From positions 1-40,558 of the forward strand of contig JAFAKN010000313.1 of assembly GCA_019235415.1 (NCBI GenBank): a stretch of DNA of 40,558 bases, written 5' to 3'. Below, piece after piece: positions 1 to 40,558 of this stretch. Under the pieces are notes generated by a model. It had not been told where the DNA came from, ran no database searches, and saw only the letters and a program-made list of their open reading frames with translations. How positions within the stretch are numbered: the first letter of the stretch is position 1; each line of letters begins with the position of its first letter. The DNA comes from Alphaproteobacteria bacterium. Lineage in GTDB: Bacteria > Pseudomonadota > Alphaproteobacteria > Reyranellales > Reyranellaceae. The translations under genes and the position numbers were made by a program.

Positions 1-20
1 GCGGGGGTCATATCTGTTCT

Positions 21-161
21 CTTCCCCTTCGCGGATGCCGCGAAGGGGAAGTGCCCTCGTCATACGAGGCCGTCGGGGTCATGAGCAACAGGAGAGGCCT
101 GTGACCCTCCGTCGGCGTCTGACGCCGACACCTCCCCTTGCCGGGCTCCGGCAAGGGGAGG
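21..161. repeat. Composite palindromic repeat element, copy 1
   Basis: This intergenic element is built of hairpins. An outer hairpin has 14-bp arms at 21-34 and 38-51 (CTTCCCCTTCGCGG, loop ATG). An inner GC hairpin reads GTCGGCGTC-T-GACGCCGAC, and the second outer hairpin is CCTCCCCTTGCCGG...CCGGCAAGGGGAGG, ending at 161. The same architecture recurs at 10710, 16017, 21871 and 25855. It lies 8 nt beyond the stop of the minus-strand alcohol dehydrogenase gene, so it may also act in that transcript's 3' end processing, although no U-tract follows the hairpin. Confidence 0.85.
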
Positions 162-169
162 AAAAAAGG

Positions 170-1222
170 CTAAGGCACCAGCACCGCGCGGCCCATGATC
201 AGGCCCTTGCGCAGGTCCTGGAGCGCCGCGTCCGCGTCGTCGAGGCGGCGCTTGATGACCGGCACCGGCTCGGCCTTGCCGGCGGTGACGAGGTCCATCA
301 TCTCCTTCATTTCGGCCGGCGTGCCGGTCACCGAGCCCATGATCTGGTTGCCGGTGAAGGCGAACATCGGCAGCGGCGTCGAGAACGTGCCGCCGAACAG
401 GCCGACCACGATCAGCCGCCCGCCGCGGCCGAGCGCCCGCCAGCCGAACTGGGTCGAGGCCTCGGCGCCCACGAAGTCGAGGGCGGCGGCGACGCCGGTG
501 CCGCCGGTGAGGTCCTGGATCTGTTTGCGCGCTTCCTTGTCGCGCGGATCGACCACTGCCTGCGCGCCGTTGGCGAGCGCCAGCTTGCGCTTGTTCTCGT
601 CGATGTCGGCCACGATCGGCTCGCGGCCCATCACCGACTTGGCGAAGCGCACGCCCATCAGGCCGACGCCGCCTGCGCCGATGATCAGGATCGGTTTGCC
701 GGCGTCATGGCCCACCGCCTTCTTGACTGCGCCGAACGCCGTGATGCCCGAACAGGCATAGAGGCAAGCGAGCTCGGTCGGCAGGTCGCCGTACGGGTAC
801 AGATACCTGGCATGCGGCACCATGACGTGGTCGGCGTAGCCGCCGTCCTTGTTGACGCCGAGCGCGCGCGGCGTCGAACAGAGATGTTCGATGCCGCTCT
901 GGCAATACCAGCACTTGCCGCAGCCGATCCAGGGATAGACCACCGCCTTGTCGCCGACCTTGGCGCCGCCTGCGTCCGGCCCCAGCGCTTCGACCACGCC
1001 GACGATCTCGTGGCCCATGGTACGCGGCGGCGCCATGGTCTTCTCGGTCGAATATTTGTTGCCGCCGCCCATGTCGAAATAGCCTTCCCACAGATGGACG
1101 TCGCTGTGGCAGACGCCGGCGGCGGTGATGCGCACCAGCACCTCGCTGCCCTGCGGCGCGGGGTTGGGCTCCTCGACCTTCTGCAACGGCTTGCCGAACT
1201 CGACGACCTTGTAGCTCTTCAT
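170..1222 (-). CDS. Zinc-dependent alcohol dehydrogenase, NAD type (MDR family)
   Basis: This is a cytoplasmic medium-chain dehydrogenase/reductase of 350 aa that probably oxidises an alcohol to an aldehyde or ketone. The GroES-like N-terminal domain carries the catalytic-zinc motif VCHSDVH and a downstream GHE. The structural zinc site is the four-cysteine motif CGKCWYCQSGIEHLC. A Rossmann domain follows with GAGGVGLMG, then VADID, whose acidic residue at the strand end favours NAD over NADP. The start at 1222 is chosen because AGGGAG sits 7 nt upstream; an in-frame ATG two codons earlier (1228) is too close to that site. It is transcribed away from the ABC operon starting at 1320, and the substrate cannot be told from the sequence. 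Confidence 0.93.
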   Translation of the reverse strand: MKSYKVVEFGKPLQKVEEPNPAPQGSEVLVRITAAGVCHSDVHLWEGYFDMGGGNKYSTEKTMAPPRTMGHEIVGVVEALGPDAGGAKVGDKAVVYPWIGCGKCWYCQSGIEHLCSTPRALGVNKDGGYADHVMVPHARYLYPYGDLPTELACLYACSGITAFGAVKKAVGHDAGKPILIIGAGGVGLMGVRFAKSVMGREPIVADIDENKRKLALANGAQAVVDPRDKEARKQIQDLTGGTGVAAALDFVGAEASTQFGWRALGRGGRLIVVGLFGGTFSTPLPMFAFTGNQIMGSVTGTPAEMKEMMDLVTAGKAEPVPVIKRRLDDADAALQDLRKGLIMGRAVLVP

Positions 1223-1319
1223 GGGCATGCTCCCTCGCGGCCTTTGCGGCGGAGCATAGAGCATCCTGCAGACGTTTGTGATAGTAGATGCCGCAACGGA
1301 TTGTTTGGGAGGAAAACAA

Positions 1320-2489
1320 ATGGTGAGACGCCAGCTGGCCGCCGCGCTCGCGGCCGTCGCGCTGCTCTCGTCGGCGGCGCAGGCCGAGGATGCCGTGAAA
1401 GTCGGTCTGATCCTGCCGATGACCGGCCAGCAGGCCTCGACCGGCAAGCAGATCGATGCCGCGGTGAAACTTTACCAGGCCGTGAACGGCAGCACCGCGG
1501 CCGGCAAGAAGATCGAGGTGATCCTCAAGGACGACACTGGCGTCGCCGACGTCGCCAAGCGGCTGGCCCAGGAGCTGGTGGTCAACGACAAGGTGGCGTT
1601 CCTCGCCGGCTTCGGCCTGACGCCGATTGCGCTCGCGGTGGCACCCATCGCGACCCAGGCCAAAGTGCCGGAAGTCGTGATGGCGGCGGGCACGTCGTCG
1701 ATCACCGACGCGTCGCCGTTCGTCGTGCGCACCAGCTTCACCTTGGCGCAGTCGGCGGTGCCCATGGCCGAATGGGCCGTCAAGAACGGCATTAACAAGG
1801 TCGTCACCCTGGTCAGCGATTTCGGCCCGGGTATCGATGCCGAGAAGTCGTTCACCGAAAGATTCAAGTCAGATGGCGGCACGGTCATCGAGAGCCTGCG
1901 CGTGCCGCTGCGCAGCCCGGACTTTTCGCCGGTGCTGCAGAAGGCCGCCGACGCCAAGCCCGACGCGGTGTTCGTGTTCGTGCCGTCGGGGCAGGGCGCG
2001 CAATTCGTGAAGCAGTTCGTCGAGCGCGGGCTGGACAAGTCCGGCATCAAGCTGATCGCCACCGGCGACGTGACCGACGACGATCAGCTGAACGGCATGG
2101 GCGACGTGGTGATCGGCGTCATCAACACGCACAACTACTCCGCCGCGCACGACAGTGCCGCCAACAAGGCGTTCGTCGACGCCTTCAAGAAGGCCAACGC
2201 CGGCATGCGGCCGAACTTCATGGCGGTCGGCGGCTGGGATGGCATGCACCTGATCTACGAGGCGCTGAAGATGACCGGCGGTGCGACCGACGGCGACACG
2301 CTTTTGGCCGCGATGAAGGGCATGGCCTGGGAGAGCCCGCGCGGTCCGATCTCGATCGATCCGCAAACGCGCGACATCGTGCAGAACATCTACGTGCGCA
2401 AGGTCGAAAAGAAGGACGGCGAGCTCTACAACGTCGAGTTTGCGACCATCCCCAACGTCAAGGACCCGGTGAAGGCGGCGAAGAAGTGA
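1320..2489 (+). CDS. Branched-chain amino acid-type ABC transporter, periplasmic substrate-binding protein
   Basis: This 389-aa secreted binding protein is the periplasmic receptor for the permease and ATPase genes that follow. It has a clear Sec signal peptide (MVRRQLAAALAAVALL, cleavage after SSAAQA), then the type I periplasmic-binding fold (Peripla_BP_6) beginning VKVGLILPMTGQQ. Further family landmarks are VNDKVAFLAGFG, SDFGPGIDAEKSF and GGWDGMHLIYEAL. The start at 1320 has GGGAGG 7 nt upstream. Proteins of this family bind branched-chain amino acids, amides, urea or aromatic acids, and the ligand is not predictable here. A palindromic repeat separates it from livH. Confidence 0.93.
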   Translation: MVRRQLAAALAAVALLSSAAQAEDAVKVGLILPMTGQQASTGKQIDAAVKLYQAVNGSTAAGKKIEVILKDDTGVADVAKRLAQELVVNDKVAFLAGFGLTPIALAVAPIATQAKVPEVVMAAGTSSITDASPFVVRTSFTLAQSAVPMAEWAVKNGINKVVTLVSDFGPGIDAEKSFTERFKSDGGTVIESLRVPLRSPDFSPVLQKAADAKPDAVFVFVPSGQGAQFVKQFVERGLDKSGIKLIATGDVTDDDQLNGMGDVVIGVINTHNYSAAHDSAANKAFVDAFKKANAGMRPNFMAVGGWDGMHLIYEALKMTGGATDGDTLLAAMKGMAWESPRGPISIDPQTRDIVQNIYVRKVEKKDGELYNVEFATIPNVKDPVKAAKK

Positions 2490-2505
2490 CAGCATGCGCA
2501 GCAGG

Positions 2506-2580
2506 CTGTCATGCCGAGCCCCCATGGCGAGGGATCCTTAAGGCAACAGGAAGGATCCCTCGCTTCGCTCGGGATGACAG
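2506..2580. repeat. Type-B palindromic repeat between binding-protein and permease genes
   Basis: A near-perfect inverted repeat of about 30-bp arms. The right arm (2551-2580) reads AAGGATCCCTCGCTTCGCTC and continues GGGATGACAG. The left arm starts CTGTCATGCCGAG and ends GAGGGATCCTT, and the centre is a short A/G/C-rich loop. The core GTCATCCCGAGCGAAGCGAG is shared with the copy at 8333-8400. It ends exactly at the livH start codon and could stabilise the upstream binding-protein mRNA or reduce expression of the permeases. Confidence 0.85.
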
Positions 2581-3471
2581 ATGCTGCTGCATCTGTACCT
2601 GCGCGCGATGAGCGCCATGGCCACCATCCTGTTCGACGGGGTCGCGTACGGCATGCTGCTGTTCGTTCTGGCGTGCGGGCTGGCCGTGACGCTCGGGCTG
2701 ATGAACTTCGTGAACCTGGCGCATGGCGCCTTCGCCATGGCGGGCGGCTATGTCACGGTGGTCCTCATGGACCGGTTCGGCCTGCCGTTCCTCGCCTGCC
2801 TGCCGATCGCCTTCGCCGCCGCAGCGCTGCTCGGGCTGGTCCTGGAACGCACGCTGTACGTCCACATGTACGGCCGCTCGCCTCTCGACCAGGTGTTGTT
2901 CTCGATCGGCCTGGTGTTCATGGCCGTGGCCTTCGTCGACTGGGCGATGGGCTCGAGCCCGCAGAACATCAAGCTGCCGGCCTGGCTCCAGGGACGCCGC
3001 GACGTTTTCGGCGTCCAGGTCGGCATCTATCGCTCGTTCATCATCGTGATCTGCGGCGGGCTGGCGCTGGCCCTGCAGCTGGCCTTGATGCGCACGCGCT
3101 TCGGCAGCCGTTTGCGCGCGGCAGTCGACGATGCCCGCGTGGCGCGCGGTCTTGGCATACCAGTGAGCACCGTGTTCGCCGTCACCTTTGCGGTAGGCTC
3201 CGGCCTCGCCGGGCTCGGCGGCGCGCTGGGTGCGGAGATCCTGGGCCTCGATCCCAATTTTCCCCTGCGCTTCATGATCTATTTCCTGATCGTCGTGACG
3301 GTGGGCGGCACGTCCGGCATCGTGGGACCCTTCGCGGCCTCGCTGCTGCTCGGGGTCGCCGACGTTGCCGGCAAGTACTATCTGCCGGCGCTGGGTGCCT
3401 TCATGATCTACCTCGTGATGATCGCCGTGCTGGTGCTGCGGCCGCACGGCCTATTCGCCCGTCCGCGCTGA
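2581..3471 (+). CDS. livH: Branched-chain amino acid-type ABC permease, LivH family
   Basis: This is an inner-membrane permease subunit of 296 aa that forms the translocation pore with LivM. It has the LivH-like opening GVAYGMLLFVLACGLAVTLG followed by MNFVNLAHG, multiple hydrophobic helices, and the cytoplasmic ATPase-contact region RAAVDDARVARGLGIPVS. The first ATG at 2581 abuts the upstream palindromic repeat and lacks a clear Shine-Dalgarno sequence. In-frame ATGs at 2608 and 2620 are alternatives that would trim the N-terminus before the first helix. Its stop overlaps the livM start by one base (TGATG). Confidence 0.93.
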   Translation: MLLHLYLRAMSAMATILFDGVAYGMLLFVLACGLAVTLGLMNFVNLAHGAFAMAGGYVTVVLMDRFGLPFLACLPIAFAAAALLGLVLERTLYVHMYGRSPLDQVLFSIGLVFMAVAFVDWAMGSSPQNIKLPAWLQGRRDVFGVQVGIYRSFIIVICGGLALALQLALMRTRFGSRLRAAVDDARVARGLGIPVSTVFAVTFAVGSGLAGLGGALGAEILGLDPNFPLRFMIYFLIVVTVGGTSGIVGPFAASLLLGVADVAGKYYLPALGAFMIYLVMIAVLVLRPHGLFARPR

Positions 3472-4442
3472 TGGACGCGGCGGCGCTGGGCCTCGTGCGC
3501 CGCGCCCGCTGGCGCTGGCCCGAGGTCGTGCTCTGGCTGCTGGCCTATGCGGCGCTGCTGATGCCGCCCGGCAAGTTCCTGATCCTGAACGAGATCGCGA
3601 TCCTCGCCCTGTTCGCCCTGTCGCTCGACCTGATCCTGGGCTACGCCGGAATCGTATCGCTGGGTCACGCGGCTTTCTTCGGCGTCGGCGCCTACACGGC
3701 GGGCTTGCTTGCCAAGCATGTGACCGGCGACCCGCTTGCTGGACTGCTTCTCGGCGCTGCGGTCGCGACGGTAGTGGGCTTTGCGACCAGTTTACTGGTG
3801 CTGCGCGGCAGCGACCTCACGCGGCTCATGGTGACCTTGGGCGTGGCCATGGTGCTCGGCGAAATCGCCAATGCCCTGCCCGGCCTATCCGGCGGTGCCG
3901 ATGGGTTGCAGGGCGTCACCATGGGACCGCTGCTTGGCTGCTTCGACTTCGACCTGTTCGGCCGAACCGCCTACGCTTACAGCCTGACGACGCTCTTCCT
4001 GTTCACCCTCCTGGCGCGGCGCATCGTGCTATCGCCGTTCGGCCTGTCGCTGATGGCGATCAGGCGAAATCCCTTGCGGGCGGGCGCGCTCGGCGTTCCC
4101 GTCAACGCCCGCCTGATCGCCGTGTATACGCTGGCCGCCGCCTTCGCCGGCACCGCCGGCGCGCTGCTGGCACAGACGACGGCCTTCGTCTCGCTCGATG
4201 TCTTCGAGTTCCACCGCTCGGCCGATGTGCTGCTGGTGTTGATCATCGGCGGCGCCGGCTGGCTCTACGGCGGCATCGCAGGTGCGGTGATCTACACGCT
4301 GCTGCAGGACGGCATTGCGGCTTTCACGCCGCAGTATTGGCAGTTCTGGATCGGGCTCTTGCTGGTGGCGTTCGTGTTGGTGGGGCGCCAGCGCCTGGTC
4401 GGCGGCCTCTATGCGATGCTGGGCTGGGCTCGTCGGCGATGA
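3471..4442 (+). CDS. livM: Branched-chain amino acid-type ABC permease, LivM family
   Basis: This is the second integral-membrane permease subunit (323 aa). The LivM signature is YAGIVSLGHAAFFGVGAYTA, followed by several transmembrane helices. The cytoplasmic loop RRIVLSPFGLSLMAIRRNP contacts the ATPase, and the C-terminal part has GGAGWLYGGIAGAVIYTLLQ. The start overlaps the livH stop (TGATG), and its own stop overlaps the livG start by four bases (ATGA), so translation of the operon is coupled. Confidence 0.93.
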   Translation: MDAAALGLVRRARWRWPEVVLWLLAYAALLMPPGKFLILNEIAILALFALSLDLILGYAGIVSLGHAAFFGVGAYTAGLLAKHVTGDPLAGLLLGAAVATVVGFATSLLVLRGSDLTRLMVTLGVAMVLGEIANALPGLSGGADGLQGVTMGPLLGCFDFDLFGRTAYAYSLTTLFLFTLLARRIVLSPFGLSLMAIRRNPLRAGALGVPVNARLIAVYTLAAAFAGTAGALLAQTTAFVSLDVFEFHRSADVLLVLIIGGAGWLYGGIAGAVIYTLLQDGIAAFTPQYWQFWIGLLLVAFVLVGRQRLVGGLYAMLGWARRR

Positions 4443-5183
4443 GCGTGGTTCTCGAGACCCGGTCGCTCACCAAGCGATTCGGCGGCTTGCTCGCCACCGA
4501 CAATGTCTCCTTCCAGCTGGAGCGTGGTGCCCGTCAGGCACTGATCGGGCCCAATGGCGCCGGCAAGACGACCTTCGTCAACCTCTTGACCGGGGTGCTG
4601 CCGGCGTCGTCCGGCGAGATCATGCTGCTGGGCGATCGCATAACGACGCTGCGTCCCGAAGCCCGCGTCCGCCGTGGGCTGGTTCGCACATTCCAGATCA
4701 ACCAGCTGTTCGGCGATCTCACGCCGCTCGAGACCCTGGCGCTGGCGGTCAGCGAGCGCGTGAGTGGCGGCGGCGAATGGCGCCGTCGTCTCGGCGCCGT
4801 CGGCAGCGTCCCGGCGGAGGTCGAGCAGGTGGCCGGCCGCTTTGGCCTGCTCGATGTCCTGGAGCGGCGCACTGACACCTTGCCGTACGGCAAGCAGCGC
4901 CTGCTGGAGATCGCCGCGGCCTTTGCCTGCGCGCCGCAGGTGCTGCTTCTCGACGAGCCGGCGGCGGGAGTGCCCGAGGCGGAACGCCGCGACATCCTCG
5001 ACGCCATCGCCGCCTTGCCCGAGGAGGTCTCTGTGCTGCTGATCGAGCACGACATGGATCTGGTCTTCAGCTTCGCCCGTCGTATCTCGGTGCTGGTCGA
5101 TGGCGCCCTGCTGGTCGAGGGCGAGCCCGAGGCCATCGCCAAGGATGCCCGCGTGCGAGCCGTCTATCTCGGCGACGAAGCCC

Positions 5184-5191
<8 letters not shown>
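4439..5191 (+). CDS. livG: ABC transporter ATP-binding protein, LivG family
   Basis: One of the two cytoplasmic ATPases of the importer (250 aa). Walker A is GPNGAGKTT, Walker B is LLLLDEPAAGV and the switch histidine is in LIEHDMDLVF. The segment after Walker A includes VRRGLVRTFQINQLF, where family members read RTFQ, and the C-terminal extension of the LivG/BCA type is present. The signature motif is degenerate: LPYGKQRLLEIA replaces LSGGQ, as is common in LivG proteins, which read LSYGQQR. It starts within the livM stop (ATGA) and overlaps livF by 8 nt. Confidence 0.94.
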
Positions 5192-5891
<700 letters not shown>

Positions 5892-5959
5892 CGAGCCTAC
5901 GCATTTGCCAAGCGGCGCAAGGCGTAACATCGTGGTTTCAGTGAGGAGTTTCGGACGAC

Positions 5960-8296
5960 ATGAGCAAGTACGGCATCGGCCAGCCTGTCCTGCGCTTCGA
6001 GGATCCGCGCCTGCTGCGCGGCCAGGGGCGCTACATCAACGACGTCAACATGCATGGCCAGGCCTTCGCGGTGTTCGTGCGCTCGCCGCACGCCCATGCG
6101 CGCATTCGCTCGATCGACGTCAAAGATGCGAAGGAGGCGCCCGGCGTGGTCGCGGTCTACACCGGCCATGACGTGGTGGCTGACGGGCTCGGCATGCCCA
6201 AGGCCAACATGCCGCGCAAGCGTCCCGACGGGAAGCCGATGTTCGCCCCGCAGCGCCCGCCGCTGGTCACCGACCGCGTGCGCTATGTCGGCGACCCGGT
6301 GGCCATGGTGATCGCCGAGACGCTCGCCGCGGCCAAGGACGCCGCCGAATTGGCGAACGTCGACTACGACGCCCTGCCCTCGGTGACGACGACCGAGGAC
6401 ACGGTGAAGCCGGGTGCGCCGGCGGTGTGGGACGATTGCCCCGACAACATCTCGAACCATGTCGAGCGCGGCAACAAGGCCGCGACCGACGAGGCCTTCA
6501 AGTCGGCCGCCAAGGTGGTCAAGCGACGCTACGTGATCAGCCGCGTGCACGCCCAGTTCATGGAGCCGCGCGGCACGCTCGGCGTCTACGACCAAGGCGA
6601 GGATCGCATGATCCTGTATGCCGACGTGCAATACCCCCATCGCGTGCGCAACATGCTGGCGCAAAGCGTGTTCAAGGTGCCGGAAAGCAAGATGCGCGTG
6701 ATCGCCCAGGACGTGGGTGGCGGCTTCGGCACCAAGGGTTGGCAGTACATCGAGCATCGCCTGACCCTGTGGGCGGCGCGCAAGCTGCGCCGGCCGGTCA
6801 AATGGACCTGCGAGCGCAGCGAAGCGGTAATGGCCGACGAGCACGGCCGCGACAATATCGGCGAGATCGAGCTGGCGCTCGATAAGGACGACAAGTTCCT
6901 GGCGCTGAGGCTGAACATGCTCGCGAACATCGGCGCCTATGTCGGCTCCGACCGCAACCTCCTCTCGCCGTTCGGCATGATCGTCACAGTGCTCGGCGTC
7001 TATCGCATTCCGACGGCCTACATCAACGTGGTCGGCGTGCTCTCCAACACCAATCCGACGGCGCCCTATCGCGGCGCCGGTCGACCGGAGGCGATCTACC
7101 TGATCGAGCGACTGATCGACGATGCGGCGCGCGAGCTCGGCGTCGATCGCGTGGAGCTCAGGCGCAAGAACATCCTGCCCGAAGCGGCGCTGCCGTATCA
7201 AAGCCCGGTCGGGCCGTACTACGATTGCGGCCAGTTCGAGAAGAACATGGACATGGCGATCGAGCTCGCCGATGTCGCGGGCTTCAAGAAGCGCGCCGAG
7301 GAGTCCAAGAAACGCGGGAAACTGCGCGGACTGGGCATCGTCAATGCGATCGAGCAGGCGGCCGGCACGGCGCAACCAGAATATGCCGAGATACGCTTCA
7401 ACCCCAGCGGCACCGCCGCACTCCTGATGGGCACCAAGGCGCAGGGCCAGGGTCACGAAACGATGTTCAAGCAGATCCTGAACGAGCGGCTGGGCATCGA
7501 TCCCAACGACGTGCAGTTCATCGACGGCGACACCGACCGCGTGGCCTTCGGCATGGGCACCAACGGTTCGCGCTCGACGGTGCTGGGCGGCTCGGCCCTC
7601 TACCTCGCCGCCGACAAGGTCATCGAGAAGGGCAAGAAGCTTGCCAGCCATTTGCTGGAGGCGGGCGAGCAGGACATCGAGTTCACGGACGGCAGCTTCA
7701 AGGTGAAGGGCACCGACAAGGCGGTGACCATGAAGCAGGTGGCGATGGCGGCCTTCAACCCGACGCGCTGGCCCAAAGGAGTCGGCTTCGAAGGCGGGCT
7801 GTACGAACACGCCACATACCTCGGCCAAAGGGACACCTATCCCAACGGCTGCCATGTCTGCGAGGTCGAAGTCGATCCGGAGACCGGCGTCGTCACGCCC
7901 GACCGTTACTTCGTGGTCGACGACGTCGGTACGGTGATGAACCCGATCGGATTGAAAGGCCAGATCCACGGCGGCGTGGCTCAGGGTATCGGCCAGATCC
8001 TGTGCGAGCAGGTGGTGTGGGACCGCGACAGCGGCCAGCTCCTGACGGCGAGCTTCCTCGACTACGCCATGCCCCACGCCGACACGGTGCCGAGCATGGA
8101 AATCAAGAGCAATCCGGTGCCGACCAAGTTCAATCCGTTGGGCGCCAAGGGAGCGGGCGAGGCGGGGACGGTCGGCGCCATGCCGGCGGTCATGAACGCC
8201 ATCATGGACGCTCTGGCGCCGCTTGGCGTGAAGGACGTGACAATGCCGGCGACGCCGCTCAACGTGTGGCGGGCGATCGAAGAGGCGAAGGGGTAG
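5960..8296 (+). CDS. Xanthine dehydrogenase-family molybdenum hydroxylase large subunit (CoxL form II-like), orphan
   Basis: This 778-aa protein is the molybdopterin-binding large subunit of the aerobic CO dehydrogenase/xanthine dehydrogenase family. The N-terminal a/b hammerhead domain begins LRFEDPRLLRGQGRYINDV, and the Mo-cofactor domains include QDVGGGFGTKGW. The active-site loop is APYRGAGRPE, matching the form II type (YRGAGR) and not the AYRCSFR loop of genuine CO dehydrogenase. The catalytic base region is GAKGAGEAG. No FAD (CoxM) or iron-sulfur (CoxS) subunit gene is adjacent, so its partners must be elsewhere or absent. GAGGAG lies upstream of the ATG at 5960. The substrate is unknown; an aromatic or N-heterocyclic compound would fit the neighbouring ring-cleavage-like genes. 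Confidence 0.9.
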   Translation: MSKYGIGQPVLRFEDPRLLRGQGRYINDVNMHGQAFAVFVRSPHAHARIRSIDVKDAKEAPGVVAVYTGHDVVADGLGMPKANMPRKRPDGKPMFAPQRPPLVTDRVRYVGDPVAMVIAETLAAAKDAAELANVDYDALPSVTTTEDTVKPGAPAVWDDCPDNISNHVERGNKAATDEAFKSAAKVVKRRYVISRVHAQFMEPRGTLGVYDQGEDRMILYADVQYPHRVRNMLAQSVFKVPESKMRVIAQDVGGGFGTKGWQYIEHRLTLWAARKLRRPVKWTCERSEAVMADEHGRDNIGEIELALDKDDKFLALRLNMLANIGAYVGSDRNLLSPFGMIVTVLGVYRIPTAYINVVGVLSNTNPTAPYRGAGRPEAIYLIERLIDDAARELGVDRVELRRKNILPEAALPYQSPVGPYYDCGQFEKNMDMAIELADVAGFKKRAEESKKRGKLRGLGIVNAIEQAAGTAQPEYAEIRFNPSGTAALLMGTKAQGQGHETMFKQILNERLGIDPNDVQFIDGDTDRVAFGMGTNGSRSTVLGGSALYLAADKVIEKGKKLASHLLEAGEQDIEFTDGSFKVKGTDKAVTMKQVAMAAFNPTRWPKGVGFEGGLYEHATYLGQRDTYPNGCHVCEVEVDPETGVVTPDRYFVVDDVGTVMNPIGLKGQIHGGVAQGIGQILCEQVVWDRDSGQLLTASFLDYAMPHADTVPSMEIKSNPVPTKFNPLGAKGAGEAGTVGAMPAVMNAIMDALAPLGVKDVTMPATPLNVWRAIEEAKG

Positions 8297-8303
8297 TCAA
8301 GCA

Positions 8304-8428
8304 GGACCGCGGGCCTCCAGGCCCGCATCATGTCATCCCGAGCGAAGCGAGGGATCTTTCCCTTGGCCTTCAGGATCCCTCGCTTCGCTCGGGACGACAG
8401 AAAGATGCGGGCCGGATGCCCGCGGTCC
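8304..8428. repeat. Nested compound palindrome between convergent genes (type-B core)
   Basis: Three levels of inverted symmetry are visible. The outer arms (GGACCGCGGGCCTCCAGGCC at 8304 and its imperfect complement ending at 8428) each contain their own small hairpin, such as GCGGGCCT-CC-AGGCCCGC. The inner arms GTCATCCCGAGCGAAGCGAG and CTCGCTTCGCTCGGGACGAC enclose a short loop. The element fills the gap between two converging genes and could serve as a bidirectional transcription end. Confidence 0.85.
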
Positions 8429-8437
8429 CGGAAGAGC

Positions 8438-9385
8438 CTAAGGACTCGCGTGGCCGATGAAGCGCTCGGGCGGCCGCTCGCCCCATTGCGACTGGAATCC
8501 TTCTTCGGCCGGGATCACGTTGCCGCCGTTGGCAGCGTTCAACCGGTCGGTGTCGGCCCAGCGCTCGTGCACGCGGCCCCAGGGATCGGCCCAGTAGTCG
8601 TAGACCTGACTTCCCAGCAGATGCCGGCCGATGCCCCACATGTGCTCGTACTTGCCCAGCCGCTTCAGGTATTCGTGGTCCTGGAAGATGGCATCGATAT
8701 CGGAGGCCTCATAGGACACGTGGTTCAACCCGGTCTTCTCGTTGTGCACGCAGAACAGCACGTGGTGATCGACGAAATCCTCGCCGCGGTCGAGCCGGCT
8801 GAAGGCGCCGATCACGTTGTCCTTGGCGCCGGCATAGACATCGTCGGAGCGGATCATGCCGAGCGTCTCGCGATACCAGGCGACGGTTTCGTTGACCTTG
8901 GGCGTGGCGAGCACACCGTGCCCGATGCGATGGATCGGGGTGGGCGACTTGGAGAGCCGCATGAGCCGGCCAGCGCGCTTCAGCGGTTCGCCGGCCGAAT
9001 TGGTCGGGTCGCGATCGACCTTGATCGGCGTCACGCTTTGCAGGCCAGCGATCACCTCGATCTGGTAGCCGTTGGGCTCGGTGAGCCGCACCCGCTTGCC
9101 GCCGGCCGGCTCGTTCAGGGTCTCGATGCCCGAGGCGCCCGGGAGCTTGGCTATGCGCTTGAGGTCGTCCTCGTCGGCCGCATGGTAGGCGAAGCCGATG
9201 AACTTGGTGCCGCCCTTGTGCGCGACATGGAGGTGATGATGATCGTCGGTGCCGCGCATGTAGAGCGCGTCAGGCGTGCGCTCCGAGCGCACCATGCCGA
9301 AATGGGTGAGGAATTCCTCCATCTCGTCGAGGTCCGGCGCCTCCATGCGGGGGAAGGCGAAATCAGCGACCTTGATGACTGCCAT
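8438..9385 (-). CDS. VOC-superfamily protein, extradiol ring-cleavage dioxygenase-like
   Basis: A 315-aa protein with two vicinal-oxygen-chelate (glyoxalase/bleomycin resistance) modules, as in extradiol dioxygenases such as catechol 2,3- or 2,3-dihydroxybiphenyl 1,2-dioxygenase. The N-terminal module is about residues 1-130. In the C-terminal module the probable metal ligands are His in HRIGHGVLAT, His in GLNHVSYEA and Glu in GRVHERWAD. The start at 9385 is preceded by GGAGGAAACA. It is divergent from a carboxymuconolactone decarboxylase-like gene and an FAH-family gene, a typical meta-cleavage neighbourhood. The ring substrate is not determinable. Confidence 0.87.
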   Translation of the reverse strand: MAVIKVADFAFPRMEAPDLDEMEEFLTHFGMVRSERTPDALYMRGTDDHHHLHVAHKGGTKFIGFAYHAADEDDLKRIAKLPGASGIETLNEPAGGKRVRLTEPNGYQIEVIAGLQSVTPIKVDRDPTNSAGEPLKRAGRLMRLSKSPTPIHRIGHGVLATPKVNETVAWYRETLGMIRSDDVYAGAKDNVIGAFSRLDRGEDFVDHHVLFCVHNEKTGLNHVSYEASDIDAIFQDHEYLKRLGKYEHMWGIGRHLLGSQVYDYWADPWGRVHERWADTDRLNAANGGNVIPAEEGFQSQWGERPPERFIGHASP

Positions 9386-9449
9386 TGTTTCCTCCGAAAC
9401 TGTGGCGTCGACGCTACCGCCCTGTCGCTTCATTGAAAAGGAGGAAACC

Positions 9450-9782
9450 ATGTCCAAGCCGCCCACTCCCAGCCCGCGCGATCGCCTGCGCGCCTTCGCG
9501 CCCAAGCTGATCGACCTCACCGACAACGTATTGTTCGGCGATGTCTGGGAGCGGCCGGGCCTCTCCAAACGCGACCGCAGCCTGATCACCTGCGCGGCGC
9601 TGATCGCGCTCGGCAGGACCGAGCAGCAGGTCGGGCATTTCGCGCGGGCCATCAACAATGGTGTGAAGAAGGACGAGCTGATCGAGATGATCACCCATCT
9701 CGCCTTCTATTCCGGCTGGCCTACCGCCATGTCGGCCGCCAACGTCGCCAAGCAGGTGCTCGAAGAGGGAGACAAGAAATGA
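9450..9782 (+). CDS. Carboxymuconolactone decarboxylase-family protein
   Basis: A small (110 aa) all-helical CMD-domain protein. The core is DRSLITCAALIALGRTEQQV followed by GHFARAINNGVKKDELIEMI and a conserved LAFYSGWPTAMSA. Family members act as gamma-carboxymuconolactone decarboxylases or AhpD-like peroxidase partners. The single cysteine (no CxxC) argues against an AhpD-type disulfide enzyme. It has a strong AAGGAGG site 7 nt before the ATG at 9450, and its stop overlaps the next start (ATGA). The 64-bp gap to the divergent VOC gene must hold both promoters. Confidence 0.9.
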   Translation: MSKPPTPSPRDRLRAFAPKLIDLTDNVLFGDVWERPGLSKRDRSLITCAALIALGRTEQQVGHFARAINNGVKKDELIEMITHLAFYSGWPTAMSAANVAKQVLEEGDKK

Positions 9783-10708
9783 AGCTGTGCTATTTCAACG
9801 ACTATCGGCTGGGCGTCGTCGTCGCCGACAACGTGGTCGACGTCACCGACGCCGTGAAGGACATCCCGCATCTCGACAGGCGCGACCTCATGATCGGCCT
9901 GATCGCGCGATGGGACACCTACAAGGACAAGCTCGTGAAGGCCACGACCTCGACCACGGCGATGCCGCTGCGCAACGTGCGGCTGCGCCCGCCCGTCCCC
10001 AAGCCCGGCAACATCGTCTGCATGGCGGTGAACTACATGGAGGACGGCACGCTCAAGGAAAAGCCGCAGATCAACGCCTTCCACAAGGCGGCGACGGCGG
10101 TGATCGGCGATGGCGACACCATGGTGCTGCCCGACGTCCCGGCGACGATCTTCGAGGGCGAGGCCGAGCTCGGGCTGGTGATCGGCAAGCGCGCCAGCCA
10201 CGTCTCGCAAGCCGACGCCATGGGCCACATCTTTGGCTACACCTGCTTTATCGACGGGTCGGCTCGTGGTCTGCCGCCACCGGGCAACGTGTTCTTCCAG
10301 ATGAAGTCGCGCGACACCTTCGCGCCGATCGGCCCGTGGATCGTGACGGCTGACGAAATCGCCGATCCGCAGAACCTCGCCATCACGCTCAGCAACAACG
10401 GGGAGGTGATGCAGAAGTTCAATACCAACGACATGGCGCACCAGATAGCGCGCTGCATCGAATGGGCAAGCTCGATCCACACCCTGGAGCCAGGCGACAT
10501 CCTCGCCACCGGCACCAATCATCGGGGCCTGCACGCCTTCATGGACGGCGACAAGGTCGAGCTCACGGTCGAGAAGGTCGGAACCCTGCGCGTCAACGTG
10601 AAGGACGAGCACAAGCGCAAGTGGGCGCGCACCACGCGGCTGCAGCACAAGGAGAAGGGCGCGGAGGGCGCCCACACGCCGCAGCTTTCCGGCAAGCACG
10701 CGAAATAG
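9779..10708 (+). CDS. Fumarylacetoacetate hydrolase-family protein
   Basis: A 309-aa cytoplasmic protein of the FAH superfamily, which hydrolyses or decarboxylates dioxo-carboxylates formed after aromatic ring opening. The metal-binding acidic triad appears in IFEGEAELGLVIG (two Glu) and CFIDGSARGL (Asp). The C-terminal part has EPGDILATGTNHRG, in place of the usual GTPAGVG, then the KVELTVEKVGTL strand pair. Translational coupling to the CMD gene (ATGA overlap) suggests they act in one pathway. The last 35 residues are a charged, low-complexity extension (KEKGAEGAHTP). Confidence 0.9.
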   Translation: MKLCYFNDYRLGVVVADNVVDVTDAVKDIPHLDRRDLMIGLIARWDTYKDKLVKATTSTTAMPLRNVRLRPPVPKPGNIVCMAVNYMEDGTLKEKPQINAFHKAATAVIGDGDTMVLPDVPATIFEGEAELGLVIGKRASHVSQADAMGHIFGYTCFIDGSARGLPPPGNVFFQMKSRDTFAPIGPWIVTADEIADPQNLAITLSNNGEVMQKFNTNDMAHQIARCIEWASSIHTLEPGDILATGTNHRGLHAFMDGDKVELTVEKVGTLRVNVKDEHKRKWARTTRLQHKEKGAEGAHTPQLSGKHAK

Positions 10709-10709
10709 C

Positions 10710-10842
10710 TCCTCCTCCCTGCGCGTAGCGCGGGGATGTGTTGCCGCCATGAGGCGACGGAGGGGTCAGGAATCAACACCCATGACCCCTCCGGCCTTCG
10801 GCCACCTCCCCAGCTTCGCTAGCAGCTTCGCCAGGGAGGAGA
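10710..10842. repeat. Composite palindromic repeat element, copy 2 (diverged)
   Basis: It starts immediately after the FAH-family stop codon. It has the same order of parts as the other copies: CTCCTCCCTGCGCGTAGCGC, GGAGGGGTCA, ATGACCCCTCC, the inner hairpin GGCCTTCGGCC, and a terminal block ending CCAGGGAGGAG. Arms are more degraded than in the copies at 21871 and 25855. The remaining sequence up to the hsp20 gene holds a possible gene remnant (10845-10928) and a terminator hairpin. Confidence 0.75.
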
Positions 10843-10844
10843 AC

Positions 10845-10928
10845 TCAGCGCGCGTCGAGCTTGGCTCGGATGCTCTGCATCCAGGCCTCGCGCGTCACGC
10901 GATCCCATGAAGGCCGATGGAAGGTCGC
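10845..10928 (-). pseudogene. Possible 3' remnant of a lost gene
   Basis: Reading the minus strand, an open stretch of about 27 codons ends at a TGA (10847-10845) with the plausible protein end FHRPSWDRVTREAWMQSIRA followed by KLDAR. Codon third positions are GC-rich as in real genes here. The reading then runs into the hsp20 terminator hairpin, so no full gene exists. It may be the tail of a gene removed by rearrangement next to the repeat. The parent family is not recognised. Confidence 0.25.
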
Positions 10929-10951
10929 CCGACAGGCGCGAGCTGGGGCCC

Positions 10952-10988
10952 AAGAAAAGCGCCGCGGTCCTCCCACGGCGCTCTTCTT
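10952..10988 (-). terminator. Hairpin terminator after hsp20
   Basis: Inverted arms AAGAAAAGCGCCG (10952-10964) and CGGCGCTCTTCTT (10976-10988) match at 12 of 13 positions around an 11-nt loop. Read on the minus strand, the stem is followed by a T-rich end (TTTTCTT), as expected for a rho-independent terminator of hsp20, whose stop is at 11007. The structure could work in both directions. Confidence 0.7.
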
Positions 10989-11006
10989 TGAGACGGTCGG
11001 CCGACC

Positions 11007-11453
11007 TTAGTGGGTCAGCGCCTTGGCGGCCTCGGCTTCGATCTGGATCGCCCGCGGCTTCTTCTCCTCGGGGATCTCGCGCTGCAGCTCGATGGTCAGC
11101 AGGCCATTGGCGAGCTTGGCGCCCGCGACCTTGACGTGCTCCGCGAGCTGGAAGCGGCGCTCGAAGTTGCGGCCGGCGATGCCGCGATAGAGGTACTGCT
11201 TCTGGTCCTCGCCGTTCTGCTTGGTCTGGCCGGTCACCAGGAGCTCGGTTTCCTTCTGGGTGACGTTGAGCTCGGCCTCGCTGAAGCCCGCCACGGCCAT
11301 CACGATGCGGTAGGCGTTATCGCCAGCTCGCTCGATGTTGTACGGGGGATAGCCGTTGCTGCCGGCTTGGCTGACCACCGAATCAAGCAAGTCGAACACG
11401 CGGTCGAAGCCGACGGTGGCGCGATAGAAAGGCGAATAGTCGAACGTACGCAT
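11007..11453 (-). CDS. hsp20: Small heat shock protein, Hsp20/IbpA family
   Basis: A 148-aa ATP-independent holdase of the alpha-crystallin family. It opens with the IbpA-like MRTFDYSPFYRATVGFDRVF, followed by the alpha-crystallin domain (PPYNIERAGDNAYRI to GLLTIELQREIPEE). The conserved region LANGLLTIEL is followed by a C-terminal tail in which PRAIQIE supplies the IXI-type anchor. GGAGG lies 7 nt before the ATG. It is monocistronic, with a heat-shock-like promoter upstream at 11521-11551 and a hairpin terminator at 10952-10988. Confidence 0.95.
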   Translation of the reverse strand: MRTFDYSPFYRATVGFDRVFDLLDSVVSQAGSNGYPPYNIERAGDNAYRIVMAVAGFSEAELNVTQKETELLVTGQTKQNGEDQKQYLYRGIAGRNFERRFQLAEHVKVAGAKLANGLLTIELQREIPEEKKPRAIQIEAEAAKALTH

Positions 11454-11520
11454 TGATCATCCTCCAATGAGCGATGGCTGTGGTGCCGCCCGCCCCGGAT
11501 GGGCACGGGAGACAGCTGTG

Positions 11521-11551
11521 ATTTAGGAACGGTCCCTGCGCCGTCAAGGGG
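11521..11551 (-). promoter_or_regulatory. Candidate RpoH (sigma-32) promoter of hsp20
   Basis: On the minus strand the block CCCCTTGAC is followed, after about 15 nt, by CCTAAAT. The first element matches the CTTGA-type minus-35 of alphaproteobacterial heat-shock promoters; the second is a weaker match to a minus-10. It would give a leader of about 60 nt ahead of the hsp20 start, long enough for a thermosensor, but no ROSE element is evident by eye. Confidence 0.4.
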
Positions 11552-11682
11552 TGGAAAAATTTCCTCCTGGCGCCCGGCGCACGGCAGGATTTGCTCGCTT
11601 CGCAGAGACCTTCGGAAATTCAACTCATGGCGAATGTGTCAAGAGTTGCCAGATCGAAATCCGAGCGTTTCGCGGAGCCGTC

Positions 11683-11724
11683 ATGGCGCATTTCAGTCGC
11701 ATTCTCCTTGGCCGCCAGCCATGA
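11683..11724 (+). CDS. Possible 13-aa leader peptide upstream of cysG
   Basis: A short frame ATG GCG CAT ... CCA TGA encodes MAHFSRILLGRQP, and its stop overlaps the cysG ATG at 11721 (ATGA). The cysG start has no convincing Shine-Dalgarno sequence, so ribosomes finishing this peptide could re-initiate on cysG. Whether the peptide is made, or has any regulatory role, is not shown by the sequence. Confidence 0.35.
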   Translation: MAHFSRILLGRQP

Positions 11725-13076
11725 GGCACTTGCCCCTGTTCTTCGACGTGGCGGGCCGGACGGTCGCCGTGGTGGGTGAGGGCCCGTCTGCCGACCGCCG
11801 GGCCGTGCTCGCGCGCTCGGCCGGTGCCGAGGTGAGGCGACTTGAGCCGGCGATCGTGGCAGCCGATTTGATGGGCGCGGTGGCTGCCCTGATTGCGACC
11901 GGGGATGCCGAAGCGGACGGCGCCGCTCGGCGCGTCGCCCAGTCGGCGCGCGTGCCGGCAAACGTAGCCGACCGCCCCGAGCTCTGCGACTTCATCTTGC
12001 CGGCCATCGTCGACCGCGATGACGTCGTGGTCGCGGTTTCGACCGGCGGCGCGTCGCCGACCTTGGCGACGCTGCTGCGCCAGCGGATCGAGGCGGCGCT
12101 GCCCGAACGGATCGGCGCCCTGGCGCGGCTTGCGGCGACGTTTCGCCTACAGGCAAATGCCCTGATCTCCCGGTCGGATCGTCGTCGAGCGTTTTGGCGC
12201 CATCTGCTCGTTGGCCCGGCTGGCAAGCTGGCCTTGGCGGGCCAGGAGGCCGCCGCGCGCCGGGCCGCGGTCGGTGAGCTCGACGCCGCCCGTTGTCAGG
12301 TCGCGCCGCTCGGGATCGCGCACATCGTCGGCGCCGGGCCGGGCGACCCCGATCTCCTGACGCTTCGTGCCGGTCAGCTCCTGCAGGAGGCCGACGCCAT
12401 CCTGCATGACGAGTTGGTGCCGCCGGCCGTCTTGGCGCGTTCCCGCCGTGACGCGGAGCGCGTTGCCGTCGGCAAGCGCAAGGGCCAGTTGGGCTGGACG
12501 CAAGCAGCGATCAACGCCGACCTGGTGCGCCGCGTGCGGGCAGGACAAAGCGTCGTCCGCCTGAAGGCCGGCGACCCGTTCATTTTCGGCCGCGGCGGCG
12601 AGGAGGTCGAAGCCCTGCGCGAGGCTGGTCTGCCCTACACGGTCGTGCCGGGCATCACGGCGGCGCTGGGCTGCGCGGCGTCGGCCGGGATTCCCTTGAC
12701 GCATCGCCGCCTCGCTTCGGCCGTGACCTTCGTGAGCGGCCACAGCGCCGCCGGCAGCCAACCGGCGGCGTGGCCGGCGTTGGCCGCCCGTGGCCATACG
12801 CTCGCAATCTACATGGGCGCCGCGGAAGCGGAATCCGTGCGCGATCGCCTGCTCGCCGCCGGCGCATCGCCCGCGACGCCGGTCGCCGTCATCGAGAACG
12901 GTTCGCGACCCGACGAGCGCCTTTCGCTCGGGCAGCTCTCGGATCTGGCGCGACTTGCTGCCCGCCATGCCTCCAACGGCGACGCCGGCCCCGCTCTCAT
13001 CATCGTCGGCGAGGTCGCCGCCTTGGCGACTGCTGATCAACCCGCCGATCAACGCACTTTGGCAGAGGTTTCCTGA
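11721..13076 (+). CDS. cysG: Siroheme synthase (precorrin-2 dehydrogenase/ferrochelatase plus uroporphyrinogen-III methyltransferase)
   Basis: A bifunctional enzyme of 451 aa that makes siroheme for the sulfite reductase encoded downstream. The N-terminal domain (about 1-150) is the NAD-dependent dehydrogenase/ferrochelatase, with VVGEGPSADRRAVLARSAGA and the characteristic VDRDDVVVAVSTGGASPTLA. The C-terminal SUMT domain (about 200-440) carries VGAGPGDPDLLTLRA, HDELV, RLKAGDPFIFGRGGEE and VVPGITAALGCAASAGIPLT. The nucleotide-binding loop reads GEGPSA, where GGGxVA is usual. The start at 11721 matches the conserved N-terminus. Its stop overlaps the DUF2849 start by one base (TGATG). Confidence 0.94.
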   Translation: MRHLPLFFDVAGRTVAVVGEGPSADRRAVLARSAGAEVRRLEPAIVAADLMGAVAALIATGDAEADGAARRVAQSARVPANVADRPELCDFILPAIVDRDDVVVAVSTGGASPTLATLLRQRIEAALPERIGALARLAATFRLQANALISRSDRRRAFWRHLLVGPAGKLALAGQEAAARRAAVGELDAARCQVAPLGIAHIVGAGPGDPDLLTLRAGQLLQEADAILHDELVPPAVLARSRRDAERVAVGKRKGQLGWTQAAINADLVRRVRAGQSVVRLKAGDPFIFGRGGEEVEALREAGLPYTVVPGITAALGCAASAGIPLTHRRLASAVTFVSGHSAAGSQPAAWPALAARGHTLAIYMGAAEAESVRDRLLAAGASPATPVAVIENGSRPDERLSLGQLSDLARLAARHASNGDAGPALIIVGEVAALATADQPADQRTLAEVS

Positions 13077-13390
13077 TGGCCAAGAATCTCGCTGGCGATC
13101 TTTTAGTCGCCTCCGCCAATCGCCTGGTCGATGGCGTCGTGGTCTATCTCGACGACGCCGGCCAGTGGACGACTGAACTCCAGCGCGCCGCCGTGGCGCG
13201 CGACAAGCGGGGCGGCGAGATCCTGCTGGAGCGGGCGCGCGCCGAAGGCTTCGGCGTCGTCGATCTCCTTCTAGTCGCCGTCACGGAGGACGTAGAAGGC
13301 GTCCTGGAACCGGTAAGCTTGCGCGAGAAGATCCGCGCCTCGGGACTCACCTTCGACGCCATCGCCGCCGAGGCAGTGCGCTATGCCTGA
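13076..13390 (+). CDS. DUF2849 protein of the sulfite reductase operon
   Basis: A 104-aa protein (MAKNLAGDLLVASANRLVDG...) of the DUF2849 family, typically found between cysG and the sulfite reductase gene in alphaproteobacteria. Its biochemical role is unknown. It contains a VVVYLDDAGQWT strand pair and a helical C-terminus, with no cysteine-rich or membrane segment. It overlaps cysG by one base and cysI by eight bases, so it is translated as part of the same operon. Confidence 0.88.
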   Translation: MAKNLAGDLLVASANRLVDGVVVYLDDAGQWTTELQRAAVARDKRGGEILLERARAEGFGVVDLLLVAVTEDVEGVLEPVSLREKIRASGLTFDAIAAEAVRYA

Positions 13391-15056
13391 CACCTATTTC
13401 TATCGTTACGACAGGTACGACCGCGCCCTGCTCAGCGAGCGCATCGCGCAGTTCCGCGACCAGGTGCGCCGCAGGTTGGCGGGCGAGCTCACCGAGGAGC
13501 AGTTCAAGCCGCTGCGGCTGACCAACGGCCTGTACCTGCAGCTGCACGCCTACATGCTGCGGATCGCCATTCCCTACGGCACGCTGTCGTCGCGCCAGCT
13601 GCGCAAGCTCGCCGAGATCGCCCGCAAATACGATCGCGGCTACGGGCATTTCACGACACGTCAGAACCTGCAGCTGAACTGGATCAAGCTCGAGGACGCG
13701 CCCGACGCGGTCGCGGCGCTCGCCGAGGTCGACATGCATTCGATCCAGACCTCGGGCAACGTCATCCGTAACGTCACCGCGGACCACTTCGCCGGCGCCG
13801 CCATCGACGAGATCGAGGACCCGCGCATCTGGTGCGAGATCGTCCGCCAGTGGTCGACCTTGCACCCCGAGTTCAGCTTCCTGCCGCGCAAGTTCAAGAT
13901 CGCCATCACCGGCTCGCCCAACGACCGCGCCGCCGTGCGCGTGCACGACATCGGCCTGCGGCTGTGGTGCAACGAGCGGCGCAAGGTGGGCTTCGAGGTG
14001 ATCGTGGGCGGCGGGCTCGGCCGCACGCCGATGATCGGCAAGACGCTGCGCGAGTTCCTGCCCAAGGACGAGCTTTTGGCCTATCTAGAAGCCACGCTGC
14101 GCGTCTACAACCGCTATGGCCGGCGCGACAACCTCTACAAGTCGCGCATAAAAATCCTGGTGCACGAGATCGGCGTCGAGAAGATGCGCGAGGACGTCGA
14201 GGCCGAGTACGCCGAGATGAAGGACGGCGCGCTAAAACTGCCGGCCGAGACCATTGAGGCCATCGCCCGGCAGTTTGCACCGCCGCCGCTGCCGCACCGT
14301 CCGGCTGCTGTCGCCGAGGTTGAAGCGCTCAAGCTTAGCGAGCCGAACTTCGCCCTGTGGCTGAAATCGAACGTCGCGTCGCATCGCATGGCCGGCTATC
14401 GCATCGTCACGGCGTCGCTGAAGCCTGCCGGCGCGCCGCCGGGCGACGCCAGCGCGGCGCAGATGGAAGGTGTCGCCGACATCGCCGACTCCTACAGCCA
14501 GGGCGAGATCCGCGTCAGTCACGAGCAGAACCTGGTGCTGCCCCACGTCGCGGTCGAGGACTTGCCGGCGGTGTGGCGCGCGCTGGGGCAGCTCGGTTTC
14601 GCGGAGGCCAATCTCGGCAAGATCACCGACATCATCGCCTGCCCGGGTCTCGACTACTGCGCGCTGGCCAACGCGCGCTCGATCCCGGTGGCGCAGCGCC
14701 TCTCGCGGCATTTCGCCGAGATCGCCCGCCAGCACGACATCGGCGACCTCAAGATCAAGATCTCGGGCTGCATCAACGCCTGCGGCCATCATCATGTCGG
14801 CCACATCGGCATCCTGGGCGTCGACAAGAACGGCGTCGAGCTCTACCAGCTGAGCCTGGGTGGCGACGTCGACTTCGGCAAGACCGCGCTCGGCACCATC
14901 CTTGGTCCTGCCGTCGCCGCCGACAAGGTCGTGGAGGCCGTCGACTCGCTGGTCGCGACCTATCTCGAGAACCGCGGCGAAGGCGAGCGCTTCGTCGACA
15001 CCTTCCGCCGCATCGGCCTTCAACCGTTCAAGGAGCGCGTCTATGCCGCTGTTTAG
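13383..15056 (+). CDS. cysI: Assimilatory sulfite/nitrite reductase hemoprotein (siroheme, 4Fe-4S)
   Basis: This 557-aa enzyme reduces sulfite to sulfide by six electrons at a coupled siroheme and 4Fe-4S centre. The ferredoxin-like half domains carry GYGHFTTRQNLQLNWI and the repeat GEIRVSHEQNLVLPHV. The cluster ligands are in IIACPGLDYCALA and KISGCINACGHHHVGHIG (the Cys-x5-Cys and Cys-x3-Cys pairs). Sulfite and ferredoxin-type nitrite reductases share this fold; the cysG/DUF2849/DUF934 context favours sulfite. It overlaps DUF2849 by 8 nt and the DUF934 gene by 14 nt. Confidence 0.93.
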   Translation: MPDTYFYRYDRYDRALLSERIAQFRDQVRRRLAGELTEEQFKPLRLTNGLYLQLHAYMLRIAIPYGTLSSRQLRKLAEIARKYDRGYGHFTTRQNLQLNWIKLEDAPDAVAALAEVDMHSIQTSGNVIRNVTADHFAGAAIDEIEDPRIWCEIVRQWSTLHPEFSFLPRKFKIAITGSPNDRAAVRVHDIGLRLWCNERRKVGFEVIVGGGLGRTPMIGKTLREFLPKDELLAYLEATLRVYNRYGRRDNLYKSRIKILVHEIGVEKMREDVEAEYAEMKDGALKLPAETIEAIARQFAPPPLPHRPAAVAEVEALKLSEPNFALWLKSNVASHRMAGYRIVTASLKPAGAPPGDASAAQMEGVADIADSYSQGEIRVSHEQNLVLPHVAVEDLPAVWRALGQLGFAEANLGKITDIIACPGLDYCALANARSIPVAQRLSRHFAEIARQHDIGDLKIKISGCINACGHHHVGHIGILGVDKNGVELYQLSLGGDVDFGKTALGTILGPAVAADKVVEAVDSLVATYLENRGEGERFVDTFRRIGLQPFKERVYAAV

Positions 15057-15606
15057 GGAAACCGGCGTCGTCGACGACGTCTGGACGAAACTGGCCGACG
15101 ACCAAACGGTGCCGGCCGACGGGCCTGTGTTGGTGAGCCTCACGCGCTGGCGCGGGGCGCGGGCGGCGCTGCTGGCCCGCCGCGGCCCGATCGGGGTGGC
15201 GCTGGCCAACTCGGACGCGGTGGAGAGCCTTGCCGGCGACGTCTCGCGCCTCGACCTGGTCGCGCTGCATTTCCCCAAGTTCAGCGACGGCCGCGCCTAC
15301 AGCCAGGCCCGCCTGCTGCGCGGCCGCATGGGCTACGGTGGCGAGCTGCGCGCCACCGGCAGCGTGCTGCGCGACCAGCTGCCCTTCATGCTGCGCTGTG
15401 GCTTCGACGCCTTCGAGAGCGACCAGCCGGGCTTCGCCGACGCGCTCGCGGGTGCCCGCACGTTGTTCAGCGTCGTCTACCAGCCCGCCGAGGATGGCCG
15501 CACCCCCGTGTCCTTCCTCAGGTTATCCTCCCCCGTCATACGGGGGAGGTGGCCCGCAGGGCCGGAGGGGGAAAGCTCTAGTGAAGTAACGAATTACAAC
15601 TATTAG
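15043..15606 (+). CDS. DUF934 protein with repeat-encoded C-terminal tail
   Basis: A member of the DUF934 family (COG3749), associated with sulfite reductase and often annotated as an oxidoreductase, with unknown biochemistry. Conserved family blocks are LVALHFPKFSDGRAYSQARL, RGRMGYGGELRATGSVLRDQ and LRCGFDAFE. AAGGAG lies 7 nt before the ATG at 15043. Family homology ends near residue 160 (YQPAEDGRTPVSF). From 15527 the frame continues through the palindromic repeat, adding a tail of about 25 residues (SSPVIRGRWPAGPEGE...) before the stop at 15606. The original stop was probably lost when the repeat arrived. The cysH gene that often follows is absent. Confidence 0.88.
   Translation: MPLFRETGVVDDVWTKLADDQTVPADGPVLVSLTRWRGARAALLARRGPIGVALANSDAVESLAGDVSRLDLVALHFPKFSDGRAYSQARLLRGRMGYGGELRATGSVLRDQLPFMLRCGFDAFESDQPGFADALAGARTLFSVVYQPAEDGRTPVSFLRLSSPVIRGRWPAGPEGESSSEVTNYNY
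15527..15576. repeat. Half copy of the composite palindromic repeat
   Basis: Contains only the left half of the full element: outer hairpin CCTCCCCCG-TCATA-CGGGGGAGG (15527-15549), inner hairpin GGCCC-GCA-GGGCC (15551-15563), then GGAGGGGGAAAGC. The same 50-bp stretch, in the same orientation, begins the full element at 16017, on the other side of the DUF559 gene. It lies inside the DUF934 reading frame. Confidence 0.85.
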
Positions 15607-15632
15607 TAGCTGAATTGGTCACATTCTCGTCG

Positions 15633-15672
15633 TGTGCGTAGCTGACCATTCTCGGATGGTCAGCTACGCACA
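15633..15672. repeat. Perfect 17-bp inverted repeat covering the DUF559 start codon
   Basis: The left arm TGTGCGTAGCTGACCAT (15633-15649) and right arm ATGGTCAGCTACGCACA (15656-15672) are exact reverse complements around the six-base loop TCTCGG. The right arm begins with the ATG of the DUF559 gene and encodes its first five residues (MVSYA). In RNA this would bury the start codon in a stable stem; in DNA it could be a protein-binding or processing site. Confidence 0.9.
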
Positions 15673-16006
15673 AACCCTCAGAACGAACGCCACCGAACCG
15701 GAACGTATCCTTTGGCAGCGCCTTCGGCGTCGCCAATTGAATGGCTTCAAGTTCCGACGCCAACGGCCTGTCGGACCGTATGTCTGTGATTTCGCGTGCC
15801 TCGAGGCCGCGCTCATCGTCGAGCTCGACGGGAGCCAGCACGTCGTCCAGGCGCCATACGACATCACACGCGATGCCTTTCTGCGGGCACAAGGCTTCCG
15901 CGTCCTTCGCTTCTGGAACGGCGATGTTCTGTCGAGGCTCGACTGGATCGTCGAGACGATCTTCGAAGCACTTCATGGCGCCCACCTGGACGGCCGCCTC
16001 GACTAG
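15656..16006 (+). CDS. DUF559 (Vsr-like PD-(D/E)XK) endonuclease-domain protein
   Basis: A 116-aa protein of the DUF559 family, related to very-short-patch repair endonucleases. It has the N-terminal signature LRTNATEPERILWQRLR, then KFRRQRPVGPYVCDFACLE and the probable catalytic core LIVELDGSQH (Asp in VCDF, Glu and Asp in VELDG). It ends with AFLRAQGFRVLRFWNGDVL. No methylase or restriction partner is adjacent, so the function is unproven. The ATG at 15656 agrees with the family N-terminus but has no Shine-Dalgarno sequence and lies in a perfect hairpin; a GTG at 15632 would read through the hairpin. Repeat copies flank the gene in the same orientation. Confidence 0.85.
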   Translation: MVSYAQTLRTNATEPERILWQRLRRRQLNGFKFRRQRPVGPYVCDFACLEAALIVELDGSQHVVQAPYDITRDAFLRAQGFRVLRFWNGDVLSRLDWIVETIFEALHGAHLDGRLD

Positions 16007-16016
16007 CCTCGGCCGT

Positions 16017-16154
16017 CCTCCCCCGTCATACGGTCCCGTCATACGGGGGAGGTGGCCCGCCGGGCCGGAGGGGGAAAGCGACAGTATGAATTCTTGTTGT
16101 TGCCTACCCCCTCCGCCCGCTGGCGCGGGCACCTCCCCCGTTTGACGGGGGAGG
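16017..16154. repeat. Composite palindromic repeat element, copy 3 (downstream of DUF559)
   Basis: A full element: outer hairpin CCTCCCCCG...CGGGGGAGG (to 16052), inner hairpin GGCCCGCCGGGCC, GGAGGGGG, a short spacer, CCCCCTCC, inner hairpin GCCCGCTGGCGCGGGC, and final hairpin CCTCCCCCG-TTTGA-CGGGGGAGG ending at 16154. The first hairpin contains an extra tandem copy of CCCGTCATACGG (16022-16034 and 16035-16047). The last GGGGGAGG doubles as the ribosome binding site of the next gene. Confidence 0.88.
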
Positions 16155-16159
16155 TTTAT

Positions 16160-17227
16160 ATGAGGGGCATGATCATCGATACTGTCGAACCGCTCGCCCT
16201 GCGGATTCCGGCCGCCGGCAAGGGCGGTGCCTTGCATCTCGTCCTGTGCCGTGTGCGCACCAGCGACGGCGTCGAAGGCTTCGGCGAATGCCTGTGCAAC
16301 CGGCCGCCCATGCAGCAGGCGCTCGTTGCCACCATCCGCGATGCCATTGCACCGTTCTATGTCGGCAAATCGGTCGAGACACGCCAAGCCCTCAATCTCG
16401 ACGTGCGTCGTCGCTATGCCTCGTTCGGCCGGTCCGGCACCGTGCTCAACGCGCTCGCCGCCGTCGACACGGCCCTGTGGGACATCGCCGGCAAGATTGC
16501 GGGCCAGTCCCTGGCCAACATGATCGGCGGGGCGAAGAGGAGCGTCGTGCCGGTGATGGCGAGCCTCGACCGCTACGGCCACGCCGGGCAAGCCCGGGCG
16601 CGCGTCGAGCAGGCGCTGGCTGCAGGCGTTGCGGCAGTGAAGGTGCACGAGGCCGACCTCGCCGTGATCGAGGAGGCACGCCGGCTGGCCGAGCCGCCGA
16701 TGCCGTTCATCGCCGACGTCAACAATGCTCACACGATGGCCGACATCCGCCGCGACCTTCGTCGCTGGCAGGCGTTGAACCTCCTGTGGCTGGAAGACCC
16801 GGTCTGGCCGCCCGAAGACATGCTGGAATGCGCTCCCCTGCCGGGTGTTCCCGTCGGCCTCGGCGCCGATCTGGGATCGGCCGAGCAACTCGCTCTCTAC
16901 GGGCGCGCGCCGGCTGTGAACTTCATCCAGCCCGATGTCTGCATGTTGGGCGGCGTCTCGGAGATGCTGAAAGTCGTCGCCGCGGCGCCGCGGCAGGGCC
17001 TCGCCTTTGCGCCGCACACGCCGTTCATCGGACCGGCGGCGCTTGCCTCCCTGCACTTCATCGCGACCCTGTCCGGCTCCGCCTTCTTCGCCACCATCGA
17101 GGCCGACGACGGCATGGACCTCTTCGGCATCGGACTGCAGCGCTGGCAAAAATCGATCGCCGTGCCGAAAGGACCGGGCCTCGGTCACGATCCGGATCTG
17201 GCCCTAGTCGAGCGCTACTCCGCCTGA
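16160..17227 (+). CDS. Enolase-superfamily (mandelate racemase/muconate lactonizing) enzyme
   Basis: A 355-aa metal-dependent enzyme that would abstract a proton alpha to a carboxylate (racemase, dehydratase or cycloisomerase). The N-terminal capping domain is about 1-125, and a TIM barrel follows. Candidate magnesium ligands are Asp in FIADVNNAHT, Glu in LWLEDPVWP and Asp in GLGADLGSAEQ; a late His is in FAPHTPFIGPA. The second-strand motif reads VKVHE, so the usual KxK is KxH here. The substrate is unknown. The ATG at 16160 is preceded by GGGGGAGG, which belongs to the upstream repeat; the second ATG (16169) is less well placed. Confidence 0.88.
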   Translation: MRGMIIDTVEPLALRIPAAGKGGALHLVLCRVRTSDGVEGFGECLCNRPPMQQALVATIRDAIAPFYVGKSVETRQALNLDVRRRYASFGRSGTVLNALAAVDTALWDIAGKIAGQSLANMIGGAKRSVVPVMASLDRYGHAGQARARVEQALAAGVAAVKVHEADLAVIEEARRLAEPPMPFIADVNNAHTMADIRRDLRRWQALNLLWLEDPVWPPEDMLECAPLPGVPVGLGADLGSAEQLALYGRAPAVNFIQPDVCMLGGVSEMLKVVAAAPRQGLAFAPHTPFIGPAALASLHFIATLSGSAFFATIEADDGMDLFGIGLQRWQKSIAVPKGPGLGHDPDLALVERYSA

Positions 17228-17316
17228 ACGGCTCGCCGCGCGCCATCCGGTCGCGGTAGCCGGTGGCTCCCGGCGCCGCGTTGGTTTCATGACATTGCCA
17301 TTTCAAGGAGGATGTC

Positions 17317-17709
17317 ATGAGCGACTCGAGTCCGCGTTCGGCCTTGTTCCATCCGGCGCTCTTCAAGGCCGCCCTGCTGCTTGCGGGCCTTTTCGTGCTC
17401 AGTGCTTGGGGCTTCGCCGGCGGCGGTATTTCCGACATCGCGCTGGCGGTCGTGACGTACGTCTTCCTGGTGGCGGCTGGCCTGGTCTCCGCGCTGGCGC
17501 TGACCCGCCGACGTCATCCGCGCCCCGACCTCGACGAGGGACCGAAGCCGAACGATCCCTTCGACCTCTGGGCCGACCGCGAGGTCGAGATCTCCACCGG
17601 GCCTATGCGGGGCAGGATCGCGACGGTCGAGACGTTGCTGCCGATCGCCGCCGTGGCCGTCGGCATGGTGGCCTTCGCTCTGGTCCTGCACTTCGCCGGT
17701 CACGCCTGA
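17317..17709 (+). CDS. Small membrane protein of unknown function
   Basis: A 130-aa protein with about three hydrophobic helices: LFKAALLLAGLFVLSAWGFA, ISDIALAVVTYVFLVAAGLV and a C-terminal LLPIAAVAVGMVAFALVL. A polar loop between the second and third contains RRRHPRPDLDEGPKPNDPFD. A strong AAGGAGG site lies 5 nt before the ATG at 17317. It is not recognised as a named family. It lies between the enolase-superfamily gene and the ferritin-like gene, on the same strand, with no overlap to either. Confidence 0.82.
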   Translation: MSDSSPRSALFHPALFKAALLLAGLFVLSAWGFAGGGISDIALAVVTYVFLVAAGLVSALALTRRRHPRPDLDEGPKPNDPFDLWADREVEISTGPMRGRIATVETLLPIAAVAVGMVAFALVLHFAGHA

Positions 17710-17715
17710 GCTCGA

Positions 17716-17744
17716 TTGAATCCAGCCGGCTTTTCTCCTAACAT
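17716..17744 (+). promoter_or_regulatory. Candidate sigma-70 promoter of the ferritin-like gene
   Basis: TTGAAT (17716-17721), a 17-nt spacer and TAACAT (17739-17744), each matching four of six consensus bases, in the short AT-richer gap before the GTG start at 17774. The local drop in GC supports a promoter, but this is a visual match only. Confidence 0.33.
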
Positions 17745-17773
17745 TTGTTCAAATATTGACATGGAGGAAAGCC

Positions 17774-18760
17774 GTGGAACACGGGCACCAGATCGATGGG
17801 CATCAGGTCGAGACGCGCAACACCGCGCATTTCCGCCACGACTATCGCAGCGACGGCGCCGACCTGCGGCGTCTTTATGAGCAGGCCAAGATCGACCAAT
17901 GGAACGCCGCCCGCGACATCGACTGGGACGTGCCGCTGGAGGGTGACGGCGGCCTGATTTCCGACGACCTGGTCGACATCCATGGCACCCGCTTCTGGGG
18001 AAAGATGTCGGAGGCCGACCGCGTCGAGCTCAACCGCCGCATCACGCGTTGGCGGCTGTCGACGCTGGTACAGGGCGAGCACGGTGCGATGCTGCTCTGC
18101 AGCCAGCTCGTCGAATGTGTGCAGGGCCAGGACGCCAAGCTTTTCCAGTCGACCCAGGTGGCCGACGAGGCGCGCCACAACGAGGTGCTGCAGCGCTATC
18201 TCGAGCTCCGGCTCGACGGCGACATCTATCCGGTGGGCGGCAACGTGAAGGAGATCTTCGACACGCTGCTTTCGACCTCGTCCTGGTATCTCAAGACGAT
18301 CGGCCTGCAGCTCGTCGCCGAGACCTTCGCCGTCTCGCTGTTCCGCATGCTGGCGGAATCCTCCAAGGACGCCGTGCTGCGCCAGGTCTGCCGCCGCATC
18401 CTGCAGGACGAAGCGCGCCACATGGGGTTCGCCATGCTGTCGCTGCCCGCCATGGTGGCCGAGGCAAGCGAGGCCGAGCATCGCGAGATGGAGGACTTCG
18501 CGGTGTGGGCCTTGAGCCGCACGCTGGGCGGGATCTTTCCGCTCGCGGCCTACCAGGAGATGGGCTTCGCCAAAGCCGATCTCGACGAGATCAAGCAGTT
18601 CCGCCGCGAGCGTGCTGCGGGCGGCGACGAGACCGCCTTTCGCAAGTATTTCCGCCGCGATCTGCATGACGGCCTGGTGCGCAACCTGCGCAAGGTCGGC
18701 CTGTTGAGCGAGCGGATCGCACCCAACCTGCAGTCGTTCGGCATCAAGCTCGCGGCCTGA
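17774..18760 (+). CDS. Ferritin-like diiron protein
   Basis: A 328-aa, mostly helical protein with two E...DEARH iron-binding signatures: EHGAMLLCSQLVECV followed by VADEARHNEVLQRYLELR, and ETFAVSLFRMLAE followed by ILQDEARHMGFAML. These are the carboxylate/histidine ligands of a four-helix diiron centre, as in acyl-ACP desaturase, ribonucleotide reductase R2 and AurF-like oxygenases. It is probably an oxidase or oxygenase, with unknown substrate. The start is set at GTG 17774 because GGAGG lies 6 nt before it; a TTG six codons earlier has no such site. Possible promoter at 17716-17744. Confidence 0.85.
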   Translation: MEHGHQIDGHQVETRNTAHFRHDYRSDGADLRRLYEQAKIDQWNAARDIDWDVPLEGDGGLISDDLVDIHGTRFWGKMSEADRVELNRRITRWRLSTLVQGEHGAMLLCSQLVECVQGQDAKLFQSTQVADEARHNEVLQRYLELRLDGDIYPVGGNVKEIFDTLLSTSSWYLKTIGLQLVAETFAVSLFRMLAESSKDAVLRQVCRRILQDEARHMGFAMLSLPAMVAEASEAEHREMEDFAVWALSRTLGGIFPLAAYQEMGFAKADLDEIKQFRRERAAGGDETAFRKYFRRDLHDGLVRNLRKVGLLSERIAPNLQSFGIKLAA

Positions 18761-18771
18761 GGCGCCGCATA

Positions 18772-18795
18772 CTGCTGACACAGCGCTGTCAGCAG
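18772..18795. repeat. Short perfect inverted repeat after the ferritin-like gene
   Basis: CTGCTGACA and TGTCAGCAG form perfect 9-bp arms around CAGCGC, 11 nt after the stop codon at 18760. No T-run follows, so it is either a weak transcription end or an operator for the MFS gene that starts at 18852. Confidence 0.55.
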
Positions 18796-18851
18796 CGACC
18801 TGCTAGCAAGCTCGACGAGCGGGGGCCTGCACCGGGAGCTGAGCCGGGCCC

Positions 18852-20078
18852 ATGGCGTGTCGTGTTGGATCGACTTTCGCAAGCCTGCGCCATCGCAACT
18901 TCCGGCGCTACCTTGTCGCCCAGGTCGGCTCCAATGTCGGCGGCTGGATCCAGATCACGGCCGAGACCTGGCTGGTCCTAGAACTCGCGCACTCGGGCCT
19001 CGCGCTCGGCATCACCAACGCCCTGCAGTTCGGGCCGCTCGTCGTGATGGGCCTCTATGGCGGCGTCATCGCCGATCGCTTCCAGCGCCGGCGCTTGCTG
19101 ATCGCCACTCAAAGCGCCCTGGCGCTGCTGGCCTTCGCCATGGGCCTTCTGGTGGCAACGGGGCTGATCGAGCTGTGGATGATCTGGCTGGCCGCCCTGC
19201 TGCTCGGGGTCGTGATGTCGGTCGACCGGCCGGCGCTGCTCAGTTTCGTCAAGGATCTGGCAGGCGAGGAGGCGCTGCCCAACGCGGTGGCCTTGAACAA
19301 TGCGGCGACCTCGGCGGGCCGCATGCTGGGACCCGTGGCAGGCGGCACGCTCGTGGCGACGGTCGGCTCGGCTTCGTGCTTCTTCATTAATGCGGCGAGC
19401 TTCGCATTGGTCGTCCTCGTCCTGGCGCGGCTCGATGTCCGCCAATTGCAGTCCGACAGCCCCGTCGCGCGCAAGCCGGGCCAGGTCCGCGAAGTCCTGT
19501 CCCTGGTTCGGCGCGATCGCATCCTCAAGCTTACCGTCATGGCCATGTCGGCCGTATTCGTCGCCGCGTACAACTTCCAGGTCTTGGTGCCGCTGCTGGT
19601 ATCTCGTCGCTTCGACGGGTCGAGCGCGCTCTACGGCGCCGCCATGTCGTCGCTTGGCCTGGGGGCGGTCGCCGGCTCGCTGCTGGTCGCCTCCTGGGCG
19701 AAACCGGCATTGGGAAGGGTCGCGGCAGGCGGCTTCCTTCTCTGCGCCAGCTATGCCGGGCTCGCTTTGCCGCTTGTGCCGGCGGTCGCGATGGGAGGCC
19801 TGTTCCTGCTTGGAGTGTGCTGCGGCTTCTTCAACGTTACGGTCGCCGGCATCCTTCAATTGCATGCCGGCGACGACAGCCGTGGACGCCTCATGTCGCT
19901 CTACAGCATCGGCATCCTCGGCAGCGGCCTTTTGGGCGCTCCCCTGGCTGGCGCTCTGGCCGACCACGTCGGCCTCGCCCCGACGTTGCTGGCCATCGCC
20001 GCAGTCTGCGCGGCGACGGCGATCGCGACGGCCTGCGCCCAGGCTTTATCTCGCAGGACGGGAGAGGCAGGACGATGA
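18852..20078 (+). CDS. MFS transporter, EntS/MFS_3-like exporter
   Basis: A 408-aa inner-membrane transporter with about 12 helices. The N-terminus FASLRHRNFRRYLVAQVGSN and the segment ITAETWLVLELAHSGLALGI are typical of the MFS_3 group, which includes the enterobactin exporter EntS. The loop 2-3 motif is GGVIADRFQRRRLLI, and the middle conserved block is NNAATSAGRMLGPVAGG. It probably exports a small molecule, which is not known. The stop overlaps an in-frame ATG at 20075 (ATGA), so the esterase after it may be translated from the same transcript. Confidence 0.88.
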   Translation: MACRVGSTFASLRHRNFRRYLVAQVGSNVGGWIQITAETWLVLELAHSGLALGITNALQFGPLVVMGLYGGVIADRFQRRRLLIATQSALALLAFAMGLLVATGLIELWMIWLAALLLGVVMSVDRPALLSFVKDLAGEEALPNAVALNNAATSAGRMLGPVAGGTLVATVGSASCFFINAASFALVVLVLARLDVRQLQSDSPVARKPGQVREVLSLVRRDRILKLTVMAMSAVFVAAYNFQVLVPLLVSRRFDGSSALYGAAMSSLGLGAVAGSLLVASWAKPALGRVAAGGFLLCASYAGLALPLVPAVAMGGLFLLGVCCGFFNVTVAGILQLHAGDDSRGRLMSLYSIGILGSGLLGAPLAGALADHVGLAPTLLAIAAVCAATAIATACAQALSRRTGEAGR

Positions 20079-20143
20079 GGCTCGCCAAGCGTCTGCGGCA
20101 TCCGTTTAATCGGTGGGACGCGAAGCAAGGAGAGGAAATCGCC

Positions 20144-21070
20144 ATGCCTGTCGATCCGCAGATCCAGGCGCTGCTCGATCGCGGCTCGGGCGTGCCGGCA
20201 ACGCACACCCTGCCGGTCGACGAGGCCCGCCGGCTTTACGAGGCACGGGTTGCCGTCATGGCACCGCCCGCCGAGGTCGCAATCGTCGCGGAGCGAGACA
20301 TCGCCGGCCCGGCCGGCCCGCTCCGCTTGCGCATCTACACACCGAAGGGGCATGGACCGTTCCCGCTCATGATGTTCTTCCACGGCAGCGGCTTCGTGCT
20401 GTGCAGTCTCGACACGCACGAGGGCATGTGCCGCAACCTCGCGGCCGGGATCGGCTGCGCCGTGGTCTCGGTCGATTACCGCCTGGCGCCCGAGCACAAG
20501 TTCCCGGCCGGTCCCGACGACTGCCTGGCGGCCACGCGCTGGGCCGCGGCGCACGCCGGCGAGCTCGGTGCCGATCCGCTGAGGGTCATGCTGGCCGGCG
20601 ACAGCGCCGGCGGCAACATGGCGGCGGTGACGGCGCTGCGCGCGCGCGACGAAGGCGGGCCGGCGCTCAGCGGCCAGATGCTGCTCTATCCCGTCACCGA
20701 CTATCACACGCCCGGCACGCCCTCCTACGAGGAGAACGCCGACGGCTACGGACTGACGCGCGACACCATGAAGTGGTTCTGGGCGCACTATCTCAATGAC
20801 GCCAAGGAAGCGGCCCATCCCTACGCCTCACCGCTGCGCGCCGAAGATCTCACAGGCCTGCCGCCGGCCTACGTGCTGAGCGCTGAGTACGATCCCTTGC
20901 GCGACGAGGCCGAGCGCTACGGCGAGCGCCTGCGCGCCGCAGGCGTGCCGGTCGAGATCACGCGCCGAGCCGGCATGAATCACGGCTTCATGTTCTGGGT
21001 CGGCCTGGTCGATGGCGCCGATTCGGCCATGGCGGACGCCTGCGCCTGGGCGCGGGAGAAGTTCCGCTAG
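20144..21070 (+). CDS. Alpha/beta hydrolase, hormone-sensitive-lipase-type esterase
   Basis: A 308-aa serine esterase/lipase of bacterial family IV. The oxyanion-hole motif is FFHGSGFVL (HGGGF is usual, Ser replaces one Gly), the nucleophile elbow is LAGDSAGGN, and the acid and base are in SAEYDPLRDEAE and GMNHGFMFW. DYRLAPEHKFPAG is a family hallmark. The start at 20144 has GGAGAGG upstream and gives the family N-terminus; an ATG at 20075 overlapping the MFS stop would add 23 residues. Its stop codon overlaps that of the converging gene on the minus strand (CTAG). Confidence 0.9.
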   Translation: MPVDPQIQALLDRGSGVPATHTLPVDEARRLYEARVAVMAPPAEVAIVAERDIAGPAGPLRLRIYTPKGHGPFPLMMFFHGSGFVLCSLDTHEGMCRNLAAGIGCAVVSVDYRLAPEHKFPAGPDDCLAATRWAAAHAGELGADPLRVMLAGDSAGGNMAAVTALRARDEGGPALSGQMLLYPVTDYHTPGTPSYEENADGYGLTRDTMKWFWAHYLNDAKEAAHPYASPLRAEDLTGLPPAYVLSAEYDPLRDEAERYGERLRAAGVPVEITRRAGMNHGFMFWVGLVDGADSAMADACAWAREKFR

Positions 21071-21318
21071 TGTCCCGCGGGTACGCCAGCGCCCGGCGTC
21101 TGCAATACGGTTAACCATCGCCGCAGCGCCACGACACCCCAGATCGCCTCGACGATGCCGAATGGCCAGGCGCCCTGCAGGAAGCCGTACGCCGATCCCA
21201 GCCAGCACGACAGGGCGAAGCCCAGGATCCACCACGGACTGCGCTTTTCCAGTGCGTAGCAGACCAGCATGGCGGTAACGGCGAACAGGCCGAAGGCGGT
21301 CAGGAGGTCCACGTTCAC
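21067..21318 (-). CDS. Small conserved membrane protein of unknown function
   Basis: An 83-aa protein with two or three hydrophobic segments: LLTAFGLFAVTAMLVCYALE, then WWILGFALSCWLGSAYGFL and WPFGIVEAIWGVVALRRWL. The function is unknown. The start is GTG at 21318, which overlaps the stop of the upstream CYTH-like gene (GTGA) and suggests coupling. A second GTG at 21312 is better spaced from GAGGAG and would remove two residues. It meets the esterase gene head-on with overlapping stop codons. Confidence 0.75.
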   Translation of the reverse strand: MNVDLLTAFGLFAVTAMLVCYALEKRSPWWILGFALSCWLGSAYGFLQGAWPFGIVEAIWGVVALRRWLTVLQTPGAGVPAGH

Positions 21319-21860
21319 TCCTCGGAAAGGCCGCGCGGCAAGCCGTGTTCGGCCAGATGCCCGCCTGCGTAGCACGGATTGTCGGTGACCTCGCGGGCCG
21401 CGAAGTCCGGCGGCGTGTAGTCGGCCATCGTCTCAGCCGCATCGAAGTCGACTTCCAGCAGGATCAGCCCCTGAAGCGCATCCAGGAATTCGTCGACCGA
21501 GAGCAGAAGTCCGACCGGCGAGCGCAATCGGTGGCGCAGCTTTGTCAAACGTCGCCCCGGCAATGATGCGGCAAGAAGGACGAATTCATGCTCCGGCAGG
21601 TAGATCGACGTGACCAACCGCGTCCGCGCATCGACGTCGGCCTTGCGGCTGAGCCGCAGCATCGCCGCGCTGCCGTCCAGACGTCGCGCCTCCCGCAGCC
21701 GCAGCTGAGAGCCGGTGACGTAGAGATCGGTGATGCGCTCGCTGCGCACCACCTGCTCCTTCGGCACGCGACGGCACAACCAACGCCGCTCGCGCTCGAC
21801 GACAGTGTAGCCAGGGTTGGGAAAGCCGAGCGCCCGGGCCGTCTTGGGATCGATGTCCAT
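21315..21860 (-). CDS. CYTH-like domain protein
   Basis: A 181-aa protein with features of the CYTH/triphosphate-tunnel family. It has an early acidic motif VVERERRWL (ExExR, where ExExK is usual), then LRLREARRLDG, MLRLSRKADVD, TSIYLPEHEFVLL and LLEVDFDAAE as alternating charged strands. Family members bind triphosphates (thiamine triphosphatase, adenylate cyclase, polyphosphate-related enzymes); activity here is not established. The ATG at 21860 is preceded by GGGGAGGGGGAG, which lies at the edge of the palindromic repeat at 21871-22009. Its end overlaps the small membrane protein gene. Confidence 0.75.
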   Translation of the reverse strand: MDIDPKTARALGFPNPGYTVVERERRWLCRRVPKEQVVRSERITDLYVTGSQLRLREARRLDGSAAMLRLSRKADVDARTRLVTSIYLPEHEFVLLAASLPGRRLTKLRHRLRSPVGLLLSVDEFLDALQGLILLEVDFDAAETMADYTPPDFAAREVTDNPCYAGGHLAEHGLPRGLSEE

Positions 21861-21870
21861 AAGATCTCCC

Positions 21871-22009
21871 CCTCCCCTTCGCGGATGCCGCGAAGGGGAG
21901 GTGCCGTCGTCATACGGCGGCGGAGGGGTCATGGGCCAGTCGTGCTTACTTATGACCCCTCCGCCCGCTGCGCGGGCACCTCCCCTTCGCGGTTTCCGCG
22001 AAGGGGAGG
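21871..22009. repeat. Composite palindromic repeat element, copy 4
   Basis: A full element with near-perfect outer hairpins: CCTCCCCTTCGCGG-ATG-CCGCGAAGGGGAGG (21871-21901) and CCTCCCCTTCGCGG-TTT-CCGCGAAGGGGAGG (ending 22009). Inner hairpins are GCCGTCGTCATACGGC and GCCCGCTGCGCGGGC, flanked by GGAGGGGTCAT and ATGACCCCTCC. It occupies nearly all of the gap between ogt and the CYTH-like gene, both on the minus strand. Confidence 0.9.
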
Positions 22010-22015
22010 AGAGGC

Positions 22016-22543
22016 TCAACTGGCCGGCCACGCGCCTTCGTGCTGCAGCAGCCATTGCTTGCGCGGCAGGCCGCCGCCGTAGCCGGTCAGCGTGCCGTCG
22101 GAGCCGATGACGCGGTGGCAGGGCACTACGATGCTGATCGGGTTCTGGCCGTTGGCCAGCCCCGCAGCGCGCACCGCCTTGGGCTTGCCGATGCGTCGGG
22201 CGAGCTCGGCGTAGCTGATCGTCTTGCCTTTGCCGATCTTGCGCAGCTCACGCCACACGCTCTGCTGGAAGGGCGTGCCTGGCGCTTCCACCGGCAGCGA
22301 GTCGATCGCGGTGAGGTCACCCTTGAAGTAGGCGCGCATCGCCTTTGTCAGCCCGCCCGGATCGCGCGCCGGCTTCAGGCGGTAGCCGCCCTGGCCGTAG
22401 GCGCGATCGAGCAACTGGCGCATGCGCGCCTCATGGTCGGTCCAGTCGATGGTGCGGAGTTTGCCCGCCTCGTCGGCCACGATCAGCAGTTCACCGATCG
22501 GCGTCTGCAGACGATCGATCAGCAGGGTGAGGGGTTCAGCCAT
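22016..22543 (-). CDS. ogt: Methylated-DNA-protein-cysteine methyltransferase
   Basis: A 175-aa suicide DNA-repair protein that removes alkyl groups from O6-alkylguanine. The active site is IVVPCHRVIGSDG with the acceptor Cys in PCHR. The DNA-binding helix region reads GKGKTISYAELARRIGKPKA, and the end is LTGYGGGLPRKQWLLQHEG. The start at 22543 gives the family N-terminus (MAEPLTLLIDRLQTPIGELL). It overlaps the upstream ada-type gene by 8 nt on the same strand, so the two form an alkylation-response operon. Confidence 0.93.
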   Translation of the reverse strand: MAEPLTLLIDRLQTPIGELLIVADEAGKLRTIDWTDHEARMRQLLDRAYGQGGYRLKPARDPGGLTKAMRAYFKGDLTAIDSLPVEAPGTPFQQSVWRELRKIGKGKTISYAELARRIGKPKAVRAAGLANGQNPISIVVPCHRVIGSDGTLTGYGGGLPRKQWLLQHEGAWPAS

Positions 22544-23585
22544 GGTGCGCCATCCTGAGATGTTGGGCGGCATAGGCATGCCAGGGCCGCCAGCTTGCCG
22601 GGGTGTTGTCGGTGGCGACGGGCATGCTGTCGCGCTCCCAGTCGCCCGGCGCGCGCAGGCCCGGCCGTTGGGCGATCAGCGGCGCGAGCCTGGGATCGCG
22701 CGCGAGATGGCTGCCGATGGTGGCGATGTCGGCGCCGAGATCGAACACGCGACGCACCCGCGCCACGATTCCGGGCAGTGCTTTCACTGACGGGAAGCGG
22801 ATCGTCACCAGCACCGAGTTATGCTGAGGCAAATGGATCACGGCGACCGCGCCCGTCTGCCCTTCGAGGTCGAGCCGGCGGTGCCATATGCCGTCGGCAA
22901 TCCATTCGATTCCCGGTGCGGCGCGGGCGGCGAGCGCCGCCAGCATGCCAGGCCAGTCGTAGGGCGGCCGATAAGCCAGCCGCAGCGTGACACCGTCGCG
23001 GCTGGAGGCATCCCCGCCTGTCTTTCGACGCAGCGCGCTGGGCGGCCGGCCGAACAGATCGCGGAACGTCTCGTTGAAGCGCCGCACGCTGCCGAAGCCC
23101 GAAGCCAGCGCCACTTCGGCCATGGTGAGCCGCGTGTCGTGCAGCAGTTGCTTGGCGAACAGCACCCGGCGGGTCTGCGCGACTGCGACGGGCGATGCGC
23201 CGAGATGGCGCTGGAACAGGCGGCGCAACTGGCGGCCGCCAACCCCCAGCCGCTCGGCCAGGCTTTCGACGTCGGCGTCCTCCCCGTCGAGCGCGCCCTC
23301 GGCGATCAGCGCCAGCGCTCGGCTCACGGTGTTCGCGGTGCCGCGCCAGAAGGCGAGGTCGGGCGCGATCTCCGGTCGGCAGCGCAGGCACGGCCGAAAG
23401 TCCGCCTCCTGTGCCGCCGCGGCCGAAGCGAAGAACCGGCAATTCTCGAATTTGGGGGTTCGCGCCGGGCAGATCGGCCGGCAGTAGATTCCGGTCGAGG
23501 TCACGCCAACGAACACGCGCCCGTCGAAGCGGGCATCGCGGGTCTGGAAGGCGCGGTAGTAGGTCGTGCGATCGAGCAGTTCCAT
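22536..23585 (-). CDS. ada: Ada-type regulator/AlkA fusion lacking the glycosylase core
   Basis: A 349-aa protein. The Ada metal-binding domain has Cys35, Cys39, Cys66 and Cys69 (GIYCRPICPAR; FRPCLRC), the zinc site that also accepts methyl groups. It is followed by an AraC-type helix-turn-helix (VSLAFGF-like TMAEVALASGFGSVRRFNET), then the AlkA N-terminal domain (LRLAYRPPYDWPGMLAAL onward). In full-length fusions a helix-hairpin-helix glycosylase domain follows PGLRAPG. Here the sequence goes from LRAPGDWERD through a short linker to SWRPWHAYAAQHL, which resembles the extreme end of AlkA. A catalytic core of over 100 residues seems to have been deleted in frame. Regulation of ogt may persist without base excision. 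Confidence 0.88.
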   Translation of the reverse strand: MELLDRTTYYRAFQTRDARFDGRVFVGVTSTGIYCRPICPARTPKFENCRFFASAAAAQEADFRPCLRCRPEIAPDLAFWRGTANTVSRALALIAEGALDGEDADVESLAERLGVGGRQLRRLFQRHLGASPVAVAQTRRVLFAKQLLHDTRLTMAEVALASGFGSVRRFNETFRDLFGRPPSALRRKTGGDASSRDGVTLRLAYRPPYDWPGMLAALAARAAPGIEWIADGIWHRRLDLEGQTGAVAVIHLPQHNSVLVTIRFPSVKALPGIVARVRRVFDLGADIATIGSHLARDPRLAPLIAQRPGLRAPGDWERDSMPVATDNTPASWRPWHAYAAQHLRMAHHG

Positions 23586-23635
23586 GGCCGCATGTTCGCA
23601 TAGGACGCCGCTGGCCGCTGGCGGTTTTCGGACCC

Positions 23636-24355
23636 CTATAGGCGCCGCGCGCGCAGGTGCAGGAACAGCGGCACGCGCTGCCAGCGGCGGTCGCCGGGCG
23701 AATGGATGTCATGCTCCGGGACCGCCGGCTCGCGTAGCGCCTCGACGACGAAGCCGGCCTCCTCGAGCGCGAGGAAGTAGCTCTCGATGGGCCGGTGCCG
23801 GCTGTGGAAGGTCATCTCCAGCCCATTGCGTTCGGCGGTATCGCTGTAGGCGAACGTGCCGAGATAGTCGCCGGCGATCGTGAACGGTGCGCTATCGGCC
23901 CTGCCGTCGAAGCGTCCGGCCGAATTCAGCGGATGGACGATCGCCAGGCAAAGCCTGCCGCCCGGCTCGAGGATGCGCGCGATCTCCCGCACGGCGCCGG
24001 GCATGTCGTCGATGTCGTGCAGCGACATGAAGGCGACCGCGAGGTCGGTGCAGCCGCTTTCGACCGGCAACGCCGCGGCATCGCCGAGCCGAATGTCCAT
24101 CGCCGGATCGAGCGCGCGCGCCGCGGCCACGAGGGAAGGCGAGCCATCGATGCCGATGACCTGGTGGCCGAGGGCCTCGAGATCGCGCGTCAGCCGACCC
24201 TCGCCGCAGCCCACGTCGACCGTCCGGCGGCCTGGCGGCGGCAGCAAGCGGAGGAACAGGTCGCGATGAAAGCGCCAATAGCTGTCGTGTCCGGGCGTGC
24301 GCGCCCAGCGGATCCAGCGCTCGGCTTCATCTTCCCAGGAATCGCGCAGAGGCAT
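23636..24355 (-). CDS. Class I SAM-dependent methyltransferase
   Basis: A 239-aa methyltransferase of the UbiE/Methyltransf_11 type. Motif I is VDVGCGEGRLTRDL, the acidic ribose-binding strand is VIGIDGSPSLV, the next block is GDAAALPVESGCTDLAVAFM, and the post-core block is REIARILEPGGRLCLAIVHP. The start at 24355 gives MPLRDSWEDEAERW, a natural opening; an upstream start at 24448 would add 31 unlikely residues. The acceptor substrate is unknown. It follows the divergent MFS pump and lies 50 nt from the ada start. Confidence 0.87.
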   Translation of the reverse strand: MPLRDSWEDEAERWIRWARTPGHDSYWRFHRDLFLRLLPPPGRRTVDVGCGEGRLTRDLEALGHQVIGIDGSPSLVAAARALDPAMDIRLGDAAALPVESGCTDLAVAFMSLHDIDDMPGAVREIARILEPGGRLCLAIVHPLNSAGRFDGRADSAPFTIAGDYLGTFAYSDTAERNGLEMTFHSRHRPIESYFLALEEAGFVVEALREPAVPEHDIHSPGDRRWQRVPLFLHLRARRL

Positions 24356-24465
24356 GACGTTGGCCGATGTCGTCAGGGGCGCGGAGCATGCATCTCGCGG
24401 CGCAAAACATCCAGTGCGCCTGAGATTTGACCGGGCACGCGGAAACATGATCAGTCGCCGACAAA

Positions 24466-25914
24466 ATGTCGGAGGAAACCACCAACCTGGGATGGAGCGC
24501 GCTGCTCAAGCCCGCCTGGCTGCCCGCGGTGGCGGTGCTGGTGGGCGGCGTGCTGCTGCATTCCATGAACGTGCTGATGCTCGCTACCGTATTGCCGAGC
24601 GTGGTGCGGGAGGTCGGCGGTGCGCCGCTGATGAGCTGGACCGCCAGCGCCTTCCTTGCGTCGTCGATCGTCGCGGCGACCTGCACCGGCTATCTCTCGT
24701 CGATCATGGGCGCCCGCACGGTGTTCTGCGCCGGCGCGCTGATCTTCGGGGTGGGGGCGCTCACCTGTGCGCTGGCGCCGTCGATGGGCCAGATCGTGGC
24801 CGGCCGCTTCGTGCAGGGCTTCGGCGGCGGGCTGTTGTCGGCGATGGCCTATGTGCTGGTGCGCAACACCTTTCCCGACGCCCTGTGGCCGCGGGCCATT
24901 GCGCTGCTTTCGGGCTCCTGGAGCCTGTCGATCCTGGTCGGCCCCATGGTGGGCGGCCTGTTCGCCCGCTATGGCAACTGGCGTGGTGCGTTCTTTGCGG
25001 TGGCGGGTATCGCTTGCCTGCTGGCGCTGGTTGCGCGGCGCGCCCTGCCGCGCAGCGCGTCGAGCGGCCGGGCCGCGCGCGTGCCCGGCTTGCGCGTCGC
25101 GCTGATCTGCGCCGCCATCGCGGCGATGTCGCTCTCGGCCATCGCGACGCATCCCGCTGCCAAGGTCGCCCTGTTTGGCGCGGCCCTGCTCGCCCTCGTG
25201 CTGATGCTGGTCGCCGACCGCCGCTCGGCGCGGCCGTTGCTGGCGACCGATGCCTTTTCGCTCGGCACCCAGACCGGCTTGGCGTTGTGGCTCGCCCTGT
25301 TCGCTGCCATCGCTTACAGCCCCTTGCAGATCTTCGTGCCGATCTTCCTGCAGGGCCTGCACGGGCTCGACCCGCTGGGCGCCGGCTACATGGTGGCCGG
25401 TGCTTCGCTGGGCTGGACCGGCGTGTCGGTGGTGGTCGCCGGCACGCCATCCGAGCGCACGGGCCGCCTGCTGGTGATCGGGCCGGTCCTGATGCTGCTG
25501 GGACTTGCCAGCATCGCTTTGTTGATGCCGCTCGAGCCGGCGCCGCTGGTATTTCCCGCGATCGTCCTGACCGGCGGCGGTATCGGCTGCTGCTGGGCCT
25601 TCATCGCCCAGCGCGCCATGACGGGCGCCCGCAAAGGCGAGGAGGACATCGCCGCCTCGTCGGTCGCCACCGTGCAGCAGACCGGCTTCGCGCTGGGCGC
25701 GGCGCTGGCCGGCATGGTGGCCAACGCCGCCGGCCTGTCGTCCGGGCTCGGCCGCGCCGAGATTGCCGGTGCCGCTTTCTGGGTGCCGGCAAGCTTCACG
25801 CTGGCCGCCCTGCTGGCGATCACCGCCGGCCTGCGCCTCGCCCAGGTATCTTCACCTCCCCTTCGCGGAACCCGCGAAGGGGAGGTGGCCGCGCAGCGGC
25901 CGGAGGGGTCATAG
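24466..25914 (+). CDS. MFS multidrug-type transporter (DHA2-like) with repeat-encoded tail
   Basis: An inner-membrane pump of 482 aa with about 14 hydrophobic helices. The family features are LHSMNVLMLATVLPSVVREV (helix 1), WTASAFLASSIVAATCTGYL, the loop motif SIMGARTVFCAGAL, GRFVQGFGGGLLSAM and the helix 5 block SLSILVGPMVGGLFA. It probably exports small hydrophobic compounds. The protein proper ends near ITAGLRLAQV. From 25855 the frame enters the palindromic repeat and adds SSPPLRGTREGEVAAQRPEG plus a final Ser before stopping inside the element. Confidence 0.9.
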   Translation: MSEETTNLGWSALLKPAWLPAVAVLVGGVLLHSMNVLMLATVLPSVVREVGGAPLMSWTASAFLASSIVAATCTGYLSSIMGARTVFCAGALIFGVGALTCALAPSMGQIVAGRFVQGFGGGLLSAMAYVLVRNTFPDALWPRAIALLSGSWSLSILVGPMVGGLFARYGNWRGAFFAVAGIACLLALVARRALPRSASSGRAARVPGLRVALICAAIAAMSLSAIATHPAAKVALFGAALLALVLMLVADRRSARPLLATDAFSLGTQTGLALWLALFAAIAYSPLQIFVPIFLQGLHGLDPLGAGYMVAGASLGWTGVSVVVAGTPSERTGRLLVIGPVLMLLGLASIALLMPLEPAPLVFPAIVLTGGGIGCCWAFIAQRAMTGARKGEEDIAASSVATVQQTGFALGAALAGMVANAAGLSSGLGRAEIAGAAFWVPASFTLAALLAITAGLRLAQVSSPPLRGTREGEVAAQRPEGS

Positions 25915-25991
25915 CAGCAGTGATGGGGCTTCGACCCCTCCGCCGGCGATTACGCCGGCACCTCCCCTTCGCGGCATCCGCGAAGGGGAGG
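25855..25991. repeat. Composite palindromic repeat element, copy 5
   Basis: A full element. The outer hairpins are CCTCCCCTTCGCGG-AAC-CCGCGAAGGGGAGG (25855-25885) and CCTCCCCTTCGCGG-CAT-CCGCGAAGGGGAGG (ending 25991). The inner hairpins are GGCCGCGCAGCGGCC and GCCGGCGATTACGCCGGC. It lies between convergent genes, contains the stop codon of the MFS gene, and ends 2 nt before the stop of the amidotransferase gene. Confidence 0.9.
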
Positions 25992-25993
25992 TC

Positions 25994-26773
25994 TCACGAT
26001 GTCTGCTGGTGCTCTTTGAGCGCGGTCCCGAACGCCTTGAACAGCGCCTGGTTGATCGGATTGTGCTGTGGATCGTACTCGGCGTGCCATTGGACGCCGA
26101 GCGCGAAGGCCGACGCATCGGCGATGCGGATCGCCTCGATCGTGCCGTCCTCGGCGATGCCCTCCACGACGATCCGCGCGCCCGGCTTGAGGATGCCCTG
26201 CCCGTGCAGCGAGTTGACCCGGATGCAGTCGCGTCCCAGCACCTGGGCGAACACGCCGTCGGGGGCCAGCCGCACTTCGTGACGGTCGGCGAACACCACG
26301 TTGGGGTCGGGATGGACCTCGCCGTTCTCCAGGCGTGGCATGCGATGGTTCATGCGCCCGGGCAGCTCGCGGATCTCGGGGTGCAAGGTGCTGCCGAAGG
26401 CGACGCTCATCTCCTGAAAGCCACGGCAGATGCCGAACAGGGGCACGGCCCGGTCGACGCAGCGCTTGCACAGCTCCAGCGCAATCGCATCGCGCTCCGA
26501 ATCATAGGGTTCGTGCTTGGGATCGGGCTCCATGCCGAAGCATGTCGGATGGACGTTGGCGCGGGCGCCGGTCAGCAGGATGCCGTCGACCGAGTCGAGC
26601 AGGGCGTCGACGTCCGTAATGTGCAGATTGCCGGCGAACATCAGGGGCAGGGCACCGGCCACCTCGGCGAGGGCCCGCAGGTTGCTGCGCCCGACGATCT
26701 GCACGTTGTGCCGGTCGTTGATGACATGCGCGTTTCCGATCACACCGACCACCGGTTTCGCCACGCCAGCCAT
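25994..26773 (-). CDS. Class I glutamine amidotransferase-like hydrolase, PuuD family
   Basis: A 259-aa protein of the gamma-glutamyl-gamma-aminobutyrate hydrolase family (Peptidase_C26), which cleaves gamma-glutamyl amides in polyamine breakdown. The nucleophile elbow is LFGICRGFQEM, and the catalytic His-x-Glu is GVQWHAEYD. The early TGARANVHPTCFG block is typical. The start is set at ATG 26773 (MAGVAKPVVGVIG); a GTG two codons upstream is possible. It is on the same strand as the nucleoside hydrolase upstream, about 107 nt away. Confidence 0.9.
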   Translation of the reverse strand: MAGVAKPVVGVIGNAHVINDRHNVQIVGRSNLRALAEVAGALPLMFAGNLHITDVDALLDSVDGILLTGARANVHPTCFGMEPDPKHEPYDSERDAIALELCKRCVDRAVPLFGICRGFQEMSVAFGSTLHPEIRELPGRMNHRMPRLENGEVHPDPNVVFADRHEVRLAPDGVFAQVLGRDCIRVNSLHGQGILKPGARIVVEGIAEDGTIEAIRIADASAFALGVQWHAEYDPQHNPINQALFKAFGTALKEHQQTS

Positions 26774-26880
26774 TCGCACTCGCCGCAGAAAGTTTTGCCA
26801 AGATCGCCTGGAAACTAGCTCATTTTATGCCAAACGCGGCCATCCAGGCATGTTTGTTTGGAGGGCAGCCATAAGAAAAG

Positions 26881-27840
26881 CTAACTGTGATGCGGCGGCG
26901 CGAAGCCGACCAACGCGGTAAAGAGGCTGGCCAGACGCTCGATCCGCGCCTCCTCCACGAGGGTGACGGCGGGGGTGCCTAGCCTGCCGGACGGGTCGAC
27001 CACGGTCATGCCGCGCGTCAGGCCGGGCGCCAGGGCGACCGCCACGGAGGCGCTGAGCGAGCGCGTCACGATCGCCGGCTCGACCACGACGGCCGCGGCC
27101 AACGGATCGATCAGGAACAGGCAGTCACCCAGGCCCTGCCGGATGTGGCGCCTGCGATCGTGCTGTACCAGGGCCCGTGCGAATGCCGTGTACGGACTGT
27201 CCGGCGCCGCCGTGAACATGCTGTCGATCTCGGCGCCCTGCAGGGCATGGGCCAGGCACGACTCCCAAGGCACCAAGGTTAGGTCGAGCGCGGCCCGGAA
27301 AACGTCGCCTGCCGCCTCCGGGTCGGCGAAGATGTTGAATTCGGCCGCCGGCGTGACGTTGCCGCGCCCGGTCAGGGTGCCGCCCATGATGGTCAGCCGG
27401 CCGATGCCCGCGGCGATTCGCGGCGCCTGCTTCAGGGCCAGCGCGAGGTTGGTGAGCGGGCCGATCATCAAGAGGTCGACCCGCTCGCCCGCACCGGCCG
27501 CCTGCGACAGCATCGAGATGAGGAACGCCACGGCGTCGGTCCCCGCGGCGGTCGCGACGCGCTCCGGCCGCGGCGCGCCGCCCAACCCGTCCTCGCCGTG
27601 GACATGGCGGGCGTCGATGCGCGGCTGGGCCAGCGGCTCGCCGGCACCGATGTGCACCGGGATGTCGACGCCGGCGACGGCAAGCACGGCGAGGATGTTG
27701 TCGGTGGCCGCCTCGAGGCTGACGTTGCCGAACACCGTGGTGATGGCATCGGGCGCGCGTCCGTTGGCGATCAGCAGCAACAGCGCCTGCGCGTCGTCGA
27801 CGCCGCCGTCGGTATCGAGGATCAACCGGTTGGGTGCCAT
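26881..27840 (-). CDS. Inosine/uridine-preferring nucleoside hydrolase-family protein
   Basis: A 319-aa calcium-dependent N-ribohydrolase-type protein that would split nucleosides into base and ribose. The N-terminal metal motif is ILDTDGGVDDAQAL (DTDxGxDDA); further ligands lie in AEFNIFADPEAA and FLIDPLAAAV. In the last, family members usually have a catalytic His (HDP), which is Ile here, so specificity or activity may differ. The start at 27840 has AAGGA 6 nt upstream. It is divergent from the toxin-antitoxin pair. Confidence 0.88.
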   Translation of the reverse strand: MAPNRLILDTDGGVDDAQALLLLIANGRAPDAITTVFGNVSLEAATDNILAVLAVAGVDIPVHIGAGEPLAQPRIDARHVHGEDGLGGAPRPERVATAAGTDAVAFLISMLSQAAGAGERVDLLMIGPLTNLALALKQAPRIAAGIGRLTIMGGTLTGRGNVTPAAEFNIFADPEAAGDVFRAALDLTLVPWESCLAHALQGAEIDSMFTAAPDSPYTAFARALVQHDRRRHIRQGLGDCLFLIDPLAAAVVVEPAIVTRSLSASVAVALAPGLTRGMTVVDPSGRLGTPAVTLVEEARIERLASLFTALVGFAPPHHS

Positions 27841-27874
27841 GTTCCGTCCTTGAGCAGTGAGGTTGGCGTGGTGT

Positions 27875-27904
27875 ATGTTCAACATATTCGCTAATTGTTC
27901 AACA
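27875..27904. promoter_or_regulatory. Paired operator-like sites before the toxin-antitoxin operon
   Basis: The near-palindrome TGTTCAACA occurs twice, at 27876-27884 and 27896-27904, with starts 20 bp apart, about two helical turns. The first is extended to a perfect ATGTT-C-AACAT. The second ends 11 nt before the antitoxin ATG. Such spacing suits two dimers of an autoregulating antitoxin binding the same DNA face. Confidence 0.5.
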
Positions 27905-27915
27905 CGAGCCGGAAA

Positions 27916-28212
27916 ATGGCGAAGTCTAGGGCAAGAGTTCGAGCAAGGACCGGGCGCGCCTCGCCGGAAGAGCGCTTCGAAGCGGTCATCAGAGCGGCCG
28001 AGCGATCGGGCCTGCTGAAGAGCAAGGATACCCGGATCAGCGGCAGGGTAAGTCCCGTGCTTGTGGCGCAGGCGAAGAGGCGGACGGGCATTGCGAAGGA
28101 TACCGACTTGATCGAGTTCGCGCTGGCAAGCGTCGCCCTCGAAGACGGGTTTGCCGAGACGTTCAGGAAATTGCGGGGAACGGTCGATCCGAATGTGAAG
28201 CTCGGCTATTGA
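27916..28212 (+). CDS. Antitoxin-like protein of a PIN toxin pair
   Basis: A 98-aa basic protein. The N-terminal third is rich in Arg and Lys (MAKSRARVRARTGRASPEER). The C-terminal half reads ISGRVSPVLVAQAKRRTGIA then KDTDLIEFALASVAL, a strand-helix-helix arrangement like ribbon-helix-helix DNA-binding antitoxins, and the final VDPNVKLGY may bind the toxin. The start at 27916 follows GGAAA. The PIN gene begins 1 nt after its stop, so the pair is cotranscribed. Confidence 0.72.
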   Translation: MAKSRARVRARTGRASPEERFEAVIRAAERSGLLKSKDTRISGRVSPVLVAQAKRRTGIAKDTDLIEFALASVALEDGFAETFRKLRGTVDPNVKLGY

Positions 28213-28213
28213 G

Positions 28214-28780
28214 GTGCCGAGTTTCGACGTCGACGCCGCATTGCGTTGGGCGCGATTCGATCCTCGGCGACGGCTGAGACGTCGATCTGATGGCGATCTG
28301 CCGTTCGTTGACGGGCGGTTCCTGGTCGGTTCGGCGTTGCTTCTCGATACCTGTGTCTACATCGACCAGATGCAGGACAGATCGCCGGCGATTATCGATC
28401 AGCTGCTCGATTTCCGCTCGGCCAACCACTCGACCGTCGCGATCCAGGAGCTGATGCATACGGCCGGGGTCCTGGACCCCGATGATTCGCGGACGCCAGC
28501 AGCGGTCGAGGCCATACGCAAGGTGATCCGGGCAATGCCCGCGCATCGTGTTCATGCGCCCGACGCTGACATTCTCGTCCGGGCGGCCTTGCTGGCCGGC
28601 ATCGTGTGTCGCCTGCAAGGCTACGCTGGCGGGGCCAAAAGGCGAGCGCTGCAGGATTCCATGCTCTTCCTGCAGGGGCAAAGGCTCGGCCTCGCGATCC
28701 TTACGGCGAACATCCGCGACTTCGACTGCCTGCTGCAACTCGTTCCAGTCGGGCGCGTGCTTTTCTACCGCCGGGCGTAG
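28214..28780 (+). CDS. PIN-domain ribonuclease toxin (VapC-like)
   Basis: A 188-aa PIN-fold nuclease, probably cleaving RNA when freed from its antitoxin. The conserved acidic residues are visible: Asp in LLLDTCVYIDQM, Glu in VAIQELMHT, Asp in APDADILVRAALLAG, and Asp residues in ILTANIRDFDCL. It begins with GTG at 28214, just after the antitoxin stop, with GAGG at the junction. It is longer than typical VapC (about 130 aa), owing to an N-terminal extension of about 40 residues rich in Arg. Confidence 0.82.
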   Translation: MPSFDVDAALRWARFDPRRRLRRRSDGDLPFVDGRFLVGSALLLDTCVYIDQMQDRSPAIIDQLLDFRSANHSTVAIQELMHTAGVLDPDDSRTPAAVEAIRKVIRAMPAHRVHAPDADILVRAALLAGIVCRLQGYAGGAKRRALQDSMLFLQGQRLGLAILTANIRDFDCLLQLVPVGRVLFYRRA

Positions 28781-28811
28781 AATGTAGAGTCCGAACTCCT
28801 ACGACCGCACC

Positions 28812-29051
28812 GTGTTCGACAAGGAGCTGGGCGGTCTCACCGAACTGGTTCGCGAGACAGCGCCTCACGTGTGGCAGCTGCTCGATTGGACGTCGCGCGG
28901 CGACGTCGTGGTCATCGAATTCCAAAGCACTTCCACTGCCGGCGGCAGGCGCATCGACCGGCGTGGCATCGACAAGTTCCGGCTGCGCGAAGGACGGATC
29001 GTCGAGGAGAGGGTGTATGCGGATACGGCGGAGGCGCGCGGCATCGCCTAG
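28812..29051 (+). pseudogene. 5'-truncated NTF2/SnoaL-like fragment
   Basis: A 79-codon frame (GTG start) carries the second part of an NTF2-like domain: WQLLDWTSRGDVVVIEFQST, then GIDKFRLREGRIVEERVYAD. Members are usually 120-150 aa, and the first helices are missing. The frame is closed by a TAG just upstream (near 28784), directly after the PIN gene. It is most likely a remnant cut when the toxin-antitoxin pair arrived, although a short functional protein cannot be excluded. Confidence 0.5.
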
Positions 29052-29174
29052 CCCGAACCGCTCGTTCGTCCGCCCTGAGGCGCCTGCCGCGAGGCGGGTC
29101 GCTTCGACCAGCACCGAAACGACGAAAACGACGGGACTTCTAGGGTTTGGCCATCCACAACCAGGGAGAAGCTC

Positions 29175-29486
29175 ATGACTGATCTTCATGCCATCCGAGA
29201 TGGACTCGTCGTCACCGCCTTCTGGGAAGCCAAGCCAGCCGAGGTCGACGAAGTGGCGGGGATTCTGCGCAAGTTCCTGCCGCAGGCCCAGCGCGAAGCT
29301 GGCGTCAAGGCGTTCCAGATCCACCAATCGCTCACCGAGCCGCAGAAGTTCTTCTTCTACGAGGTGTTCCGCGACGAGACGGCGTTCGCCGAGCATCAGC
29401 AGACCGAGCACTTCAAGACGCTGATCGCGGGCCAAGCGCTTCCCAAGCTCGCCAAGCGCGAGCGCACGCAGCACCGCTTCGTCTAG
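29175..29486 (+). CDS. Antibiotic biosynthesis monooxygenase (ABM)-domain protein
   Basis: A 103-aa ferredoxin-like-fold protein of the ABM/putative quinol monooxygenase family. It has the strand GLVVTAFWEAKPAEVDEVAG, the helix ILRKFLPQAQREAGVKAFQI, then KFFFYEVFRDETAFAEHQQT and EHFKTLIAGQALP. Such proteins act as cofactor-free oxygenases on quinols or as heme-binding proteins; the substrate is unknown. AGGGAG lies 6 nt before the ATG at 29175. It converges with the AraC-type regulator. Confidence 0.87.
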   Translation: MTDLHAIRDGLVVTAFWEAKPAEVDEVAGILRKFLPQAQREAGVKAFQIHQSLTEPQKFFFYEVFRDETAFAEHQQTEHFKTLIAGQALPKLAKRERTQHRFV

Positions 29487-29535
29487 TCGCCGTTAGGCGG
29501 CGCGCCTATCCTGCAGGCGCGCCGCCGCTGCGGCA

Positions 29536-30510
29536 TCAGCTGCCGACCGTTCCATCGGCTGGCCTCAGGAACTGGCGGGGCGGAGCACCGTAGCGGGCCC
29601 GGAAGGCGTGGATGAAGTTGCTCACGTGATTGTAGCCCACCCGGAATGCGATCTCCTTGAGCGGCAGCGCCTCCTGCTCGAGCGCCTGACGAGCATGCTC
29701 GAGGCGACGATCGCGCAGGATCTCGAATGGCGTGGCACCGAATTCCAGGCGAAATCCAATACCCAGGCGTCTTTCGCTGAGACCAACGGCATCCGCCAAC
29801 TCGCTGATCGCGGGTGGGCATCGCATGTCCGCGAGCAGGCGGTCCCGTGCTTCGTGGATGGCTGCCCGCTCGCGCGGGGCGAGCACGTCGCGCTGTTGGC
29901 GCGACATGGCGTGTGACGCAGCGCTCGCGGACTGCACCGCGAGAAGCTGCAGGACAATGCCCTCCATGAACAGCCGGCGCAAAGGACCGTTCAAGCCCGG
30001 CGCGAACAAGGCCATTGCTGCGTTTCGCATCGCGCTGTTGCTGCCGGCAGCGATGAACCGCTCGTCTCCCGAGCGAGAGTGTATCAGCGGATGGAGGACG
30101 GGAGGAAGTTCGCCGTCGAACAGACGCTCCACGCGACCGGGGTCGAGCGAATAGCCGGCCGAATGGAAGCGCACGCCGGCTTTCAGCATGTAGACGGAGG
30201 ACTCGGTCGACGCGCTATAGAGGATTGACGTTTCGCGCGTCGCGCGAGCCTTGGCACCATGCGCGAAATCGATGTCGACACAGCCTTCCAGCAGCACCTG
30301 CCCGACGACATGGCGGTCGACCTCGCGCATCGGCCCGATCCGCAGATCGCGCCGGGGGCTGACGTCGTTCAAGAACACATGCAAGGTGGGAGCCAGGCTG
30401 ATGCGCTCGATGGTGGCACACCAATACTCGTCATCGGCGACGAAACGCGGCGTCGTGGGCATGGAAAAATCTTCGATCGCCTCGCGCAACAGCCATTCGA
30501 TATTCGACAC
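29536..30510 (-). CDS. AraC-family transcriptional regulator
   Basis: A 324-aa regulator. The C-terminal AraC DNA-binding domain has two helix-turn-helix motifs: PPAISELADAVGLSERRLGI and LPLKEIAFRVGYNHVSNFIH, then AFRARYGAPPRQFL. The N-terminal 200 residues form an effector domain with no clear family (DVSPRRDLRIGPMREVDRHV). The start is set at GTG 30510, preceded by TTGGAG; a GTG at 30531 would add seven residues. Targets are unknown; neighbours on either side are the ABM gene and the sugar-pathway operon. Confidence 0.87.
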   Translation of the reverse strand: MSNIEWLLREAIEDFSMPTTPRFVADDEYWCATIERISLAPTLHVFLNDVSPRRDLRIGPMREVDRHVVGQVLLEGCVDIDFAHGAKARATRETSILYSASTESSVYMLKAGVRFHSAGYSLDPGRVERLFDGELPPVLHPLIHSRSGDERFIAAGSNSAMRNAAMALFAPGLNGPLRRLFMEGIVLQLLAVQSASAASHAMSRQQRDVLAPRERAAIHEARDRLLADMRCPPAISELADAVGLSERRLGIGFRLEFGATPFEILRDRRLEHARQALEQEALPLKEIAFRVGYNHVSNFIHAFRARYGAPPRQFLRPADGTVGS

Positions 30511-30649
30511 GCTAGACCGACTCCAAGGCACCTGACCGTTGCACCGCTGTCCCCCACAACCCTTGGCGCAAGCTGCACAACTTTTAACACTTGGATGTCA
30601 CATCGAGGAAGGCCGCTTTGGGCTTCCCGCAGCATTCAGAGGAAAACCG

Positions 30650-30830
30650 ATGCGACCGACAGTCGCTCTGGCGACAGCAGCTTTGTCACTGGTCGCCCCA
30701 TGCTGTCTTCACCGCCGATCGATCCTCCATTCGCACGGTGCAGGCATCTCCCGTCGAGAAGCTCGAGGACTATGTCATCGCGAGCGAAGTCGAGGGGCGC
30801 GGCTCCGGTCACAATGACGCTTGGATTTGA
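30650..30830 (+). pseudogene. Decayed, frameshifted start of a secreted-protein gene
   Basis: AGAGGA followed by ATG at 30650 begins a signal-peptide-like sequence (MRPTVALATAALSLVA). About 17 codons on, the natural continuation (HAVFTADRSSIRTVQASPVE then KLEDYVIASEVEGRG) is in another frame, as if one base had been inserted near 30698. That frame stops at 30830, directly against the end of the converging barrel gene. Only about 60 residues remain, so the gene is broken. The 320-nt gap between the AraC start and the barrel gene holds nothing else recognisable. Confidence 0.35.
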
Positions 30831-30831
30831 A

Positions 30832-32019
30832 TTAGAAGTCCAAGCTGTATTTTAGCTGGAAGCCTATCGTCTGGCCGGTGATTCCGAACGTCGTGCTTTG
30901 GCGTACGCCTGCGATGGCTGTGAGGCCGGCGAGCCAGGGCAGGCGGCTCCTGAATTCCTTGAGCTCGTAGGCGACCGCCAACCCATACAGGGAATCGGTG
31001 CGGAAGCTGCCGGCGGCAAAATCCTGCACGGAGCGCTGCGTCGTATGCGCGGCGAACGCCCAACCGCCTTTGCGCACCGTCGCAGCCAAGGTCAGGTACT
31101 CAACATCGCGGTCGAAGCCGCCTTGGCCGGTGACGGCCACGAATTCTCCCATCGGCTCGACGGTGAGGTCGTCCAGGAGGGGAAAGCGCCACATGGCCGC
31201 CGCCGACCACGCGTTCTCGTCGCGCGCGTCGAAGGCCGAGGCCTTCTGCCGGGAATAGCCGATCTGGTAGCTGAGCCCCGGAAGCCCTGGCATTTGCTGG
31301 CCGTTGAGGGCGAAGGCGAAGCTTTCGAACGTGCCGGTGTTGCCGGCCCCGCCGTCGTTGAGGCTGAGCAGTCCCGGCCGCACCGTTCCGGGAATCAGCG
31401 AGTTGGCCAGGAATGATGTGTCGTCGTGGAACACCTCGGCGGTGAAGCGATGACGCCCGAAGGCGCGGATGTCCCATCGCACCCCACCGCCGACCTTCTC
31501 GACCAGCTCGTAGTCGGTGTCGTAGTCGCCGCCATACAATCCTGGAGTGGCATACCAGCCGACGCCGAAGCGCGGATGGATCTTGCCGGCGTAGACGTGG
31601 AAGGGCTGCAGATGGATGATGCCGAACAGCCGCTGCACGAACAGGACCTGATCGGCGAACACCGTATCGGCCGTCTGCTCCTGGCCGCGATCGAATCGCA
31701 GGAGCCCGTTGATACTGAAGTGAGAGCCGAAATTCGTATTGGCGCGCGCCTCGGCGGCGGCAAACAAGCTGCTGTAGGGCCACGGCCCTTCCTCGTCCGG
31801 CCACACGCGGTTGAACTGCACATACCCTTCCATGTGTGCCTCGGACGTGAGGAAGGATTGCCGGTCCGAGATCGTGGGGACTGGAAAGTTGGGGGCGACA
31901 CGGATGGTGAATTCGCTGTCGGTCTCGACCGTATCTTCTTGCGCGGCGACCATCCGGGCGGACAGGACGATCGCCGCGACGAAGATCAGCGCCCATCCTC
32001 CACGCGCAACACTGGCCAT
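30832..32019 (-). CDS. Outer-membrane beta-barrel protein, porin-like
   Basis: A 395-aa exported protein. A signal peptide (WALIFVAAIVLSARMVAAQ) is followed by alternating amphipathic strands with many aromatic residues, for example HMEGYVQFNRVWP, FHVYAGKIHPRFGVGWYATP and GLSYQIGYSRQKASAF. It ends in a terminal Phe (LKYSLDF), the signal for outer-membrane barrel assembly. It has no family name that can be assigned by eye; the channel or receptor substrate is unknown. It is the last of five co-directional genes, 57 nt after the aminotransferase, which suggests a role in passing that pathway's product or precursor through the outer membrane. Confidence 0.8.
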   Translation of the reverse strand: MASVARGGWALIFVAAIVLSARMVAAQEDTVETDSEFTIRVAPNFPVPTISDRQSFLTSEAHMEGYVQFNRVWPDEEGPWPYSSLFAAAEARANTNFGSHFSINGLLRFDRGQEQTADTVFADQVLFVQRLFGIIHLQPFHVYAGKIHPRFGVGWYATPGLYGGDYDTDYELVEKVGGGVRWDIRAFGRHRFTAEVFHDDTSFLANSLIPGTVRPGLLSLNDGGAGNTGTFESFAFALNGQQMPGLPGLSYQIGYSRQKASAFDARDENAWSAAAMWRFPLLDDLTVEPMGEFVAVTGQGGFDRDVEYLTLAATVRKGGWAFAAHTTQRSVQDFAAGSFRTDSLYGLAVAYELKEFRSRLPWLAGLTAIAGVRQSTTFGITGQTIGFQLKYSLDF

Positions 32020-32076
32020 CGCCGGTGAGGGGCTCGTGCCGCTCGTATCGTCCTGGCAAGTTTGGCGAGTATCGCC

Positions 32077-33414
32077 TCAGGCGGTCAGGATGCGAGACAC
32101 CTTGCGGAAGGCGGCAATGATGTCGTCGATATCTTCTTCGCTGAGAGTAGATCCGACGGACAGCAGGAGCCCGCGCGAATGGAGGTCGTCGGCCATCGGT
32201 AGCGTGCCGAGACCGTACGTGTAGTCGGCGGCGAAGGCGTTCGCGGGATGGGACCAGGGGAAGCCGTCGCGGCTATTCGATCGCCGCTGCACCAGGCTCG
32301 GAATGTTCGAGTACCAGTGCAAGCCCCATTCCCGCATCGTGACGACGGCGAGGCTGCCAGAAGGGCCGGCGATCCCTTCGGCGCGTACCGCGTCGACAAA
32401 GCGCCGGCAGATGGCTTCGCTGGGAAGGCTGCAGATCAGGACGAGCCCGGTGTCGCCCGGCGGGTCCGGGATGTCGCGGAAGCGGAGACCGGGAATGTCC
32501 TGCAGGGCGTGGCGTATACGCCATTTGGCGCCATTCATCGCCGAGACGATGTCCGGCAGCTTGCGCAGCTGCGCCAGCGCCAGTGCGCCCGCCAGCTCGG
32601 ACATGCGGGCGCCGACGCCCCACAGCTGGCAATTCGCGTCGGAGGTATCGAGGCGGCCGTTGTCGTCGCGCGCGTAGCCGAGATCGTGCATGGCCAGCAC
32701 GCGCTTGAACAGATCGTCGTCTTCGCAGACGACCATGCCGCCCTCGCCGGACGTCATGCTCTTGTTGAGCTGGAAGCTGAAAATGCCGATGTCGCCGAAG
32801 CGACCCACGGAGCGACCGTCTTGCCGCGCGCCGGCGGCCTGGGCGCAATCCTCGATCAGCGCGATGCCGCGCGCGCGGCAGATGTCGGCGATCTGCCGCA
32901 CGTGTCCCGGCGCGCCGCTCATGTGGACACAGAGCACCGCCTTCGTGTGCGGTCCGATCTTGCGTTCGAGATCGACGGGATCCAGGCAGAAGCTTTCGTC
33001 GATGTCGACCAGGCGCGGAATGGCGCCGGCGCGCACCACGGCCGACACGCAGCTCACCCATAGAAGGCCGGGCAACAGCACCTCGTCGCCCGGCCCGAGG
33101 CCGAGCGCGCCGACCGCGACCGACAGCGCCGCCGTACCGGACGAAACGGCAAGTGCGTGGCGATGGCCGAAGGCCTGGCACCATTCGCGCTCCAGGGTAT
33201 CGACCATGCCCTGCAGGTCCGAACCATAGAAGCGGAAGGGGCTGCGCGCCGTGACCACCTGCGTGACGAGGTCGAGCTCCTCCTTGCCGATCCTGTTGCC
33301 GCCAGGGAACTCCCAAGGCAGCGGCGTGGAACGCACCGGCGTGCCGCCCTCTATCGCCAATCGGTTGGACAGCTCGCGGGCAGGCCGGCCCGGTTTGGTG
33401 GAAACGGATGTCAT
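32077..33414 (-). CDS. DegT/DnrJ/EryC1/StrS-family PLP aminotransferase
   Basis: A 445-aa sugar-type aminotransferase. It has LAIEGGTPVRSTPLP at the N-terminus and AVSSGTAALSVAVGALGLGP for cofactor phosphate binding. EDCAQAAGARQDG follows, and the PLP lysine is in FSFQLNKSMTSGEGG. Members convert keto-sugars or keto-cyclitols to amino derivatives; the sequence style is nearest to scyllo-inosose/AHBA-synthase-like members. GGGAG lies 7 nt before the ATG at 33414, and the gene starts 43 nt after the GMC oxidoreductase stop. An oxidoreductase that makes a keto-sugar directly upstream is the expected partner. Confidence 0.92.
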   Translation of the reverse strand: MTSVSTKPGRPARELSNRLAIEGGTPVRSTPLPWEFPGGNRIGKEELDLVTQVVTARSPFRFYGSDLQGMVDTLEREWCQAFGHRHALAVSSGTAALSVAVGALGLGPGDEVLLPGLLWVSCVSAVVRAGAIPRLVDIDESFCLDPVDLERKIGPHTKAVLCVHMSGAPGHVRQIADICRARGIALIEDCAQAAGARQDGRSVGRFGDIGIFSFQLNKSMTSGEGGMVVCEDDDLFKRVLAMHDLGYARDDNGRLDTSDANCQLWGVGARMSELAGALALAQLRKLPDIVSAMNGAKWRIRHALQDIPGLRFRDIPDPPGDTGLVLICSLPSEAICRRFVDAVRAEGIAGPSGSLAVVTMREWGLHWYSNIPSLVQRRSNSRDGFPWSHPANAFAADYTYGLGTLPMADDLHSRGLLLSVGSTLSEEDIDDIIAAFRKVSRILTA

Positions 33415-33457
33415 GTTCTTCTCCCGATGTTGGCGGATGTGGCGGTACCGGCTTCGG

Positions 33458-34978
33458 CTAGGTGCTCACGCTCTCCGCCGTCCGGCTGGGCTTCTTGGAC
33501 AAGGAGCGCGCCAATGCATCGGCGTGGCGCAACGACCAGGCAGTGATCGTCAAGTAAGGGTTGGCCGACCCCTGCGACGGGAAGGCGCTGGCATCAGCCG
33601 TCGAGAGATTCTCGACGCGCCAGAACCGGCCATAAGGATCGGTGACGCCGTGCGCGGGATTGTCCGCCATACGCAGCCCGCCGATCTCGTGGAGTGCGCT
33701 GCCCGGCGGATTGATCTGCGTCTTGCCCGGCGTCGAGCCGAGGGCGATGGCTGCTTCATCCAGGGTTGCTTGCATGGCGGCCAGTCGCTGTTCATCACGC
33801 GGCGTGCGCTCGTAGATGACGCGGAAGCCTTGCATGCCGCCGTACTCGGCGGAGCCCTCGCCCGTGAGGACAATGCGATTGTCCTTCTCGACCGAACCGA
33901 CACCGAAGGCGGCCATCATCATGTGCGTGCCGTCGGGGTTGCAGTTGACCCACATCGTGGAGTTGCTCTGGTGGTACCAGGTGCCCTTGAACGGACCTTG
34001 GATCTGCAGATGGAACGGTCGCTCCGGTGTGGCGTCGACCATGACGTTCATGTTCGCGTCGTCGCGCGCCGTCGGGAACTCCGCGGTGCTCTGCACGAAC
34101 AGATGGTCGTTGACGTAGTGTCCGACCAGCGGGCTGAGTCGATCGAGGCCTGAGGCGAGGGCGAGCCTCGCCGACTGCACGGCTCCGGCAGCCAGCACGA
34201 CATGTCGGGGATGGAGCAGGAGGGTGTTGCCACTGCGACGGTCGAGGACGACGACGCTGCCTATCCGATCACGCTCGGTCTGCAACTTGACGGCGATCGC
34301 CTGGGTGACCAGTGAAACCGCGGCGCCGTCCGCAAACTTGCCGAGGTGCTCGCTGGCCAGCAGGCGCGAGGCCGAGCTGTCGAAGCCGGCGCCGAGACGC
34401 CGCGCCCTGTGCGTGTCGATGCCGACCGGCGTCGGGCGCGCCGGCAGGCCGGCCGCCGTCAACCGCTCGATCGCCAGCTTCTGGCCGACAGACCGGTAGA
34501 ACGGCGGCTGATCCTCATTGCCGTTGCCGCTCACTTTCATCAGCCGCTCGGCTTGATCGTAGTAAGGCACCATGTCGTCGGCGGCGATCGGCCAGTCGTC
34601 GAAATCCCAGCTCTTGTAGCGGGGGGCGGTTCCGGTCCAGAAGACGGTCCGGCCGCCGACGCCGATCCAGGCAGGAATGGCGGGCACGTCTGCATCCGAT
34701 TGCGCCTGGCGCGGCGTCATCCATCGCGTCGGGATGGTGACCGTATCGCTCATCCGGGAGGCGAGGCCGGTCGTGTCGGCCAGTCGGAGATTGCCGATGT
34801 GAGAAAGCAGGCGCAGGGGGCCAGCTTCGAGGATCACGACACGGCAGCCGCGATCGGCAAGCAGGAGCGCTGTCGAGACGCCGGCCGTGCCGCTGCCGAT
34901 CACCAGGCAGTCGATGTCGCTGGAAGCGCGCGCGACATCGCTGATCGGACTTTCGAAGACTGCATCCAGGCCCGTCAC
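33458..34978 (-). CDS. GMC-family flavin oxidoreductase, pyranose-oxidase-like
   Basis: A 506-aa FAD enzyme. The dinucleotide motif is CLVIGSGTAGVSTALLLADR. GVGGRTVFWTGTAPR with WPIAADDMVPYYDQAERLM resembles pyranose oxidase and glucoside 3-dehydrogenase relatives. The catalytic region has His in SALHEIGGLRMADNP and Asn in QGSANPYLTITAWSL. Such enzymes oxidise a ring hydroxyl of a sugar to a ketone. The start is GTG 34978, with GGAGGT 4 nt upstream, overlapping the stop of the transporter gene (GTGA). No Tat or Sec signal is seen, so it is probably cytoplasmic. The substrate is inferred only from neighbours. Confidence 0.88.
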   Translation of the reverse strand: MTGLDAVFESPISDVARASSDIDCLVIGSGTAGVSTALLLADRGCRVVILEAGPLRLLSHIGNLRLADTTGLASRMSDTVTIPTRWMTPRQAQSDADVPAIPAWIGVGGRTVFWTGTAPRYKSWDFDDWPIAADDMVPYYDQAERLMKVSGNGNEDQPPFYRSVGQKLAIERLTAAGLPARPTPVGIDTHRARRLGAGFDSSASRLLASEHLGKFADGAAVSLVTQAIAVKLQTERDRIGSVVVLDRRSGNTLLLHPRHVVLAAGAVQSARLALASGLDRLSPLVGHYVNDHLFVQSTAEFPTARDDANMNVMVDATPERPFHLQIQGPFKGTWYHQSNSTMWVNCNPDGTHMMMAAFGVGSVEKDNRIVLTGEGSAEYGGMQGFRVIYERTPRDEQRLAAMQATLDEAAIALGSTPGKTQINPPGSALHEIGGLRMADNPAHGVTDPYGRFWRVENLSTADASAFPSQGSANPYLTITAWSLRHADALARSLSKKPSRTAESVST

Positions 34979-37725
34979 GACGACCTCCGCAAAAAGCTGG
35001 CTGTATGGGGGATTCCGGCCGATGCGTTGGCTGCCCGCAGGCGCCAATAGTCGGCAATTTCCTCGAGGCTCCTGCCCTTCGTCTCGGGAAGGACGCGCCA
35101 CAGGTAGAGCGCGCCACCTACGCTGATGAGGGCATAGGACAGCAGCGTCACCGTAAGGCCCATAGCGCCCAGCAGGAAAGGAAAGGTCGCGGAGAAGATG
35201 ATGGCGAACACGCTCCGCATGCCGTGCGAAAGGCTCGAGGCGGCGCCGCGGATGGCCTGAGGATAGAGCTCGGAGACCACGATCTCGCCGACCTGGCCCA
35301 AGGTCAGGGCAAAGGTGCCGACGAAAACCGCAAGGCTCGCAACTTGACCCCACCGCACGACGGTGCTTGCCGCCGTCGGAAGCATCGTGAGCAACGTCAT
35401 CGCGAGCAGGCAAGCCGCCATGACAAAGAGCCCGCTCACCACCATCGGCTTGCGCCCGACGCTATCGATCACGGCCAACGACACCAACGTCATGACCAGG
35501 AACACCAGGCCAAGGCCCAGGGTCGCTGCGAAGGAGACCGCGTTATCCTCGAAGCCGATCTCCTTCAGGATCGTGGGTGCGTAGAACAGCACCATGTCCC
35601 AGCCGGAGAATACGATCAGGAACATCATCACCAGGCCGACGAGAACGGCCGCGCGGTAGTCGGGCGACCAGAGGCTTGCCCACGCACCCGTTCCCCCGGC
35701 GCGTTCGCCGCCTGGAGGAGAGGGTTCGGCAGCCGAGACCGCCAGCTGCCCGTCGGCATCCGATGCGGCCAGCCTTTTCAGCGCGCGGCGTGCGGCACTG
35801 AGCTGGCCGACCGCTGCGAGCCATCGGGGCGATTCCGGCAGGGGCAGCAGAGCGAGACCGTAGATCGTGCTCGGCAAGGCAATGAAGCCGAACATCGAGC
35901 GCCATCCTTCGACTTGGCCTTCGAAGGCAAGCCCGATGCAATAGGCGAGGATTGCCCCCAGCCCGTAGGTGACCGCCTCGAACGACAAAAGACGTCCACG
36001 GATGACCGTCGGCGCGACTTCCGCCACGTAAAGGCCGGCGGTCGGCGACGTCACGCCGATCGCGAAGCCCGCTGCGGCGCGGGCGACCAGCAGCCAGACG
36101 AGCGACGGCGCGAGCGCCGAGCCGAAGGCGCTGGCGACGAACAGGGCTGCCATCGACATCAGGACATAGCGGCGGCCAAAGCGGTCCGACAGCGCGCCGG
36201 CGACGAACGAGCCAGCCGCCAATCCCGCGACCAGCGCGCTCGCCAGCACGCCCTGCTCGAAGGCGTCCAGCTGCCAGGCGGCGGCGATCAGCACCAGGGT
36301 CACCGAGGTGATCGCGAAGTTGTAGCCCGTGAGCATGCCGCCCATGGTTGCAAGGCCGGCGACCGAATAGTGGACGAAGCGGCTTTCCTTGATGCCCGCT
36401 GCCCATTTGCGGAAATAGGTCTCGATCGCTGCGAGCGGCATGCCCTTGGTTTCGGGCAACGCGCGGCGAAGAAGGAACAAGCCGACAATCGCGATCGCGG
36501 CATTGAGGCCGAACAGCACTGCTCGCCCGGATTTGTCGCTCGGCAGCAGTCCTTCCGGCGATGCGAAGCTGTCGAAGAGCCAGTGCGCGGCTGCCATCAG
36601 GCCCATCGCGAGGCCGCGATGGTGCAGGGGAGCGATCTCAGCCGCGACCACCCACGCGATCGGCCCGACGCCTACGGCAAACGACGCGATGAAAAGATAG
36701 AGGCCGGCAGCCGCGACCATATGAGCACCGGCGAGGCTGCCCTCCAGTCCGGCCGCCGTCGCCATAGCCGCCAGACCTGCGGCGATGCCCAGGAGGCTCG
36801 CCAGCAGCAGCGGACGCCGGCCCACCCGGTCGATCAGGAGGATCGCCGCCACCGTGGCCAGCACGTTCAGCGCCGCGACGGAGAGGCCAAGCGAGTCGTC
36901 GACACCGAAATCGAGTCTTTTGGACAGCGCCGCGAAGCTTGCGCCGGAATAGTAGATGACCGTGTTGATGCCGACAAATTGCTGCACGAAGAACAAGCCG
37001 ACACCGAGGAACAGCGCTCCGCGTCCGGCGAGAGAGAACAGGTCGGCAAGGCCTTCCGGGCGATCTGTCGACGCGAGTGCGCCAATCGTTTCGATCTCGC
37101 CCTTGGCCGCGCCAGTCCCCAGTCGCTCGAGCGCGGCCACCGCCGACGCCTCGTCTCCTTTCAGCGAGAGCCAAACCGGCGATTCGACCAGCAGTAGTGC
37201 AAGTCCGCTCAGCAGGAGTCCCGGCAGGGCACCGCCGGCGAGCAGGAAGCGCCAGCCGTCGGGCGTGGTCCGCCAAAACTCGTTGCCGGCGTACGCCAGC
37301 AGGATGCCGACCGTGATCATGAGCTGGAACAAGGAGATCAGCGTCCCGCGGCGACACGCCGGCGCGACTTCCGCGATATAGAGCGGTACCGAAACGGAAA
37401 TCGCCCCGACACCCAGGCCGACGACGAAGCGGCCCGTCAGCAGGACCAACGCCGATGGAGCGATGGCGCTGACGAAGGCGCCCAACGTGAACAGCGCCGT
37501 CGTCGACATGATGACGTCGCGTCGTCCCACGAGGTCGGCCAGTCGCCCGGCAGAGAGCGCCCCGACGATTGCCCCGGCCAGCGTTCCCGTGCTCAGCAGC
37601 ACGTGGCCGTTGGGCGTCTGTGTCCAAGCGAGGTGTGCCAGCCGCAGCGCTCCGGCCGCCACGCCGGTTTCGTAGCCGAACAACAGGCCGCCGAGGGAGG
37701 CAATGCCGACGATGAGGTAGAGCAC
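34975..37725 (-). CDS. Tandem fusion of two complete sugar-porter MFS transporters
   Basis: A single uninterrupted frame of 916 aa with about 24 membrane helices, about twice the length of a normal sugar porter. The first module (about 1-445) has LADLVGRRDVIM, LLVESPVWLSL, the sugar-site motif QQFVGINTVIYYSG and RALPETKGMPLAAIE. The second (about 450-916) has LSDRFGRRYVLM, LPLPESPRWLA and RVLPETKGRSLEEIA. At the QQ-motif position it reads IVFSGWDMVLFYAP, so its sugar site differs. Both lack the usual Asp of GYDxG (GYETG and GYNFA). The start is GTG at 37725, 3 nt after the upstream stop. It is probably an inner-membrane exporter or importer of a disaccharide-type compound. Confidence 0.92.
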   Translation of the reverse strand: MLYLIVGIASLGGLLFGYETGVAAGALRLAHLAWTQTPNGHVLLSTGTLAGAIVGALSAGRLADLVGRRDVIMSTTALFTLGAFVSAIAPSALVLLTGRFVVGLGVGAISVSVPLYIAEVAPACRRGTLISLFQLMITVGILLAYAGNEFWRTTPDGWRFLLAGGALPGLLLSGLALLLVESPVWLSLKGDEASAVAALERLGTGAAKGEIETIGALASTDRPEGLADLFSLAGRGALFLGVGLFFVQQFVGINTVIYYSGASFAALSKRLDFGVDDSLGLSVAALNVLATVAAILLIDRVGRRPLLLASLLGIAAGLAAMATAAGLEGSLAGAHMVAAAGLYLFIASFAVGVGPIAWVVAAEIAPLHHRGLAMGLMAAAHWLFDSFASPEGLLPSDKSGRAVLFGLNAAIAIVGLFLLRRALPETKGMPLAAIETYFRKWAAGIKESRFVHYSVAGLATMGGMLTGYNFAITSVTLVLIAAAWQLDAFEQGVLASALVAGLAAGSFVAGALSDRFGRRYVLMSMAALFVASAFGSALAPSLVWLLVARAAAGFAIGVTSPTAGLYVAEVAPTVIRGRLLSFEAVTYGLGAILAYCIGLAFEGQVEGWRSMFGFIALPSTIYGLALLPLPESPRWLAAVGQLSAARRALKRLAASDADGQLAVSAAEPSPPGGERAGGTGAWASLWSPDYRAAVLVGLVMMFLIVFSGWDMVLFYAPTILKEIGFEDNAVSFAATLGLGLVFLVMTLVSLAVIDSVGRKPMVVSGLFVMAACLLAMTLLTMLPTAASTVVRWGQVASLAVFVGTFALTLGQVGEIVVSELYPQAIRGAASSLSHGMRSVFAIIFSATFPFLLGAMGLTVTLLSYALISVGGALYLWRVLPETKGRSLEEIADYWRLRAANASAGIPHTASFLRRSS

Positions 37726-37728
37726 GTG

Positions 37729-39810
37729 CTACTTCGCGGGCGTCGCCGCCAGGCGCCGAAAATAGTCGACGCCTTCAATGATCCCGAGCGCATAGCTCGC
37801 AGAGGCGACATAGCCGTGCTTGAGATCGGGCCGTGTCGCCAACCCGTCGGAGAAGTTCTGGACGATGATCGCCTGCGGCATGGTGCGCAGCATCTCGATG
37901 TCGTTGCCCGAGTCGCCGGCGACGAAGACTTGCCGGTCGGTGAGGCCATAGAGGTCCCGCAGGTACGCCACGGCGGCACCCTTCGAGGCGCGGCTCGGCA
38001 GGATGTCGAGATAGCGGCCGTGGCTATGGATGATGGAGCATTGCAGACCGGCCGAGCTCAGGCGCTCGCCGACTCGCAGCACGACATCCTCGCTGCCGTC
38101 GGTCAGGTAGCTCACTTTGAAACGGCGCTGCTCCAGGGCTGCCTGGGGATGGATCAAGGCTTCGTCTTTCAATACGCCGGCAACCGCTTGGGCGTCCCAG
38201 TCGACGTCGATCCGCCTCGCCCACTCCTGGTCTGTGACGTAGGTCGTGGCGTTGGCGGCGCGATGATAGATCTCGGAGCCGACCGAGGTGACCATCACCT
38301 CGGGCAGGGGTGATCCCTCCTGCTCGAGGATCATCATGGCGCTGTGGAAGCTGCGGCCCGTGGCAATGCCGAAGGCCATGCCGGCCTGGTCGCGATGCCA
38401 CTTGCAGAACTGCGCGTGCGAGTCCGGGCAGCCGACCAGGGTATTGTCGATGTCGCAGACCAGGAGCTGCGAAGGCGTCGTAGGGACGATCGGCGGCGCG
38501 TCGAGCAGCGACTGCATGAGCCGGTGATAGCGCTCGGCGTGGGATCGCCAATCATAGGCCTGGACGGCGGCTGCGCCCGAGGCGGCGTAGCGGTGCCACA
38601 AGGCGGCGCTGCCGAGGATACGTCCCGCGGCATCGGCGATCGCGGTCGGCGAATGCGGGTCGACCAGCTCGCCGTTGCCGCAGACCTCGACGATATCGTT
38701 GGGGCCGCCGCTGTCGGTCGCGATGACCGGAATGCCGACGGCGGCGGCCTCGAGCAAGGTCAGGCCGAACGGCTCGTTGAGTGCGGGGTTGACGAAGATT
38801 CCGCGCCGCTCGCGCGCATAGGCGTAGATCGCCGGAATGTCCTCCGGCCGATGATCCTTGGGGTACGCCACCTTGCCGTAGAGGTCATAGCGGTCGATCA
38901 TCTTGAGGATCTTGTAGAGGTTGTCGGCGAGCTCCGGCTCGAGCTCGTCGATGTCGCGCCGGGTGCCGGCGATGATCACCAGATTGGCCTTGTTCTGCAG
39001 GTCCGGGCTCTTGCCGAACGCCTTCACCAGCCCGGCCAGGTTCTTCTTTGCAACGGGTCGGGCGATGGCCATCAGCGGCGGCTTGTCCGGGTCAACCAGG
39101 AAGCGGTTGATCATGCGATCGACCGCGATCGAAGACCGGGCATCGACGAACATGGAAAGGTCGCTGCCCGGCGGCACGACCCGGATCTTTCCCGGATCGT
39201 AGCTCGCATAGCCGGCGTACTGGATCTCGGCTTCGTCGCGCGAGCTTGCAATCACCAAGGCCGCGTCCGCCAAAGCCGTCTCCTCGGCCTTCAACCTATG
39301 GCCCAGGCTGTCGTCGGTATCGGCGATGACCTCGTCCTGGCTGTTGGTGAACGCCTCGAGCTTCACTCTCCCCAGCGAATGTGACGTGAACACGAACGGA
39401 ATGCCCAGGCGCTCGCGGACGATGGCGGCGACGACGCCGGCATCCGCATAATGGGCGTGCAGCATGTCCGGTCGATTCGGTTGTTTCTCGATCCAGTCGA
39501 CCAACGCGTCGGCGAACGACGGGACCTCACGCCAGAGCTCTTCCTTCGCGAGATAGCCTGGCTGGGTCGTGGGGAAGCGGACGATCTCGATCTTGCGCGT
39601 GACCGATTCGCGCGATTGCCAATATTCTTCTCCGAGGTCGCTCTGGAACGCACGCGTGGCGATCGCTATCCGCTCTATCGCGGAATCCTTTTCCGACGCA
39701 TCGACCAGGCCCATCAGGTAGCGGATATGGCCGCCGGTGTCGGCGGTAACGCCGTATTCGACATTGCGGCCACGCAATGCCCCCTGCAAGGCTACATGCA
39801 ACACGAACAT
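37729..39810 (-). CDS. Sucrose-phosphate-synthase-like glycosyltransferase fused to HAD phosphatase
   Basis: A 693-aa two-domain protein. The N-terminal GT4 glycosyltransferase (about 1-450) has HVALQGALRGRNVEYG, then ADTGGHIRYLMGL, MLHAHYADAGVVAAI, the donor-binding block ARPVAKKNLAGLVKAFGKSP and the EX7E motif NEPFGLTLLEAAAVG. The C-terminal HAD domain (about 460-690) has VCDIDNTLVG and VAGDSGNDIEML, as in sucrose-phosphate phosphatase. Bacterial bidomain sucrose-phosphate synthases have this layout; mannosylfructose-phosphate synthases are close relatives. It would make sucrose or a related disaccharide from a nucleotide sugar and a sugar phosphate. First gene of a five-gene operon; AGGTG precedes the ATG. 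Confidence 0.9.
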   Translation of the reverse strand: MFVLHVALQGALRGRNVEYGVTADTGGHIRYLMGLVDASEKDSAIERIAIATRAFQSDLGEEYWQSRESVTRKIEIVRFPTTQPGYLAKEELWREVPSFADALVDWIEKQPNRPDMLHAHYADAGVVAAIVRERLGIPFVFTSHSLGRVKLEAFTNSQDEVIADTDDSLGHRLKAEETALADAALVIASSRDEAEIQYAGYASYDPGKIRVVPPGSDLSMFVDARSSIAVDRMINRFLVDPDKPPLMAIARPVAKKNLAGLVKAFGKSPDLQNKANLVIIAGTRRDIDELEPELADNLYKILKMIDRYDLYGKVAYPKDHRPEDIPAIYAYARERRGIFVNPALNEPFGLTLLEAAAVGIPVIATDSGGPNDIVEVCGNGELVDPHSPTAIADAAGRILGSAALWHRYAASGAAAVQAYDWRSHAERYHRLMQSLLDAPPIVPTTPSQLLVCDIDNTLVGCPDSHAQFCKWHRDQAGMAFGIATGRSFHSAMMILEQEGSPLPEVMVTSVGSEIYHRAANATTYVTDQEWARRIDVDWDAQAVAGVLKDEALIHPQAALEQRRFKVSYLTDGSEDVVLRVGERLSSAGLQCSIIHSHGRYLDILPSRASKGAAVAYLRDLYGLTDRQVFVAGDSGNDIEMLRTMPQAIIVQNFSDGLATRPDLKHGYVASASYALGIIEGVDYFRRLAATPAK

Positions 39811-40123
39811 CGAGGCACCTGGTTGCTGAATCGAGCGCTGGCCGGCGACGGATCCCGTCCCGAGACCTGCGAAGCCGGCGAGACGGGAACGTCAGCTAGA
39901 AGCGTGCGGCCATTCAACGCTTCTCGATTGTGGGAAGCCAGCGAAGAGTTGTGCGCCAACGACAGTCGGCAGCGGTCACGGCTCGGTCGCCCGCCCTGGT
40001 TGTCATTCGACGCGGCCGGCCTCAGGGCGCTTCGAGAACAGTCTCAGCCCACTGGTCGTGCAGATCGGCGAACTCGGCTAAGCCGCAAGGTGCATCCTGA
40101 ACCTGGGACGATTGCAGCAGAAC

Positions 40124-40151
40124 TTGACAAAAAAGTCAGGTGCACTTAAAT
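40124..40151 (+). promoter_or_regulatory. Strong sigma-70-like promoter sequence
   Basis: A perfect TTGACA (40124-40129), a 16-nt spacer and TTAAAT (40146-40151) lie in an AT-rich island. It points into a region with no convincing gene, so it may drive a small RNA or short peptide, or be the remnant of a lost gene. A TGAC-AAAAAA-GTCA palindrome overlaps the minus-35 and may be an operator. Confidence 0.5.
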
Positions 40152-40199
40152 ATGGGATTACGCTGCTTAAGGAGCGAGGGTCGAATCCGTCGCCCAAAA

Positions 40200-40338
40200 G
40201 GTCGGAAAGGTCGGAAAGTCCTTTTCGATTCCGAGGTGCTGAACGGAGTGCAAAAGGACCGGCCACCGCGTTTCGAGGCACGAAGTTTCCTTTTGGGTAT
40301 GAGAGGGGGTAGCGGAAAGTGCGGGAAGTGCGCGAAGT
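40200..40338. repeat. Short 9-bp tandem direct repeats
   Basis: GGTCGGAAA is repeated twice in tandem (40200-40217). GCGGAAAGT, GCGGGAAGT and GCGCGAAGT form three adjacent 9-bp variants (40312-40338). The two clusters share the core CGGAAA. The intervening 94 nt are not repetitive apart from the GTCCTTTT/AAAAGGAC pair. Confidence 0.6.
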
Positions 40339-40444
40339 CAGGCTGCGGTGCCCCCCGTGGGTGAGACAGCGAATTTCCAGAAAAAACGGAAAATCGAAAA
40401 ATTCCCTGACGACGCGCCCAATGCCCATGGCCAACGGGAAGGCA

Positions 40445-40558
40445 TTACTGACTGGGACGATCGCTCACCGGCCAAGGCGCGATGTCCAGCCAAGTGCTCT
40501 GGTACGTGGCGCCTTCGCCCATGTCGGTGTAGCGGTCGGAGCACAGCATGTTGATGGT
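40445..40558 (-). CDS. 3' end of a gene running off the window
   Basis: The minus strand is open from the window edge to a TAA at 40447-40445, giving a 37-residue protein end: TINMLCSDRYTDMGEGATYQ, then STWLDIAPWPVSDRPSQ. Third codon positions are strongly GC-rich, as in other genes here, and the reading is coherent. The family is not recognised. It reads in the same direction as the disaccharide operon, about 630 nt upstream of it. Confidence 0.5.
   Translation of the reverse strand, partial: TINMLCSDRYTDMGEGATYQSTWLDIAPWPVSDRPSQ

Follow-up and report, generated by a model that had tools for sequence, protein, structure and literature searches.

In the genome of an alphaproteobacterium of the family Reyranellaceae a small gene predicted to encode a nuclease of the DUF559 family is enclosed by palindromic repeats, which raises the question whether such genes and repeats merely happen to lie together or form a unit in which the nuclease helps the repeats to spread. 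A sequence-only reading of the locus had suggested the latter, by analogy with the RAYT transposases and their REP sequences. The locus is part of a stretch of 40,558 nucleotides, hereafter the window, whose first letter is position 1 and which belongs to contig C663 of a genome of 7.6 Mb.

The DUF559 gene (15656-16006, forward strand) encodes 116 amino acids from the ATG at 15656, with a possible upstream GTG start at 15632. On its left lies a half element in plus orientation (15527-15576, forward strand; single-stranded DNA fold z -3.62). Half elements are built from a hairpin, a short linker that is possibly a hairpin too, and a purine tail; in the left element these are the hairpin at 15527-15549, the inner hairpin at 15551-15563 and the forward-strand tail GGAGGGGG at 15564-15571, which is the mirror image of the purine arm of the hairpin. 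On the right a block at 16017-16154 folds far more strongly than its shuffles (z -9.67). The nuclease gene thus stands, as had been noted before, between near-identical copies in the same orientation (15532-15576 and 16035-16079, 98% over 45 nt). Of the earlier description of the right block as one full element the shared same-orientation stretch was retained, but the block itself turned out to be an inverted pair, formed by a plus element (16017-16079, forward strand) with an internal duplication of 13 bp and a minus element (16107-16154, reverse strand). The latter is the inverted partner of the left plus element, the 39-nt arms of the two (15516-15554 and 16127-16165) being 85% complementary.

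Both neighbouring genes are in contact with the repeats, in agreement with the sequence-only reading. The end of the DUF934 gene (15043-15606, forward strand), which lies beside a sulphite reductase gene, is replaced by element sequence, its frame running on through the left element to 15606, and an element was absent from the equivalent point in 10 of the 10 related DUF934 loci displayed. The right block stops 6 nt short of the start codon (ATG at 16160) of a gene of the enolase superfamily (MR_MLE; 16160-17227, forward strand). Among the loci fetched, the far neighbour of this site is visible in genome G007 only, in which DUF934 is joined directly to the gene beyond the enolase-type gene and both the DUF559 and the enolase-type gene are missing. 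A gene-less REP pair was seen shortly 3' of DUF934 in loci L210, L212 and L213 and is missing in L211, a case of presence and absence close to the window's own insertion site.

A perfect 17-bp hairpin (15633-15672, forward strand; fold z -9.73) includes the ATG of the DUF559 gene and could possibly control its translation. No comparable start-codon hairpin was found in 60 other loci scanned, save two in which the element itself was matched, and the hairpin was therefore discarded as a family trait. By eye, a hairpin also lies immediately ahead of the start of E. coli ycjD (L202). The second DUF559 gene of the window's genome (G000:C648) is flanked by elements as well. A search of Rfam, with six sources queried, yielded no match.

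According to Pfam the window protein contains DUF559 (PF04480, E 5.1e-40) and a sub-threshold match to MTES_1575, with no other family detected. Profile searches retrieved the gonococcal endonuclease-like protein 3HRL (E 1.4e-38) and the homing endonuclease I-Bth0305I (3R3P, E 0.0022), and the predicted structure (pLDDT 84.9) aligned with 3HRL (Z 16.4), 3R3P (Z 12.1) and Vsr (Z 11.8). I-Bth0305I is presumably a member of the EDxHD family. Across 35 sequences E16, D58 and D69 are invariant, and D45 and H62 are conserved in at least 90%. Based on the modelled fold and the active-site residues, the protein is assigned to the Vsr-like PD-(D/E)XK nucleases. In the available text on VsrA (PMC12907096), a DUF559 protein of Caulobacter tied there to a Vsr-like repair role and to the SOS response, four of the five residues named correspond in spacing to E16, D45, D58 and H62.

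The sequence-only reading had proposed counting repeat-flanked DUF559 genes against chance. As the main test each locus was scored by the best inverted match between its two flanks, irrespective of the sequence of the repeats. An inverted match above the 99th percentile of the controls was obtained for 111 of 136 DUF559 loci compared with 8 of 796 control genes, so that the flanks are strongly enriched. Among the loci of relatives such a match was present in 51 of 58 (47 of 53 within the genus), and among the other loci in 60 of 78, the latter group consisting of 73 loci and 5 from the plasmid collection and including L124 and L126, which fall inside the Reyranella clade on the tree. The 136 loci were drawn from 146 after removal of duplicates (L122, L123, L125, L127, L090) and of loci with short flanks (L087, L103, L138, L176, L194). 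When the loci were collapsed by synteny, 78 of 92 clusters had at least one flanked member and 74 had all members flanked. Flanked loci occur in Xanthomonas, Hydrogenophaga, Azospirillum, a Nitrospirae and an FCPU426 bacterium, among others. The pairing of the DUF559 gene with repeats is well supported.

An element pattern, composed like the GTCATCC pattern used below after the flanks had been inspected, gave the same picture for relatives and named taxa. The order plus element, gene, minus element was found at 61 of 131 DUF559 loci and at 2 of 772 control genes (at least 150 aa, from the same loci), and at least one element lay near 96 and 54 of them, respectively. In these 61 DUF559 loci the elements are located within 250 bp of the gene. 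Over the 131 loci the nearest upstream element was in plus orientation in 82 of 87 cases and the nearest downstream element in minus orientation in 69 of 74. From this usual order it follows that the gene occupies the spacer between the two members of a REP pair. It also excludes same-orientation repeats, the arrangement noted in the window, as the defining layout: the inverted arrangement is the rule and the window's same-orientation pair a variant.

Significant inverted flanks were missing in 25 of the 136 loci, 10 of which have a one-sided element by pattern and 15 none. DUF559 genes lacking repeats, which the sequence-only reading had named as evidence against its proposal, thus exist as a minority of 15 loci that fail the inverted-match and the element test alike. 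Four of the 15 (L111, L112, L113, L115) form a separate Reyranella branch, and two others, N. gonorrhoeae L241 and Picosynechococcus L243 (plasmid pAQ6), show strong direct flank matches with scores of 162 and 103. The genes L171 (Ramlibacter) and L182 (Variovorax) were missed by the pattern and considered as repeat-less, yet they carry inverted repeats of another sequence. At L242, on a plasmid of Deinococcus proteolyticus, the DUF559 gene is accompanied, by eye, by G-rich hairpin repeats that form an inverted pair and match each other past the end of the hairpin.

The gene-bearing units are outnumbered in the genome by gene-less pairs (REPINs). The pattern GGGGAGGTGN{4,30}GGAGGGG matched 355 times in the window's genome, compared with 3 matches of the reversed pattern. 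Among the matches listed 98 half elements were examined (100 of the 355, minus one overlapping duplicate and the last), of which 82 belong to pairs of plus followed by minus with a spacer of 7-79 nt; the opposite order occurred in none. The gene-less inverted pairs share the geometry of the gene-bearing ones and are far more numerous.

Near DUF559 genes 246 hairpins were examined, and the 3' arm is a purine arm in 209. Its mirror image follows at a match of at least 85% in 153 of these, and among the 209 the mirror match is better than the direct one in 134 and worse in 10. Judged by their sequence, the DUF559-linked repeats are built, with a hairpin and a mirror tail, like the intrastrand triplex motifs (TM, PIT; box C), described in PMC4666352 as a hairpin with a purine arm followed by its mirror image and present in many copies. 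As far as the available text of that paper extends, the E. coli motif was reported to form a triplex in vitro, BoxC structures had already been found as triplex motifs with an earlier tool (section 15), two unlike motifs sometimes occur in inverted arrangement (section 18) and the motifs are unstable loci in E. coli (section 19); the same text describes no mobility genes in their context and leaves their origin open. In E. coli itself ycjD is annotated as DUF559 and is followed by a hairpin-plus-mirror-tail sequence.

The repeats are specific to the nuclease family. The GIY-YIG nuclease genes of the genus were considered as a neutral control, but proved unfit since they are flanked by a repeat class of their own (inverted flanks in 27 of 29), and ParE toxin genes, with no inverted flanks in 29 loci, were used instead; for both families the 30 best-scoring loci were sampled and 29 scored. 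Elements of the triplex type accompany 45 of 53 DUF559 genes, none of 29 GIY-YIG and none of 29 ParE genes, and elements of the GTCATCC type 1 of 53, 23 of 29 and 0 of 29, respectively. Across the Alphaproteobacteria (L405-L432) 16 of 27 GIY-YIG genes have inverted flanks, several of the CGTCATCC type. Many of the inverted REPs flanking the Reyranella GIY-YIG loci L345-L374 are CGTC-like, and judging from these flanks the GIY-YIG nuclease is a candidate partner for CGTC REPs.

Within the DUF559 family the repeat type follows the nuclease clade. On a tree of 136 DUF559 domains, which was built from 105 columns and in which 49 of the 133 inner branches stay open, 27 changes of repeat type are required, compared with 67.1 in shuffles (0 of 200 as low), and for type A alone 3, compared with 21.6. 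DUF559 clades with unlike repeat types can occur side by side in one genome, as types A and B do in G020. Furthermore, with kinship ignored throughout, the 65 genomes of the genus have more repeats per Mb the more strong DUF559 genes they contain (rho 0.71 raw, 0.64 after subtraction of four elements per gene, and 0.66 in the 48 genomes that are at least 90% complete). The median density is 13.7 per Mb in the 43 genomes with a strong DUF559 gene and 4.3 in the 22 without, which still contain 0-80 pattern matches. In 37 genomes whose flank types were judged by eye (L062 counted as A here and as D on the tree), type A repeats reach 19.2 per Mb in the presence and 3.4 in the absence of a gene with type A flanks, and type B repeats 4.8 and 1.0 with regard to genes with type B flanks. 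Type B repeats are also denser in genomes with type A genes (3.7 vs 0.5 per Mb, p 0.006); the other cross-type comparison of the 37 genomes was not raised (p 0.17). The analogy with RAYTs, as far as it predicts that repeat type tracks the nuclease clade and repeat density the gene number, is thus borne out.

A search for empty sites, likewise proposed from the sequence, revealed units of gene and repeats that are present or absent at conserved sites. At site A, between genes labelled by eye as xseA-like and RraA-like, the DUF559 gene and its left element occur in 5 of the 49 genomes read (L318 was left unread), and 2 of these 5 lack the right element. A lone hairpin of the DUF559-unit type is present in 1 of the 49, a different palindromic element of the GTCATCC type in 17 by reading (19 by a loose pattern), and most of the remaining genomes carry nothing. 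The loci of site A with this other REP family are L306-L314, L319-L321, L254, L255, L264, L269 and L323. Since site A holds the DUF559 unit in some species and another REP family in others, some sites attract several element types. At site B the unit is found in 4 of 36 genomes (G014, G020, G071, G013), and the sister genome G004 is empty there with about 90% identity on either side. Further palindromic repeat families, of the TCTTCCGGACCGCG type and the CCTCACCCTCAGGAG type, were seen at site B in L328, L329 and L330. The nearest empty sites at the window's site, A and B are too diverged for exact junctions or a target-site duplication to be read.

Three apparent cases were rejected. In G013 the two gene copies on C207 and C87 are overlapping contig ends, and the six loci of the A. 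brasilense group at one site of the Azospirillum chromids had been fetched for having the gene and are uninformative as to an insertion polymorphism. E. coli ycjD was dropped as a clean empty-site case because, according to the available text of PMC12817139, strains without ycjD carry the eef operon in its place; at least 80% of the ycjD-region query is covered at one place in 3,362 of 5,426 E. coli genomes. The DUF559 genes form 22 multi-member synteny clusters, indicating frequent inheritance in place. Few were found outside chromosomes: 45 among 72,556 plasmid records, of which some are the size of a chromosome, and 3 among 50,697 phage records. Movement must therefore be infrequent.

In our opinion the DUF559 gene and its surrounding repeats probably constitute one minimal mobile unit, whose nuclease recognises the repeat type of its unit and promotes the spread of units and gene-less pairs alike. 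Movement of the repeats by the nuclease, and the manner in which it would occur, we infer. The gene of this Vsr-like nuclease is nested between two inverted repeats, each with a hairpin and a mirror tail. The enzyme would cut or nick such a structured repeat, probably in a single-stranded or extruded state, after which repair synthesis would copy the cut end into a new site. Such a cut-and-copy step is suggested by the homing-endonuclease fold and the nesting of the gene, and would be closer to the action of a homing endonuclease than to that of a transposase of the DDE or HUH kind. On this view the gene-less pairs would represent non-autonomous derivatives.

A passive co-location, by which small orphan genes and repeats gather in permissive intergenic sites, would account for the different REP class at site A in 17 of 49 genomes (19 by the loose pattern). 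However, it does not predict the stereotyped orientation and spacing of the elements, and ParE toxin genes, which are also small, are flanked in 0 of 29 cases (control genes 8 of 796). The strongest argument against it is the two-way specificity between nuclease families and repeat types, and we regard passive co-location as highly improbable.

It seems unlikely, too, that the repeats owe their movement to some other enzyme, with the nuclease gene travelling as cargo. Such an enzyme could be sought among the RAYTs, to which the known GTAG REPs are linked in the available text of PMC3733652, and would be in line with the persistence of repeats in genomes without a strong DUF559 gene. However, the window's elements are devoid of a GTAG end, the repeat type is predicted by the nuclease clade, and the distance of at most 250 bp between elements and gene in the 61 loci of plus-gene-minus layout leaves little room for another gene. 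Alternatively, the nuclease may be a repair or structure-processing enzyme which is made useful by the repeats, removing mismatches or triplex blocks, and is kept adjacent for regulation or as an addiction module. The Vsr-like repair role and SOS link of VsrA (PMC12907096) and the instability of triplex motifs in E. coli (PMC4666352), both as given in the available text, are compatible with this role. A repair enzyme acting in trans, however, need not sit within a repeat pair or match its sequence type, nor would it explain units that are present or absent at sites, so that this alternative is quite doubtful.

The preferred reading, that the nuclease spreads its own repeats, would assign a role to a family which Pfam still labels as of unknown function and add a route of repeat spread that is independent of transposases. 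The recurrence of the gene-repeat pairing in many bacteria suggests that the enzyme spreads a widespread repeat class whose carrier was unknown. We found no report linking DUF559 to such repeats in the open PMC literature, outside of which most subscription papers lie. The chances seem evenly balanced that two unrelated homing-endonuclease folds are dedicated mobilisers of two large orphan repeat classes, DUF559 of the intrastrand-triplex repeats (box C/PIT/TM) and GIY-YIG of the CGTC-type REPs. If this is true, a large part of the short palindromic repeats that bacteria carry outside the RAYT system would owe their spread to cut-and-copy nucleases and not to transposases. With a named nuclease and a stereotyped gene-in-repeat layout the spread is directly testable, ycjD of E. 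coli K-12 and VsrA of Caulobacter providing the handles.

Among the known systems the RAYT/REPtron with its REPINs is similar in that a low-copy enzyme gene, often inherited in place, is flanked by palindromic repeats abundant in the genome, the repeat type tracks the enzyme type and gene-less inverted pairs are common. It differs in that the window enzyme is predicted to be a Vsr-like nuclease and not a Y1/HUH tyrosine transposase, and in that the window's repeats carry a mirror-repeat purine tail. By eye, no GTAG was found at the ends of 15527-15576 or 16017-16154. As its enzyme is not an HUH transposase and its repeats have no GTAG end, we propose that the unit functions in the manner of a REPtron without being one. 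With the EDxHD homing endonucleases (I-Bth0305I, 3R3P) the window protein shares the catalytic fold, but its gene is nested in a repeat pair and no intron or intein was recognised around it. MITEs and their autonomous parent elements are likewise bounded by terminal inverted repeats, which may or may not enclose a gene, whereas the window's unit is without a recognised transposase. The CGTC REPs, reported in the available text of PMC3733652 as a class without a dedicated transposase, have their counterpart here in CGTC-like repeats that pair with GIY-YIG and not with DUF559 genes. Finally, the sequence downstream of ycjD has a T-T-A second loop like the E. coli type A intrastrand triplex motif of PMC4666352, a match by description and not by consensus letters; the available text of that paper names no mobility gene near the motifs, whereas a nuclease is proposed here as their partner from many taxa.
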